A stretch of 59,617 nt of DNA from Gammaproteobacteria bacterium. GTDB lineage: Bacteria > Pseudomonadota > Gammaproteobacteria > SZUA-152. A program made the translations under genes and the position numbers. Numbering within the stretch: position 1 is the first letter of the stretch; every line of letters begins with the position of its first letter. Location: contig JAKIUF010000027.1 in the NCBI GenBank assembly GCA_021647705.1, positions 1 through 59,617 on the forward strand, written 5' to 3'. Below, piece by piece: positions 1 through 59,617 of the stretch. Under the pieces are notes generated by a model that did no database searches, was not told the origin of the DNA, and saw only the letters and a program-made list of their open reading frames with translations.

Positions 1-385
1 GCTGGACCGCAGTGCAGAAAATGACGTTGTTGAATGTCTGGGGCTTTTCCCCGGAACGGTGGAGCCTTTTGGCACTGATCTGCGTGATCCTCTCAATGGC
101 CAGCATCTTAAAGTGCCACACATGGGTTGGAACCAGGTGGACCAGACCATGCCGCACCCCATGTGGAAGGACATCCTGCCGGACACACGCTTCTACTTTG
201 TACACAGTTATTATGTGCAACCAGCGGGGCCGGAGCCGGTGGCGGGTTCAGTGGTGTATGGTTTTCCGTTTGTGGCTGCCATTGCCAAAGAAAATATTTT
301 TGCCGTGCAGTTTCACCCGGAAAAAAGCGCGCAGGCAGGCTTGCAGTTGTATGCTAATTTTGTCGCCTGGGATGGGCAGTTATAA
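1..385 (+). CDS. hisH: HisH, glutaminase subunit of imidazole glycerol phosphate synthase (3' part)
   Basis: C-terminal 127 residues of the class I glutamine amidotransferase that feeds ammonia to HisF. The 5' end lies outside the window, so the nucleophile Cys is not visible. The visible part has the family stretch PHMGWNQV, then HSYYV, and the His and Glu of the catalytic triad in FAVQFHPEKS. The reading frame begins at base 2 and ends with TAA at 383-385. It is the first gene of the run hisH-hisA-hisF-hisI-hisE. Identification is firm from motifs and neighbours. Confidence 0.95.
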   Translation, partial: LDRSAENDVVECLGLFPGTVEPFGTDLRDPLNGQHLKVPHMGWNQVDQTMPHPMWKDILPDTRFYFVHSYYVQPAGPEPVAGSVVYGFPFVAAIAKENIFAVQFHPEKSAQAGLQLYANFVAWDGQL

Positions 386-391
386 GCTACC

Positions 392-410
392 GGCATTATT
401 TTATAATGCC
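392..410. other. hairpin between hisH and hisA
   Basis: GGCATTAT and ATAATGCC form a perfect 8-bp stem with a TTT loop just after the hisH stop. No T-run follows on the plus strand, so I read it as an intercistronic mRNA hairpin and not as a terminator. The role is unknown. Confidence 0.4.
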
Positions 411-443
411 CCGATTCCACAAAATATTTAACGAGAAATAACA

Positions 444-1187
444 ATGTTACTGATTCCAGCAATCGATCTTAAAGATGGCAAATGTGTGCGCCTCAAGCAA
501 GGCCGCATGGAAGACGACACCGTGTTTTCTGATGATCCCGTAGCCATGGCGCGCCGCTGGGTAGAAGCCGGTGCGCGACGGTTGCATCTGGTGGATTTGA
601 ATGGTGCCTTCGAGGGCAAACCCATGAATGCCAGTATCGTGCATGATATCGTCGAAGCTTTCCCGGATGTACCGGTACAGATTGGCGGTGGCATTCGTGA
701 CGAAGACACCATTCAGACGTATCTGGATGCCGGTGTGCAATATGTCATTATTGGTACCAAAGCCGTGAATGCGCCGCATTTTGTATCCGATATTTGCCTG
801 AGCTTCCCCGGTCACATCATCATCGGGCTGGATGCCAAAGACGGCAAAGTGGCCATTGATGGCTGGTCCAAACTATCGCAGCACGATGTTATCGACATGG
901 CCAAACACTTTGAACAGGACGGTGTTGAAGCCATTATTTACACGGATATCTCGCGTGACGGCATGATGAATGGCGTTAACGTGGAATCCACCGTCAAGCT
1001 GGCGCAAGCCATTAACATTCCGGTGATTGCCTCCGGTGGTATTACCAATCTCGACGACATTCATGCATTGAGTAAGGTCGCCGACGAAGGCATCGTGGGC
1101 GCTATTACCGGGCGGGCTATTTACGAAGGTACGCTGGATTTTGTGGAAGGCCAGAAGTTGGCTGACGACTTGGCTAGCGGAAAATAG
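444..1187 (+). CDS. hisA: HisA, ProFAR isomerase
   Basis: Cytoplasmic (beta/alpha)8-barrel isomerase converting ProFAR to PRFAR, the fourth step of histidine synthesis. The 247-residue length is normal. It starts [17 protein letters not shown], where the early Asp is the catalytic one. The two phosphate-binding half-barrel motifs are visible as QIGGGIRDE near residue 80 and [12 protein letters not shown] near 195, with the second catalytic Asp in YTDISRDGM. The start follows AACGAGAAATAACA, a weak ribosome site. The gene lies in operon order between hisH and hisF. Confidence 0.97.
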
Positions 1188-1197
1188 AGGTCAGATA

Positions 1198-1971
1198 ATG
1201 GGACTGGCAAAACGTATTATTCCCTGTCTTGATGTGGACAATGGCCGCGTGGTTAAGGGTGTGCAATTTGTCGATATTCGCGACGCCGGTGATCCGGTGG
1301 AAGTCGCCAAACGCTACGATGAGCAGGGTGCAGACGAAATCACCTTTCTGGATATTACCGCCAGTTCTGATAACCGGGAAACCATGGTGCATGTGGTGGA
1401 AGAAGTGGCCGGCCAGGTGTTTATTCCTTTAACCGTCGGTGGTGGTATTCGTACTGTGGAAGATATCCGGCGCATGTTAAACGCGGGTGCAGATAAAGTC
1501 GGTATCAATACCGCAGCGGTGTTTAATCCTGAGTTTGTACGCGAAGCGGCAGACAGGTTTGGTTCGCAATGTATTGTGGTGGCCATTGACGCCAAGTGCG
1601 TGAGCGGCGAAGGTGAAGACAAGCGCTGGGAAATTTTTACCCACGGTGGTCGTAAACCCACAGGCATTGACGCCATCGAATGGGCGAAAAAAATGGTGGA
1701 TTACGGCGCTGGCGAAATCCTGCTGACCAGCATGGACCGCGATGGCACCAAAATCGGTTTTGATCTGGAACTGACACGCGCGGTCAGTGATGCCGTGACC
1801 GTGCCGGTAATCGCCTCCGGTGGAGTAGGTGAACTGAAACACCTTGCCGAAGGCGTGACTGAAGGCCGTGCCGATGCGGTATTGGCCGCGAGCATTTTTC
1901 ACTTTGGTGAGCACAGTATCGAAGAAGCCAAGCGTGCAATGGCGGCGGCTGGTGTAGAGGTGCGGTTGTGA
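1198..1971 (+). CDS. hisF: HisF, cyclase subunit of imidazole glycerol phosphate synthase
   Basis: Closes the imidazole ring, using ammonia from HisH, to give IGP and AICAR. The start chosen is the ATG at 1198 ([21 protein letters not shown]), which matches the family start; an upstream in-frame extension into hisA is possible but unlikely. The 257-residue length is normal. The two catalytic Asps lie in IPCLDVDNG and SMDRDGTK, and the phosphate loops are [11 protein letters not shown] and IASGGVG. It is 10 bp behind hisA. A palindromic repeat follows directly. Confidence 0.97.
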
Positions 1972-1984
1972 ATAATGACGACCT

Positions 1985-2066
1985 AGCGCAGAGACGCAAA
2001 GACGCAAAGTTTTTATTTTTTTCTCTGCGTTCTTTGCGTCTTCGCGCCTTTGCGCCTTTGCGTTGG
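1985..2066. repeat. GCAGAG/GCAAAG hairpin repeat, copy 1 (family A)
   Basis: Iterated GACGCAAAG units on the left arm face CTTTGCG and CTCTGCG units on the right arm, with a T-rich loop, giving a long imperfect hairpin. It fills the hisF-hisI gap and ends about 26 bp before the hisI start. Related copies lie at 3651, 8756, 33499, 37411 and 54584. Confidence 0.85.
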
Positions 2067-2091
2067 ATTATATTTCATGGGTAACTCCATA

Positions 2092-2475
2092 ATGGATTGG
2101 CTAAACGAAATAAAATGGGACACCAACGGTCTGGTGCCCGCCATTGCACAGGACGCACAAACTGGCAAAGTATTAATGATGGCGTGGATGAACCGTGAGT
2201 CACTACAGCTGACCGTAGATGAAGGTCGCGCCATTTACTGGTCGCGCTCACGCCAGAAATTATGGCGCAAGGGCGAAGAATCCGGTCATGTACAAAAACT
2301 GAAAAGCTTGCGCCTCGACTGTGATGCAGATGTGCTGTTGTTATCCGTAGAACAGTTGGGTGGTATCGCTTGTCATACCGGTCGTGAGCGTTGTTTTTAT
2401 CGGCAGTATCAGGATGGCCGGTGGGTTGAAACGGACACGGTAATCAAAGACCCTGATGAAATTTATGAGTCGTAG
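2092..2475 (+). CDS. hisI: HisI, phosphoribosyl-AMP cyclohydrolase
   Basis: Opens the adenine ring of PR-AMP in histidine synthesis. The ATG at 2092 ([18 protein letters not shown]) fits the family start and gives 127 residues; an ATG five codons upstream (2077) is the alternative. Neither has a clear ribosome site because a hairpin repeat occupies the leader. Core motifs are [24 protein letters not shown], the metal-binding region RLDCDADV and [11 protein letters not shown]. HisE is a separate gene here, unlike the enteric HisIE fusion. The TAG stop is contributed by the first bases of the next repeat. Confidence 0.95.
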
Positions 2476-2540
2476 GGTGGGCATTGCCCACCAATTGCAC
2501 TCTGTTCGAACGGTTGCTGGTGGGCACTGCCCACCCTGCA
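2472..2540. repeat. GGGTGGGC/GCCCACCC repeat, complete copy (family C)
   Basis: GTAGGGTGGGCATTGCCCACC at the left and GGTGGGCACTGCCCACCCTG at the right form two local palindromes that also pair with each other around a 26-bp centre. It overlaps the hisI stop codon and precedes the hisE ribosome site. Related copies: 23160, 33346 and 50519. Confidence 0.8.
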
Positions 2541-2585
2541 GGTCAGAATGATTTTGGTTTAAGTATTGTTCAGAGGCAAAAATGT

Positions 2586-2912
2586 GTGAGTGAGATTTTG
2601 CAACAATTGGCAGATGTGCTGGAGGCGCGCAAAGGTGCAGAGCCGGATAGCTCTTACGTGGCAAGCCTTTACAGCAAGGGGCTCGACGCCATTCTGAAAA
2701 AAGTCGGTGAAGAAGCCACAGAAACAGTGATGGCTGCCAAGGATGGTGACGCAGACAAGATTGTGTATGAAGTTGCAGATTTGTGGTTTCATACCTTGGT
2801 GCTACTGGCCCAACAGGGACTGAGCCCGCAGCAAGTACTGGACGAGCTTTCACGGCGTTTTGGTTTGTCTGGTCTGGATGAAAAAGCCGCCAGGGGAAAC
2901 AAAAATGAGTGA
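2586..2912 (+). CDS. hisE: HisE, phosphoribosyl-ATP pyrophosphatase
   Basis: Hydrolyses PR-ATP to PR-AMP, the step before HisI. The GTG at 2586 is chosen because the family begins [18 protein letters not shown] and AGAGG lies at the right distance upstream; the longer in-frame reading runs back through the repeat and is not family sequence. The 108-residue, all-helical MazG-like fold has the metal-binding signature [18 protein letters not shown] and the later YEVADLWFH. It overlaps the next gene by 8 bp. Confidence 0.93.
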
Positions 2913-3243
2913 TTGTCTGTTTTGTAAAATTGCAGCGGGAGAGCTTCCCTCTGATACCGTGTATGAAGACGAACAAATCGTTGTATTCAAGGATCTCTAT
3001 CCAAAAGCCGACGTACATTTGTTAATGGTGCCGCGTACACATATTGCCAGCCTGGACGAAGTGGATGCTGCGCATGATACGTTGTTGGCTCACATGATGC
3101 GGCTGTTGCCAAAACTGGCGAAAGAGCATGGACTGGATGATGGTTTTCGGACGATTATTAATACCGGTCCGGGTGGCGGACAGGAAATTTTTCATTTACA
3201 CATTCATATTCTGGGTGGCGGGCGACTTCCTGGATTTGGTTAA
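2905..3243 (+). CDS. hinT: HIT-family nucleotide hydrolase (HinT type)
   Basis: Histidine-triad protein acting on purine nucleoside phosphoramidates and AMP-lysyl type substrates (family knowledge). The ATG at 2905 gives [20 protein letters not shown], the usual HinT opening; length is 112 residues. The catalytic triad motif [10 protein letters not shown] is near the C-terminus. Its start overlaps the end of hisE, implying coupled translation. The order hisE-hint-tatABC recurs in beta- and gammaproteobacteria. Confidence 0.93.
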
Positions 3244-3310
3244 CATTAATTCTGGCGCATTGTTTAATGCTTGAAAGATAAAGCGTCACCTGGGTAAAAC
3301 GGAGAAAAAA

Positions 3311-3556
3311 ATGGGTATCAGTATCTGGCAGTTGGTCATTATTCTGGTGATTGTGTTGCTGTTGTTTGGCGCTAAACGTCTGCGTAATGTGGGTGGTGAT
3401 CTGGGCTCGGCTATCAAAGGTTTCAAATCAGCGATGAGCGAGGAAGAAAAAAAAACCGATGAGCCGACACAATTAAACCAGGATGCAGGTGATGTTATTG
3501 AAGGTGAAGTTGCCAGCAAAGCAAAAGAAAAAGAAAAAGAAAAGGATAAGACCTGA
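3311..3556 (+). CDS. tatA: TatA, twin-arginine translocase pore subunit
   Basis: Inner-membrane protein that oligomerises to form the Tat passage for folded proteins. The 81 residues comprise an N-terminal membrane helix ([18 protein letters not shown]), the hinge [20 protein letters not shown] that continues as an amphipathic helix, and a charged tail ending in KEK repeats. GGAGAAAAAA precedes the ATG. It is the first tat gene, with tatB and tatC downstream. Confidence 0.95.
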
Positions 3557-3650
3557 CTTGAATAGTGAATATCAGGTTGCAGGGATTCGAAAAATCTTTG
3601 GCGATATGTCATTCGTAACGAGTTCCTGATGGTATGAATGCTTGTGATCT

Positions 3651-3727
3651 AACGCAACGACGCGAAGGCGCAAAGAACGCAGTGAAAGCCCATAAAAAAC
3701 TTTGCGTTCCTTGCGTCTTCACGTTGG
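3651..3727. repeat. GCAGAG/GCAAAG hairpin repeat, copy 2 (family A)
   Basis: AACGCAACGACGCGAAGGCG on the left faces TTTGCGTTCCTTGCGTCTTC on the right, with an A-rich loop. It lies in the tatA-tatB gap, about 30 bp before tatB, and may affect the stoichiometry of tatA relative to tatBC; that effect is inference. Confidence 0.8.
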
Positions 3728-3758
3728 GTGATGTTTTTGTTTCGCGGATAACGTCGTC

Positions 3759-4193
3759 ATGTTTGATATAAGCTTCATGGAAATGGCACTGATCGGTGTG
3801 ATCGCCCTGGTGGTCATCGGCCCTGAACGGTTGCCCGGTGTCGCGAGAACCGTAGGTCAATGGATTGGCAGCGCACGGCGTTTTGTGAGTTCAGTTCAGA
3901 CCGACATCAACCTGGAAGTGAACAAGGCCGATGAGTTGAAGCGTCTGCTGGAAGAGCAAACCAAAATTCAATCTCTGCACGACATTCTGGAACAAACCCC
4001 CACAGAACCGGATGACCGCAAACCGGTGCCACGGGCAGCGCCCTCTAAACAGTCTTCGTCCGTAAGCGAGCCACAAGAAACATTGCCAGTGCAGAAGCAA
4101 GAGCATACGGTGACGGCGATCAACAACGACGCGCCGACAGCCGACAATAACAACACTGCCGCAGGCAGCCCTTCAAACAACAAACATGACTGA
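3759..4193 (+). CDS. tatB: TatB, twin-arginine receptor complex subunit
   Basis: Works with TatC to bind Tat signal peptides at the inner membrane. The start MFDISFMEMALIGVIALVVI with the Glu in the membrane helix, followed by GPERLPGVARTVGQWIG, is typical TatB. The 144-residue protein has a long helical middle and a polar Ser/Thr/Asn-rich C-terminus. It overlaps tatC by 8 bp, so the two are probably translationally coupled. Confidence 0.95.
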   Translation: MFDISFMEMALIGVIALVVIGPERLPGVARTVGQWIGSARRFVSSVQTDINLEVNKADELKRLLEEQTKIQSLHDILEQTPTEPDDRKPVPRAAPSKQSSSVSEPQETLPVQKQEHTVTAINNDAPTADNNNTAAGSPSNNKHD

Positions 4194-5283
4194 CCCAAAG
4201 CAATATCCCCCACCTAACGAACAGCCATTAGTGCAACATCTGCTGGAGTTGCGTGATCGTTTGATGCGTATCGTGCTGGTCATCATCGTATTGTTTCTCG
4301 GCTTGTTTGCCTTTGCCAATGACCTGTACACGTATCTTGCGGAGCCGCTATTGCGGCACATGGTGGATGGCACCAGCATGATTGCCACGCAAGTGGTATC
4401 ACCTTTTTTAACCCCCTTTAAGCTGGCGCTGGTGATGGCGATCTTTATTGCTGTGCCTTTTATTCTTTATCAGGCATGGGGGTTTATGGCACCGGGGCTG
4501 TACCGGCACGAAAAGAAACTGGTCTATCCTCTGTTATTGTCCAGCACTATTTTGTTTTATGCCGGTATGGCCTTTGCCTATTACGTTGTATTCCCGCTGG
4601 TGTTTGGTTTTCTCACCGGCATTGCTCCGGAAGGTGTGGCAGTAACGCCGGATATTACTTATTACCTCGATTTTGCCATCAAAATGTTTTTTGCTTTTGG
4701 CCTGGCATTTGAAGTGCCTATTGCCACTATCCTGGTGGTGTGGAGTGGTATCAGTACTGCTGAAAAATTAGCTGCCAAACGTCCTTATGTCATCGTGGGT
4801 GCTTTTGTGTTCGCCATGTTGCTGACGCCACCGGATGTGATTTCGCAAACACTGTTAGCCATTCCGATGTGGATTTTGTTTGAACTGGGTTTGGTTTTTT
4901 CACGTTTTTACGCCAAACCGGAAGAAGAGGAAAACAGTATTGGGGGAGATACCGCTCCAGTGTCCCCGCCGACCGCGAAGGAGGCCGCAGCTACCGCAAC
5001 TCCGGCTACAGCTACAGCAGGAAGCCACGCAGAACCTGCTGCCGATCCACTAAAGCAATCGGAGGCCAGATCGGGCGATACCGGTTATGGTGACGGTGCT
5101 GATCATGACGATGCCAATGACTCCGGTCATGGCGAATATGAACCGCCAACCGAGGCTGAATTGGACGCCGAGCTGGATCGCCTGGAAGCGGAAGAAAATG
5201 CCGAAGAGGCCATGCCCGATGAACAGAATGCCGCTGAAGATGCACAGGGTAACGAGCAAACAAAACCTGGAAATGACAAATAG
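4186..5283 (+). CDS. tatC: TatC with long acidic C-terminal tail
   Basis: Core Tat receptor with six membrane helices. The first ~242 residues are canonical: LVQHLLELRDRLMRI at the N-terminus, SPFLTPFKLALVMAIF, and AFGLAFEVP with the conserved Glu. After the last helix a 123-residue tail follows, first Ala/Thr/Pro-rich and then strongly acidic (EAELDAELDRLEAEENAEEA). Usual TatC is about 250 residues, so the tail is an addition, probably cytoplasmic. No frame change is needed to explain it. It is the last gene of the his-tat run. Confidence 0.95.
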   Translation: MTDPKQYPPPNEQPLVQHLLELRDRLMRIVLVIIVLFLGLFAFANDLYTYLAEPLLRHMVDGTSMIATQVVSPFLTPFKLALVMAIFIAVPFILYQAWGFMAPGLYRHEKKLVYPLLLSSTILFYAGMAFAYYVVFPLVFGFLTGIAPEGVAVTPDITYYLDFAIKMFFAFGLAFEVPIATILVVWSGISTAEKLAAKRPYVIVGAFVFAMLLTPPDVISQTLLAIPMWILFELGLVFSRFYAKPEEEENSIGGDTAPVSPPTAKEAAATATPATATAGSHAEPAADPLKQSEARSGDTGYGDGADHDDANDSGHGEYEPPTEAELDAELDRLEAEENAEEAMPDEQNAAEDAQGNEQTKPGNDK

Positions 5284-5341
5284 ACGTGATCACATCAATT
5301 TGTCTTGCCGACAAAAGCGCCAACCTAGCATTGCACTCGGG

Positions 5342-5347
5342 TATAAT
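5342..5347 (+). promoter_or_regulatory. candidate -10 box for yggX
   Basis: TATAAT in the context CGGGTATAATTGGCATC, 50 bp before the yggX start. A good -35 at the usual distance is not evident, so this is a suggestion only. Confidence 0.35.
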
Positions 5348-5396
5348 TGGCATCACTTTTAATTAATGGCAGAAAATACAGACCGGGGAAAGAACC

Positions 5397-5681
5397 ATGG
5401 CGAGAATAGTGCAATGTGTAGTCACAAATCAGCAAGGCGAAGGGCTCGATGCTGTGCCGCATCCTGGTGAATTGGGGCAGCGCATTTTTGAAAATGTGTC
5501 GAAAGAGGGGTGGACTCAGTGGCTGGAACGCCTGACCCTGATTATCAATGAAAATGGCCTGTCCACCGCAGACTCTGCCAGTATCGAAATTATTGAAAAA
5601 CATATGCGGGGCTTTTTCTTTAACGAAGGTGAAATGGGCAGTCTGCCGGACGGATTCAAACCGCCAGGCGCGACAAACTGA
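5397..5681 (+). CDS. yggX: YggX-family Fe(II) trafficking / oxidative damage protection protein
   Basis: Small cytosolic protein linked in the family to protecting Fe-S clusters. Family marks are the N-terminal Cys (MARIVQC), then PGELGQRIFENVSKEGW, QWLERLTLIINENGL and EKHMRGFFF. The 94-residue length is close to the family norm. GGGGAAAGAACC gives a strong ribosome site. It appears monocistronic: its own likely promoter upstream and an intrinsic terminator 17 bp after the stop. Confidence 0.88.
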   Translation: MARIVQCVVTNQQGEGLDAVPHPGELGQRIFENVSKEGWTQWLERLTLIINENGLSTADSASIEIIEKHMRGFFFNEGEMGSLPDGFKPPGATN

Positions 5682-5697
5682 ACGTTTCCTGACGGTA

Positions 5698-5723
5698 AAA
5701 ACGCGCTGAACAGCGCGTTTTTT
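5698..5723 (+). terminator. intrinsic terminator after yggX
   Basis: ACGCGCTG-AA-CAGCGCGT stem followed by a run of T, 17 bp after the yggX stop. Confidence 0.9.
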
Positions 5724-5749
5724 ATGTCGAATTCGGTAAGGGGTTTGCG

Positions 5750-6637
5750 ATGTTTTTTGACAATATTTTCCACAAAGTGCTGTTGCCCGGCACCGTAGTT
5801 ATGGTGTTGTTGGTCGGTGGTTGTGAGCCTCCGCCCCAAAAAAGTCAGCCGTCCGCGCAACAGTCCACACAACAAGCGGGTATCCCAAAAGCCAAAAGTG
5901 GACTCAAAGCACCGCCCACCGAAACCCCTTATACGCTGGCGTATTTTGAGCCGACACTGGAAAATCCCGAATACGGCACACTCATGGTCAATGATCATGC
6001 CTTTCTGGTGCCCGAAGGTGTTCCCCGTCCTTCCATACAGAGCGTGTATCTTTTATCGCATTGGGAAATCAAACCGGGCGAAAGCGTGCTCGATATAGGT
6101 ACCGGCTCCGGTGTGCAGTCGATTTTTGCGGCTGAAATCAGTGACCATATTGTTGCTACCGATATCTCTGTCAAGGCAGTGGAAACGGCTAAGCTCAACG
6201 TTCAGCGCTTTGGCTTGCAGGATAAAATTGATGTACGTCCTCCTGGCGATCTGTTTGCTCCCATCAAACCCGGTGAGCGTTTTGATGTCATTCTGTTTAA
6301 CATTGACTATCCGTCCAACCAGTACACGCAATTCTGGTGGGAAGTACACGAACGTTTTTTTGCACAAGTCCGGCAGCACCTCAAACCTAATGGACGGATT
6401 TATTACCAGATTGGCGACATTGATAACATCCCTCGCGTTAAAGCGATGGCTGATAAAAACGGTCTGCGCATCATGCGCTTGCGCATGGATGAGCGACTGA
6501 TTTTCCAGCGCGCACCGATTGTCTTTTTGTTGCAAAGTGAGGTCGATGTCAGGGAGCAGTTACGTCGAGAAGAGATGGCCTATGAGCGCCAGATCGAAGT
6601 TGACAAACATCGTGATGGGCAAGTTAGCGCAGACTGA
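5750..6637 (+). CDS. lipoprotein carrying a SAM-methyltransferase-like domain
   Basis: The N-terminus has a hydrophobic segment ending in a lipobox (LLVGGC, Cys25), followed by a Pro/Gln/Ser-rich linker to about residue 60. The rest is a Rossmann methyltransferase domain: motif I VLDIGTGSGVQSIF (113-126), acidic end of strand 2 in VATDIS (Asp138), and FDVILFNIDYPSN (178-190) where N6/PrmC-type enzymes have NPPY. The substrate cannot be inferred. A SAM-dependent fold behind a lipobox is odd, because SAM is cytoplasmic; either the N-terminus is not a true export signal or the domain has another role. Total length is 295 residues. It has its own start after the yggX terminator. Confidence 0.75.
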   Translation: MFFDNIFHKVLLPGTVVMVLLVGGCEPPPQKSQPSAQQSTQQAGIPKAKSGLKAPPTETPYTLAYFEPTLENPEYGTLMVNDHAFLVPEGVPRPSIQSVYLLSHWEIKPGESVLDIGTGSGVQSIFAAEISDHIVATDISVKAVETAKLNVQRFGLQDKIDVRPPGDLFAPIKPGERFDVILFNIDYPSNQYTQFWWEVHERFFAQVRQHLKPNGRIYYQIGDIDNIPRVKAMADKNGLRIMRLRMDERLIFQRAPIVFLLQSEVDVREQLRREEMAYERQIEVDKHRDGQVSAD

Positions 6638-6855
6638 ATCATTCCTTTTCCCCTGACTGATTGCCAATGCATAATTTATGCACAAAAAGTGTGCATGGCG
6701 AAGCGTAAGCCTGTACACTACGCGCCCTTCCCGGTTTCGCCCAGCAGTATCCATGGGTGGAGACGACAGGTATTCCCGCGAAATCTGGCTCTTACTTTTT
6801 ATGATGAAAAGCGAGCTTTCCTCGCGTTCAATCATTCAAGTATAGGCACAATAAC
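6638..6855 (+). promoter_or_regulatory. 218-bp leader of the DEAD-box helicase gene
   Basis: Gap without a gene. It contains ATGCACA-AAAAG-TGTGCAT (6678-6696), a 7-bp hairpin, and a long untranslated stretch. Long leaders are known for cold-shock helicase genes such as E. coli deaD; application here is inference. No promoter is assigned with confidence. Confidence 0.35.
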
Positions 6856-8703
6856 ATGACTACCGACACGGTAACGGCGTTCGATCAACTGGCGCTAAAC
6901 AAATCCATTCTTAAGGCTTTGGACGAAGTGGGCTACGAAAGTCCCTCGCCCATTCAGGCAGAAACCATCCCCTTGTTGCTGGAAGGCAGGGACGTATTGG
7001 GTCAGGCACAAACCGGCACAGGTAAAACCGCTGCGTTTGCTCTACCTCTGCTTTCCAACCTTGATCTCAAGCAAAAAAATCCGCAGGTACTGGTGCTGGC
7101 ACCTACGCGTGAACTGGCTATTCAGGTGGCCGAAGCTTTTCAGAAATACGCCAAACATCTGAAAGGTTTTCACGTATTACCAGTTTATGGCGGTCAGGAT
7201 TACCGTGGCCAGATTCGTGCCTTGCAGCGTGGCGTACATGTGGTGGTTGGTACGCCGGGCCGGGTGATGGATCACATGCGTCGCGGCACGCTCAAATTGG
7301 ACCAGCTTAGCGCCATGGTGTTGGACGAAGCCGACGAAATGCTGCGCATGGGTTTTGTTGAAGACGTGGAATGGATACTGGAGCAGACGCCGGAAAAACG
7401 ACAAATCGCCTTGTTCTCTGCCACCATGCCAACACAAATCCGGCGTATTGCTACACGCTATTTGAGCAACCCGGCACAAATTACCATCAAAGCCAAAGCA
7501 GCAACGGTTGACACTATTCGGCAGCGTTTTTGGCCGGTGAGTGGTATGCATAAACTCGATGCATTGACGCGCATCTGCGAAGCCGAACCTTTCGATGCAA
7601 TGATAGTTTTTGTGCGCACCAAAACGGCCACTGTTGAACTGGCTGAAAAACTGTTGGCCCGTGGTTATGCCGCTGCTGCTATCAATGGTGATATTCAGCA
7701 AAACTTGCGTGAACGCAGCATTAATAATCTGAAAAAAGGCAAACTGGATATTCTGGTTGCCACCGACGTTGCTGCCCGCGGGCTGGACGTGGAGCGTATC
7801 AGCCATGTGGTTAATTACGACATTCCCTACGATACCGAAGCCTATGTGCATCGCATCGGTCGTACCGGTCGTGCTGGTCGTAAGGGAGATGCCATCCTGT
7901 TTGTTGCCCCGCGTGAAAAACGCCTGTTGTACTCCATTGAGCAGGCCACCCGGAAAAAAATCGAACGCATGGAATTGCCGTCTACGGAAATCATTAACGA
8001 CAAACGTATCGACAAATTCAAACAACGCATCACCGATACTTTGGCGACAGAAGAAATGGGCATTTTTTATCAGCTCATCGAACAATATCAGCAAGAGCAC
8101 AACGTGCCCGCATTGGAAATTGCCGCCGCACTGGCGCATCTGTTGCAAGGTGAGACACCATTATTGCTACAAAACAAACCGCAACGTCAGTCCCGCGATA
8201 GTTGGGACAGAGATGATCGTCCTACATCCAATAAGCGTGGAGACAAGCGCGGCAACAAACGTGATAGTAAACGTGACAACAACAGAGACAGCGGCGAAGC
8301 CAAAATTCGCCCACGCAAAGAGCGCGCACCGAAAAAAGAAATGCCTCCGGCTGAAGGCCTGGAACGTTTTCGCATTGAAGTTGGTCACAGCCACGATGTG
8401 CAACCGGGCAACATCGTTGGAGCCATTGCCAATGAAGCCGGGCTTGATGGCAAACATATCGGTCACATCAAAATCCATGATGACTTCAGCTATGTGGACC
8501 TGCCCGAGGGCATGCCCAAAGAAGTCTTTCAGGATTTGATTAAAACCCGAGTGGCGGGGCAGGCATTAAAAATTTCCCGGATAGATGCAGACGGTAAGCC
8601 TGTGGCAGTTGATAAAAAATCAGAAAAGCGCAGTAAGTTAAAAGCCAAACCAAAAGGCAAAGACAAAAAAAGCCCCCGGAAAAAAAGTGCAACAAAAGAC
8701 TAA
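6856..8703 (+). CDS. deaD: DEAD-box RNA helicase, DeaD/CsdA type
   Basis: ATP-dependent RNA helicase of the type used in ribosome assembly and cold adaptation. Motifs in order: PSPIQAETIP (Q), AQTGTGKT (I), PTRELA (Ia), TPGRVMDH (Ib), DEAD (II), SAT (III), VATDVAARGLDVE (V), HRIGRTGRAGR (VI). After the two RecA domains come a helical linker, an Arg/Lys/Asp-rich stretch near residues 445-495, a DbpA-type RNA-binding domain (FRIEVGHSHDVQPGNIVGAI) near 505-580, and a lysine-rich end. The 615 residues agree with DeaD. Confidence 0.93.
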   Translation: MTTDTVTAFDQLALNKSILKALDEVGYESPSPIQAETIPLLLEGRDVLGQAQTGTGKTAAFALPLLSNLDLKQKNPQVLVLAPTRELAIQVAEAFQKYAKHLKGFHVLPVYGGQDYRGQIRALQRGVHVVVGTPGRVMDHMRRGTLKLDQLSAMVLDEADEMLRMGFVEDVEWILEQTPEKRQIALFSATMPTQIRRIATRYLSNPAQITIKAKAATVDTIRQRFWPVSGMHKLDALTRICEAEPFDAMIVFVRTKTATVELAEKLLARGYAAAAINGDIQQNLRERSINNLKKGKLDILVATDVAARGLDVERISHVVNYDIPYDTEAYVHRIGRTGRAGRKGDAILFVAPREKRLLYSIEQATRKKIERMELPSTEIINDKRIDKFKQRITDTLATEEMGIFYQLIEQYQQEHNVPALEIAAALAHLLQGETPLLLQNKPQRQSRDSWDRDDRPTSNKRGDKRGNKRDSKRDNNRDSGEAKIRPRKERAPKKEMPPAEGLERFRIEVGHSHDVQPGNIVGAIANEAGLDGKHIGHIKIHDDFSYVDLPEGMPKEVFQDLIKTRVAGQALKISRIDADGKPVAVDKKSEKRSKLKAKPKGKDKKSPRKKSATKD

Positions 8704-8898
8704 AATGTGAATTAAGCGCTGAAAATACTTTTTTTAAAAAAATACCGGGTATTTAACACAGAGGTCGCAGAGACGCAGAGGGCACAGAGTTTTTAGTGTT
8801 TTTCTCTGCGTTTTTTGCGACCTCTGCGTTTGTAACACGCCACTTGTCAGCACCACGACAATATAAGTTCCCAATGTACTGGAATGATTGTCCGAGGG
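8703..8898 (+). repeat. family B element, copy B1 (3'-truncated, hairpin-filled)
   Basis: Begins AAATGTGAATTAAGCGCTGA, shared with B4 (54531), continues through a family A hairpin (8756-8832), then GTAACACGCCACTTGTCAG and TGTACTGGAATGATTGTCC. The far terminus seen in B4 is missing. It starts at the last codon of the helicase gene and may overlap its end. Confidence 0.75.
8756..8832. repeat. GCAGAG/GCAAAG hairpin repeat, copy 3 (family A), inside B1
   Basis: CACAGAGGTCGCAGAGACGC on the left pairs with TTTTGCGACCTCTGCG on the right. It is flanked by TTAA at the left and GTAA at the right, as expected for an insertion in the larger element. Confidence 0.8.
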
Positions 8899-8978
8899 TG
8901 TAAACCCCCACATTCTTGTGCTTTTGCGTTAAATTTTATAGTCCGGAAAAATGTACCGCACGTTATGGCTGAAAGTGT

Positions 8979-10247
<1,269 letters not shown>

Positions 10248-10257
10248 CTAACGTCGT

Positions 10258-10560
10258 TTATTTAGCCTTTGCTTTTTTCTTCCTGGCCTTCTTTTTGCCT
10301 GTTTTTTTCTTAGCGACCTTTTTCTTGGTTGCTTTTTTCTTTGATGCTTTCTTCTTCACAGCCTTTTTCTTGACTGATTTTTTCTTTCTACCCTTCTTTT
10401 TGACGACTTTTTTCTTAGCGACCTTTTTCTTTGACGCTTTTTTCTTTACAGCCTTTTTCTTAGCTGATTTTTTTCTCACGGCCTTTTTCTTAGCTGTGGT
10501 TTTCTTTTTAACGACCTTCTTTTTGGCCGCATTCTTTCGAGCTTTCTTTTTCACCGCCAT
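10258..10560 (-). CDS. internal in-frame product: free histone-H1-like protein (100 aa)
   Basis: Within the adk fusion frame an ATG at 10560 gives MAVKKKARKNAAKKKVVKKK..., a complete small H1-like basic protein. It is preceded by AAGGAGG with 8 nt spacing, stronger than most ribosome sites in this window. In other bacteria such proteins are separate genes that condense or bind nucleic acid. I infer that both a fusion and a free form may be made. The alternative is that adk once ended before this point and lost its stop, joining two adjacent genes. Confidence 0.65.
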   Translation of the reverse strand: MAVKKKARKNAAKKKVVKKKTTAKKKAVRKKSAKKKAVKKKASKKKVAKKKVVKKKGRKKKSVKKKAVKKKASKKKATKKKVAKKKTGKKKARKKKAKAK

Positions 10561-11391
10561 GGTTGTTGCCTCCTTAATGGCACCGCTGCTTGATTGTAAT
10601 GGTGGTACTTCTGGGTTTGTTTCGGTTGTGTTCAATAGTTCTTTAGCTTTTTGCTCTAATTTAGTTGTTTTTTCAAAAGTTTCTACCTTTGAGGGTGGAG
10701 ATTTAGGTGTTTTTTTCAGTCTCACTATTTCCAGGTTACTTAATGTTGATTGCTCTATTGCTTTGCATAAACGGGCAAAGATTCTATCAATTTCATCGCT
10801 TCCATCTATGCTCGTCAATTTTCCCTGTATCTGATAATGCCTGACCATGGGCTCGGTTTGCATTTCAAACACACGCAAACGGTTGCTGATGGTGTCTTCA
10901 TTATCGTCTGCACGATGATGCAGCGTGCCACCGCATAAATCACAGTGGCCGTCCATTTTTGGCGGAGATGTATAAATGTTGTACATCTGTCCGCAGGATT
11001 TACAGGTACGTCGTCCTGCAATACGTTGTATCAGCAGGTCAAAGTCCACGTTAATCAGGATGGCGGATTGTAACGGACGACCCATGCGATTCAAAATGGT
11101 ATCGAGCGCCGCTGCCTGAGGTAAGTTTCGTGGGAACCCGTCAAGAATGAAGCCTTTTTGTGTGTCGTTGTCGTTTAATCGCTCTTCCATCATGCCCAGT
11201 ACGATTGGATCAGATACCAGCTGGCCTGCGTCCATTGCGGCTTTGGCCTCTAATCCAAGTGGTGTTTGTGCAGCGACCGCAGCACGTAGCAGATCACCGG
11301 TGGAAATCTGCGGAACCCCGTACTTGGCAACTAATTTTTTTGCTTGTGTGCCCTTTCCGGACCCAGGTGCGCCGATCAGTACGATCCTCAA
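10258..11391 (-). CDS. adk: adenylate kinase fused to a lysine-rich histone-H1-like tail
   Basis: Residues 1-~217 are adenylate kinase (ATP+AMP to 2 ADP): P-loop GAPGSGKGTQ, NMP-binding STGDLLRAAV, DGFPRNLPQA, and a LID with Cys130, Cys133, Cys150 and Cys153, i.e. a zinc-type LID that is uncommon in gammaproteobacteria. Residues ~218-277 are a polar linker. Residues 278-377 are almost entirely Lys/Ala/Val repeats of the AKKKVVKKK kind, as in bacterial histone H1-like proteins. The start is TTG at 11391, behind GGGAGG at 8 nt. The frame is open throughout. The tail could bind DNA or RNA. An internal ribosome site (next entry) allows the tail to be made alone. Confidence 0.85.
   Translation of the reverse strand: MRIVLIGAPGSGKGTQAKKLVAKYGVPQISTGDLLRAAVAAQTPLGLEAKAAMDAGQLVSDPIVLGMMEERLNDNDTQKGFILDGFPRNLPQAAALDTILNRMGRPLQSAILINVDFDLLIQRIAGRRTCKSCGQMYNIYTSPPKMDGHCDLCGGTLHHRADDNEDTISNRLRVFEMQTEPMVRHYQIQGKLTSIDGSDEIDRIFARLCKAIEQSTLSNLEIVRLKKTPKSPPSKVETFEKTTKLEQKAKELLNTTETNPEVPPLQSSSGAIKEATTMAVKKKARKNAAKKKVVKKKTTAKKKAVRKKSAKKKAVKKKASKKKVAKKKVVKKKGRKKKSVKKKAVKKKASKKKATKKKVAKKKTGKKKARKKKAKAK
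10569..10574 (-). promoter_or_regulatory. internal Shine-Dalgarno AGGAGG
   Basis: AGGAGG on the minus strand, 8 nt before the internal ATG at 10560. It decides the start of the free H1-like product. Within the fusion it encodes a Lys-Glu-Ala stretch in the linker. Confidence 0.75.
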
Positions 11392-11845
11392 CTCGGCAGC
11401 CTCCCTCTATTATATAAGCTGGCTGTATTTGTTAATAGTGACTTCAATGCACGCTCCTACTATGGACGGCATGTTAAGCAAAATTACAGCAAACCATCCT
11501 TTGCAGCTCGTTATCAAAATGCGACAGAATACGAACGACAATAGTACATTCATTCACGTTCGCGCTAAACCTACTCTTAAGCTATTGGGTAAGTCAATAG
11601 TTTGTGCAATGAATTTTACTGTTAATGCAGTATGTTATCGGTGTATTTTTCAAGGTAAGCAATACTGATGGGTCTTCATCGCTGTGCTGTGCTCAGTCTA
11701 TGAAAATGAGAGGTGATGGTTTTGATACTGTATTTATAGTCTGAAAACAAACATGATGGATATACTGGCTTTGATTTATGACAATATCCGGACTGTTATT
11801 TTATGTGTTGATGAGAGGGTTAATGCACTTTGGGAGATAAATGAC
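11392..11845. other. intergenic region between divergent adk and pfp
   Basis: About 450 bp with no convincing gene. On the minus strand TATAAT (11414-11409) lies just upstream of the adk ribosome site, perhaps too close to be the adk promoter. Short open frames here have no codon pattern or motif that I trust. Confidence 0.4.
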
Positions 11846-13111
11846 ATGACAAAAAAAAATGCCTTTTATGCGCAATCAGGTGGTGTGACAGCAGTAATTA
11901 ATGCAAGTGCGTGTGGTGTGATTGAAACCGCACGTACACATAAAGACAAAATCGGTAAGATTTATGCTGGTCGTAATGGCATCATTGGAGCTTTGACTGA
12001 AGACCTGATCGATACCAGCAAGGACTCCGCGCGTGCCATTGCCGCACTTCGCCACACACCATCCGGTGCGTTTGGCTCCTGTCGATACAAGCTTAAGGGC
12101 TTGGATGATAATCGTGTTGAATATGAACGTCTGATTGACGTATTTGCTGCGCATAATATTGGTTATTTCTTTTACAATGGGGGTGGTGACTCTGCTGATA
12201 CTTGTTTAAAGGTTTCACAAATTTCCAAAGCTCTGGGTTATCCCATTCAGGCGATTCACATACCCAAAACCGTCGATAATGATCTGCCCATCACCGATAA
12301 CTGCCCCGGCTTTGGTTCGGTGGCCAAATATGTGGCTGTTTCCATTCGTGAAGCTGCTTTTGATGTGGCCTCTATGGCTAAAACCTCAACCAAAATATTT
12401 GTGATGGAGGTTATGGGGCGTCATGCTGGCTGGATTGCTGCCGCTGGTGGCCTTGCTGCAGAAAATGCGGGTGATGCACCGCAGATTATTTTGTTCCCGG
12501 AAGTGGCTTTTAATGAACGCAAGTTCATGGCACGGGTAAAACAGGTGGTGGATGATCGTGGTTACTGTGCCATTGTCGTTTCCGAGGGTGTGCGCTATAA
12601 AGACGGCACCTTCCTCGCCGAGTCTGGTATGCGTGATGTCTTTGGTCATAGCCAGTTGGGTGGGGTTGCCCCGGTGGTGGCGCAGATGATTCAGGACAAG
12701 CATGGCTACAAATATCACTGGGCCGTTGCCGACTACCTGCAACGTGCAGCACGACATATTGCTTCCAAAACCGATGTCGAACAGGCTTATGCGGTAGGCA
12801 AAGCTGCCGTTGAAATGGCGCTTAAGGGTAAAAATGCAGTAATGCCCGCCATAAAACGCATTTCCAACACGCCGTACAAATGGAAAATCAGTGAAGCCAG
12901 GCTGGCGCGGGTGGCTAACGTAGAAAAGATGATGCCGCGCGATTACATCAGCAAAGATGGCTTCCATATTACCCCGAGGTGCCGCCGTTATTTGTACCCA
13001 CTGATTCAGGGGGAGGATTACCCGCCCTTCAAAAATGGTTTACCCCAGTATGTGACATTGAAAAACGTTGCTGTGAAAAAGAAATTGGATAAAGCATTTA
13101 AGGTTAAGTAA
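11846..13111 (+). CDS. pfp: pyrophosphate-dependent 6-phosphofructokinase
   Basis: Glycolytic/gluconeogenic enzyme that phosphorylates fructose 6-phosphate reversibly with PPi. The ATG at 11846 (MTKKNAFYAQSGGVTAVINA) with GGGAG upstream is preferred over longer readings; length is 421 residues. Active-site motifs: YNGGGDSADT, where a bulky/acidic residue in place of the second Gly of GGDGS marks PPi use; IPKTVDNDLP; VMEVMGRHAGWIAAAGGLA. The C-terminal part VTLKNVAVKKKLDKAFKVK is basic. Inorganic pyrophosphatase lies 1.5 kb downstream, so two PPi-handling enzymes are near each other. Confidence 0.92.
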   Translation: MTKKNAFYAQSGGVTAVINASACGVIETARTHKDKIGKIYAGRNGIIGALTEDLIDTSKDSARAIAALRHTPSGAFGSCRYKLKGLDDNRVEYERLIDVFAAHNIGYFFYNGGGDSADTCLKVSQISKALGYPIQAIHIPKTVDNDLPITDNCPGFGSVAKYVAVSIREAAFDVASMAKTSTKIFVMEVMGRHAGWIAAAGGLAAENAGDAPQIILFPEVAFNERKFMARVKQVVDDRGYCAIVVSEGVRYKDGTFLAESGMRDVFGHSQLGGVAPVVAQMIQDKHGYKYHWAVADYLQRAARHIASKTDVEQAYAVGKAAVEMALKGKNAVMPAIKRISNTPYKWKISEARLARVANVEKMMPRDYISKDGFHITPRCRRYLYPLIQGEDYPPFKNGLPQYVTLKNVAVKKKLDKAFKVK

Positions 13112-13606
13112 TTTGGGCGTGCTGCGTCATACTGGGCAAGTGCAGGAGGGGGGTGGAGTCAGACGCGCGCAGTATGCTCTTCTGTTGGCCAAGAAAATTA
13201 TGATACAAGTAAACACCATTGGTTGCCGATATTAATGGTGATGAATGTCGCAGGTTTTAAACGGACAGGCAGAATGTATATGTTTTACTCGCACGAGGAA
13301 CCGTTGCTGTTTTATCTGGTTTTTGTGGTATGTGACTTTATTGGTGCTGGTGATATGTCGGTAGAGAGCGCTAAAGAAAAATGGGAGTTGATGCTCAGGG
13401 GGGCAGTCATTTTGACAATCTGACCGGTAGTACAACCTTATTCGTTAGGAGTACCACTCCTTAAGGCCCCAGTTATTTTCCCGACGGCCTGAAACGGGCG
13501 TATTTTTTTGTAGCAATGAAAACAGACGGTGCTTGTTTTACATATGTCAGGTATCGTAACAGTATCCCTTGAACATACGAGATTTTACATGACAGGGCTT
13601 CAATCT
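13112..13606. other. intergenic region before the Sel1 protein
   Basis: About 500 bp. A 66-codon frame at 13223-13423 has no recognisable motif. AGGAGTACCACTCCT (13447-13461) is a short palindrome. I see no convincing gene or terminator. Confidence 0.3.
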
Positions 13607-14368
13607 ATGATGAAAAAGATATTATTGGGCGTGTTGATACTCCTGCTCCCATTTTTCGTCGTAGCAGACCATGATTTGACCGATGATGTTTTCGAAGAGG
13701 TCAAGTATGAAGAATCCCCACGCGCCCAGTACACGCTGGGATTGATGTATTTGCAAGGCCGCGACGTTGCTGAAAATGAGAAGCTGGCATTATTTTGGCT
13801 GAAAAAATCCGCAGACCAGGATTATTACCTGGCTTTGCATCGCTTGGGTAAAATTTATTTGAGTGATGATGTGGTAGAGACCGACCCTGAGGTTGCTGTT
13901 AAATACATCGTCAAGGCTGCCCAAAAAGGATATGCGCCCTCTCAATATTTACTGGGAATGATGTATCAAACCGGTGAATCGGGGCTTGCTGAAAATCAGC
14001 AAACGGCTCTGAGGTGGCTTAATCTGGCTGCGGGCCAAGGTCATAAAATGGCCAAACAAGTTTTGGCCGGGCTTTCCAGTGGGGATGAAAGTAACGTTTC
14101 CTCGAATGCACAAGCTGCTTTCGACACAGGATTCAATTTCCTTAAAGGCAGGGGCGGTGTTGATCGTGACTACAAGCAAGCCGCAGAATGGTTTAGCAAG
14201 GCGGCTGAGCAAGGGCATGCCGATGCGCAATATAACCTGGGTGAATTGTATAACAAGGGGCGAGGTGTTAAGAAAAATAAAGAAACAGCACAAAAATGGT
14301 ACAAAGCTGCCGCTGAGCAGGGGCACGTCAAAGCGAAATACCGTGCGCGTAACTGTGCCTTTTGTTAG
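13607..14368 (+). CDS. secreted Sel1-like repeat (TPR-type) protein
   Basis: 253 residues from the ATG at 13607: a signal peptide (MMKKILLGVLILLLPFFVVA) followed by about six Sel1 repeats with the pattern AQYxLGxMYxxGxGVxxNxxxAxxWxxxAAxQG. Clear units are RAQYTLGLMYLQGRD, PSQYLLGMMYQTGES, FDTGFNFLKGRGGVD and DAQYNLGELYNKGRGV. The family provides protein-protein interaction surfaces, often in the periplasm. Partner and role are unknown. An upstream ATG at 13589 would add six residues. It ends in a Cys-rich tip (ARNCAFC). Confidence 0.8.
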   Translation: MMKKILLGVLILLLPFFVVADHDLTDDVFEEVKYEESPRAQYTLGLMYLQGRDVAENEKLALFWLKKSADQDYYLALHRLGKIYLSDDVVETDPEVAVKYIVKAAQKGYAPSQYLLGMMYQTGESGLAENQQTALRWLNLAAGQGHKMAKQVLAGLSSGDESNVSSNAQAAFDTGFNFLKGRGGVDRDYKQAAEWFSKAAEQGHADAQYNLGELYNKGRGVKKNKETAQKWYKAAAEQGHVKAKYRARNCAFC

Positions 14369-14480
14369 CGCCAAATTAGACAATACATCATTTCCAATCA
14401 GTTTATTGATTTCGTCGCGCAAGGCGAAAGTGGTTACATCCCTCAGGAATACCCTGGTTTCTCGTCCATCTTAATTACGG

Positions 14481-14486
14481 TATAAT
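14481..14486 (+). promoter_or_regulatory. candidate -10 box upstream of ppa
   Basis: TATAAT in ACGGTATAATCGCG, 171 bp before ppa. The -35 region is poor. It would give a long leader that includes the palindrome at 14534. Confidence 0.35.
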
Positions 14487-14533
14487 CGCGTCATAACACG
14501 CAATACGCGGGGCGGTTGTGTGTCCGTTTTTTG

Positions 14534-14557
14534 AGGGGCCGACATGTCGGCCCCTCG
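14534..14557. other. perfect 24-bp palindrome in the ppa leader
   Basis: GAGGGGCCGACA and its reverse complement abut with no loop. A run of T precedes it and none follows, so it does not look like a plus-strand terminator. It could be a protein-binding site or an mRNA hairpin. Confidence 0.55.
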
Positions 14558-14656
14558 TGCGTTCTTTCCAGATGCTGCATAACGTTGTTACCAGAGTAGG
14601 GTAATTATCAGGCGGCTTTGAATAATGATTTTATAGTAACTACAAGGAGCAAAAAC

Positions 14657-15205
14657 ATGAATCTTGAGCGAGTTAATTCGGGAGTCGGTGTCCCTGACGA
14701 TATCAACGTCATAATTGAAATCCCTTCACACAGTGATCCGGTAAAATACGAAGTAGATAAAGAAACGGGTGCCATGTTTGTGGATCGTTTCATGAATACC
14801 GCGATGTTTTATCCCTGTAATTATGGCTACATCCCGAACACTCTGTCCGAAGATGGTGATGCAACCGACGTGCTTGTGGTGACACCAACACCGCTGATCA
14901 GTGGCTCGGTGATTCGTTGTCGTCCCATCGGCATGCTGCAAATGACCGATGAGTCCGGTATTGATGCCAAAATTCTTGCTGTACCCGTAGACAAACTTGC
15001 CGTGCAATACCGCAATGTAAAAACGCTGGACGATATGCCTCCACTGTTGTTGGAGCAGATTGCCCACTTTTTCGAGCATTACAAAGATCTTGAAAGTGGC
15101 AAGTGGGTGAAAATCGAAGACTGGGTTGGTCTGGATGAAGCCAAAGCGGAAATCATGGCCTCGGTGGAGCGCTATAACACCGCACCGAAAAAGCCAGCTT
15201 TCTGA
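14657..15205 (+). CDS. ppa: inorganic pyrophosphatase, family I
   Basis: Soluble Mg-dependent PPi hydrolase. The ATG at 14657 ([20 protein letters not shown]) follows AAGGAG at a good distance; length is 182 residues. Family marks: [31 protein letters not shown], and the Asp cluster signature [10 protein letters not shown], then [10 protein letters not shown]. It removes PPi made by biosynthesis. PPi is also the phosphoryl donor of the phosphofructokinase encoded nearby. Confidence 0.96.
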
Positions 15206-15749
15206 GTTTGAGCAAATGCCTATAGAAGGTTTGCGTTGTTTCCGGCAGCCACGATAATCGATGTTTGTGGGCGGCAATGCCATAATTGCGTGTACTGGCA
15301 ACAGTGTTGCCAGTGCTGCACGATTGAGTCGCGATAGAAAGCACAGCATGGGCTAGTAGACGTTTCAGGTGCGATGTGAAATACAAAATGCAGGTGATTT
15401 CGCCATTGGCAAATTTCACCGCGCGGAAGCCGTGGGTTTTGGATCTAGGTATGCGTTCACAAACCCCTTTAGCTGGAGCCTGAAATTCGCAAGCAATGTG
15501 TTCCGAACGTGTTGTTATTACCTAAAACACGACAAGTGTTTGCACTTTCCTGGTGCAGATGCTTGATCCATCACAATAGATTGGACTTAACATTGTCATT
15601 CGCTCTATGAATCAATATCTCATCTAAATCACTCACTGTTGGAGCGCTGCGCTAGCACAATCATTTGCAAAATTTAGGTATTGATTTACGCGCACGCAAC
15701 ATACTGGTATTTTCAGGTACATCCGTTCCAGCTTTTTCAGGAGCTCATT
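15206..15749. other. intergenic region before the BTAD regulator
   Basis: About 540 bp without a credible gene. A 65-codon frame at 15369-15566 has no start context or motif that I recognise. It presumably holds the promoter of the regulator, but no box is clear. Confidence 0.3.
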
Positions 15750-18700
15750 GTGTCAATCAAACCCGCCAAGCTGACGTTGCCTGGGCTTACAAGGGTTTTT
15801 CTGCGTACTCGCCTGTTTAAAAAACTTGATGACCTTCGTCAGTTTCCTGTTGTGTGGATTGCTGCACCAGGCGGTGCCGGTAAAACCACGTTGGTGGCCA
15901 GCTATCTGCGGGCAAAAAATATCACTCCCCTTTGGTATCAGATTGATCAGGGTGACAGCGACATTGCCTCCTTTTTTTATTATCTGGGTGAGGGGCTTAA
16001 ACAACTGAGTCGGTCGCGCAAACGAGGTTTGCCGTTATTAACATCCGACAATCAATTTGGTCTGCCAGTCTTTTCCCGTAATTTCTTCAGGGCGCTGTTT
16101 GAAAAAATGAAAGCACCTGGCATTTTGGTGCTGGATAATTTCGAATGGGTTAATGATGATGTGGTGTTTAATCAGATCCTGCAACAGGGTCTGGAAGAAA
16201 TACCACCTGGTTGCCAAGTCATTGTTACCGGTCGGGCATCGCCTCCGGCGCAGTACGCCGGGATGCTTGCCAAAAAACAACTGGTAAAAATAGGCTGGGA
16301 AGAATTGCAGCTGACGGAAAAGGAAAGCGCCGGTGTGATCAGCCAGCTGCATGCAGGGTATGTCTGCTCCAATGAAATGGCGGACCTGTTACACAAGACA
16401 GCACAGGGCTGGGTGTCCGGTCTGGTGTTGTTGAATCAGTTTTGCTCATCAAATGAACCTCATGACATAAGCCAGATGGTGTCGGATAAAACAGACGATG
16501 GTTGCGCACAACAGGCTTTTTTTGATTATTTTACCCATGAAATATTCAGTCGCCTGCCGGAAAAAACACAAATATTTTTATTAAAAATAACCTGGTTGTC
16601 CCCTGTCAGAGTCAGCGCAGCTCGAAAGCTTTCCGGTGTTCATGCCGCAAAAAACATATTGGCAGACCTGGAGCGCAGACAGATATTTACGGTGCGGCGC
16701 GGGGTTTTTAAACCGGTTTATACCTTTCATCCCTTGTTTAATGATTTTTTGAAAACGCAAGCACAAGCACGTTTTTCCCGACAGGAGTTGGATGCACTTA
16801 AAAACAGGGCAGCAGAATTACTTGTCGATGAGAAAGAAATCGAAGAGGCTGCCAGGCTATTTGCTCAGACACAAAACTGGTCGGCACTGGAACAAATAAT
16901 CCATGCTCACGCAGCAATGCTTTGTGAGCAGGGTCGCTTCCAGGTATTGCGGGACTGGATTGATCAGTTTCCGGTATCGCAGCAAAATGTCTGGACGACA
17001 TACTGGCGTGGCAGTATCAATGTGATGTTTGAGCCACTTGTTGCAAAAGTGCATTTTGAAAAATCCTATTATCTGTTTAAAGCCGCAAATGATGCGCGTG
17101 GCACTTATTTAAGCTGGCTGGGTGTCATGGACAGTCTGTTTTATGCTCATGATTCCTGTGCAGATGTGCCGAAGTGGATTGATGAGCTGGAAGTTGTCAG
17201 AAAGAAGCATGCGCGCTACCCAAGCCTGGAAATCAAGGGAAGAGTGACTTTTACGGCGTTTATTATACAGCTGATGGGGTGCCCTCAGCGTGACTCATTT
17301 GATGTCTGGCGACAAAAAGCCGAGCGTATGCAGCGCTTTATCCCCAATGCCTCTATTCGTTGTTTGACGGGCTCGCAACTGGCGATGTATTACACGTTTT
17401 ATGGCCAGATAACAAAGCTCAAGGTGTTGGCAAAATCATTGATCGGGCCGGCAGGGTCCGACAAGGTTATGCCCATTGCGCGTATTCTGGCGTACTGGGT
17501 GGAGATCAACAGAGGCTGGATGTCCGGTGAGACCGTTGAAACAGAATCGGTGATCAATGCGGCTCTGAAAGTGAGTAAAGACAGCGGTGTATATGTCACA
17601 CAGTTATGGTTATTGTCGGCCATTGTGATGCATTATCTAGCCCGGCAAAACATTTCCGCCGCAGAAAAATTTCTTGATCAGCTCCAGCAGTTTGTTCACC
17701 AGACTCATCGTGGCGAACACATTCATTATCACTATCTGGCGGGTTGGCTGGCTTGCCTGAAAGGGGATCTGGAGCTGGCTTATGAACACAGCCGCACTGC
17801 GTGTCAAAACATTGTTGAATTGCACACGCCCTATCTTGAGCTGATAAGCCACTGTGCTTACAGTTTTGTGCTGATTGAAATGACACGCTTCGATGAAGCC
17901 AGACAACAGATTGAAAAAAACAGACAACTGGCAGCAGACCTGAAGAGTGACAGCATGGGGGTATTTTATCTGGGCATGCTGGAAGCGTGGATGGCTTGTA
18001 AGCAACAACAGCCGGAACGCGCGTTACCACATTTGCGCAGTGCATTTGCTTATGCCCGTAAAGTGGAACTGATCGGTATGCCCTGGCATGTGCCTGCCAT
18101 GCTGGCTCCGTTATGTGTTCTTGCCCTGGAAAATAACATTGAGCGGAGTTATGTGCGTACGTTTATCCGCAAGAACGCATTGGCAATGCCGACAGGTGCG
18201 CTTCATTTGCCAGACTGGCCTGTGCCTGTGCGGGTTTATACACTGGGCCGTTTCAGTTTGTTGGTAAACGATATGGCAGTGGTTCGACGTAACAATGCGT
18301 ACAATAAACCCTGTGAATTACTCTGTGCTCTGATTGCTTTTGGAGGGCGTGACGTAAACGACAGCAGGCTTGAAGAAGCTTTATGGCCCGGAGCAGAGGG
18401 TGATGCTGCACATCGTGCGCTGATTACAAATCTGCAACGGCTGCGACGTTTATTAGGTATTGCTGAGGCAGTTCAGTACAGCGATGGCAAACTTACCCTG
18501 GATACACGCTATTGCCGGGTTGATGCCTGGGCTTTTGAACGAGGCCTGAAAACGGATAACCCCGTGCAGCTTGCACAAACCTTGTCATTTTATCAGGGTG
18601 CCTTTTTACACAGTGAAGGTGATTCGCTGTGGTTGTTGCCCATGCGTGAACGTTTGCGCCGCAAGTATTTGCAGCAGCTCGAAAAGCTGACTGAATCACT

Positions 18701-18929
18701 GGCCGACAATGACCAGTGGCAGGAGGCTATCGTCTGGTATCACCGTGGTTTGCTGGTGGATAATCTCCATGAAGCTTGTTATCGAGGGTTGATACGTGCG
18801 CACCAAAAATTAGGAGAAACCGGCGAAGCCACCAGAGTATACCGGGAGTGCCAGCAAAAATTACAGGCCGAATTAGGTGTTGCCCCTTCTTTACAGACAA
18901 CTGCGCTGTTTGAGTCTCTCTCCGATTAG
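15750..18929 (+). CDS. STAND-type ATPase regulator with OmpR-like winged helix and BTAD domain
   Basis: Large transcription activator, 1059 residues from the GTG at 15750, which has AGGAG upstream; the longer reading lacks a ribosome site. An NTPase domain comes first, with P-loop APGGAGKTTLVASY (39-52) and Walker B GILVLDNFEW (~123-132). A long helical TPR-like middle of the MalT kind follows. An OmpR-like winged helix begins near residue 827 (VRVYTLGRFSLLVNDM, LEEALWPGAEGDAAHRALIT), and a C-terminal bacterial transcriptional activation domain includes YQGAFL and HEACYRGLIRAHQKLGE. The order differs from SARP regulators, where the winged helix is N-terminal. Effector unknown. The next gene downstream is a secreted protease, a possible target. 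Confidence 0.85.
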   Translation: MSIKPAKLTLPGLTRVFLRTRLFKKLDDLRQFPVVWIAAPGGAGKTTLVASYLRAKNITPLWYQIDQGDSDIASFFYYLGEGLKQLSRSRKRGLPLLTSDNQFGLPVFSRNFFRALFEKMKAPGILVLDNFEWVNDDVVFNQILQQGLEEIPPGCQVIVTGRASPPAQYAGMLAKKQLVKIGWEELQLTEKESAGVISQLHAGYVCSNEMADLLHKTAQGWVSGLVLLNQFCSSNEPHDISQMVSDKTDDGCAQQAFFDYFTHEIFSRLPEKTQIFLLKITWLSPVRVSAARKLSGVHAAKNILADLERRQIFTVRRGVFKPVYTFHPLFNDFLKTQAQARFSRQELDALKNRAAELLVDEKEIEEAARLFAQTQNWSALEQIIHAHAAMLCEQGRFQVLRDWIDQFPVSQQNVWTTYWRGSINVMFEPLVAKVHFEKSYYLFKAANDARGTYLSWLGVMDSLFYAHDSCADVPKWIDELEVVRKKHARYPSLEIKGRVTFTAFIIQLMGCPQRDSFDVWRQKAERMQRFIPNASIRCLTGSQLAMYYTFYGQITKLKVLAKSLIGPAGSDKVMPIARILAYWVEINRGWMSGETVETESVINAALKVSKDSGVYVTQLWLLSAIVMHYLARQNISAAEKFLDQLQQFVHQTHRGEHIHYHYLAGWLACLKGDLELAYEHSRTACQNIVELHTPYLELISHCAYSFVLIEMTRFDEARQQIEKNRQLAADLKSDSMGVFYLGMLEAWMACKQQQPERALPHLRSAFAYARKVELIGMPWHVPAMLAPLCVLALENNIERSYVRTFIRKNALAMPTGALHLPDWPVPVRVYTLGRFSLLVNDMAVVRRNNAYNKPCELLCALIAFGGRDVNDSRLEEALWPGAEGDAAHRALITNLQRLRRLLGIAEAVQYSDGKLTLDTRYCRVDAWAFERGLKTDNPVQLAQTLSFYQGAFLHSEGDSLWLLPMRERLRRKYLQQLEKLTESLADNDQWQEAIVWYHRGLLVDNLHEACYRGLIRAHQKLGETGEATRVYRECQQKLQAELGVAPSLQTTALFESLSD

Positions 18930-19038
18930 TCTTTGTTTTTTCTTTTCATGTTGTTGAGCGATTACCTCGGCCCGTAGCCGCATGGCGGAGGCGCAGTAAT
19001 GTCATTGCTGCGATCAGAAAGTGAAAATTACCTTGCCT

Positions 19039-19085
19039 GTGTTACTGCCGTGTTACTGGTATTTGGCAGACTGCCAGTGTTACTT
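19039..19085 (+). promoter_or_regulatory. direct repeats and palindrome upstream of the M6 protease (candidate activator site)
   Basis: GTGTTACTG occurs at 19039-19047 and 19050-19058, exactly 11 bp apart, and a third GTGTTACTT at 19077-19085. Between them is a perfect palindrome, TGGCAGACTGCCA (19064-19076). BTAD/SARP activators are known to bind direct repeats with 11-bp period; that this site is bound by the upstream regulator is inference. Confidence 0.5.
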
Positions 19086-19209
19086 GTTATTCAGTATCGT
19101 CAGAAGTGTTAACGCCTCGCAGCAGACTTAACCTTGAGGTTGTTGGTATTTCTGAGACTTGCCGGATTCATAACATTCACAAAATATGCTGTGAAAAAAG
19201 GGGTAAACA

Positions 19210-21453
19210 ATGAAAATCAAAATGTATAGTTTTGTTATTCTGCTCTTCGGCTTGTTGCTGATATCGGGTTGTGGAGGAGGTAATGCCAGCGATCCTGACC
19301 CCATCACCGACAGCGAGGAAGATGCTTTTGGTTTTGGTGAAATACAGATGGATGGCCAACTTGCCGAGGGAACTCGCCCGGTATTGGTGATGCTGGAAAA
19401 TGATTCCCGTTTTGCACCGTCCAGCCACGATGCCAGTTATTTTGATAGCCTCTTTTTTGGTTCCGGGGACAAAACGCTGGTGGGTTATTTCAGCGAAATG
19501 TCCAATGGCATATTCACCTGGAGCCGGGCAGGGGTGATCGGGCCCATCAATTACACGATGCCTGCCGATATCATTGCGGATCTGGAATTTGTTGATAATG
19601 ACGAGGATGCTCAGGCGGCGATACGGGCCAGGGGCGACCGCAAAAATGTCACACGGATTATTCAGGCGGCCATTGACTCGGGCTTTGATTTTTCACCTTA
19701 CGATACTAACGGCGATAACGTGATATGGCAGCGCGAGCTGGTCGTCGCCCGGGTGGTTAACGATGACAGTCCGGGCGGGTCGTTACGCGGTGGGCTAACC
19801 TGCCCGACTCAGACGAGGGCAGGGCAGCCTGACCTTGAGGTGTGTGTTGGCGTTATTTTATTGGGTGAGCATGTGGGTATTGCCACCATCGGTCATGAGC
19901 TGGCCCATTCGGTTGGTTGGGGGATGGACGAGTTATACGGCTCAGCGAGCCTGAGTCAGAATTACACCCTGATGGGGGCAACTATTTTTGGCGGCGATGA
20001 TGACCGGCAGGTTTTTCATCTGGACCCGCATTTCAAGATGCGCCTTGGCTGGATGCAGCCAAGGGTTTCCACTCTGATTCAGCCGACAGCCGGTAATGAA
20101 GGACGGTTTGGTTCGTGTACCTCGATTGCCCCTGCTCAGGCTTATCTGGGAGGAACAGGTTCGCTCAATCCGATAATTCTTTATGACGTGGTGCGCGGTA
20201 CCAACGAGTACCTGATGCTTGATTACCGTAACCCGGACATGGGAGGTTATGACGCCGATGTCCCTAGCAAGGGACTTGGCATCTGGTATGTAAAAACCAA
20301 CGATGACCATTCATTGCAACGAATAACTCCCGGTATTGGTGGCTGCTGTGATGATGCGACCAACTTCCTGTTATTTTCGCCGGATGGCACTCGTGGAAGC
20401 GGGGCGAGCCGACAACTCTGGAATAATAGTGACGGGATTTTCACCCTTAACTGGACCATGGATAATTCACCCACCAACGTCTATTTTGGTGTTAGCCCCC
20501 AACCCTTGTCTAACAGTATATTTGAGGTTGAATGGGCAACCGGCGGGGCGCTTGTTCCCAGAGTGGAGGAAGGTTTGTCGGGTGTTACTGCCGTTCATGG
20601 TGGCCTGGTTTCCATCAGCGGAGTGCTTGGTGTGGAAGACTTTGGTATTCGTACGGTGGGCCTGACGACTGACGGAACAGATTTTTACCCGATGGATGTG
20701 CAGTCGTGGCGGTGTGGTGAAATTACCGCACGGGTATCGCCCGGTGTGCCGGCGGGTGTTTACGAGATGCGTGTCTATGCCGATGCAGCGCGCACAACAT
20801 GGGATAATTTCCGACAGGTCACCGTTGATGATCTGGCACCCACAGTTGAAATTGTATCCCCGGGCGCTGGGGACAGATTCAGCGAGGCTGTGGACATTGT
20901 GCTTGAAGGGGAGAGTTTTGATCCCGGTGTGGGCAGTCTTGAGGACGATCAGGTCAGCTGGTATCTGGACGGTATCTTTTTTAGGAATGGTCATTCCAGC
21001 AGTATTCCGGCGGGTCGTCTCAGTCCCGGTTCCCATCAGGTTCGCTTTGACGGGACAGATGGTGTCAGTACGGTATCCACCCACATCAATATCATTATTG
21101 ATGCCGTTGTTGTGGGCGTAAACACGCCGCCATCCGCGCAAATTACTAGCCACAGCGATCCGGCTTCGGTATACGCGGATACTTTCGATGCCGGTGGATG
21201 GTACAAAATGGTGACCTTTACCGGGACCGGGGATGACGCTGAAGACGGAATACTTTCTGGTACAAGTCTGCAATGGATCGTACGTGACAGCGGCGGGGCG
21301 CTTGTTGCCAGTGGTACAGGAAACAGCCTGACAGCCAAACTTTACAGTGTTTGCAACGTGGTGACCTACAGCGTCGAATTAACAGTAACAGACAGTGAAG
21401 GTGAACCAGGCTCGGATATGCTTAATATCTTTGATGTTCATTTACTGTGTTGA
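19210..21453 (+). CDS. secreted M6-like zinc metalloprotease lipoprotein
   Basis: 747 residues with a lipoprotein signal (LLLISGC, Cys21). The catalytic site is GHELAHSVGWGMDELYG (His229, Glu230, His233), resembling the M6 family signature HExxHxxGxxDxY with one extra residue. Upstream lies a long pro- or substrate-domain. The region after ~residue 450 contains Ig/PKD-like beta domains (DLAPTVEIVSPGAGDRF; PPSAQITSHSDPA) and cysteines, likely for substrate or surface binding. The start has GGGGTAAACA before it. It is followed by a strong terminator, so it is its own unit. Base use looks like that of its neighbours. Confidence 0.75.
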   Translation: MKIKMYSFVILLFGLLLISGCGGGNASDPDPITDSEEDAFGFGEIQMDGQLAEGTRPVLVMLENDSRFAPSSHDASYFDSLFFGSGDKTLVGYFSEMSNGIFTWSRAGVIGPINYTMPADIIADLEFVDNDEDAQAAIRARGDRKNVTRIIQAAIDSGFDFSPYDTNGDNVIWQRELVVARVVNDDSPGGSLRGGLTCPTQTRAGQPDLEVCVGVILLGEHVGIATIGHELAHSVGWGMDELYGSASLSQNYTLMGATIFGGDDDRQVFHLDPHFKMRLGWMQPRVSTLIQPTAGNEGRFGSCTSIAPAQAYLGGTGSLNPIILYDVVRGTNEYLMLDYRNPDMGGYDADVPSKGLGIWYVKTNDDHSLQRITPGIGGCCDDATNFLLFSPDGTRGSGASRQLWNNSDGIFTLNWTMDNSPTNVYFGVSPQPLSNSIFEVEWATGGALVPRVEEGLSGVTAVHGGLVSISGVLGVEDFGIRTVGLTTDGTDFYPMDVQSWRCGEITARVSPGVPAGVYEMRVYADAARTTWDNFRQVTVDDLAPTVEIVSPGAGDRFSEAVDIVLEGESFDPGVGSLEDDQVSWYLDGIFFRNGHSSSIPAGRLSPGSHQVRFDGTDGVSTVSTHINIIIDAVVVGVNTPPSAQITSHSDPASVYADTFDAGGWYKMVTFTGTGDDAEDGILSGTSLQWIVRDSGGALVASGTGNSLTAKLYSVCNVVTYSVELTVTDSEGEPGSDMLNIFDVHLLC

Positions 21454-21481
21454 ATACGACGGTGGTGCGTTAACCGCTAAC

Positions 21482-21524
21482 AGGCTGCTGAAAAGCGTTG
21501 CTTTTCGGCAGCCTTTCTTTTTCG
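21482..21524 (+). terminator. intrinsic terminator after the M6-like protease
   Basis: AGGCTGCTGAAAAG-CGTTG-CTTTTCGGCAGCCT, a long near-perfect stem, followed by TTCTTTTTC. Confidence 0.9.
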
Positions 21525-21614
21525 GTTTCTGTTTTTCAGGAAATACCGAAAAATTATCGCCCCGGCATTTTTGTCACCCTCCCCTCTGTGGCCCGAACCA
21601 CGTACAATCCACAG

Positions 21615-22130
21615 ATGCGTTATTTACTGACACTCATCCTCTTGATATCACTCACTGCCTGCGGTTTCCACCTGCGTGGTTCAGTGCAGTTGCCCCCGGA
21701 GCTGGCTGAAATGGCCTTACAGGACGGAAGTCCGGCAACGGATATCCTGCCTGAGCTGCGGCGTGCGTTGAAAAATGAAAATATCCGCCTTAGCGAGACC
21801 GCACCACTGGTATTGCAACTAAAGTCAGAGCAATACGGCAAGCGGGTGCTGTCAGTGGATTCATCCGGTCGCGCACAGGAATATGGCCTGAGCTATACGG
21901 TACGTTTTTTGTTAAAAAGAGAGGCCATGTTGGGTGAAAACGACGCGGTGTGGTTGACGGAGCAGACCGTCACCGAGTCCCGCGATCTGCGTTTTGATGC
22001 CAATGCCGTGCTGGGTACCGCCAGTGAAGAGACATTACTAAAAACAGAAATGCGCCGTGATGCTGTATTACAGATTCTGCGTCGTTTACAGAAAGCCAAA
22101 AGGCATACACCCGCGCCGGAGCCAAAATGA
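21615..22130 (+). CDS. lptE: LptE, LPS-assembly lipoprotein
   Basis: Outer-membrane lipoprotein plugging the LptD barrel during LPS export. The ATG at 21615 gives MRYLLTLILLISLTACGFHL, a classical signal with lipobox LTAC and the conserved CGFHLRG. The 171 residues fit LptE. It overlaps holA by four bases (ATGA). In many gammaproteobacteria leuS precedes it; here a protease gene and terminator do. Confidence 0.93.
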   Translation: MRYLLTLILLISLTACGFHLRGSVQLPPELAEMALQDGSPATDILPELRRALKNENIRLSETAPLVLQLKSEQYGKRVLSVDSSGRAQEYGLSYTVRFLLKREAMLGENDAVWLTEQTVTESRDLRFDANAVLGTASEETLLKTEMRRDAVLQILRRLQKAKRHTPAPEPK

Positions 22131-23146
22131 AAATTTTCCCGGATAAACTCGAAGCACAGTTAAAAAACACCCTGCTGCCTATTTATTTTTTCAGTGGTGA
22201 CGAACCGTTGCAACTGAACGAAGCTGCCGATGCGGTGCGCCGCCATGCCCGTGAGCAGGATTTTACCGAGCGGGAAGTCATGCATGTCGAAAAAGGTTTC
22301 GACTGGAATGAACTGCTAATGGCCAGCAATGCCTTGTCGCTGTTCGCTGAAAAACGAGTGATTGATTTGCGCCTGCCTTCGGGCAAACCGGGCAAGGACG
22401 GTGGTGCAGCACTGGTGGAATATGCGGAGCGCCCGCCGGAAGACACAGTGTTGCTGATCAGCAGTGGCAAGGTGGACAAACGCTCGCAATCAGCGAAATG
22501 GTACAAAGCCCTGGACAAGGTGGGGGCGACATTACAGGTGTGGCCAGTGGACGCAGCGGAGATGCCACGCTGGCTGGATCAGCGTCTGCGTTCCCGTGGC
22601 ATGCAGCCGGAGCGGGATGCGGTGCGTATTATTGCTGAACGGATGGAAGGTAATTTATTGGCCGCTGCACAGGAAGTGGACAAACTGGTGCTGCTCAACG
22701 GTGCAGGTCCGCTGTCTGCCGAACAGGTGGAAGTGGCGGTGGCCGATAGTGCCCGTTTTGACGTTTTCGGGCTGGTGGATGCCGCTTTGATGGGGGATAC
22801 ACCACGACTGACACGCATGCTGGATGGTTTGCGTGGCGAAGGTGTGGAGCCCATATTAGTGCTGTGGGCGTTGACTCGCGAGCTGCGCAACCTTGCCGAT
22901 ATGGCCGCTCAAATTGAAAGCGGCAAAGGCATGGATAGCGTGTTAGCCCGTGTCTGGGGCAAGCGCAAAGGGCCGGTGAAGGTCGGGTTGCAACGCCATA
23001 ATCGTGTACGCTGGCAGCAGATGTTGCGTCGTGCTGCACGGTTGGATCGTGTAATAAAAGGCGCAGCATCGGGCAATGCCTGGGATGAGTTGTTACAATT
23101 GACGTTATTGATGGCCGGAGTGCGGTTATTTCGGGCGGCCGGTTGA
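22127..23146 (+). CDS. holA: HolA, DNA polymerase III delta subunit
   Basis: Clamp-loader subunit that opens the beta clamp. The 339 residues show the delta pattern: PIYFFSGDEPLQLNEAADAV near the N-terminus, LSLFAEKRVIDLRLPSGKPG, then LLISSGKVDKRSQSAKWYKAL, and a helical C-terminal collar domain (DAALMGDTPRLTRMLDGLR). Translation is coupled to lptE by the ATGA overlap. Confidence 0.95.
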   Translation: MKIFPDKLEAQLKNTLLPIYFFSGDEPLQLNEAADAVRRHAREQDFTEREVMHVEKGFDWNELLMASNALSLFAEKRVIDLRLPSGKPGKDGGAALVEYAERPPEDTVLLISSGKVDKRSQSAKWYKALDKVGATLQVWPVDAAEMPRWLDQRLRSRGMQPERDAVRIIAERMEGNLLAAAQEVDKLVLLNGAGPLSAEQVEVAVADSARFDVFGLVDAALMGDTPRLTRMLDGLRGEGVEPILVLWALTRELRNLADMAAQIESGKGMDSVLARVWGKRKGPVKVGLQRHNRVRWQQMLRRAARLDRVIKGAASGNAWDELLQLTLLMAGVRLFRAAG

Positions 23147-23159
23147 TTGAACGAGCTAT

Positions 23160-23182
23160 AAGGTGAGCAGTGCCCACCCTAC
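23160..23182. repeat. family C half repeat
   Basis: GGTGAGCAGTGCCCACCCTA, matching the right half of the complete copy at 2472-2540. It sits in the holA-proA gap. Confidence 0.6.
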
Positions 23183-23204
23183 GAATAAAGAAGAGTCTAT
23201 AACA

Positions 23205-24461
23205 ATGGATATCAAGCATTACATGACCGGGCTGGGTGAAAAGGCCCGTCACGCTTCGCGCGCCATGGCGCGTGCTGACACGGGGGCAAAGAATGCCGCG
23301 TTGCTGCATATTGCCGATGCGATTATGACTGCGCAGGCGGTGCTTATTGCGGAGAATGCCCGGGATCTGGAACAGGGTAAACAGGACGGGCTTGATGCCG
23401 CGTTGCTGGACCGGCTGGAACTTAATGCCGAACGCATTGCGGGTATGGCGGAGGGGTTGCGCCAGATTGCCGCATTGCCAGATCCCGTGGGTGAAATCAG
23501 TGATCTCAATTACCGCCCTTCCGGGATTCAGGTAGGCAAGATGCGCGTGCCATTGGGTGTCATTGGGATCATTTACGAATCACGTCCCAACGTAACAGCG
23601 GATGCGGCGGCATTGTGTCTGAAGTCGGGTAATGCGGCGATTTTACGCGGCGGTTCCGAAGCCAGACATTCCAATCAGGCCATTGCCACAGTGATTCACG
23701 CCGGGCTGGAAAAAGCCGGGTTACCACAGGATGCCGTGCAGGTCATTGCCACCACGGACCGTGCTGCGGTAGGTGAGTTGATCACCATGCCACAGTTTGT
23801 AGATGTTATCGTGCCGCGTGGTGGCAAGGGGCTTATTGAGCGCATCAGTGCTGAAGCCAGAGTGCCGGTGATCAAACATTTGCACGGTGTGTGTCATGTA
23901 TACATCGATGGTGAAGCCGATCTCGACAAGGCTGTGGCGATTGCCTTTAATGCCAAATGTCATCGTTATGGCGTGTGCAATGCGATGGAAACGTTATTGG
24001 TGGACGCATCGGTGGCTGCCGAAGTATTACCGCGTCTGGCCACCGAGTATGCGAAGGAAAATGTTGAACTGCGCGGTTGCGCACGTACACGGGATATTTT
24101 ATCCGGCATCAATGCTGCGAGCGACGAAGACTGGGACGAGGAATATCTTGCACCGGTTTTATCGATTCGTGTGGTGGATGGTCTGGATGGTGCTGTTTCT
24201 CACATACACCAACACAGTTCCGGGCATACCGAATCCATTGTCACTGAAAACTACACCCGTGCGCGGCGTTTTCTTGCGGAAGTGGATTCTTCATCGGTGA
24301 TGGTTAATGCTTCCACACGTTTTGCCGATGGGTTTGAATATGGGCTGGGTGCCGAAATCGGTATCAGCACCGACAAGATTCATGTCCGCGGGCCGGTGGG
24401 GCTCGAAGGGCTCACGTCGCAAAAATATATTGTGTTGGGCGATGGGCACATCAGAGGTTAA
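23205..24461 (+). CDS. proA: ProA, gamma-glutamyl phosphate reductase
   Basis: NADPH-dependent reduction of glutamyl 5-phosphate to the semialdehyde in proline synthesis. The 418-residue protein from the ATG at 23205 ([20 protein letters not shown]) is of usual length; an internal ATG at 23223 is the alternative start. Family motifs: [40 protein letters not shown], and the catalytic Cys in [18 protein letters not shown]. The C-terminus has [18 protein letters not shown]. Insertion of proA between holA and nadD is a known gammaproteobacterial arrangement. Confidence 0.96.
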
Positions 24462-24522
24462 TTGAAACAGAATGTGGCATCTTGAAATTTAGCTATTCCC
24501 TCTCTGTCATCCGGTACTGTTC

Positions 24523-25242
24523 ATGATCGGTATCTTCGGTGGCACCTTCGATCCCGTGCATTTCGGCCACCTGCGTCCGGCGCTGGATGTGAAGCAGGCG
24601 TTGGGATTGGATGAGATGCGCATGATTCCCTCCTTTAAACCACCGCATCGGATACAGCCTGTGGCCAACCCCGGGCAACGCCTGACCATGTTACGCGCAG
24701 CTGTGGGTGACGAGCCGGATTTACAGATCGACAATTGTGAAATGCTGCGTGAGGGGGAGTCCTTTATGGTGGACACCTTGACCTGCCTGCGCGATGAGTC
24801 CGGTGACGAACCGGTGTGTCTGGTATTGGGGGTGGATGCCTTTTTAAAGTTAGATGAGTGGCATCGTTGGCGGGAGATCCCCGAGTTGGTGCATATTGTG
24901 GTGACCCATCGTCCTGGCTGGCAACTGGACATGAATGCGGCAAGCCCGGAACTACAGGCATTGTGGCGTGAACGACAGGTGACAGACAGTGCTGCATTGG
25001 CTGCCCGTCCGGCAGGCAGGATCATTTTGCAGGCGGTGACATCACTGGAAATTTCTGCAACGCAGATTCGTGCTCTGGTGGCAGCGGGTAAGAGCCCTCG
25101 TTATTTATTGCCCGATAAGGTGTGGAATCTGATTCGCATGCACGGTTTGTATGGGTTTGCGGCGACGAATAATCTGTCAAAAACAAGGGTAAAAGCCAAA
25201 CCTGGCAAAAACAGAAACAGAACTCTTAGGATAAACAAATGA
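24523..25242 (+). CDS. nadD: NadD, nicotinate mononucleotide adenylyltransferase
   Basis: Adenylates NaMN in NAD synthesis. The start [20 protein letters not shown] contains the nucleotidyltransferase HxGH motif, and [21 protein letters not shown] is the second ATP-binding signature. The 239-residue protein has a basic C-terminal extension beyond the usual end ([20 protein letters not shown]). The first four bases of rsfS overlap its stop. Confidence 0.95.
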
Positions 25243-25592
25243 AGGTAGATGAATTAACTCAACTCGCTTTTGATGCACTGGATGATTTGAAAGCGGTGGA
25301 TGTACGAGTGCTGGATGTGCGTGAAAAAACCAACGTTACGGATGTGATGGTGATTGCCACCGGCACATCGGCCCGGCATGTAAAATCATTGGCAGACAAT
25401 GTGATTGTTAAAGCCAAACAGAGCGGTGAAACGCCCATAGGTATCGAAGGCGAAGAAACCGGTGAATGGGTGTTGGTGGATTTGGGCGACGTAGTCGTGC
25501 ATGTATTGCAGGCAGAAACCCGTGACTTTTATCAGTTGGAAAAGTTATGGGACACGGAACCTGTGAGCCAACCTGAATCATCTAACGGCTAG
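25239..25592 (+). CDS. rsfS: RsfS, ribosomal silencing factor
   Basis: Binds uL14 and blocks subunit joining when nutrients are short (family knowledge). The 117 residues show the Iojap pattern: [59 protein letters not shown], and FYQLEKLW at the end. The ATGA overlap with nadD implies coupling. Confidence 0.95.
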
Positions 25593-25618
25593 TAGTCTGT
25601 TTTACGGTTGCCTGACTC

Positions 25619-26086
25619 ATGCGTATTGTGTTGATTGCTGTTGGTCATAAAATGCCCTCCTGGGTGGAGCAGGGTTATCAGGAATACGCACGCAGATTAC
25701 CTGCGGATTGCTCGTTACAGTTAGTGGAAATTCCCGCAGGCAAACGGGGTAAAGGCGCAGACATTGCCCGTATTACCCGGCAGGAAGGTGAAAAAATGTT
25801 GTCTGCTGTGCCCAAAGGTGCGCACATCGTTACCCTGGAAGTCACTGGCCGGGCCTGGAGTACCGAAAATTTATCGAATGAGCTGGATAACTGGCTGCAC
25901 GATGGTCGTGATGTGGCATTGTTAGTGGGTGGTCCCGAAGGCTTGGCGAAGGAATGTGTCGCGCAGGCCGGGCAGCGCTGGTCACTCTCTAATCTTACTT
26001 TGCCACACCCGCTGGTGCGGGTTGTGGTGGCCGAGCAGCTCTATCGGGCTTGGAGCATTTTACAGAACCATCCTTATCATCGCTGA
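25619..26086 (+). CDS. rlmH: RlmH, 23S rRNA pseudouridine-1915 N3-methyltransferase
   Basis: SPOUT methyltransferase that modifies helix 69 of 23S rRNA in the 70S ribosome. The 155-residue length is exact for the family. Seen: [30 protein letters not shown]-knot LLVGGPEGL, and the C-terminal [20 protein letters not shown] with YHR at the end. It follows rsfS by 26 bp. Confidence 0.97.
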
Positions 26087-26139
26087 AAAGTGCGGGTAAT
26101 ATAAATAACGGATGTGACGCGCTCGAATAACGAATCAAT

Positions 26140-26281
26140 GACTGAAACCTGCGCGATACCAGAAGCTCTCAGACAATCGTTCCAGTGTATTGGGAGGTTG
26201 TGTTGTCGTGCTACTGACAAGTAGCGCATTAAATACCCGGTGATTTTTAAAACTGATGTGTTAAGCACCTAATTCATATTT
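26140..26281 (-). repeat. family B element, copy B2 (lacks both internal hairpins)
   Basis: On the minus strand it begins AAATATGAATTAGGTGCTTA and continues ATCACCGGGTATTTAATGCG, ACTTGTCAGTAGCACGACAA, CCTCCCAATACACTGGAACG and ends near ACTGAAAC. Compared with B1, B3 and B4 the ~80-bp family A hairpin is absent, with a single TTAA-like sequence at 26229-26232 in its place. It fills the rlmH-maf gap. Confidence 0.75.
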
Positions 26282-26350
26282 AAGGCCTGCGTAACATCCG
26301 TCAATAATGATGCTTATCTGCTTATGATGACCTACCTGAAATAACGCCCC

Positions 26351-26956
26351 ATGCGCCTGCCCGATCTATATCTTGCTTCTGCTTCCCCTCGTCGCCGTGA
26401 ATTGCTGGCACAAATCGGTTTAAGAGTTGACGTTGTTTCACAATCAGTGACGGAGCACCTGCTCGACAATGAGTCTCCTGAAGATTATGTGCAGCGTTTG
26501 GCCCTGGAAAAGGCACAAGCAGGATTGCGGGTGCCTGATATACATCGGCAATGTCCCGTGTTGGGGGCGGATACGGCTGTCGTGATGGATGATTGCATTC
26601 TGGGTAAACCCGCAAGCGAAGCGGCGGCACTGGCGATGCTGAAGCAGTTGTCAGGACGTACACATCGGGTTTTGTCAGCCGTAGCCGTGGTGGGGAAAGA
26701 CAATCTCGGGCAAGATAGGGTCGAGACATGTCTCAGTCAGAGCCGGGTACGCTTTCGGCGCATTGATGAACAGGAATGCCTGGCTTACTGGCACACCGGT
26801 GAACCGGCAGACAAGGCTGGTGCCTATGGTATTCAGGGCTTGGGTGCGGTATTTATCGAGCATCTTGAAGGCAGTTATTCGGGGGTGATGGGATTACCGC
26901 TATTTGAAACCAGCGAACTCTTGTACCGGTTTGGCATCAAAGTGTTACGCAAATAA
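26351..26956 (+). CDS. maf: Maf-like nucleoside triphosphate pyrophosphatase (YhdE type)
   Basis: House-cleaning dNTP/NTP pyrophosphatase; the YhdE branch prefers dTTP and UTP. Seen: [19 protein letters not shown] (SxSPRR), [10 protein letters not shown] with the metal-binding Asp, [17 protein letters not shown], and [20 protein letters not shown]. Length 201 residues. It precedes rng, as in most gammaproteobacteria. Confidence 0.93.
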
Positions 26957-26980
26957 TGACAAGGATCAATAAATAACACC

Positions 26981-28468
26981 ATGAATGAAGAGATTCTGAT
27001 TAATGTGACCCCCCGCGAAACCCGGGTGGCGATGGTGGAAAACGGCGTGCTGCAAGAGTTGTTTATTGAACGCACCAGTCGCCGTGGTCTGGTGGGCAAT
27101 ATTTATCGTGGCAAGGTAGTACGGGTACTGCCGGGCATGCAGGCAGCTTTCATTGATATTGGTCGTGAGCGTACGGCATTTTTGCATGCCTCTGACATTA
27201 TAGGCCGCACAAAAAATGGTAATGGCTCGGGTGACGGCAATACGGAAAATGGCAAGTCCCCCGATAATATTGTTGATCTTTTGCATCAGGGCCAGGAATT
27301 GCTGGTGCAGGTGGTGAAAGACCCTCTGGGCAGTAAAGGTGCGCGATTGACGACACATCTTTCTGTTGCCGCGCGTTTTTTGGTGTACATGCCGGGCGAA
27401 GATCATATTGGTGTTTCGCAAAAAATTGAAGATGAGGCTGAACGACAACGTCTGCGTGATTTGTTGGTGGCCCTGTCTGAAGAGCTGGGCACGGGAGGTT
27501 ATATTGTGCGCACCGTGGCGGATGGTGTCAGTGAACAGGAATTGCGCGCCGATGTGGAGTTTTTGCATAAACTGTGGGAAGAAATTCAGGAGCGTGAAAA
27601 AACCTGTGGCCCCGGTATGCTGGTACACGGTGATTTATCTCTGGTGATGCGCACCATGCGTGATCAGGTAGATATTGATATTGAAAAAGTGCGTATCGAT
27701 TCACGTGAAAACTATGAGCGAGCGAAAAAGTTTGCCAGTAAATTTATCCCGGCCATGGCAGATCGTATTGAATACTACCCGGGGGAACGCCCCATTTTTG
27801 ATCTTTACGGTATCGAAGATGAAATACAAAAAGCCTTGAGCCGTAAAGTGCAATTGAAGTCAGGTGGGTATCTCATTGTGGATCAAACCGAAGCGTTGAC
27901 CACTATTGATGTGAATACTGGCGCTTTTGTAGGCCACCGTAATCTCGAAGAAACCATTTTCAAAACCAATCTGGAAGCGACACTGGCCATTGCCCGGCAG
28001 CTGCGGCTACGCAACCTGGGCGGCATTATCATCCTTGATTTTATTGATATGACCGATGCCAGTCATCGTGAACAGGTGATGCGGGCACTGGAAAAAAACC
28101 TGGAACGAGACAAAGCCAAGAGTCATATTTGTGAAGTGTCCGGTCTGGGGCTGGTGGAAATGACCCGCAAGCGGACCCGCGAAAGTCTTGAACATGTGTT
28201 GTGCGAACCCTGTCCCTGTTGTGAAGGTCGGGGGTCAGTGCGCACAGCAGAAACGGTATGTTACGAAGTGTTTCGTGAATTGATTCGTGAATCACGCCAG
28301 TATGAAACCGAGCAGTTTTTGGTCTTGGCTTCACAAGAGGTCGTCGATTTAATGTTAGATGAAGAATCAGCGGGTGTGGCGGAGCTGGAAGAGTTTATTG
28401 GTCGGCCAATTCGTTTTCAGGTAGAAAGCCTTTACACCCAGGAACAGTTTGACGTGGTGTTAATGTGA
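26981..28468 (+). CDS. rng: RNase G
   Basis: Single-strand endoribonuclease that matures the 16S rRNA 5' end. The 495-residue protein starts MNEEILINVTPRETRVAMVE, has an S1 domain (GNIYRGKVVRVLPGMQAAFI), DNase-I-like catalytic residues in QTEALTTIDVNTGAFVG and GGIIILDFIDM, and the zinc-link CPCCEGRG. It lacks the long C-terminal scaffold of RNase E. Confidence 0.96.
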   Translation: MNEEILINVTPRETRVAMVENGVLQELFIERTSRRGLVGNIYRGKVVRVLPGMQAAFIDIGRERTAFLHASDIIGRTKNGNGSGDGNTENGKSPDNIVDLLHQGQELLVQVVKDPLGSKGARLTTHLSVAARFLVYMPGEDHIGVSQKIEDEAERQRLRDLLVALSEELGTGGYIVRTVADGVSEQELRADVEFLHKLWEEIQEREKTCGPGMLVHGDLSLVMRTMRDQVDIDIEKVRIDSRENYERAKKFASKFIPAMADRIEYYPGERPIFDLYGIEDEIQKALSRKVQLKSGGYLIVDQTEALTTIDVNTGAFVGHRNLEETIFKTNLEATLAIARQLRLRNLGGIIILDFIDMTDASHREQVMRALEKNLERDKAKSHICEVSGLGLVEMTRKRTRESLEHVLCEPCPCCEGRGSVRTAETVCYEVFRELIRESRQYETEQFLVLASQEVVDLMLDEESAGVAELEEFIGRPIRFQVESLYTQEQFDVVLM

Positions 28469-28514
28469 CTCTTCTTCGCCAATATTTGCATACCTGTGTT
28501 ACAGGCTGAAACTT

Positions 28515-31500
28515 TTGGCAAATACTTTGGCAAATAAGGGACGTGCGATTTATCGATTCGTTTGGGTGAGTGCCTGGTATGCGTTTGCTGCTGTTGTGGT
28601 ACTGGTGGCGACGTTGTTTGCCGCTGCCCGTCTTTTGTTACCTTATGCGGATCAATACAGTGTTGAAATAAGCGAGCGTCTCAGCAGTTATCTTGAGCAA
28701 CCCGTGTTGGTGCGCGCCCTGGATGCAGAATGGGATGGCTGGGGGCCATCACTGGTACTGCGTGATGCCGCGCTGCTGGATGCCATGGGCGAACACCCGG
28801 TATTACAGTTGGAAAAAATCCGTCTGGGTTTTGATCTGCTTGATTCGCTGCGTCAGTGGCAGCCGATATTTTCCCACATCACATTGGTGGGTGTTGATTT
28901 GGTGCTGACGCGCAGCAAACTGGGTGAATTTTCCGTGGAGGGGGTATCCACCGGAAATAGTGAAGTTGGGCAAAAACCGGAAGATACGGAACGGATGATG
29001 GCGTGGTTGCTTTCCCAGGGGCAGATTGCTTTGGAAAACAGCAATATCACTTGGCGTGATGAAATGGGCGCAGGCCGGCAACTGCATTTTTCCGCGGTGA
29101 ATATTCGTTTGCGTAATGATGATGAGCGACATCAGCTAAATGCCTCGCTTGATTTACCCCGTAAATTTGGCAAATCGCTGGTGTTGCGGGTCGATATGCA
29201 CGGCAATCCTTTACGGACAGATGGCCGACGCACACAACTGTATCTGGCTGGTGAACATGTGCATTTGACAGAATTGTTTGAAGTGCAGTCGCTGGCAGGC
29301 GTGGGTGTTACCACAAAAAGTGCCAGCTTTCAGGTGTGGGCAGGATGGAAAGAGGGGCAGCTTCAACAGATAAAAGGCAATGCCGATGCAGGCGGGGTGG
29401 CATTGATACCTGCAAAACCTGCACAGAACCAAAAGACATTGTTGCTTGACCGGGTTGCCGCTGATTTTGATTGGCGGAAAGTGGAGAATGGCTGGCAGTT
29501 TGAAGCCAATGAATTGCTGCTTGCACGGCAATCCCGTCAATGGCAACCCTCGCGTGTTTCATTAAAGTTTATGGAAACAGCAGAAACTGGCGTAGCACTG
29601 AATGCTTACGCCAGTTTTTTACAGCTGGAAGATGTTGCCCACTTATTATCACTCTTTTCCGTCGGTGGCGAAGCGGTGCAAAAACCGTTGTTCGTGATCA
29701 GACCACGTGGCGAAATTCATGATGCCGAAATTGTCTGGCAGGCCGGTGATGCTTCCCGCTATCAAGCTTATGCCCGACTACGAAATACTTCCGTCAATGC
29801 CTGGAGAGCCGTTCCTGAAGCACAAAAAATTGAGGGTGAGCTATGGCTGGATTCTGAGGGAGGGCAGGTTGTATTACAGCATGCGGCGGTGACACTGGAT
29901 TTCCCCGATTTGTTTCGGGAGCCATTCACGGTGGATGAATTGCGTGGCAATGTTGCCTGGCAGCAGGACGGGGAAAATTGGCGCGTTATCGGTCGCGAGC
30001 TGGAAGCTGGTAATAAAGACATTACCGCTTCCGCAACCCTGGATATTGTGCAGGATGATGTTAACAAATCACCCTTTATGTCCTTGTTGGTTAATGCCCG
30101 TAATGGTGACGGCAGTCAGGTGGCGCGATATTTACCAACAAGCATTATGTCCCCGAATGCGATTGATTGGCTGGATGAAGCTATCGTGGATGCGCATATT
30201 ATTTCGGGTGGCGCACTGTTTCACGGTCGTCTGGATGAGTTTCCTTTTGATCAAGGAAATGGGCGGTTCGAAGTGAGTTTTGCGACAAAAAATGCCAGTT
30301 TGAATTATGCAGAAGATTGGCCGCCGATTACGGATATCACGGCAAACGTACGCTTCTTAGGCCGGGGCATGTTGGTTGAAGCACAAAAAGGCAAAATATT
30401 TTCCAATGATATTCAATGGGCAAAGGTCAGCATTGCCGATATGACGGCAACGCCAATGCTGTTGAAAATCGAAGGCGAAGTGCAAGGAAAAACCCAGGAA
30501 AAACTGGACTATCTGGTCACCAGTCCGCCGCTTTATGCCGCCTTTGCACAACACCTGGAAGGTGTGAATGCTGACGGCAACAGTTTATTGAACCTGGATT
30601 TGTTATTGCCGATTGGTGGTGAAGAACCCGTGCAGGTAAATGGCTGGTTGACGATGGAAAAAAACACTTTGTCGATTCCACCGTTGGGTCAGATGTTAAG
30701 CGATATCAGCGGCCGGGTGGAATTTTTTCAAGCAGGTTTGCGCGCCAAAAATATACAAGCTGAATTATTCGGGCAAGCAACACAAATAAATATCACAACC
30801 GATGAAACCAAGCTTAATCCTAAAGTACGCATTCGTGCGCAAGGTAGGTTTGATGCACCGGATTTAGCCGCGCGTTATTTGCCGCCTGTCAAAGAGTTAT
30901 TGGCAGGAGAAGGAAACTGGAATATCTCTTTTGATATTCCGCTTGGCGGAGAAGATGCCGATATTTCGCGTGCCGCAGTTTTACAGGTGCGCACCAATCT
31001 CAAAGGTGTCGAGGCGCGTCTCCCCCCACCCTTTGACAAGACGGCCCAGGAAGCGGGCAGTCTGGAATTGCGCGTGGACTTTCCACCGAAAAAATTGCCT
31101 GTGTTACGTGTTAACTATGAAGGTTTTGTGGATGGTATTTTCGCGTTAGGTGATATGTCACCCGACACAGCCCTGTCGGACAAAGCCATTGTTGAAAACA
31201 GTTTTCGGGGTGAAGTGCGTCTCAATGGCGGTGCTGCCGAAATGCCCACAGCTCCGGGGTTACGTCTGACAGGTTGGATGGATACCGTGTCACTGGATGA
31301 CTGGCGTAATTTGCAGCTGACCACAACGACTCATGATACCGATGGATCATTGTTCAATTCTGCGGATATCGCTGTACGCAAGTTGGAACTCTATGGCCAA
31401 CAACTACAGAATGTGCGATTTAAACTGGCACAGGTGAAAGACGGTTTGCAGGCAGACATCGATAGCAAAGAATTAAAGGGCCGTATTTTGCTGCCACACA

Positions 31501-32429
31501 AGGCGAAGGATATCCCCATTCGTGCAAACCTGGACTATTGTTATCTTACTGAAATGAGTGAAAGTGGTGGTGTAATGGACCCGCGGACTCTTCCCGAACT
31601 GGATTTTCATATTGCTGATTTTCGGTATAAAAATCGTAAATTTGGTGAGATGCGACTGGAAACGGCCCGTGTGGCGGATGGTATGCGTATCGAGCAATTA
31701 GTGCTGAAGCCGCGTTCCACCACGATTACAGCCCGTGGAGGCTGGTATGTCCGTGGCAAACAGCAGTATTCCAACGTGCAAATGCATGTCGAGAGCCGCA
31801 ATATTGGACATACGCTCAAGGCGTTGGACTATGTGGGGGGCATCAACAAAGGCAAAGGAAGCGTGGACCTCGAATTGAAATGGCCAAGCTCTTTTGCTGA
31901 TGTGGATGCCAACGAGATTCAAGGCAGGATGAGCCTGTCACTAAAGGATGGTTATCTGCTGGATATTGACCCTGGGGCAGGCCGTATGTTTGGCATGCTT
32001 AGTATCCAGGCTTTGCCCAGGCGTTTACTGCTGGACTTTTCTGATGTGTTCAGAAAAGGGTTTGGTTTTGACCGCATCAGAGGCAGCTTTACCATTGAAG
32101 ATGGTGATGCTTATACCAATAATCTGTATATGGAAGGCCCAGCTGCCCGCGTCGAAATCGCCGGGCGTACTGGTCTTGCTGACCAGGATTATGACCAATT
32201 AGTGACGGTTACACCTCATGTGACAGACAGCTTGCCCGTATTGGGTATTTTGGCGGCAACCCCACAGGTAGGAGCCGCCATTTTGGCATTTCAAAAACTG
32301 TTTCAACCACAAATTGATGACGCGACTAAAAACCAGTACACCATCACTGGCAGCTGGAACGAGCCAGTGATCAAAAAATTCAAATCCCCCGAGGTGGCAA
32401 CTGATAGTGCTGATGAAGATGAGCTCTAG
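28515..32429 (+). CDS. yhdP: YhdP, AsmA-like envelope phospholipid transport protein
   Basis: Very large inner-membrane-anchored protein of the AsmA/TamB-like group; in E. coli YhdP helps move phospholipids to the outer membrane. An N-terminal membrane helix (WYAFAAVVVLVATLFAAARL) precedes ~1260 periplasmic residues rich in beta strands, with the DUF3971 and AsmA-C regions (e.g. GKGSVDLELKWPSSFADVD; PGAGRMFGMLSIQALPRRL). Length is 1304 residues with the TTG at 28515. A second TTG four codons later is equally possible, as TTGGCAAA is repeated there, and neither has a strong ribosome site. It lies between rng and nit. Confidence 0.9.
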   Translation: MANTLANKGRAIYRFVWVSAWYAFAAVVVLVATLFAAARLLLPYADQYSVEISERLSSYLEQPVLVRALDAEWDGWGPSLVLRDAALLDAMGEHPVLQLEKIRLGFDLLDSLRQWQPIFSHITLVGVDLVLTRSKLGEFSVEGVSTGNSEVGQKPEDTERMMAWLLSQGQIALENSNITWRDEMGAGRQLHFSAVNIRLRNDDERHQLNASLDLPRKFGKSLVLRVDMHGNPLRTDGRRTQLYLAGEHVHLTELFEVQSLAGVGVTTKSASFQVWAGWKEGQLQQIKGNADAGGVALIPAKPAQNQKTLLLDRVAADFDWRKVENGWQFEANELLLARQSRQWQPSRVSLKFMETAETGVALNAYASFLQLEDVAHLLSLFSVGGEAVQKPLFVIRPRGEIHDAEIVWQAGDASRYQAYARLRNTSVNAWRAVPEAQKIEGELWLDSEGGQVVLQHAAVTLDFPDLFREPFTVDELRGNVAWQQDGENWRVIGRELEAGNKDITASATLDIVQDDVNKSPFMSLLVNARNGDGSQVARYLPTSIMSPNAIDWLDEAIVDAHIISGGALFHGRLDEFPFDQGNGRFEVSFATKNASLNYAEDWPPITDITANVRFLGRGMLVEAQKGKIFSNDIQWAKVSIADMTATPMLLKIEGEVQGKTQEKLDYLVTSPPLYAAFAQHLEGVNADGNSLLNLDLLLPIGGEEPVQVNGWLTMEKNTLSIPPLGQMLSDISGRVEFFQAGLRAKNIQAELFGQATQINITTDETKLNPKVRIRAQGRFDAPDLAARYLPPVKELLAGEGNWNISFDIPLGGEDADISRAAVLQVRTNLKGVEARLPPPFDKTAQEAGSLELRVDFPPKKLPVLRVNYEGFVDGIFALGDMSPDTALSDKAIVENSFRGEVRLNGGAAEMPTAPGLRLTGWMDTVSLDDWRNLQLTTTTHDTDGSLFNSADIAVRKLELYGQQLQNVRFKLAQVKDGLQADIDSKELKGRILLPHKAKDIPIRANLDYCYLTEMSESGGVMDPRTLPELDFHIADFRYKNRKFGEMRLETARVADGMRIEQLVLKPRSTTITARGGWYVRGKQQYSNVQMHVESRNIGHTLKALDYVGGINKGKGSVDLELKWPSSFADVDANEIQGRMSLSLKDGYLLDIDPGAGRMFGMLSIQALPRRLLLDFSDVFRKGFGFDRIRGSFTIEDGDAYTNNLYMEGPAARVEIAGRTGLADQDYDQLVTVTPHVTDSLPVLGILAATPQVGAAILAFQKLFQPQIDDATKNQYTITGSWNEPVIKKFKSPEVATDSADEDEL

Positions 32430-32515
32430 TGAATGGGTCATCTGTTGGAGAATAGGTTGTAGTGTTATTATTTCCCAAAAATAACTCAAACAAGAAAGCA
32501 ACAGCAAGGAATCAC

Positions 32516-33340
32516 ATGGCAAAAATCGCAGCAGTGCAAATGGCTTCCGGGCCCAATGTGAATGCAAACCTTATTGAAGCCGAGCGCTTGATCGCCATGG
32601 CGGCCGGAGCCGGAGCCGAACTTGTCGTATTACCCGAGAATTTTGCCATTATGGGTATGACGGAAACCGACAAAGTCGATGTGCGTGAAACGGATGGCCA
32701 AGGCCCCATTCAGGGGTTTCTCACCGAACAGGCCAAGAAACACGGGCTATGGCTCGTGGGCGGCACTATTCCTTTGGCTGCGGACAGCCCCAATAAAGTG
32801 CGCAGCGCCTGCCTGTTATATAACGACCAGGGGCAGCGGGTTGTTCGTTACGACAAAGTGCATTTGTTTGATGTACATTTACCGGATAACGATGAAAATT
32901 ATGTGGAATCGGAAACCATAGAACGCGGAGAACATGTCATTGTTGCTGACACCCCGTTTGGTCGCCTGGGGCTGGGTGTGTGTTACGACCTGCGTTTCCC
33001 CGGTATTTTTCGCCGCATGCTGGACGAAGGTGTGGAAATCATCGCTCTGCCATCGGCTTTTACGGCGATTACCGGCAAAGCGCACTGGGAAGTATTGGTG
33101 CGTGCCCGGGCGATAGAAAATTTATGTTATGTCATTGCCGCTGCACAGGGTGGCTATCATGTGAATGGTAGGGAAACCTACGGCAACAGTATGATTGTTG
33201 ACCCATGGGGTGCAGTGATGGATCGTCTTCCAAGTGGTTCTGGATTTGTGATTGCAGAGACGGATTCGGCGCACCAGCAATCGGTGCGACGGAATTTCCC
33301 GGTGTTGGAACATCGGAAAATTCAGCGCTTAATGAATTGA
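32516..33340 (+). CDS. nitrilase-superfamily amidohydrolase (Nit1/YbeM-like)
   Basis: Carbon-nitrogen hydrolase likely repairing deaminated glutathione, judged by family and position. The ATG at 32516 follows AAGGA and gives 274 residues. Catalytic Glu in VLPENFAIMG, Lys in RYDKVHLFDVH, Cys in GVCYDLRFPGIF. The usual next gene, tldD, is not here; repeats and a lipoprotein gene follow instead. Confidence 0.92.
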   Translation: MAKIAAVQMASGPNVNANLIEAERLIAMAAGAGAELVVLPENFAIMGMTETDKVDVRETDGQGPIQGFLTEQAKKHGLWLVGGTIPLAADSPNKVRSACLLYNDQGQRVVRYDKVHLFDVHLPDNDENYVESETIERGEHVIVADTPFGRLGLGVCYDLRFPGIFRRMLDEGVEIIALPSAFTAITGKAHWEVLVRARAIENLCYVIAAAQGGYHVNGRETYGNSMIVDPWGAVMDRLPSGSGFVIAETDSAHQQSVRRNFPVLEHRKIQRLMN

Positions 33341-33345
33341 CTGAG

Positions 33346-33372
33346 TAGGGTGGGCACGTTTTTTGTGCCCAC
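33346..33372. repeat. family C repeat with T-rich loop
   Basis: TAGGGTGGGCAC, a T-rich loop, and GTGCCCAC. It lies immediately after nit and abuts family B copy B3. Confidence 0.7.
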
Positions 33373-33375
33373 GCG

Positions 33376-33625
33376 GAGAACTGAAAACACCGTTATTTCG
33401 TCTGTTTTTAGTCGGAATCCAGAGGCTTAAATCTGCGAACAATTATTCCAGTGTATTGGGAGGTTATGTTGTCGTGGTACTGACAAGTGACGTGTTATAA
33501 ACGCAGAGGTCGCAGAGACGCAAAGGACGCAGAGAAAAACACGAAAAACTTTGCGCTCTTTGCGCCTTTGCGTTAAATATTATTGTTTTTTTGGAAGAGG
33601 GTGTTTTAGCTCTTAATTCACATTT
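33376..33625 (-). repeat. family B element, copy B3 (hairpin-filled)
   Basis: Minus-strand start AAATGTGAATTAAGAGCTAA at 33625; family A hairpin at 33499-33574; then ACACGTCACTTGTCAGTACC and CCTCCCAATACACTGG. The distal part (ACTGAAAACACCG on plus, with TTTTTAGTCGGAATCCAGAG) aligns with the same part of B4. The outer terminus is missing where the family C repeat begins. Confidence 0.75.
33499..33574. repeat. GCAGAG/GCAAAG hairpin repeat, copy 4 (family A), inside B3
   Basis: AACGCAGAGGTCGCAGAGAC faces CTTTGCGCCTTTGCG across an A-rich loop (AAAAACACGAAAAAC). It is flanked by TTATAA on one side and TTAAAT on the other. Confidence 0.8.
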
Positions 33626-33652
33626 AAATGTCATCGCAAAAATGGAGCGGTT

Positions 33653-34120
33653 ATGAGAATTATATTTTTACCACTGCTGTTAGGCGTTACTCTTTCCCTG
33701 TCAGGCTGTGCTGACGAAGCCACTGCTGAAGACCCGCTTCCAGAGTCAGAGTTCTCCGAATTGCAAAGCGGACTTTATGCGGACAATGATACCCAAAAAC
33801 AATCCAAAGTTATTGTGAGTCAAGAGGATTACGATAAAGAGCTATTGGTTTACACCAGTGCCAGCCCCGAAAGCATTGATTTCGTAACAGGTAAAGTGTT
33901 GTTGGTTGATATGGGGCAGCGAAATACAGGCGGGTATTCTATAAAAGTTACATCCGTTGATATCAGCGAAAATTATGTGGTTGCACAGGTAAACTTAGTG
34001 AAACCCGGGCAGAACTGTCTTGTCACCAGTGCGCTTACAAACCCATATCAATTTGTATTTATTCCCACTCAGAAAGAAGTTTTAATAACAGAACGAATCA
34101 CGCTCGAAGCGTGTCGGTGA
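33653..34120 (+). CDS. lipoprotein with PrcB C-terminal-like domain
   Basis: 155 residues: a lipoprotein signal (LGVTLSLSGC, Cys19), a short acidic linker, then a domain matching the PrcB C-terminal type: FVTGKVLLVDMGQRNTGGYS and VAQVNLVKPGQNCLVTSALT, ending FVFIPTQKEVLITER. In Treponema PrcB partners the protease PrcA; here no such protease is adjacent. The role is unknown. GGAGCGGTT precedes the ATG. Confidence 0.7.
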   Translation: MRIIFLPLLLGVTLSLSGCADEATAEDPLPESEFSELQSGLYADNDTQKQSKVIVSQEDYDKELLVYTSASPESIDFVTGKVLLVDMGQRNTGGYSIKVTSVDISENYVVAQVNLVKPGQNCLVTSALTNPYQFVFIPTQKEVLITERITLEACR

Positions 34121-34424
34121 TCATGATTTGTAGAAACGGCCTGTTTGTTTTCGCCCCTGTAGCGTTGCAGCAGTTGACTCAATACATGGGTTTCTTGTGA
34201 GATAAACCAGGGATGCGTGCCATTTATCCCGGATATAGTGCGCCTGAGTCGTTGCTCCAGGTCATCGGGAATCGCCAGACATTCATTGGCAAACAGCGGA
34301 CGATGGATGTAGTGCCCGTTGTATTTTGCCAAAATTTCGCACATGCTTTTCTGTTGCGTGGTTGTTGCGTCAGAGCAATGTTGAGCAACGAAATCAGGTC
34401 ATTTTTCAAATCGGTTAATGGCAT
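34069..34424 (-). pseudogene. frameshifted gene of unknown family
   Basis: Reading from 34424 gives MPLTDLKNDLISLLNIALTQ; a switch of frame near 34365-34372 continues QQKSMCEILAKYNGHYIHRP, LFANECLAIPDDLEQRLRRT and so on to a stop at 34069. The two parts read like one small protein. The 3' end overlaps the end of the PrcB-like gene on the other strand, so the original C-terminus may be lost. No function recognised; a sequencing error is an alternative to decay. Confidence 0.35.
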
Positions 34425-34569
34425 GCAGTCGGCATTTTGCAGCCCTTATTATTTGACTATGTGTCAACTAACCCCGCTAGAAACTCAGAAAAGGGAACAA
34501 CTGTCCCATAAATCGCTTATTGTGCTGCATCTTAATTGGAAATTAAGATCAGTCACTCGAATATAGAAA

Positions 34570-34616
34570 TATATGTAATAACATATTTACAGTGCTTATT
34601 ATATGCAATAGTATAT
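34570..34616 (+). promoter_or_regulatory. paired HipB-type operators
   Basis: TATATGTAATAACATAT (34570-34586) and TATATGCAATAGTATAT (34600-34616) are two versions of one 17-bp near-palindrome, with centres 30 bp apart (about three helical turns). The second ends 4 bp before the hipB start. They are probably autoregulatory sites of the antitoxin. Confidence 0.65.
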
Positions 34617-34620
34617 ATAT

Positions 34621-34899
34621 ATGAATGAGGTGCTTAAATCATTAAAGGCGCGCAGGCTTGAGCTAAAACTCAAGCAATCAGAGCTTGGAGGTAAGCTGGG
34701 GTTGCCCCAGAGTCATATCTCGAAAATCGAGCAGGGCGCGACTGATCCACGGCTATCGACTGTGACAGATATGGCGCGCTTGCTGGATCAAGAGCTAATG
34801 TTGGTGCCAAGAGAGATGTTGCCAGTCATTAAATCCCTCATAAGTGGCGGCGATGCTCACAAGCCAATGTGGTCTCTTGATGAAGAGGATGAGCAATGA
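34621..34899 (+). CDS. hipB: HipB-like XRE antitoxin
   Basis: 92 residues with a helix-turn-helix: LKARRLELKLKQSELGGKLG, then LPQSHISKIEQGATDPRLST, MARLLDQELMLVPREMLPVI. It neutralises the HipA kinase and binds its own promoter (family knowledge). The acidic tail PMWSLDEEDEQ is typical for contact with HipA. It overlaps hipA by four bases. Confidence 0.9.
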   Translation: MNEVLKSLKARRLELKLKQSELGGKLGLPQSHISKIEQGATDPRLSTVTDMARLLDQELMLVPREMLPVIKSLISGGDAHKPMWSLDEEDEQ

Positions 34900-36113
34900 C
34901 AGATCGCCTTGAAGTGCGCCTTGGTGATGTATTGGTCGGGAAGCTCACCCTTGTCACGGGTGATCGCAGTTTCTTTGCTTTTGAAGAGTCTTATTTGAAC
35001 GCACCAGAGCGACCAATTCTTAGCCAGTCATTTTTTGCGCGTAGCGGGGATTTAATTCTGATAAGCAAAACGGTTCAAACAAAGCTACCCCCGTTTTTCT
35101 CGAACTTACTCCCCGAAGGTCATTTGCGAGATTATCTAGCCGCGCGTGGTGGCATTAAGCCAGCTAGAGAATTCAAACTCATCGAATTGCTAGGAGAAGA
35201 TTTATCTGGCGCAGTCATTATTAAGCCCCTTGATGCCTTGGCTGATCTGAAAGAAAGAGACGAGGAGGGGGCAGAGCAGGCGAGCGCTCCGTATAGGTTT
35301 TCTTTGGCTGGGGTGCAGTTGAAATTCTCTGCATTGGCTGAAAGCACAGGCGGCTTAACCATTCCTGCCAGCGGTGTCGGCGGCGACTGGATTATCAAGT
35401 TACCGGCACAAAACTTTAACTCCGTTCCAGAGAATGAATGGTCGATGCTGGAATTGGCGCGTGAAATCGGCATAGAAGTGCCAGAAACACGTCTGGTTGA
35501 TTTAAGCGATGTGGTTGGCTTGCCTGACCTTGGTGCTCTTGGTGGCAATCAAGCGCTGGCGATAAAGCGCTTTGATCGAGGGGAAGGGCGCGCGCACATT
35601 CACATTGAAGATTTTGCGCAAGTGTATGGCTTATTTCCCGACGCTAAATACAGCAAGGTTAGTTATGCCAATATCGCGAATATGGTTTGGACGTTGAGCG
35701 GAGAAGTCGGGCTGGTTGATTTTGTGCGCAGGCTAACTTTCAATATCATCATTGGCAACGGTGATATGCATCTCAAAAACTGGTCGTTTATTTATCCCGA
35801 TGGCAGAACACCGCAGCTTGCCCCAGCCTATGATTTTGTATCAACTGTGCCGTACATCCCGAATGATAAATTAGCTCTTAGCTTGTCGGGAACAAAAGAT
35901 ATGTCTGCCATATCCCTAGCGCATTTTGAAAAGCTGGTAAAAAAAGCGCAAGTGCCAGAATATCTGGTTTTGAATGCAGTAAAGGAAACCGTAGAGCTTG
36001 TGAATGATGCATGGGGAAAGAACCGCTCAGCTTATCCTTTGCCAAATGACATTTTCGCTCGAATTGAGAAGCATATGGCAGCATGTAAGCTTGCTAATTC
36101 GTCAGGTTTTTAG
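34896..36113 (+). CDS. hipA: HipA-family serine/threonine kinase toxin
   Basis: 405 residues. The HipA N-domain (VGKLTLVTGDRSFFAFEESY, LPPFFSNLLPEGHLRDYL) is followed by the kinase core: phosphoserine-loop position in RFSLAGVQLKFSALAE, GGDWIIKLP, ALAIKRFDRGEG, catalytic NIIIGNGDMHLKNWSFIY and metal-binding APAYDFVSTV. In E. coli, HipA inactivates glutamyl-tRNA synthetase; the target of this variant is not known. Catalytic residues look intact. Confidence 0.9.
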   Translation: MTDRLEVRLGDVLVGKLTLVTGDRSFFAFEESYLNAPERPILSQSFFARSGDLILISKTVQTKLPPFFSNLLPEGHLRDYLAARGGIKPAREFKLIELLGEDLSGAVIIKPLDALADLKERDEEGAEQASAPYRFSLAGVQLKFSALAESTGGLTIPASGVGGDWIIKLPAQNFNSVPENEWSMLELAREIGIEVPETRLVDLSDVVGLPDLGALGGNQALAIKRFDRGEGRAHIHIEDFAQVYGLFPDAKYSKVSYANIANMVWTLSGEVGLVDFVRRLTFNIIIGNGDMHLKNWSFIYPDGRTPQLAPAYDFVSTVPYIPNDKLALSLSGTKDMSAISLAHFEKLVKKAQVPEYLVLNAVKETVELVNDAWGKNRSAYPLPNDIFARIEKHMAACKLANSSGF

Positions 36114-36242
36114 GTTATTGTGCAAGACAATATTTGCGTTTGCATTGACCCGTCATCCGCTACCATTGTTAGGATGTGGTCGATTTTTCAGTATCGCAGG
36201 ATTTGGGTATGATTCTGGCTATCAGACAGTAAAATAACACCG

Positions 36243-36290
36243 GGAAAAATAGCCTCGGATCGCTGAAAGATACAAAGTGATCCGGGGCTT
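36243..36290 (-). terminator. terminator for the yaiI unit (possibly bidirectional)
   Basis: AAGCCCCGGATC and GATCCGAGGCT pair across a 17-nt loop; on the minus strand ATTTTTCCC follows. It lies between the convergent hipA and yaiI genes. Confidence 0.65.
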
Positions 36291-36318
36291 CTGTATCACA
36301 TTGCGTGGGCCACCGAAA

Positions 36319-36789
36319 TTATTCTGTTTTACCTTGTTGCTGTTTCACTTGCCGGGTTAACCATCGGTCCAGATGATTCGCAAATGCCTGTCGGTCGTTC
36401 TGACTTAATGGGGGTGGACCACCGGAATTGACACCACTTGCTCGCATCGTATCCATAAAATCACGCATGTTCAGTTTGGCTTTAATGTCATCGGTGGTGT
36501 ACATCTCACCGCGAGGATTCAGTGCAAGCCCCCCTTTTTCAATGACCTCTGCGGCGAGTGGGATGTCGGCAGTAATCACCAGATCCCCTGCATTTACCCG
36601 TTTGACGATTTCATCGTCTGCCACATCAAAACCTGATTTTACTTGCAACATTGTAATGTGTGGTGATGGTGGAATACGCACTGACTGATTAGCCACCAGC
36701 GTTGTTTCCACGCCGGTACGGTTTGCCGCTTTGAACAAAATTTCTTTGATCACCACGGGGCAAGCATCTGCATCTACCCATATTTTCAT
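36319..36789 (-). CDS. yaiI: YaiI/YqxD family protein (UPF0178)
   Basis: 156 residues, conserved PIN-like fold of uncertain function. Seen: [61 protein letters not shown] and [20 protein letters not shown], all typical. It lies 13 bp downstream of the zinc-ribbon gene on the same strand. Confidence 0.92.
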
Positions 36790-36802
36790 GTCAGTTTATT
36801 TT

Positions 36803-37303
36803 TTACCGGCCAAAACGCAGCATTGACCACAATAAGTTTGAAATATTATCCAACGTATTGGGTAACTCATGCGACTTTTGTTCGTATGCCTGCACTTCTT
36901 TACTGGCCATGATTTTTTCCACAAATTCCTTTTTGTCCTTTTTCAGGTCATTTTGAGTGGGGAAAAGTGCCCTTATTCCGGCGAGTTCTTCCGCATCCAG
37001 CCAGATTCCTCCACACTGTGGGCATTCATCAATTTCAATTTGGTGTTTTGAACTGTAATAACGACGCATCATAACGACATCGGGATCTTTCGGGCATTTA
37101 AGTCTGGCACTGGTGTCAGGGAGTAATTGATGAAAATTTTTCATATGTTCAATGAGCAGCGTGCCCGCTTCTTCGTGTATTTCATCAAATTTTTCTAATT
37201 CAAACCGGTCAAACCATACACCTCCGCAGCCGGTTGAAAGGTTGATTTCGATATTATTGATGGTTATTGCTTTCAGCTTTTGGTGAGTTCTGGGGCATTT
37301 CAT
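36803..37303 (-). CDS. zinc-ribbon (zf-TFIIB type) protein, two ribbons
   Basis: 166 residues from the ATG at 37303 (MKCPRTHQKLKAITINNIEI); a longer upstream reading is less likely. Two copies of a TFIIB-type ribbon: the first CP...STGCGGVWFDRFEL, where one expected Cys is Ser, and the second CPKDP...CPQCGGIWLDAEEL, which is complete. A helical C-terminus follows. The family is widespread and uncharacterised; nucleic-acid or protein contact is a guess. Confidence 0.75.
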   Translation of the reverse strand: MKCPRTHQKLKAITINNIEINLSTGCGGVWFDRFELEKFDEIHEEAGTLLIEHMKNFHQLLPDTSARLKCPKDPDVVMMRRYYSSKHQIEIDECPQCGGIWLDAEELAGIRALFPTQNDLKKDKKEFVEKIMASKEVQAYEQKSHELPNTLDNISNLLWSMLRFGR

Positions 37304-37410
37304 GATCAATGTCTCATTGTGTTGTAGCGTCATTCTATAAAAAGAATTTGCTAGCCTGCATAACCCTGTGATGAGGGGCGCTGTTGGTTAACCCTGAATA
37401 ATGAAAATTC

Positions 37411-37541
37411 AACGCAAAGGTGCAAAGGTGCGAAGACGCAGAGAGCGCAGAGGTTCACAGCATTGACATTCTTTATTGCCTTTTATTCTTTATCCCCATA
37501 ATCCTTTGCGTTTTCTGCGTTTTCTGCGTTTTCGCGTTGGG
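37411..37541. repeat. GCAGAG/GCAAAG hairpin repeat, copy 5 (family A, long loop)
   Basis: AACGCAAAGGTGCAAAGGTG and GACGCAGAGAGCGCAGAG face CTTTGCG and repeated TTTTCTGCG units ending TTCGCGTTGG. The loop is longer (about 50 bp) than in the other copies. It abuts the stop of the next minus-strand gene. Confidence 0.8.
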
Positions 37542-37543
37542 TT

Positions 37544-37999
37544 TTATGGCGCTTGATTCATATTAAGCTCAAATGTATTTTTTATTGAGTTAACTAGAAC
37601 GTCCTCATCTTGTGAGCCGTACAGCACCATAAGTTTTTCGCCATCAGCAGAATAATAGATAGCGCTACCCGGCGTGGCCTTGTGAGTGCGGATAAACGCA
37701 TCACCTTTGGGGCTTTCGACATCTGCTACAAAGAAGTCAACCCAATGTTCATAATCATGGCGAATTGCATTATATCCTTTCATCAAATTAAGGCTGCTTC
37801 CATTTTCCATATCGTATATCAGTACGATGGCAGGTTTTCCCTGACCAACACGATCCAGGTCAGTGCTGAATGCAGAAGGCAGTAGTTTCCATGCCAAAAT
37901 CGCGAAGCCAGATATGATGAACAGGCCGATAATAAAAATTTTACTGACAGCGCCAGATTGACGTTGGTTTACAAGAGTAGGCGTTGTATGTGTAGACAT
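37544..37999 (-). CDS. membrane-anchored thioredoxin-fold protein lacking CXXC
   Basis: 151 residues: cytoplasmic N-terminus, one membrane helix (IFIIGLFIISGFAILAWKLL), then a thioredoxin-like domain: IVLIYDMENGSSLNLMKGYN where thioredoxins have the WCGPC motif, and ATPGSAIYYSADGEKLMVLYG with the cis-Pro and following strands. The redox cysteines are absent, so it should bind or scaffold and not act as an oxidoreductase. Fold assignment is from pattern only. It is 102 bp downstream of the citrate-synthase-like gene on the same strand. Confidence 0.6.
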   Translation of the reverse strand: MSTHTTPTLVNQRQSGAVSKIFIIGLFIISGFAILAWKLLPSAFSTDLDRVGQGKPAIVLIYDMENGSSLNLMKGYNAIRHDYEHWVDFFVADVESPKGDAFIRTHKATPGSAIYYSADGEKLMVLYGSQDEDVLVNSIKNTFELNMNQAP

Positions 38000-38101
38000 A
38001 TATTTTACTTTCTGTGATCCAGGCTGGTTTCGGGGGGTGTAATTAAAAATGTTATGTTGCTGTGTTAGGGGGTAACTATAAAAGCGGGAACCTCATAATT
38101 T

Positions 38102-38938
38102 CTAGCGCTCATTATTTTCAGGTTCATAAAAATAATGATCATCATCAGGAAATGGTAATGCGGTACGAGGTTTGTTGGCAAGCTCTAATCCGTGCGCCAA
38201 AAGTCCTGGGGAAGATGTGATTTGAAACAGCCCCGCGCCAGCCCGTGGGTGAAAACCCAAGTCGAGGAAAACTGCTGCTGCAAGACCCGTGCTTAACCAG
38301 CCCATATTGTGTTCGTGTAATGGTTTTACAAATTCATTAGCCCAATCCAGTGCCGGACCTTTTCCGGGAAGTGTCATCAGCAATGTAGCAATACGTTCAG
38401 AGATAATATCAATATCACCAAAGCGAGACCCAAACCCCGGGGCAATGTGCCAGTCTCCTGTTTCAGGCCGTTCATTTTGAGTGATCAGTTCATGGGCAAT
38501 TTGTTCGGGGGTATTTTTTCGGTTTTTTCGCAGAAATGTCATTGCGGCGCTAACCTCTCCACCACCAAGGTGGTCTCCACTCATGACTGACTGGGATATT
38601 GGCAAAATGTGGGCCGGGTTGGTTTTTCCCACCCCCGCATTCATGGCGGCCCGGGTTGCCGGATGCCTCGGGCCGGGGTTGCTTAATGCAACCAGCAGGG
38701 TTTCAAACAATCGGGACTGTTGTGCAGAGGGGAGTTCACCTGCATGAAGGAGGAAAATAACATCGGAAAAGCTGCGTTTTTCAGCAAGTTCCAAAGCATC
38801 ATAACCGTGGCATTGGCAGGATTCAGCGATATAGGGGTTATGGGCAGAGGGTATCTCCTGCCATATCCGCGTGGCAACACGATCAACAAAGGGTTCATTT
38901 CTGCTTTTAATGACGGGTTTTATATTTTCTTTTGTCAC
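38102..38938 (-). CDS. citrate-synthase-superfamily protein with altered active site
   Basis: 278 residues, short for citrate synthase and similar to citryl-CoA-lyase-like forms. Seen: SNPGPRHPATRAAMNAGVGK, SGDHLGGGEVSAA (121-133, first catalytic His region), PGFGSRFGDID (167-177) and GLFQITSSPGLLAHGLEL (C-terminal helix). In active enzymes the second motif reads PGFGH..xxDPR; here the His is Ser and the DPR motif is DID. The gene lies 26 bp after the thioesterase in a fatty-acid cluster, so a CoA-thioester substrate is plausible. Reaction unknown; a non-catalytic role is possible. Confidence 0.65.
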   Translation of the reverse strand: MTKENIKPVIKSRNEPFVDRVATRIWQEIPSAHNPYIAESCQCHGYDALELAEKRSFSDVIFLLHAGELPSAQQSRLFETLLVALSNPGPRHPATRAAMNAGVGKTNPAHILPISQSVMSGDHLGGGEVSAAMTFLRKNRKNTPEQIAHELITQNERPETGDWHIAPGFGSRFGDIDIISERIATLLMTLPGKGPALDWANEFVKPLHEHNMGWLSTGLAAAVFLDLGFHPRAGAGLFQITSSPGLLAHGLELANKPRTALPFPDDDHYFYEPENNER

Positions 38939-38964
38939 ATTTGCTTACCTGTTTATCTGTTTGC

Positions 38965-39387
38965 TTAGTCCAGTGCCCGTACTGTTTGCGGTTTACCATT
39001 TTCATCAATAGCCACAAAGGTGAGTGTTGCTTCGGTGACTTTTACCACTTCGATCTGTTGACGGTCACGTTCTGCATATACTTCGACAAATACCGTGATG
39101 GACGTGTTGCCCACTTTTTTGACGGCGGCATAACAGCTGATGAGGTCTCCAACATAAACGGGTTTTTTGAACTGGAATGCATTGACCGCCACGGTAACTG
39201 CGCGGGTGCCTGCGTATCGGTGGGCTGCAATGGATGCAGCGATATCCACTTGCGACATGATCCAGCCACCAAAAATATCACCTGTGGCATTGGTGTCGGT
39301 GGGCATGGCGAGCACCCGGGTCGTTGGCATGGTTGTGGGCAATATTTGTGTCGTTTTGCTCGCGGCCTCACTTTTTGTGTTGCTCAC
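38965..39387 (-). CDS. hotdog-fold acyl-CoA thioesterase (YciA-like)
   Basis: 140 residues. Hydrolyses acyl-CoA to fatty acid and CoA. Marks: TRVLAMPTDTNATGDIFGGW with the catalytic Asp, GGWIMSQVDIAASIAAHRYA, AVTVAVNAFQFKKPVYVGDL. The start is GTG at 39387, only 5 bp after the acyl-CoA synthetase stop, so co-transcription is near certain. Confidence 0.9.
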   Translation of the reverse strand: MSNTKSEAASKTTQILPTTMPTTRVLAMPTDTNATGDIFGGWIMSQVDIAASIAAHRYAGTRAVTVAVNAFQFKKPVYVGDLISCYAAVKKVGNTSITVFVEVYAERDRQQIEVVKVTEATLTFVAIDENGKPQTVRALD

Positions 39388-39392
39388 TGCGC

Positions 39393-41183
39393 TTAATGCC
39401 CTTTGTACATTTTTTCAATGTCATGTTTGTTTTTTTCCATGATGATGGTGCGCCGCAATTTCATTGTGGGTGTCATGGTGCCGTCATCAATGTTCCAGGG
39501 TGTGTCGAGCAGGGTAACTGCGCGCACCTTGGCGTAACCCGGGAAATCTTTCAGTTGTGGGGCAATGCGTTCCAGTATCCACTTGCATACCGGTTTACTG
39601 TTGAGTACAGAGGGGTCGCTGACATCAAAACCTTGTGTCTCGGCCTCTACCTTCCAGGTCTCTGATTCCAGTACGACAATGACCGACAAATAAGGTTTGC
39701 CTTCGCCAATGACCAGCGCCTGCTCTACCATGGGATCCAGGGTTATGGCCATTTCCATATCGGCTGGCGGTATCTTTTCACCGTTAGACAGGACGATAAT
39801 TTCCTTGAGTCGCCCGGTGATATAAATGTGATTATTTTCGATGCGTACTTTATCGCCGGTATGCAACCAGCCATCTTTATCAATCATTGCCTGTGTGGCT
39901 TCGGGATTATTCCAGTAGCCTTGCATAACGGACGGGCTACGGGTCAGTAACTCATCATTCGCACCCACTTTGATTTCGACCCCCGGCAGTGGTACGCCCA
40001 CGCTGGCAGGGTCATTGTCATTTTCCGGGTTGCCGCTAATGACGGGACTGGTTTCGGTCAGACCATAGCCTTGAATCAGGTTCAGTCCCAGGCCAATAAA
40101 TGTTTTTGCGACTTCCCCGGATAACGGCGCACCACCACAAATCGCCAGACGCAGACGCCCACCCAGTTTGTTCATGATTTTTTTTGCCACCAGCGCGTTT
40201 AAAATCGGCCAGCGCAAACCACCGCCACTGCCGCCATTTTGGAAGCGTTGCCAGCCGGTTTCCACGGCGCTGTGGAACAGTGATTGTGCAAAGGGGGATT
40301 TGTTCGCGACTTGTGCCTGAATCTTGTTGTAAACACGTTCGTAAATGCGAGGTACAGAAATCAAAATGGTAGGCTGTTGGCTGATCAGGTCTTCCGCCAG
40401 ATCCTGTACTGAGCGTGCAAAGGCGACGGTACTTCCTGTCATCATCGGGATGTAACAACCCAGGGTGCGCTCGAACATGTGTGATAGCGGTAAAAATGAC
40501 AGTAGCAGGTCTTCGCAATAAATCGGGTACTGTTGTACGGCGGCATCAGTATTAAACAGGATGTTCCTGTGGCTGAGCATCACACCCTTTGGACGCCCGG
40601 TGGTACCTGAGGTATACACCAATGTCGCCAGCGCATCGATGTCCGGTGTCGTGGCTACCGAAGGTGTTTCATCGAAAATCTGCCAGTCTGCCAGTGGGGT
40701 CAGTCGTGAAAAGTCTGTTGAGGGCTCACAGGTTTGTACGGAAACAACGCGCAGCAAACCCTGCAATTGCGCACGAATGGAGGCTAGCTTCAGCAGTGTG
40801 GCATCACCTTCCACCAATAACAGTTTGACTCCCGCATCCTGTAAAACGTACGACACATTTTCAGCGCGGTCGTCAGTGTACAGGGGCACCACCACCAGCC
40901 CCATGGCCAGTGCCGCCTGTTCAAAGAAGATCCATTGCGGACAATTACGCAACATAAGCGCCACGCGGTCACCTGTTTCCAGGTCTTCTTTTTCCAGTGC
41001 TACCTGTATTGCTGCAATCTGTCGTGCGGATTCCGCCCAGGTAAAATCCACCCAGCGGGATTGCGTGCTATCAAAGTGGCGATAGGCTATCGCTTCCGGT
41101 GTACGTTTGACGCGCTGCTGAAAAAGACCGGGCAGGTTGCCTGCATCTTCGATGGAAATAACATCCAGAGTTTTGTTAGTCAT
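39393..41183 (-). CDS. long-chain acyl-CoA synthetase (AMP-binding, FadD15-like)
   Basis: 596 residues; activates fatty acids with ATP and CoA. Motifs: P-loop VYTSGTTGRPKGVMLSH, IQGYGLTETSPVIS, GWLHTGDKVRIENNHIYITG, GRLKEIIVLSNGEKIPP, the last containing the hinge and A8 loop. C-terminal Lys in TPTMKLRRTIIMEK matches the catalytic lysine region. Length and motif style match the bacterial FadD15/long-chain group more than E. coli FadD. It sits between fadJ and the thioesterase. Confidence 0.92.
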   Translation of the reverse strand: MTNKTLDVISIEDAGNLPGLFQQRVKRTPEAIAYRHFDSTQSRWVDFTWAESARQIAAIQVALEKEDLETGDRVALMLRNCPQWIFFEQAALAMGLVVVPLYTDDRAENVSYVLQDAGVKLLLVEGDATLLKLASIRAQLQGLLRVVSVQTCEPSTDFSRLTPLADWQIFDETPSVATTPDIDALATLVYTSGTTGRPKGVMLSHRNILFNTDAAVQQYPIYCEDLLLSFLPLSHMFERTLGCYIPMMTGSTVAFARSVQDLAEDLISQQPTILISVPRIYERVYNKIQAQVANKSPFAQSLFHSAVETGWQRFQNGGSGGGLRWPILNALVAKKIMNKLGGRLRLAICGGAPLSGEVAKTFIGLGLNLIQGYGLTETSPVISGNPENDNDPASVGVPLPGVEIKVGANDELLTRSPSVMQGYWNNPEATQAMIDKDGWLHTGDKVRIENNHIYITGRLKEIIVLSNGEKIPPADMEMAITLDPMVEQALVIGEGKPYLSVIVVLESETWKVEAETQGFDVSDPSVLNSKPVCKWILERIAPQLKDFPGYAKVRAVTLLDTPWNIDDGTMTPTMKLRRTIIMEKNKHDIEKMYKGH

Positions 41184-41237
41184 TGTTAAAGTTTCCTGTA
41201 AAAATTTCCTGTTGACGGATATCAGGTGATATTAATA

Positions 41238-43277
41238 CTAAGCAACACTCGTCCAACTTGCATCGGGCGTAAAGCGTTCACCGTGACTTTCGTGCATATG
41301 ACGCATTTTTTCCAGCAGGGCTTCGGTGTTCTGGCTTTCAATATAATGTAGGGGGCCACCAAGGAATGGCGCAAAACCGGTACCAAAAATAATGCCGACA
41401 TCCAGCATATCTTTATCGCTGACCACACCTTCACGCAAGCATGCCTGCGCTTCGTTCAACATGCGCAACATCAGGCGGTCCTGAATATCGGGGGGAAAAT
41501 AATCACCTTTGCCTGGCTTTTCGATTTCCGGTTTACCTTTTTTCTTCGCGGGATAACGATAAAACCCCTGCCCGGATTTTTTACCCAGCTTGCCATTTTC
41601 CACCAGATTGCGCAGACGATCCGGTACGTCTACATTCATGGATTGTGACAGTGTTTCTGCCACGGCCAGACAAATATCCAGTCCTACGGTATCGGCCAGT
41701 GCAATGGGGCCCATGGGCATGCCAAAGTCCAGTGCTGCCTTGTCGATAACCTGCGGGCTCACGCCTTCGGATTCTAGCACCACGGCTTCCAGCAGATAGG
41801 GCATTAATACCCGATTGACCAGAAAACCCGGTGTAGACGTCACCGGCAGGGGCAAGCGGTCAATCTGCCGCGTAAAGGCAGTGGCTTTGGCAATCACTTC
41901 AGGGTCGGTATTTTTGGCGCTGACAATTTCTACCAGCTGCATCATGGCCACGGGATTAAAAAAGTGAATGCCCACCAGCCGTGCAGGGTCGGACAGACAA
42001 TCACTGAGCACATCCAGAGGAATGCTGGAGGTATTGGTGGCCAGCAGGGCACCGGGTTTCATTTGAGGCTCTACTTCCCGATAGAGGTTTTGCTTGGCTT
42101 CAATATTTTCAAAAATGGCTTCGATGACCACATCAGCCTGTGCAATACCCAGCCCGTCTTTATCCGGTGTCAGGCGATCCAGCACTTCTTCTACCAGACG
42201 TGGTTTTTTCAGTTTCTTTTTATACAGCTTGGCGGCTCGTTGAATGACTTTTGCCAGGGTCGCTTCCTGCCGGTCCTGCACGGTGACCTGCATACCTCGT
42301 AGCGCACACCAGGCTGCAATGTCGCCGCCCATCACACCGCCACCGATGATATGCACCCGCTTTGCCTTGAAAGGGTTTTTGGTCAGGGATTTGAGTTTTT
42401 CCTGCAGGAAAAAAACTCGGATCAGGTTTTGTGCCGTATCGCCCAATACCAGTTTTGCGACCGATAATTCTTCGCCCTGTAGCATGGCCTGTTTATTGCC
42501 GCCATGTCGAGCCCATAAATCGATAAGTGCATAAGGAGCGGGATAATGATTTTTGGGTGCCTTGGCAGCGACTTTTTTGCGTAATATTTTTGCCAACAGT
42601 GGGCGTACCAGTCCATGGTTGGTGGCGGACTTCCAGAAGGGTAACGGTTTTTTATGCGGTGGTTTTTGTACCACGCTGCGGGCGGCATCTTTCAGTTGCC
42701 GGTCCGGCACGGCGAAATCTATGATGCCAAGACGTTTTGCGGCACGGGCACTAATAGCTCTCCCGGATAACATCAGGTCCATGGCTGCCGGTGCGCCAAT
42801 CAATTGTGGCAAACGTGCCGCACCACCAAATCCCGGGTGAATGCCCAGACGTACCTCGGGCAGTCCCAGCCGGGTTTTCACACCATCTTCTGCGATGCGG
42901 TAATCACAACCCAACACCAGCTCCAGTCCGCCGCCCAGACAGTGACCATGGATCAGCGCCACTGTGGTAAAACGCAGACCTTCGATGCGATTAATCACAC
43001 TCTGGCCACGACGAATCAGCTCGCGCGCCTGCTCTGTATTTTTAATGGTGGTAAATTCGTTAATGTCTGCGCCGACAATAAAACTGCCGGTCTTGGCGGA
43101 AAGAATGACCAAGCCTCTGGGGCGTTCGGTTTCCAGTTCGTCCAGTATGCTGTCCAGCTCGTCTACCAGTTCGCGATTCAGCGTATTGGCATTGGCATTG
43201 GCTTTGTCGATACTCAACCAGGCGATATTGTCAGCATCGGTTTCTAACTGGAAATGTTTATAGTTTTTTTGTGTCAT
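41238..43277 (-). CDS. fadJ: FadJ-like multifunctional enoyl-CoA hydratase / 3-hydroxyacyl-CoA dehydrogenase
   Basis: Beta-oxidation alpha subunit, 679 residues from the ATG at 43277 (MTQKNYKHFQLETDADNIAW). The N-terminal crotonase domain has AKTGSFIVGADINEF and HGHCLGGGLELVLGCDYRIA with the catalytic Glu, then LPEVRLGIHPGFGG. The dehydrogenase domain follows: NAD loop VHIIGGGVMGGDIAAW, NTSSIPLDVLSD, and HFFNPVAMMQLVEI with the catalytic His. Only 2 bp separate it from the thiolase stop, as expected for a complex of both. Confidence 0.93.
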   Translation of the reverse strand: MTQKNYKHFQLETDADNIAWLSIDKANANANTLNRELVDELDSILDELETERPRGLVILSAKTGSFIVGADINEFTTIKNTEQARELIRRGQSVINRIEGLRFTTVALIHGHCLGGGLELVLGCDYRIAEDGVKTRLGLPEVRLGIHPGFGGAARLPQLIGAPAAMDLMLSGRAISARAAKRLGIIDFAVPDRQLKDAARSVVQKPPHKKPLPFWKSATNHGLVRPLLAKILRKKVAAKAPKNHYPAPYALIDLWARHGGNKQAMLQGEELSVAKLVLGDTAQNLIRVFFLQEKLKSLTKNPFKAKRVHIIGGGVMGGDIAAWCALRGMQVTVQDRQEATLAKVIQRAAKLYKKKLKKPRLVEEVLDRLTPDKDGLGIAQADVVIEAIFENIEAKQNLYREVEPQMKPGALLATNTSSIPLDVLSDCLSDPARLVGIHFFNPVAMMQLVEIVSAKNTDPEVIAKATAFTRQIDRLPLPVTSTPGFLVNRVLMPYLLEAVVLESEGVSPQVIDKAALDFGMPMGPIALADTVGLDICLAVAETLSQSMNVDVPDRLRNLVENGKLGKKSGQGFYRYPAKKKGKPEIEKPGKGDYFPPDIQDRLMLRMLNEAQACLREGVVSDKDMLDVGIIFGTGFAPFLGGPLHYIESQNTEALLEKMRHMHESHGERFTPDASWTSVA

Positions 43278-43279
43278 GA

Positions 43280-44596
43280 TCAAACCCTCTCCAGCAGCAT
43301 AGCACCGCCCTGTCCACCGCCGATACACAAACTGGCCATGCCACGCTGTGCTTTATTGCGTTCCAATACCTGTAACAAGTGCAATACGATACGCGCACCA
43401 CTGGCACCCACCGGGTGACCAAGGCTGACGCCGCCGCCGTCTACATTGAGTCTGGATTCGTCCAGTTCACCCATGACTCCTCGCATATGCAATTCTTCCC
43501 GGCAGTATTTTGGTTCATTCCAGGCGGCAAGACAGGCCTGTACCTGTGTGGCAAAGGCCTCGTTGATTTCCCAGTAATCAATATCGTCTAACGTGAATTT
43601 GTGACGTTTCATGATGGGGGTCATGGCATGCACCGGACCCAGCCCCATCTGTGCCGGGTCCAAACCCGCCCATTCACTGTCCACAATGCGTCCCAGTACG
43701 GGCAAATCCCATTTGTTCACGGCATTTTCGGAAGCCAGTAATAACAGCGCTGCACCATCGGTCACTTGTGCACTGTTACCTGCCGTCACTTTACCAAAGG
43801 GGCGGTCGAATACCGGCTTCAGGGTACCCAGTTTTTCTACCGAGGAGTCTGCACGCACACCATCATCGGCATCGTAAAAATGGCCACGGGTATCGTACAG
43901 CGTTTCGATTTCATCCATATGACCCGCTTCCTGTGCTGCGGTCAGACGCTGGTGCGAACGCACCGCGTAAGCATCCATTTTTTTCCGTGAAATATCGAAG
44001 CGGTGAGCGAGGATTTCTGCGGTCTGCCCCATGGAAAGACCGACCAGTGGATCACTGAGACCACGCAACAGGGCGATGATGGGTTTGAAATACGCGGGGC
44101 GTAATTGACGCAACGCCTGTAGTTTGGCACCGGTTGTGCGCGCACGCGCCCAGCCACCTAGCCATGCCACCATTTTTTCTGCCAGTAACACAGGAGCATG
44201 ACTCATGGATTCCACACCGCCTGCCAATACCAGATTGGCGTGCCCGTAAGCAATGCTTTGTGTTGCACAATCCAGTGCCTGCATGCCGGAGGCGCAGTTG
44301 CGTTGCACGGTCCAGGCGGGGGTGTGTTTATCGCACCCCAGGCGCAGTGCCAGCAGACGGGCGATATTGGCCTCATCCGGCCCCGGCATCACACAGCCCA
44401 TAATCACTTCATCGATATCACCTGGTTCAAAGGCTTGCCGTGCCATTAACGGGCGACCTGCACCCATGGCCAGATTGGCGGCATTGAACATTCCCGGTTT
44501 GCCCCGGGCTTTTAAAAAAGGGGTACGCGCGCCATCAACCACATAAACAGGACGTATCATTTTTTTCACTGGACCGGGTCGTTTTTTCTCACTCAT
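43280..44596 (-). CDS. fadI: FadI-like 3-ketoacyl-CoA thiolase
   Basis: 438 residues; thiolytic cleavage of 3-ketoacyl-CoA. Nucleophile Cys in QRNCASGMQALDCA, then ESMSHAPVLL, active-site His in WEINEAFATQVQA, and NVDGGGVSLGHPVGASGARI followed by CIGGGQGGAMLLE with the second Cys. The length agrees with FadI more than FadA. Partner fadJ is directly downstream. Confidence 0.94.
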   Translation of the reverse strand: MSEKKRPGPVKKMIRPVYVVDGARTPFLKARGKPGMFNAANLAMGAGRPLMARQAFEPGDIDEVIMGCVMPGPDEANIARLLALRLGCDKHTPAWTVQRNCASGMQALDCATQSIAYGHANLVLAGGVESMSHAPVLLAEKMVAWLGGWARARTTGAKLQALRQLRPAYFKPIIALLRGLSDPLVGLSMGQTAEILAHRFDISRKKMDAYAVRSHQRLTAAQEAGHMDEIETLYDTRGHFYDADDGVRADSSVEKLGTLKPVFDRPFGKVTAGNSAQVTDGAALLLLASENAVNKWDLPVLGRIVDSEWAGLDPAQMGLGPVHAMTPIMKRHKFTLDDIDYWEINEAFATQVQACLAAWNEPKYCREELHMRGVMGELDESRLNVDGGGVSLGHPVGASGARIVLHLLQVLERNKAQRGMASLCIGGGQGGAMLLERV

Positions 44597-44699
44597 GAAT
44601 GGCTCCCTTTTTTTACGGTTCCTTTCCTTCTGTTAAAACTTTCATCAAAGCGAAGGATGGAGGAATGTATATTATGCTGCGTAATGATTATTGGGTGAG

Positions 44700-47132
44700 T
44701 CAGGTCAGTTTGCCGTGACAGGCCAGTGCCGCTTTATCAAATTCATCCACCGAGATTGCCTCTAACCGGGCTGCATCGGCGGCCTGCCACTGTGTAAATT
44801 CTTCGTCGTTGATAACTTTTTTATTGGCGGCCTGCTGCCACAGTTCAGCCTCTGGTGCAGGCGATAATTCCCCATTTTTCACGGCAACACGCACTTTCTT
44901 TTCCAGTGGCACCAAGGCGATTTGCAACTCAAGGGCATGTTCGAGATTAGCCAGTGCCTGACCCGGTTCCGTGGGTATATACAGCCCACGGGTGAGCCGG
45001 TCGCGCGCATCCGAAGGTGACAATAACAAATCCGCACATTGGTGGCCTAGCTGATCTGTGGGCCCAGAAAACGGTTTGCCCAAGGGGAATACCAGAGCAC
45101 GCAGCAGCCATGCCACCGGGCGATTAGGGAAATTTTTCAGCAGGCCATCAAGGCTGTGTTGCATTTCATAAAGTGCGTGTTCGCACACCCAATGTAATAG
45201 TGGTAAATCCTCGGCGGGGCGATTTTGGTCCTCAAACCGTTTTAGTGCCGCAGATGCCAGATACAGGTAACTTAGCACGTCTGCCAGACGGCCCGATAAT
45301 TTTTCCCGACGTTTGAGACTGCCGCCCAGCACCAGCAGAGAGATATCCGAGACCAGTGCAAATACGGCGCTCATACGTGTCAGTTGTTGATAGCAGCGTC
45401 GTGACGGGCCACGCACTGGCGAAGGAGCCAGTCGTGCGCCACTTAAACCTAACCACAAGCTGCGGGCTGCGTTGCTGATGGCGAAACCCACATGCCCGCT
45501 AAAGGCACGATCAAACTCAGCGGCGTCATTTTCCGCCACCGCCTGCATTTCACGAAACACATACGGATGACAGCGAATCGCACCCTGACCAAAAATAATC
45601 AGGCTGCGAGTCAGAATATTTGCGCCTTCCACGGTGATGCCAATGGGTATGGACTGGTACACCCGGCCCATCAGGTTTTTCGGTCCCATACAAATGCCAC
45701 TGCCACCGTGAATGTCCATGGCATCATTCACCACAGTGCGCATATTTTCTGTTAGATGATATTTGACCACGGCGGAAACCACCGAGGGACTTTCGCCCAA
45801 GTCCACAGCCGCAGCCGTCAGCGTACGTGCCGCGTCCATCATGTAGGTCAAACCTGCTATCCGTGCCAGCACTTCTTCTACGCCTTCAAAACGACCAATG
45901 GGTGTTTTGAATTGTTTGCGTACCCGTGCATAGGCACCTGTGGCACGGGATACCAGTTTTCCGGCACCGGTAGACAACGCGGGTAACGAGATGGAACGAC
46001 CGGCGGCAAGACATTCCATCAGCATGCGCCAACCCTGTCCGGCGCATTTTTCACCACCGATAATCCAGTCCAGTGGAATAAACACATCCTTGCCACGATT
46101 CGGCCCGTTCATAAAGGCCTGGTTCAGTGGGAAATGACGGCTGCCGATTTCCACCCCCGGTGTGTCCGTGGGAATCAGTGCGCAGGTAATGCCCAGCTCT
46201 TCCTTGTCACCCAGCAAATGTGCGGGGTCATACAGTTTGAAGGCCAGCCCCAATACAGTGGCCACCGGGCCTAATGTGATATAACGCTTTTCCCAGTTCA
46301 GACGGATGCCGAGCACGTCTTTTTCACCGTTAAAGTCACCTTTGCAAATGACGCCACTGTCGGTCATCGCGGCAGCATCGGAGCCAGCTTCGGGCGAGGT
46401 CAGTGCAAAGCAGGGGACTTCTTCGCCCGTGGCCAGTCGTGGCAGGTAGTGGTTTTTTTGCTCATCAGTGCCGTAACGCAGCAGCAGTTCCGCCGGGCCT
46501 AGAGAGTTGGGCACCATGATGGTGACTGCGGCGGTAATGGAACGGCTGGAAATCTTCATTACCACCGAGGAATGCGCCAGCGCGGAAAATTCCAGGCCAC
46601 CGTACTGTTTGGGAATGATCATGCTGAAAAAACCGTTGTCCTTGATATAGGCCCAGACTTCGGGGGGCAGGTCGCGGTCTTCCTGGGTGATGTGCCAGTC
46701 ATCGATCATCTGGCACAGGGTGTTGGTGGGGCCGTCGAGAAAGGCGCGCTCTTCCGGGCTGAGTCTGGGCGCAGGTGTTTCCAGTAATTTTGACCAGTCC
46801 GGCTTGCCGGAAAACAGTTCACCATCCCACCACACGCTGCCTGCTTCCAGTGCCTCGCGTTCGGTGTCGGACATGGAAGGCATCACCTTGCGGAACATGA
46901 CCAGTACACGATCACTGATCAGGGTGCGGCGCAGCACGGGCAGATTCAGTGGCACGGCAACCAGCAAAAATACCGCCCAGTACAGCGTCTGCACCAAGCC
47001 ACTTGCTCCACTCCAGGTGCTGGTGGCCAGCAATACTGCGGCAATCACCGCAGTACCGGCAATTAATGGCAGACGCAGATAAAATACTGCCCATAACACG
47101 GCAATAAACAGACTACTCCAGACAATGCACAT
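44700..47132 (-). CDS. fadE: FadE, acyl-CoA dehydrogenase
   Basis: First oxidation step of beta-oxidation; FAD enzyme of the long bacterial form (810 residues). An N-terminal hydrophobic pair of helices (SLFIAVLWAVFYLRLPLIAG) suggests membrane association. The flavoprotein core includes FFSMIIPKQYGGLEFSALAH, PCFALTSPEAGSDAAAMTD, and DIHGGSGICMGPKNLMGRVY, and the extra C-terminal domain seen in E. coli FadE is present. The start codon overlaps the stop of the preceding papain-like gene by one base (TAATG). A 103-bp gap separates it from fadI. Confidence 0.94.
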   Translation of the reverse strand: MCIVWSSLFIAVLWAVFYLRLPLIAGTAVIAAVLLATSTWSGASGLVQTLYWAVFLLVAVPLNLPVLRRTLISDRVLVMFRKVMPSMSDTEREALEAGSVWWDGELFSGKPDWSKLLETPAPRLSPEERAFLDGPTNTLCQMIDDWHITQEDRDLPPEVWAYIKDNGFFSMIIPKQYGGLEFSALAHSSVVMKISSRSITAAVTIMVPNSLGPAELLLRYGTDEQKNHYLPRLATGEEVPCFALTSPEAGSDAAAMTDSGVICKGDFNGEKDVLGIRLNWEKRYITLGPVATVLGLAFKLYDPAHLLGDKEELGITCALIPTDTPGVEIGSRHFPLNQAFMNGPNRGKDVFIPLDWIIGGEKCAGQGWRMLMECLAAGRSISLPALSTGAGKLVSRATGAYARVRKQFKTPIGRFEGVEEVLARIAGLTYMMDAARTLTAAAVDLGESPSVVSAVVKYHLTENMRTVVNDAMDIHGGSGICMGPKNLMGRVYQSIPIGITVEGANILTRSLIIFGQGAIRCHPYVFREMQAVAENDAAEFDRAFSGHVGFAISNAARSLWLGLSGARLAPSPVRGPSRRCYQQLTRMSAVFALVSDISLLVLGGSLKRREKLSGRLADVLSYLYLASAALKRFEDQNRPAEDLPLLHWVCEHALYEMQHSLDGLLKNFPNRPVAWLLRALVFPLGKPFSGPTDQLGHQCADLLLSPSDARDRLTRGLYIPTEPGQALANLEHALELQIALVPLEKKVRVAVKNGELSPAPEAELWQQAANKKVINDEEFTQWQAADAARLEAISVDEFDKAALACHGKLT

Positions 47133-48067
47133 TACAGTCCTCCCGGCGTTGCCGGTTTGCTTTTAAGGGGATCGGGTTCGTCGGTAGCATCGTGCTGTTC
47201 CGGCTTGCCCGCCGGGTCAGTCACCATTACCGGTGCGGCACCATTCTCTCCCGGAATAAAACATTCATTTTCATCATTGCAGATTACGCCCTCGGTGTCC
47301 CACGGCAATCGGCGATACACAGCCAGATCATCCAGACCCAGTATCGGGTATTTGATAATTTCAAAATAGGGGGATGTATCAAAATCGCGCGGTACATATA
47401 ACCGCGTGTTGCGTTTGTAGAGTTTGACCTTGCCATCTTCCGAACGATGCACCACCGGCATAATGGGAAACTGCACTGAGCTGAAGGCAGAGGCAATCAT
47501 CGTGGAACACACGGTACGGGTGGATGGCCCGATGTTGTGTTCAAACAAGCTGGAACGCCAGCGCCGAGGCAAAAAACTGTAAGGGAGTAAAAAACGGCCA
47601 AGATCCAGGATTTGCCGTACATCATAGTCGCGCCCCAGGTGTTTGGCGGCAAAGCCCACCACCCGCCGAGCGTCACCGCGTGACAACCCCGTGGGCCGAC
47701 AAATGCGCACATGGTCCTTCGCATAATGGTTGAGCGGACTGACAATAGTCCCTTTGCCCAGCATGGGTTCGATAATCAACTGGTCGTTGGGATCACCATC
47801 GTACAGCCAACTGACGTGTTCACGGGTGGTTTCATCTTCGATATCATGCAAACGACCAATGTACAGTGCAGCATGTGTCCACTGGCTTTGAGTGATCGTT
47901 TTGATCACATCGCTGACCCGCGAGCGGCCTTCCACCAGCAACACATCGCAAGGACGCATCTCGAAGCTGAGACGGTCAAAATTGCATTGTGGTGTTCCCG
48001 CCAGAGGACGTTCGTCAGTTAACCAGCGGACAATCTGGCTGCCAATCCAGCCAAATGGATTTATCAC
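47132..48067 (-). CDS. permuted papain-fold (YiiX/YebB-like) hydrolase, translationally coupled to fadE
   Basis: 311 residues. It has the circularly permuted NlpC/P60 arrangement: RPCDVLLVEGRSRVSDVIKT, His65 in QWTHAALYIG, Glu100 in LIIEPMLGKG and Cys187 in STRTVCSTMIASAF. Members of this group can act on amides of lipids or peptides. No signal peptide is obvious. The C-terminal 60 residues are polar. The TAATG junction with fadE and its place at the head of the fatty-acid operon suggest a lipid-related substrate; that is inference. Confidence 0.7.
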   Translation of the reverse strand: MINPFGWIGSQIVRWLTDERPLAGTPQCNFDRLSFEMRPCDVLLVEGRSRVSDVIKTITQSQWTHAALYIGRLHDIEDETTREHVSWLYDGDPNDQLIIEPMLGKGTIVSPLNHYAKDHVRICRPTGLSRGDARRVVGFAAKHLGRDYDVRQILDLGRFLLPYSFLPRRWRSSLFEHNIGPSTRTVCSTMIASAFSSVQFPIMPVVHRSEDGKVKLYKRNTRLYVPRDFDTSPYFEIIKYPILGLDDLAVYRRLPWDTEGVICNDENECFIPGENGAAPVMVTDPAGKPEQHDATDEPDPLKSKPATPGGL

Positions 48068-48126
48068 GTTATAACCACCTGGTCATGTCGGTTTTTATTG
48101 TTTGTCATGTTTGATAATCATAGTGC

Positions 48127-48250
48127 GTGGCAAAACCTTTTGCAGAGGCATTATTGCGCAGACCCGAGAGTCTCTGCAAAGTTGCAATTATCACTGAAAA
48201 TGGCGACCCAAAAGCCGTTTTCTTCAATATTTCCCAAGTGTTAATACCGG
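48127..48250 (+). pseudogene. possible Phd/YefM antitoxin remnant
   Basis: The frame reads SLCKVAIITENGDPKAVFFN, close to the antitoxin core PIIITQNGEPRAVLQD encoded at 52592. The N-terminal part is not recognisable and no toxin follows. It lies between two minus-strand genes. Confidence 0.4.
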
Positions 48251-48261
48251 TCGGCACATCG

Positions 48262-48924
48262 TCAAAACAGCCCGGGAGGTGTACCAGAGTTATATTTTTC
48301 AGGTACATATTTGTAATGCCCGGTTATTTTATAGTCAAACAACATGTCCTCAAGTTTGGGACCTGCACCGATGTTATGAGCAATGAGAGGGTGACCGCTG
48401 CTTGATGACGTTCGATCAGTCACTATACCGATATGTGGCAGGTTGCCCGGCAGCATCCAGCTGACAATATCACCCGGTTTATAATCCTGGGCATTATTAG
48501 TGACCGGTAATTGTGTGCCGTGTCTTGTGAAAAACACTTGCAGGTTCGGGACACGCCGGTGGTCGATATTACGGTCTGTGGTTTTTAGTCCCCAGATGCG
48601 CGTGGAAGGATAGGCACTGAAATGGCTGGCCATGTCTTCATGGACCAAACGTTGTAAATCAGCCCCTATGGCACGGTACGCACGGATAATGACATCGGTG
48701 CATACACCAATGTCAGAAGGCACATCACCATTTGGATAAGGAATGGAAAGATAAGCACCATCGTAACGCACATCATGTTTTGTGCGCTCAACGGCGGCAT
48801 TGACAAGCGCATTCTCAAAGCTGCTACTGACGGCACTTTGAGAAAAAATCACAAGAATGATGAAAGCAAATTTCTTGATCAATTTACTGGGAAAGATAAA
48901 GTTTTTCAGCGTCGATACAACCAA
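48262..48924 (-). CDS. DUF1287 family secreted protein (NlpC-like)
   Basis: 220 residues with an N-terminal signal (FAFIILVIFSQSAVSS). The domain shows DIGVCTDVIIRAYRAIGADL with a likely nucleophile Cys, DHRRVPNLQVFF, YKPGDIVSWMLPGNLPHIGI with a likely His, and PLIAHNIGAGPKLEDMLFDY. The family is uncharacterised but looks like a cysteine-peptidase fold acting in the periplasm. The start is uncertain: TTG at 48924 overlaps the PAP2 gene, and TTG at 48882 would give a shorter signal peptide. Confidence 0.78.
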   Translation of the reverse strand: MVVSTLKNFIFPSKLIKKFAFIILVIFSQSAVSSSFENALVNAAVERTKHDVRYDGAYLSIPYPNGDVPSDIGVCTDVIIRAYRAIGADLQRLVHEDMASHFSAYPSTRIWGLKTTDRNIDHRRVPNLQVFFTRHGTQLPVTNNAQDYKPGDIVSWMLPGNLPHIGIVTDRTSSSSGHPLIAHNIGAGPKLEDMLFDYKITGHYKYVPEKYNSGTPPGLF

Positions 48925-49700
48925 ACCAGATATCCTCCAACACTTAATATCGAAACAATCGCAACTCCCACTTGTAAGGCAATAGTGGGATATTGCACGT
49001 CATGCCAAAACAATAACGCTAAACCACACGCCAGTAAAACCAGCCCGATAATAGTCTGGCTCAAACGGCCCATGGGCACAGCCCACTTAGTCCCTAAAGC
49101 GACGCCAAGCGCTGCTGCAACCCAGCCACCAAAAGCACCCGCAAGAATATCCAAAGGCCAGTGAGCACCCACCACAGCGCGGGAGATACCCGCGAGTGTC
49201 GCGAGCAACAAAGCAGTGACAGCCAGCGCAGGATGCACGCCACGCAGGCAGATAACAGCGGCAAGCGTGAAAGCCGTGGTGGTATGCCCGGAAGGGAAGG
49301 CATTGCGGCGCAGTTCAACGCCAATGACGTTGACCATATCAGCTCCCAGTGCGGCCAGTGGTCGAGGGATGTCGAACAAAGGCTTGAGAAAGTGTACCCA
49401 GGCGGTAGCGAACAGCACAGCAAGAAATAATGCCCAGACGATATCAGGGCGCTTGCGTGCAAACAGGCCGAGCAAGCTGAAGGCAATGAGCGTGTCACCG
49501 AAGAGGGTAGCGTTGGCCCAAAATGTGGTGCCCGGCTCATTGAGCCCCCACTGGTTTAACCAGAAAAAGAGACTTTGGTTCACGTCGAATAAAACAATGA
49601 CCGCCGCGCTGACCAGAGTGAACACAGGAACGAGCCAGACCCAAGGCGACGAAATGTGTGTGTGTGGTGAATAATGTTGTGTGAAATGCGGTGTTGTCAT
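48906..49700 (-). CDS. PAP2-family membrane phosphatase
   Basis: 264 residues from the ATG at 49700; a GTG at 49709 is an alternative. Six or more membrane helices carry the acid phosphatase signature: KPLFDIPRP, NAFPSGHTTTAFTLAA, ISRAVVGAHWPLDILAG. Substrates in this family are lipid phosphates such as undecaprenyl pyrophosphate or phosphatidylglycerol phosphate. Its 3' end overlaps the DUF1287 gene, so both are probably co-expressed. Confidence 0.88.
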   Translation of the reverse strand: MTTPHFTQHYSPHTHISSPWVWLVPVFTLVSAAVIVLFDVNQSLFFWLNQWGLNEPGTTFWANATLFGDTLIAFSLLGLFARKRPDIVWALFLAVLFATAWVHFLKPLFDIPRPLAALGADMVNVIGVELRRNAFPSGHTTTAFTLAAVICLRGVHPALAVTALLLATLAGISRAVVGAHWPLDILAGAFGGWVAAALGVALGTKWAVPMGRLSQTIIGLVLLACGLALLFWHDVQYPTIALQVGVAIVSILSVGGYLVWLYRR

Positions 49701-49770
49701 TGGGGCCACGCTAACGGGGCGGGTGGGTGGCTGTCAATTGGCGGGAAATTGTGAGTGTGAACGCTTCCCA

Positions 49771-50439
49771 TCAACTATCGGCATCAAGAACAACAGGCGT
49801 ATCCAGCGCCTGCTCATCCAGCCACACCTGATTGCCCTGCAAACGCAACCGGCCTTCGGCGAACCAGCGGATAGCCAAGGGGTAAATCTGATGCTCACAT
49901 TTCAATACGCGGGTGGCTAGAGTCTCCGGGGTATCGTCCGCTGCAATGGGCACACGGGCTTGAACAATCACCGGGCCGCCATCCAGTTCTGCGGTGACAA
50001 AGTGTACGCTGGCCCCATGTTCTTTTACCTTGCCTTCCTTGAAAGCAGCCAGTGCCCGGGTATGAGTATTGAGCCCCTTGAAGGCAGGCAGCAGCGAGGG
50101 ATGGATGTTGATTATGCGTCCGAGATGATGTTTAACAAAATCATCGGTGAGCAGACGCATGAAACCAGCCAGCACCACCAATCGTGGCTCGAAGTTATCG
50201 ATGCAGCGTTTTAATGCTTCATCAAAGGCTTCACGGTTGTCGAATTGCGTGTGGTCGATAACATCAGTGCGCAGACCAGCACGGTTAGCCCGTTGCAAGC
50301 CTTTTGCATCAGGACGGTTACTGATCACCGCACGAATCTCCACGGGCAGCTCGTTTTTCTCAGCAGCATCGATAATGGCTTGCAGATTGCTGCCGCTGCC
50401 GGAAATGAGGATGACGATGGGGAGCTTGGGGATAGGCAT
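49771..50439 (-). CDS. purN: PurN, phosphoribosylglycinamide formyltransferase
   Basis: Transfers formyl from 10-formyl-THF to GAR in purine synthesis. The 222-residue protein starts MPIPKLPIVILISGSGSNLQ and shows VISNRPDAKGLQRA, VVLAGFMRLL, INIHPSLLPAFKGLNTH with the catalytic Asn-His, and GASVHFVTAELDGGPVI with the Asp. No purM is adjacent in this window. Confidence 0.95.
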   Translation of the reverse strand: MPIPKLPIVILISGSGSNLQAIIDAAEKNELPVEIRAVISNRPDAKGLQRANRAGLRTDVIDHTQFDNREAFDEALKRCIDNFEPRLVVLAGFMRLLTDDFVKHHLGRIINIHPSLLPAFKGLNTHTRALAAFKEGKVKEHGASVHFVTAELDGGPVIVQARVPIAADDTPETLATRVLKCEHQIYPLAIRWFAEGRLRLQGNQVWLDEQALDTPVVLDADS

Positions 50440-50518
50440 GATATTTAGTGGTGATGTTTTGGATGGGCATATTACATCATTTCAGCTATTGCATCCTGTT
50501 CCTTGTCCTTTGTCAGAT

Positions 50519-50654
50519 GGTGGATTTGTAATGTCCACCCTCTTGGAACCGGAACAGAATGCGTTACCTTTTTTGCTCTTTAGCGCTGTTTTTATTTTCC
50601 AGCCTGCTTATAGGGGGCTCACATCCGCGTGGGCAAAAAAACATGCCCACCCTA
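50519..50654. repeat. family C repeat arms flanking a spacer
   Basis: GGTGGATTTGTAATGTCCACC at 50519-50539 and GTGGGCAAAAAAACATGCCCAC at 50629-50650 are two local palindromes of the GGGTGGGC type about 90 bp apart. They lie between purN and the oxygenase fragment. Confidence 0.55.
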
Positions 50655-50660
50655 CATGTT

Positions 50661-50855
50661 TTATTTTATTGCTTGATGATCTTTTTTGTAAATGACATCA
50701 GTTCTAAGAGCATATTTTGTACCTTGAATAACCTTGCACCCTTCATGACGGATTTTATGCTGGAAAATTGCTACCTCACCCGCTTTAGGCTTTATTTTTT
50801 CTTCTAGTTGTTCCATGTGCCATATAACGCGAAAAATAGCAGCATGCATTATCAA
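50661..50855 (-). pseudogene. C-terminal fragment of a 2OG-Fe(II) oxygenase (prolyl-4-hydroxylase-like)
   Basis: The frame reads PKAGEVAIFQHKIRHEGCKV then IQGTKYALRTDVIYKK, which matches the end of prolyl-hydroxylase-type oxygenases, where the His of LFQH..LHEG binds iron and the Arg of YxLRTDV binds 2-oxoglutarate. The N-terminal part with the HxD motif is absent: upstream on this strand the Fic gene begins ending at 50908. It is probably a truncated remnant. Confidence 0.55.
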
Positions 50856-50907
50856 TCGAACCTGATGCCAAAGATTAAATATTGTATTTCCTTAATTTTT
50901 ACCCGCG

Positions 50908-52272
50908 TTAAAGTTTCTTATCGCTTAGTTTTTTTCTCAAATCTGGAGGAGAAACAAAAACAAAAGAATTACCATATTTTCTTTTTCTTAGAAGATTCAA
51001 TTCATCTGACATTTTTAACAGATCCGTCCTGGCTGTTTGGTAACTAATAGCATGGGATGATTGATGTTCTTGTATTTTGTATATTGCATCAGGATGCTTG
51101 AGTGCATGTTTAAGTAAAGAAAGCTGCCTATGGTTCAACTTCCCTTTTGCCTTTGAATGATCAAGAAGTTTTTCAGCGTCTTCAAATTCTTCCGCTTTTC
51201 TACCTAAATATTCATGCAGTGAAGTAATGCCTTCTTTTATTACCTCAATCTGGTGAATCAAAAAGTATGTCAGGTCATTTTCATCTGTTTCCGTATGTAG
51301 ATAGGCTTTACCATATTTGGCCGGAGCTTGTTTGATAATGCTGGAAATAGATACAAACTCCATTAACCAATATCCGTGCCTAGCCATAGCCCAATAAAAC
51401 AAGGCTCTGGCAGTTCTACCATTTCCATCAACGAAGGGATGATCATAACCAATCATAAAGTGTAATGTTATGGCCTTAATAACAGGATGAATAAATTCAC
51501 TTTCCGCTGAGTTATTAGCAAATTCGCATATCATGTTTAGCCGCTCAGGAAGTTCATCAGCATCAGGAGGAGTATGAAGTACCGAAGACTCACTGGCATC
51601 TACGACATGTATGTCGTCTGAAGCTTCTCTAAGTTTTCCTGCTTTGGCAGGGTCATCGAGAGTCCCATTTGTTAGAATTTTGTGAAGGTGCAATATCAGT
51701 GATGGGGTTAAATCATCATCCTTAAATTCTCTAATGACTCCCATCGCTTTATAATTATTAAATATCATTTTTTCGCTATGGTCTTTGGGCCTCCTGCCTT
51801 GTCGCAACATTTCCTTGGCAACATTTTTCGTTGTTGATGCTCCCTCAAGCTGGCTTGAGCTAATGGACTCCTCAATTAATGAACTTACCAGATAGGTGTC
51901 ACGGGTATGGGGGTTCGTTATGGGCTGATTCATCGTAATACTTCCAGCAGCATGTTGATCAAGCCAATGAAGTTCTTTTTGAAGTGTGTCAGGCACGCAG
52001 AAATAGAAAGGCCGCCCTTTTTTATCTGTGAGCGGTACTTTTTTTGACACATTTTGCCGGGCTGTTTTCGTAGCGAACCAATAGTCTTCACTGGTTAAGC
52101 CTTCCGGTGGCGGTAAATGTTTGAGTTTCTCCCAGTGCAAGTACCTGCCTTTAGGGTCGCAAGGGCCAATATTAGCCCCTAAAATACGTGCAAGTTTTTT
52201 ACTATCCTGTTGTTTTATAAGGTTATTGAGTGTTTTTGATCTGTTTGGTGGGGGTTCAGGTATTTTCAACAC
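50908..52272 (-). CDS. Fic-family AMP transferase with N-terminal inhibitory motif
   Basis: 454 residues. The Fic core has HPFVDGNGRTAR (278-289), the AMPylation active site. An inhibitory helix motif SSSQLEGA (138-145) lies N-terminal to it, so this is a class II Fic that restrains itself. A winged-helix-like C-terminal domain (LNHRQLSLLKHALKHPDAIY, SYQTARTDLLKM) follows. The target is unknown. AT-richer codon choice than the housekeeping genes and its neighbours suggest acquired DNA. Confidence 0.88.
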   Translation of the reverse strand: MLKIPEPPPNRSKTLNNLIKQQDSKKLARILGANIGPCDPKGRYLHWEKLKHLPPPEGLTSEDYWFATKTARQNVSKKVPLTDKKGRPFYFCVPDTLQKELHWLDQHAAGSITMNQPITNPHTRDTYLVSSLIEESISSSQLEGASTTKNVAKEMLRQGRRPKDHSEKMIFNNYKAMGVIREFKDDDLTPSLILHLHKILTNGTLDDPAKAGKLREASDDIHVVDASESSVLHTPPDADELPERLNMICEFANNSAESEFIHPVIKAITLHFMIGYDHPFVDGNGRTARALFYWAMARHGYWLMEFVSISSIIKQAPAKYGKAYLHTETDENDLTYFLIHQIEVIKEGITSLHEYLGRKAEEFEDAEKLLDHSKAKGKLNHRQLSLLKHALKHPDAIYKIQEHQSSHAISYQTARTDLLKMSDELNLLRKRKYGNSFVFVSPPDLRKKLSDKKL

Positions 52273-52323
52273 TTTAGCCTTTACTAACTTTTAGATAATT
52301 AGTATATAGCACGCAAACAAGAC

Positions 52324-52352
52324 AATTACTAATTATCTTTTTATTAGTAATT
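52324..52352 (-). promoter_or_regulatory. palindrome upstream of the Fic gene
   Basis: AATTACTAAT and ATTAGTAATT, perfect 10-bp arms with a 9-bp spacer, about 52 bp upstream of the Fic start. A half site, AATTAGTATAT, lies closer to the gene. It could be an operator for the Fic protein's own winged helix; that is inference. Confidence 0.5.
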
Positions 52353-52541
52353 AAGAAAGCGAGTGCTTGCTTCAAAGAATTTGAATAAGGAAACACAATA
52401 CTTAAATTGCAAGCATGCGCTTAATTTGGCGCTTATCTTAATTGCGGGTTTAAGGGGGGAGGGGGCTGATATTGCCCGTAGAAGGGAGGTCAATGAACAT
52501 TGTGTAATGTCAAAAGGGAAACGTCACAATGTCCACACGCA

Positions 52542-52580
52542 TTGACATCCAGTCTTAATGAGGTACTATAAAAAGACTGG
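52542..52580 (+). promoter_or_regulatory. promoter and operator of the YefM/ParE pair
   Basis: TTGACA (52542-52547), 16-bp spacer, TACTAT (52564-52569). CCAGTCTT (52549-52556) and AAGACTGG (52573-52580) form 8-bp inverted arms enclosing the -10 box, and the right arm runs into the GGAGG ribosome site. Antitoxin binding here would block both transcription and start access. Confidence 0.65.
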
Positions 52581-52591
52581 AGGTGACTGTT

Positions 52592-52864
52592 ATGAAAATT
52601 TCTACTGATATCAAGCCTGTCTCATTTCTGAAGTCCAAAGCCGCTGATATGTTAAAGCAGGTGAATGAAACTCACAGGCCAATCATTATTACTCAAAATG
52701 GTGAGCCAAGAGCGGTACTTCAAGACCCTGAAAGTTATGAAAATATGCGTAATGCGATAGGGTTATTAAAACTTATATCGTTGGGTGAGGAAGATAACCT
52801 TAAGGGAAAATCGAAGATACAAGATGAGGTATTTTCAAGCCTGGAAAAACTGGTGGATTCGTAA
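52592..52864 (+). CDS. YefM/Phd-type antitoxin
   Basis: 90 residues from the ATG at 52592, preceded by GGAGGTGA. Typical antitoxin opening: ISTDIKPVSFLKSKAADMLK, then PIIITQNGEPRAVLQDPESY. The N-terminal half dimerises and binds DNA; the C-terminal half (EVFSSLEKLVDS) wraps the toxin. The toxin gene follows after 3 bp. Confidence 0.9.
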   Translation: MKISTDIKPVSFLKSKAADMLKQVNETHRPIIITQNGEPRAVLQDPESYENMRNAIGLLKLISLGEEDNLKGKSKIQDEVFSSLEKLVDS

Positions 52865-52867
52865 AGG

Positions 52868-53203
52868 ATGACAAAAAAATATACGGTTTACTGGGCTGAG
52901 GTTGCAGAGGAAGATCTGAAAGCGATTATTGGGTATATTTATACGGATAGTCCGTCAGCAGCAAAAGACAGCCTTAAAAAAATAAAAAGAAAGACTTCAA
53001 GCCTTAATTCCCTCCCGCAACGGGGGCGCATTGTGCCCGAGCTTAAGAGGCACGGAATTCTTCAGTATCGGGAGTTGATAATTCCTCCCTGGCGAGTCAT
53101 TTATCGCATATCAGAATTTCAGGTTTATGTATTATCGGTTATTGATTCGCGGCGAAATATCGAAGATGTTTTACTTGATCTCCTGACACGAAAAGAGTCT
53201 TAA
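52868..53203 (+). CDS. ParE/RelE-type toxin
   Basis: 111 residues: YTVYWAEVAEEDLKAIIGYI, RGRIVPELKRHGILQYRELI, PPWRVIYRISEFQVYVLSVI, DSRRNIEDVLLDLLTR. The pattern is the plasmid-stabilisation (ParE) branch, whose known members hit DNA gyrase, though RelE-type ribosome action cannot be excluded. The frame is intact. Confidence 0.88.
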   Translation: MTKKYTVYWAEVAEEDLKAIIGYIYTDSPSAAKDSLKKIKRKTSSLNSLPQRGRIVPELKRHGILQYRELIIPPWRVIYRISEFQVYVLSVIDSRRNIEDVLLDLLTRKES

Positions 53204-53424
53204 TGCTTTATGTTATATAATACGCCGGGATAACTTTTTTTGTTAGTCGAAAGTGTTTTGAGCAAAAAATCAGCTTTGCCGAAAAGGTAGCAGAATAAGG
53301 TTTTCATTTACTAAAGTGCTACAGCTAAAGGGAGTGTGCGCAATATCAAGCGCCCCCATTTGTTTACGAAGATTTAACGACTGCGGCATAAAAATAAATC
53401 ACTCCGAACCCTTTCTTTCCGTAT

Positions 53425-53673
53425 TTATAAATCGAGCAGTTCATGCGGTTTCAGCTTAAACGCTTTTGCTATTTTGAATAAATTTGACAGCGTCATGTTT
53501 ATTGTTTCGCCACTTTCAATTCGTTTGAATTGGCGATAAGACAACTCAAATTGTTCCATGTCTTCTTGTGTATAGCCGTTTTCCTTGCGTAATTCATAAA
53601 TTCTTTTTTTAAGCTTTTTGGTGAAGCGCTGAAATTCGGCATGATAAGCGCTCTCTGAATCGATTCCTCTCAC
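53425..53673 (-). CDS. orphan XRE-family helix-turn-helix protein
   Basis: 82 residues with a GTG start. HTH region: LRKENGYTQEDMEQFELSYR, QFKRIESGETINMTLSNLFK, IAKAFKLKPHELLDL. No toxin-like partner is adjacent on this strand. Likely a small DNA-binding regulator, target unknown. Confidence 0.75.
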   Translation of the reverse strand: MRGIDSESAYHAEFQRFTKKLKKRIYELRKENGYTQEDMEQFELSYRQFKRIESGETINMTLSNLFKIAKAFKLKPHELLDL

Positions 53674-53799
53674 GAGTATTTTTCCCTTTTAAATAAAGTC
53701 CATTAATGGCACTTTTGATATTTACAAAACAGGCCATAGATGGAACAATGCGGACATCAGGGAATAAAAAGCCTGTCAAAAAACAACAGGAGCAAAAAA

Positions 53800-54519
53800 A
53801 TGAAGATTCTCATCGCCGAAGATGATCCCGTTACCAGCATGATCCATAAGGAGCAGTTGATGGCCTGGGGTTATGATTTTGATCTGGCAGTTAATGGTGA
53901 AGAGGCGGTGGATTATGCCCGGAAAAAAGGTGTGGGTTATGACCTTTGTTTGACAGATGTGAGCATGCCGGTGATGAATGGTATTGAGGCTATCAGGGCT
54001 ATCAGGGCTATCAGACAGGAAGCTCATTATTTGCCCATTATTGCGTGTAGTGCAAACCCGGATTACAAGGCGCGTTGTTTGGCTGTGGGCGCAGATGAAT
54101 TTTTGGTGAAGCCGTTTACGGTTGCGAGACTGAAAGAAAAGCTGGAGGAGTTTTCTGTTAAGCAGATGGTGCTTTATCAGGAGGGAGAGAGTTTATCGCT
54201 GCACAGGGTTGGCCCTGCTGACAGCAGGGAGTTACGTGAGTTGATAATGCTGGATAAGAGGGAGGTGACGAAGTGTACGGTTGTCGATGTTTCTTTGCGT
54301 TTTCTTGCGAACAAATATGTGCGGGAGAAATTGTTTGATGATTTCACGCAGGGTGATTCGGTATTGACTGAAATACTTGACCGTACTCGACAAGAGCCGG
54401 GCATGGTGCAGATTCATGCGTCTAAAATATGGTTGCGAAAGTCGAGCCTGACTCCAGCGCAGTTTCAGAAGTTGCTCAGGGAGGAGGATGAGGCGATGAA
54501 GAGATATAAAAAGCCTTAG
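53800..54519 (+). CDS. response regulator with receiver domain and novel C-terminal region
   Basis: 239 residues from the ATG at 53800 (AGGAG upstream). Receiver domain: MKILIAEDDPVTSMIHKEQL, phosphoacceptor Asp53 in CLTDVSMPVMNG, Ser84 in IIACSAN, Lys104 in FLVKPF. The helix after Asp53 contains a tandem nine-base repeat encoding AIR three times (EAIRAIRAIRQ). The C-terminal ~110 residues (VGPADSRELRELIMLDKREV and on) match no output domain that I know. No histidine kinase lies in the window. Confidence 0.8.
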   Translation: MKILIAEDDPVTSMIHKEQLMAWGYDFDLAVNGEEAVDYARKKGVGYDLCLTDVSMPVMNGIEAIRAIRAIRQEAHYLPIIACSANPDYKARCLAVGADEFLVKPFTVARLKEKLEEFSVKQMVLYQEGESLSLHRVGPADSRELRELIMLDKREVTKCTVVDVSLRFLANKYVREKLFDDFTQGDSVLTEILDRTRQEPGMVQIHASKIWLRKSSLTPAQFQKLLREEDEAMKRYKKP

Positions 54520-54583
54520 GAATGAAAATTAAATGTGAATTAAGTGCTGAAAACACCTGTCTCAAAAAATCACTGGGTATTTA

Positions 54584-54663
54584 GCACGGAGAGCGAAAAA
54601 ATGCAGAGGATGCAAAATTTTTAGTGTTTTTTCTCTGCGTCCTTTGCGATCTCTGCGTTTATA
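54584..54663. repeat. GCAGAG/GCAAAG hairpin repeat, copy 6 (family A), inside B4
   Basis: Left arm partly degraded (GCACGGAGAGCGAAAAAATG), right arm clear (CTCTGCGTCCTTTGCGATCT then CTGCG). Confidence 0.7.
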
Positions 54664-54740
54664 ACACATCACTTGCCAGTACCATTACAGCATAACCTCC
54701 TAATGCTTTGGAACGATTACCCGCGGGCTTACATCTCTGG

Positions 54741-54765
54741 ATTCCGGCTAAAAACATGCCGGAAT
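54741..54765. repeat. ATTCCGGC hairpin inside B4
   Basis: ATTCCGGC (54741-54748) and GCCGGAAT (54758-54765), 9-bp loop. B3 carries a decayed version and B2 lacks it. Confidence 0.65.
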
Positions 54766-54857
54766 GACGGTGTTTTCAGTAATGTGAAAAGTGCGAACAG
54801 AACGATTTAGCCCTTAATTCATATTTGATATCATGCACAGTGGAGGCCTAAACGCGG

Positions 54858-55055
54858 AAAGCCGTTGATATGCTAAAACGGGTGAATGAGTTATCTAAAG
54901 GAAAGAATTGAAAATATGTTAAAGCCCTAAAGGGTGCTACTCTTCCTGAAAGCTTAGCAATAATTGAAGATGAGTTGAATGCTGTTCATTATATTATCGC
55001 TCCAGCTTTTGATAGGCAGTTGTCTTCGTTTAAAAAAATTACAATATTTCACTAA
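54858..55055 (+). pseudogene. antitoxin fragment followed by a start-less small frame
   Basis: GCCGTTGATATGCTAAAACG then GGTGAATGAG (54867-54896) matches the YefM gene segment at 52639 onward (KAADMLKQVNE). Next an open stretch without a start reads YVKALKGATLPESLAIIEDE, LNAVHYIIAPAFDRQLSSFK and ends at 55055. It may be a decayed toxin-antitoxin pair; the second frame is unrecognised. Confidence 0.4.
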
Positions 55056-55079
55056 CATATTTATTAAGGAAGTAGTCTG

Positions 55080-55292
55080 ATGGATATACCAAATACATGG
55101 GCTCCGTTGCTGGTTTCAGCGGTTAGAGATGCTATTTTATATCAGGAAAATCTCCTTAAAGGTGAAGCATTACGTGATCGGTCTGATGACGAAGAGCATC
55201 TTCTCCAATTGTCTCAATTTTTTGAGTTCATAAAAGAGGAGTATAAAGAAGTTGAGAAAGCGGTTGGAATACCTCTGGAAAAAATATTATAG
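55080..55292 (+). CDS. small hypothetical protein (70 aa)
   Basis: A plausible ribosome site (AAGGAAG) precedes the ATG. The sequence is helical and acidic in the middle (EALRDRSDDEEHLLQLSQFF, FIKEEYKEVEKAVGIP). I do not recognise a family. It follows the start-less frame by 24 bp and may be its partner. Confidence 0.5.
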   Translation: MDIPNTWAPLLVSAVRDAILYQENLLKGEALRDRSDDEEHLLQLSQFFEFIKEEYKEVEKAVGIPLEKIL

Positions 55293-55550
55293 ACATATAA
55301 TATTGAGTTTCGTAAACAGGTGGCATAAGGGCTGCAAAAAAGTTCGGGTTACTTGAAATGGTTTGATGTTGCACAAGAGGTAATGCATATTATGCGATAT
55401 CAGGCAATGAGCCCTTTTTCTTCTTTTTTACTCCTTTTTTATTAAAAAATATCAAGTGACGTTTTTTTCTACCTTTAATCCCCCCTTGTTGTTCGTTGAT
55501 TATTTTTATACATCACACCAGTTCTTCAATATCGCGAAAAATTGTGTATT
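55293..55550. other. intergenic, AT-rich
   Basis: About 260 bp with runs of T and no convincing gene or palindrome. It separates the island from the cytochrome gene. Confidence 0.3.
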
Positions 55551-55898
55551 TTATTTCAGGTGACATTGCCGACAAAGCTCCGGGTCTTTCATGCGCAGTG
55601 CCGCGAAGGACTGGTGCGGGTCATGGCAGGTGGCGCAACTCATTACACCGTCGTGTAGCGGCAGAGTGTTCTCGGGCGTAGTGACGGGAATGCCGACCAC
55701 ATGTTCTCCGGCGGTGATGCGGTCAATATGGCAGTCAGCACAAAGACCGGATAGGGGCTGAATGAGATCATTGGCGCTGGGAGTGGCGGTGGCATGACAG
55801 TCGGAGCAGGCGTGGTCTGCCGCACCGATATGGGTACTGATGAGCAAAGCGGCTATTGCAAGTCCCTGCATCATCATTTTCATTATATCGCTTTTCAT
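55551..55898 (-). CDS. small periplasmic tetraheme cytochrome c
   Basis: 115 residues with a signal peptide (MMMQGLAIAALLISTHIGAA) and four CXXCH haem sites: CSDCH (31), CADCH (53), CATCH (88) and CRQCH (109). Further His residues (66, 82, 95) may serve as distal ligands. The protein is mostly haem binding, like NapB/cytochrome c3-type electron carriers. No oxidoreductase partner is adjacent. The start may also be an internal Met. Confidence 0.85.
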   Translation of the reverse strand: MKSDIMKMMMQGLAIAALLISTHIGAADHACSDCHATATPSANDLIQPLSGLCADCHIDRITAGEHVVGIPVTTPENTLPLHDGVMSCATCHDPHQSFAALRMKDPELCRQCHLK

Positions 55899-55916
55899 CG
55901 TTATGCTCCTTTCCGG

Positions 55917-56660
55917 TTATCGGGCGGCTGACAGGTTTTTATTGCCTGGGGTGATGCCTGATATCGATGTCAATGTTGCTATCACTGGGCTGTCATTATT
56001 TTTTTGCTGTTCGATGCGCACCGGTAAATAACCCAGCTGCTCGGCACACCATAACGTGGTTTTTCGGCTGCCTTTGGTGCGGCGCAAACGTATTGTGTCG
56101 AAGGTGCCTAGTTTTGTGCGAATGCGTTCCTTGCCGATGATTTCAATATCGTAATATTTTAATTTACCACCGTCGGCAACGGGGTAGCGCAGCGTGGTTT
56201 TGCTGGTGGGTAAGTCTTGCATGATGCGTAGCTGGTAAAGCAGTTTGTCCTGAGTGCCATGTTCCAGCGGCATGGACCAGGGTTCGCCGTTGATGGTGTT
56301 GATTACCCGGTTTTTATCCCAGTCAAAATCCAGTTGTACGTTGCGGTTTTTTTTGCTGCCACTGTTAAAAAAAGTGTAGTGCTCAGGTCGGGGCTGGCCG
56401 TGGAAAAATGTCCACAGACTGCGTTCGACGACTTGTCCACTGGTTAGCAGGCGGGCGACGCCTTTAGGGCGGGTGATGGACTCAAACTGATAGTGTTTGC
56501 CATCGTGACTGAGTACACGCTTGGTTTCACCGATGGTCATGCCGGATGTTTTTACGGCATACACGGCGGTAAACTGCTGGGGTAATGGTGTTGCGTAGCT
56601 TGGGTTTATTGCCAGCAGCGTGCCAAGCAGTGCAAGTAGACGGAGGGAATGATTAATCAT
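55917..56660 (-). CDS. DUF3108 periplasmic protein
   Basis: 247 residues with a signal peptide (LLALLGTLLAINPSYA). The domain shows FTAVYAVKTSGMTIGETKRV, FESITRPKGVARLLTSGQVV, LDFDWDKNRVINTINGEPW, LLYQLRIMQDL, and LWCAEQLGYLPVRIEQQKNN. Function not known. It overlaps the upstream membrane-protein gene by 8 bp and precedes the cytochrome by 18 bp, so the three form an operon. Confidence 0.85.
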   Translation of the reverse strand: MINHSLRLLALLGTLLAINPSYATPLPQQFTAVYAVKTSGMTIGETKRVLSHDGKHYQFESITRPKGVARLLTSGQVVERSLWTFFHGQPRPEHYTFFNSGSKKNRNVQLDFDWDKNRVINTINGEPWSMPLEHGTQDKLLYQLRIMQDLPTSKTTLRYPVADGGKLKYYDIEIIGKERIRTKLGTFDTIRLRRTKGSRKTTLWCAEQLGYLPVRIEQQKNNDSPVIATLTSISGITPGNKNLSAAR

Positions 56661-57636
56661 GAGTGGTCTCTACCGTGGTCGGTGTAGGCAGCGCGGGTAA
56701 CAGCAAACTTAGCACGCCGGAAAGCAGAGTGCAGCCCAGTACAAACAAGTGCAGGTTTACCGCCGCTTGCAGCGCTTCTGCCGGGGCGATGCCAAACGGT
56801 GCCAGTCCGGCTACGACGCCGGCCTCATAAGTACCCGCGCCAGCTACGCCATGAATAGGTAATACGCTGGTGAAGTCGCCGAGCGTGGCTCCAATCCATG
56901 CTGTGCCCAGAGGAATATCGGAAAACAGAGTGAGTATCCAGGCAAATACCGCGAGTTTGATAGACCAGTTGAGCAGCGTCCATAACCAGGACCGCCAAAA
57001 CAGGCGCGGTTGTTGCGGCAGGCTTTCCAGTATACGTTGCACGAAATTGCTTACCCGGCCAGGGTGGTGAGACAAGCGCGCCTGCCAGAAGGCGGTGAGC
57101 CTAAAAGCCAGCCAGGGCACACTCATCCAAAGTAATCCTAAAACAGCTCCCAGTGTTTGGCCGACAAAGGGCTCGCTGATGACGACCAGAGCGAAGGCAA
57201 TGAGGGTGTGTAAATCCAGAAACCGGAACCACAGCAGGCCCGGCACGGAACGCATGATGGGCACAGAAAAACAGCGTGACATCAGTACAGGAAAGGCCAG
57301 TTCGCCAGAGCGCATGGGCAGCAGGTTATTCAGCAGGTTGTGTTGCAGGGAGAGGCGCAGGCACACAGCAAACTGGCCACGGGTGTCGGCGAGGAAATAG
57401 TCGTAGACGCGTAGCGCGCGCAGGCCGTAAGTCAAAAATATCAGTATAATGCCAGCGGCCAGATATTCAGGGGCGAGGTTTAACCAGGGACGGAGCAATG
57501 TTGACCAGCCGATCCAGGTCTCTACGGCGAGAATCAGCCCCAGCAGCAGCACTGTTCCAGCCACATAGCGCAAGCCGGGTTTTTGCCATTTTGGCATCGA
57601 GTTGCTGACTGGATTTTTTATAGGATGATTTGCCAA
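56653..57636 (-). CDS. flippase-like integral membrane protein (LPG-synthase TM / UPF0104)
   Basis: 327 residues with about eight membrane helices. It has the pattern of the lysylphosphatidylglycerol synthase transmembrane family: LSLQHNLLNNLLPMRSGELA, FRFLDLHTLIAFALVVISEP, HGVAGAGTYEAGVVAGLAPF. Members are thought to move lipids or modify lipid handling; the synthase domain itself is absent. It is the first gene of the three-gene unit with the DUF3108 protein and the cytochrome. Confidence 0.8.
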   Translation of the reverse strand: MANHPIKNPVSNSMPKWQKPGLRYVAGTVLLLGLILAVETWIGWSTLLRPWLNLAPEYLAAGIILIFLTYGLRALRVYDYFLADTRGQFAVCLRLSLQHNLLNNLLPMRSGELAFPVLMSRCFSVPIMRSVPGLLWFRFLDLHTLIAFALVVISEPFVGQTLGAVLGLLWMSVPWLAFRLTAFWQARLSHHPGRVSNFVQRILESLPQQPRLFWRSWLWTLLNWSIKLAVFAWILTLFSDIPLGTAWIGATLGDFTSVLPIHGVAGAGTYEAGVVAGLAPFGIAPAEALQAAVNLHLFVLGCTLLSGVLSLLLPALPTPTTVETTHD

Positions 57637-57679
57637 GTGCTATGCGTCGTTTGTGAGAGAGTGTCTATGTTATACCATC

Positions 57680-57865
57680 TATACCCATAGCGATTGAGAT
57701 TTAGGCCTGACCTGCATGTCTTATTGATCCCATGGCGGCATTAAAATGTCTTGCGATAGAATGACTGTTCCTTGTCATTTTGACTCGCCTAAGAGCGCCG
57801 ATTTTTGGTGCCATGAAATCAATATGATGCACATTCAGACCTAAATCCCAAACGCTATGGGTATA
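57680..57865. mobile_element. MITE-like element with ~55-bp imperfect terminal inverted repeats
   Basis: Left end TATACCCATAGCGATTGAGA then TTTAGGCCTGACCTGCATG, and right end (reverse complement) TATACCCATAGCGTTTGGGA then TTTAGGTCTGAATGTGCATC. Similarity continues to CATGGC. It is 186 bp, non-coding, with TA at both outer edges, which suits a TA-targeting IS630/Tc1-type transposase. It fills the gap between divergent genes. Confidence 0.65.
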
Positions 57866-57952
57866 TTCGGATCAAACAGGCCACTGAATAAACCTGAGTA
57901 CTGAGACCGTTTTCATTCACAATTTGTTATTTATATTTTGCAAAGAGGCCCA

Positions 57953-59524
57953 ATGCCTGTAATTAGCCCCCAACCTGCCAGTAACTTTGCTTTACGTCTA
58001 CTGGCGCTGTTCGCCGTCGCGGTAAGTTTTTACCTGAATATTTATGCTGTGCCGCTGTTTGATCTCGATGAGGGAGCCTTCAGCGAAGCCACCCGCGAGA
58101 TGTTTGAACGTGGTGATTTTATTTCCACTTATCTTGATGGCAAGCCGCGTTACGACAAACCCATTCTGATTTACTGGTTTCAGGCTGCCAGCGTGTTTGT
58201 TTTCGGTATTAATGAATTCGCTTTCCGTCTACCTTCGGCTATTGCCGCCACTTTGTGGGTGTTGGCAGTGTTTGTTTTTGTGCGTCGGATACGTGATGAA
58301 CGCACCGGACTGATGGCTGCCATTATTACGGCCACCGCTTTTGAGGTATCGGTGATGGCCAAGGCGGCCACGGCAGATGCATTGCTAAACCTGTTTATTG
58401 CAGGTTCCCTATTTTGTATCTACCTCTACTGGAAAGAGCGCGAGCGTCGTTGGTTGTTGTCCACCTTTGCACTCATTGGACTGGGCTTTTTGACCAAAGG
58501 GCCGGTATCGGTGCTGGTGCCGGTGGCGGTGAGTTTCCTATTTTTTGCCGCCAGCAAGGAGCTGAAGACCTGGTTCAAAGTGGTGTTCAATCCGTTGGGT
58601 ATTGGTATTTTTCTGATTATCGCCATGCCCTGGTACGTGGCGCAGTACCTCAAAGAAGGTGATGCCTTTATCCAGGGGTTTTTCTTCAAACACAATATTG
58701 ACCGCTTCAGCAGTCCCATGGAACAGCATGGTGGCGGAATTTTATATTATATTCCCGTGGTTCTGGTGGCAGTGCTGCCGTTTACCACCGTGCTGATCAA
58801 GTCACTGCTGAATATCAAACAGCTGTGGCGTGACGAATTCACCCGCTTCGCTCTGTTGTGGTTTGTTTTTGTGCTGATGTTCTTTTCTCTTTCCGGCACC
58901 AAACTGCCGCATTATGTGTTGTACGGGCTTACCGGTACTTTCATTATTATGGCGTTATGGATGCGCAGGCAGGATGAGTCTGGAGCAGGCACGCTGAGTT
59001 CACAACTGTGGTTGTTTATGCCGCAGCTCATTTTGTTCGTTTTTTTACTGTTGTTACCGGAAATTATTGCTGGCTCATTGCCTGCTATAAAAGATATGTA
59101 CATGCGTGAAATGCTTGATGAATACGAGGCTCAGTTTTCGTTAATCTACCGGCTGTTTTTTGTGGCTGCGATCATGTTTACCATTTTTTGCATGGGTGAA
59201 CGACGTTTCCTTCCTTCGGAGAAATTGCTCGCCAGTGGTGTCGTGGTCGTATTTTCGTTATCCATGTTTTTATTACCGGTTATCGGTGGTTTGCATCAGG
59301 GGCCGGTCAAGGAAGCCGCTGCTATTGCCGTGCGTGATAATCTTACTGTGGTGCGCTGGCGACTCAATACGCCCAGTTTCAGTGTTTATACGCAACGCGT
59401 TACGGAAACCCGTAAACCCCGCCCGGGTGAAATTGTATTGACCAAGAGCAAATATCTGTCACAGCTGAATAACCCGGAAATTCTTTATCGCAAGGGTGGG
59501 GTGGTAATGGCACGGGTGGAGTAG
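57953..59524 (+). CDS. ArnT-like membrane glycosyltransferase (GT39/PMT type)
   Basis: 523 residues from the ATG at 57953 (AGAGG upstream). Eleven or so membrane helices. The catalytic loop near the N-terminus is PLFDLDEGAFSEATREMFER, followed by GDFISTYLDGKPRYDKPILI, and PFTTVL and LSGTKLPHYVLYGL further on. The family moves sugars from polyprenyl phosphate to lipid A or protein. The substrate is not evident; no arn genes are near. Confidence 0.88.
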   Translation: MPVISPQPASNFALRLLALFAVAVSFYLNIYAVPLFDLDEGAFSEATREMFERGDFISTYLDGKPRYDKPILIYWFQAASVFVFGINEFAFRLPSAIAATLWVLAVFVFVRRIRDERTGLMAAIITATAFEVSVMAKAATADALLNLFIAGSLFCIYLYWKERERRWLLSTFALIGLGFLTKGPVSVLVPVAVSFLFFAASKELKTWFKVVFNPLGIGIFLIIAMPWYVAQYLKEGDAFIQGFFFKHNIDRFSSPMEQHGGGILYYIPVVLVAVLPFTTVLIKSLLNIKQLWRDEFTRFALLWFVFVLMFFSLSGTKLPHYVLYGLTGTFIIMALWMRRQDESGAGTLSSQLWLFMPQLILFVFLLLLPEIIAGSLPAIKDMYMREMLDEYEAQFSLIYRLFFVAAIMFTIFCMGERRFLPSEKLLASGVVVVFSLSMFLLPVIGGLHQGPVKEAAAIAVRDNLTVVRWRLNTPSFSVYTQRVTETRKPRPGEIVLTKSKYLSQLNNPEILYRKGGVVMARVE

Positions 59525-59529
59525 TTTCT

Positions 59530-59617
59530 TTAATTTTCATCTGGCGGCAGAAAAATACGCTGCGGCTCACTGATGTCTGTTATGTTCACTAAGTCCCATT
59601 GCTCGTTGTTGCGGTAC
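59530..59617 (-). CDS. 3' end of an unidentified gene (partial)
   Basis: Minus-strand frame open to the window edge and ending TAA at 59532-59530. It reads YRNNEQWDLVNITDISEPQR then IFLPPDEN. Too short to identify. Confidence 0.4.
   Translation of the reverse strand, partial: YRNNEQWDLVNITDISEPQRIFLPPDEN

Follow-up and report, generated by a model that had tools for sequence, protein, structure and literature searches.

A single gene on the minus strand of the window (the whole 59,617-nucleotide stretch of DNA analysed here), at positions 10258-11391, probably encodes two nested, in-frame products that are both under selection: an adenylate kinase tethered by its tail, and a free, histone H1-like polycation that corresponds to this tail. 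That one gene could give these two products had been proposed in an earlier note on the same DNA, and comparison with relatives, in which the fusion is open and an internal Shine-Dalgarno sequence (SD) and ATG are conserved at the nucleotide level, lent this idea good support.

The open reading frame encodes a protein of 377 amino acids and starts at a TTG codon, with GGGAGG (11400..11405, minus strand), the putative SD of the kinase start, 8 nt upstream. Residues ~1-214 (10753..11391) were identified as an adenylate kinase (Adk) by NF001380 (286.4 bits; cut-off 251), TIGR01351 (245.8 bits; cut-off 168) and matches to both Pfam ADK and ADK_lid. This domain also passed the tests for the zinc-lid type, with a profile score above the curated cut-off and a CxxC...CxxC pattern in the LID (C130, C133, C150, and C153; 10933..11004). 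P-loop residues were invariant in an alignment of 13 sequences, and the encoded enzyme is predicted to phosphorylate AMP. AlphaFold pLDDT values, by block, lay at 87-95 for residues 1-210 and fell below 50 for residues 253-377. A second adenylate kinase of the same genome, encoded on another contig, is tail-less.

As the earlier note had described, the kinase frame continues without a stop into a lysine-rich tail of 100 amino acids. The tail starts at Met278 (MAVKKKARK...; 10258..10560 including the stop codon), and a linker of low conservation lies between it and the kinase (residues 214-277; 10561..10752). It consists of 56% Lys and carries a net charge of +60. The reported AGGAGG at 8 nt from an in-frame ATG was likewise found at the kinase-tail junction, as AAGGAGG (10575-10569, minus strand) followed after 8 nt by ATG (10560-10558). 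A single GGATCACCTCCTT, which was taken to be the 3' end of the 16S rRNA, is present in the window's genome. Matches of the tail to NF038053 (23.6 bits; cut-off 80) and HC2 (10.1 bits; cut-off 40) were both far below the cut-offs; the tail fits H1-like traits in being Lys-rich, strongly basic and predicted to be disordered. When it was used as a query against its own genome with E values up to 10, only the same place and two shifted readings were retrieved, in a type of search by which low-complexity relatives can be missed. The gene is followed by a hairpin and a T-rich stretch that resemble an intrinsic terminator (10152..10179, minus strand; 12 pairs, 8 of them GC), as judged by a match to the consensus.

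The order examined consists of one family, represented by 24 genomes. The kinase-tail junction could be read in 19 of these and was open in all 19, which indicated that the fusion is not a local accident. A read error or local mutation at the junction was thereby ruled out, and the refuting condition named in the earlier note, a stop that separates the kinase from the tail in its relatives, was looked for and absent from every readable family member. The five other junctions were cut off or not found: an N-terminal piece lay at a contig end in G001, the tail lay upstream of hemB at a contig start in G015, the locus was cut short with a partial hemB match in G020, and G006 and G008 gave no hemB match either. 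In G013, the tail appeared to be spread over two contigs. Match rows flagged for stops were inspected in part: the flagged stop of G014 (L013) was the end of the tail, L220 and L221 were tailed Adks of 348 and 312 amino acids, and L222 and L223 were short.

In the 19 relatives, the linker, counted from residue 210 to the internal Met, measured 49-83 residues, with length changes that were all in frame. Its pN/pS ratio was 0.52-0.77, only mildly below 1, as compared to 0.10-0.20 for the kinase (three groups, comprising 16 of the 19 relatives). Since no stop has entered this linker, selection appears to have kept the long form too.

One relative (L017, from G021) has lost the second lid Cys (CSSG), and its zinc site may be broken. 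The kinase start was TTG in 9 of 9 members of the window's genus that were read (11389-11391 in the window; relatives L003-L011), and ATG in 10 of 10 from the sister genera. The internal start was ATG in every case. The genus with the TTG kinase start may favour the short product.

Conservation at the junction was examined at the protein and the nucleotide level. All 19 readable relatives shared the motif K-E-[A/T]-x-x-M-[A/T], in which the middle residues varied (ATT, ART, AKT, TRT, and TKI) and the residue after the internal Met was Ala or Thr throughout; these two residues are common after Met at protein N-termini. The underlying DNA was AAGGAG-9 nt-ATG in 17 relatives and had the weaker AAGGAA instead in the other two, with identical spacing in all. 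The Lys codon of the motif was AAG in 19/19, as compared to 120/336 in the rest of the kinase and linker, and the Glu codon was GAG in 17/19, as compared to 71/294; five other invariant Glu columns all preferred GAA (11 to 18 of 19). On the kinase tree, zero synonymous changes were needed for the Lys column and a single one for the Glu column, while among 38 other invariant two-fold columns none showed zero changes and four showed a single change. In gap-free, ATG-anchored comparison, the mean fraction of the majority base was 0.98 at -15..-10 (the SD) and 0.95 at -3..+2; eight of the ten upstream 6-nt blocks (-75 to -16) scored 0.53-0.64 and the other two 0.71 and 0.82. Synonymous divergence of the five junction codons was low in two groups (0.094 vs 0.338 for the kinase, and 0.140 vs 0.786) and not in the third (0.457 vs 0.335), the latter result counting against selection on the site.

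Short conserved patches were also observed upstream of the SD, from -36 to -30 and from -21 to -18 before the internal ATG, and two linker Glu codons were GAA in 18 of 19 relatives each; an internal start does not account for these features.

In the kinase parts of 116 Adk reading frames, 509 in-frame ATGs were examined, 103 of these ATGs being from the family, and none was preceded by an SD match of at least 6 nt. This control may understate chance, as it draws on kinase codons and not on Lys-rich linkers. Because Lys and Glu coding is A-rich, SD-like words arise more easily in such regions, and the fairer chance rate is that of tails outside the family, in which 3 of 70 in-frame ATGs (74 loci) had an SD match of 6, vs 17 of 19 at one fixed place in the family. 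Local RNA folding over the internal start was no stronger than in shuffled sequences (z 0.02). A promoter scan found no promoter-like site in the linker and a single one in the kinase part, as compared to 2.9 expected in shuffles of the whole stretch. In view of the conserved spacing of SD and ATG, the codon choice and the conserved footprint, these comparisons argued, on balance, for selection on the internal SD-ATG as a ribosome start.

When 370 genomes were drawn from the class, a close relative was present in 141, part of which were fetched. Out of 127 loci considered, 11 could not be parsed by a first motif and five of these were recovered, yielding 121 parsed loci (L047, which is not an Adk, and L103, L106, L116, L133, and L142 were left out). 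With 'tailed' defined as a frame of more than 275 amino acids, 93 loci were tailed (19 from the family and 74 others) and 28 tail-less. Tails contained at least 20% Lys in 85 of 88 tailed loci, the exceptions being L066, L097, and L111. L036 and L095 seem to represent one and the same contig, so that the tree contains 73 distinct kinase rows for the 74 tailed loci outside the family. The four-Cys lid, which the earlier note had correctly recognized in the window's Adk, turned out, contrary to what that note had supposed, not to be uncommon: it was present in 18/19 family members, in 74/74 other tailed loci and in 21/28 tail-less loci.

On the kinase tree, the family formed one clade (support 96/97), and its nearest row, L064, which joined it at 91/94, is tailed and lacks an SD-ATG at the junction; the bootstrap of this tree had not settled. 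Of the 74 other tailed loci, 35 contained no ATG after residue 215, and in three (L040, L084, and L113) an ATG was preceded by an SD match of 6. Conservation of the SD-ATG at the junction, which the earlier note had proposed to check, held within the family and did not extend to these 74 loci. Because the other tailed Adks of the clade have no conserved start, the putative internal start arose inside an older fusion; judged from these sequences, the fusion in this clade is older than the internal start. In L113 and L084, which belong to another family, an AAGGAG-ATG was observed inside the tail (at residues 327 and 343, respectively), possibly representing an independent internal start.

Tailed Adks are also known from the PRK13808 (NF010381) group, which presumably represents Bradyrhizobium and its kin. 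The window's protein is not a member of this group (183.3 bits; cut-off 426). Like the window's Adk, PRK13808 Adks (8 loci, 284-309 amino acids) carry a C-terminal, Lys/Ala-rich tail of ~100 residues; unlike it, they had no lid cysteines in the stretch seen, and no in-frame ATG was found after residue 185 in any of the eight. With a tail and neither of these features, they make more than one origin of Lys tails on Adk probable.

Adk and an H1-like protein were also found as products of separate genes. Among the 28 short loci of the first set, a Lys-rich frame occurred 238 nt (L044), 606 nt (L045), and 1321 nt (L043) past the adk stop; the stretch available for this search was short in L028 (9 nt), L029 (792 nt), and L031 (1171 nt). 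Since L043-L045 had been fetched through Lys-rich seeds, they are a biased sample of the frequency of this layout. In a control set of 20 loci fetched without such seeds, 19 were parsed and two had a Lys-rich frame just past adk: L214, with an 89-residue H1-like protein whose ATG lies 113 nt past the adk stop and is preceded by AAGGGGGA, and L217, with a frame of 45 amino acids from the first Met. Free H1-like genes that follow a tail-less adk and share its strand lie at L044:4931-5266, L045:7270-8925, L043:7967-8950, and in L214. A further 20 loci of the class, outside the 121 and outside the tree, comprised two tailed and 18 short ones, most of the latter zinc-lid; a Lys-rich frame after adk was found in none of these 18, L235 having 355 nt of searchable sequence. 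The side-by-side arrangement resembles the window in joining Adk and H1-like protein on one strand and differs from it in consisting of two genes with a stop between. It was seen only beside five Adks outside the tailed clade, which had no lid cysteines in the four cases where the lid was seen, and not after tail-less zinc-lid loci with enough sequence. As judged from these loci, Adk and H1-like protein thus meet in three ways: as neighbours, as a fusion, and as a fusion with a nested start. The side-by-side genes of other lineages provide a precedent for the joint making of the two proteins.

These observations bear on the alternatives to a nested gene. The tail could be a mere C-terminal appendage of the kinase and the SD-ATG the fading relic of a once separate H1-like gene, from which no product is made. 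Such an origin would fit the tail N-termini (MAVKKK, MAAKPK, and MTAKKK), which resemble gene starts, the occurrence of H1-like stretches on DksA, NusB, and topoisomerase I in these genomes, and the separate H1-like genes directly after adk in a few other lineages. However, these separate genes were seen only beside Adks outside the tailed clade, the junction Lys codon has remained unchanged throughout the family despite a diverged linker, and the nesting of the family among tailed outgroups without a conserved start would require repeated loss of the relic, so that this explanation is unlikely. Conservation of KE[AT]xxM[AT] as a peptide, for example as a protease site that frees the tail after translation, would agree with its presence in all 19 relatives and would likewise yield a free tail, but it leaves the fixed use of the less-used codons AAG and GAG unexplained and sits poorly with the variable middle residues; it is considered quite improbable. 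Internal SD-like words before A-rich codons are known stimulators of frameshifting, as in dnaX, and the tail is A-rich, so that the SD-like word, instead of being a start, could make ribosomes pause or shift frame between kinase and tail. The ATG at fixed spacing and the conserved Ala/Thr second codon argue against this, as do the absence of a single conserved slippery heptamer from the downstream DNA (e.g., GCG GTG AAA AAG; ACG GCA AAG AAG) and the position of the first A-run behind the SD of the window's gene, which starts 17 nt past it, leaving a pause or frameshift element with barely any likelihood.

The remaining alternative concerns the partner of the tail, which could tether the kinase to polyphosphate (polyP) and thereby aid polyP-AMP phosphotransfer. 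According to PMC9239181, the histone H1-like protein AlgP is found on polyP granules, requires its Lys-rich C-terminus for granule spacing and, as a fragment, binds DNA. The gene neighbourhood is compatible with a polyP tether, as the gene sits between hemB and a divergently oriented gene for diphosphate-fructose-6-phosphate phosphotransferase, a PPi-type phosphofructokinase, with a pyrophosphatase nearby. A PPK2 match was found in five of the 12 genomes of the genus, including the window's own, but PPK1 in none of the 12 (as compared to 8 of 12 genomes in the rest of the family). Moreover, four genomes that are 93-99% complete (G002, G005, G010, and G011) had neither PPK1 nor PPK2 and keep both the tail and the internal start, which indicated that polyP is not a general partner. 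Polyphosphate binding by the tail is therefore disfavoured, and a polyP tether as the explanation of the locus has a very low probability. Within the family, DksA also carries an H1-like stretch at its N-terminus, and NusB and topoisomerase I each carry one at the C-terminus (L155, L146, L149, and L157); as these proteins are partners of RNA polymerase, RNA or DNA, a nucleic-acid partner is favoured. In accordance with its composition, the tail most likely binds nucleic acid, as nucleoid DNA and/or RNA. At L145:856-1713, an N-terminal stretch that resembles HC2 (44.7 bits; cut-off 40) is joined to a possible AP2-type domain, which scored below its cut-off.

In-frame internal starts that give a C-terminal product are an already established kind of mechanism, and phage endolysins reportedly use them. 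In PMC11899642, Cas11b within cas8b is described as a separate C-terminal protein made from an internal in-frame Met, as is predicted for the window's gene; Cas11b is a CRISPR subunit of an archaeon whose product was demonstrated, whereas the window's candidate is a putative H1-like polycation within a kinase gene, deduced from sequence. AlgP, PhaF, and HC2 resemble the window's tail in being disordered, Lys/Ala-rich and highly positively charged (PMC9239181), and differ in having no nucleotide kinase fused to them. In other gammaproteobacterial families, tailed zinc-lid Adks share the kinase clade and the kind of tail (74 loci) and differ in having no conserved SD-ATG at the junction. The earlier note had supposed that a link between such an enzyme and an H1-like protein was undescribed. 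No paper on an Adk with an H1-like tail, or on coupling of the two, was found in the open-licence literature, which leaves out most subscription journals; the tails of PRK13808 Adks are, on the other hand, known to annotation.

The reading of the locus as one gene with two nested products would entail the following scheme. Ribosomes that start at the TTG (ATG in the sister genera) would make a zinc-lid adenylate kinase with a disordered lysine polycation as its C-terminus, and ribosomes that start at the internal AAGGAG-ATG would yield just the polycation, a small H1-like protein. The fusion would have come first; the family's ancestor would then have gained the internal start, which selection would have maintained. 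By binding nucleic acid, the tail of the long form would keep some of the second adenylate kinase of the cell at this partner; the short form would be a free H1-like protein. More tentatively, and with appreciable doubt, the family may make its free H1-like protein, the only one found in the window's genome, from the nested start in its second adk. A single mRNA, through the balance between its two ribosome sites, would then set how much of the energy-charge enzyme is supplied, how it is tethered to nucleoid or RNA, and how much free chromatin-binding protein there is.

Sequence comparison makes the locus a clean example of an in-frame nested gene that selection appears to maintain within a core metabolic enzyme. 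Lys tails are a widespread feature of adenylate kinases and are present in no fewer than two separate Adk families, so that the reason for tethering this enzyme needs an explanation. If the two products are real, the family would couple adenylate kinase to an H1-like protein.
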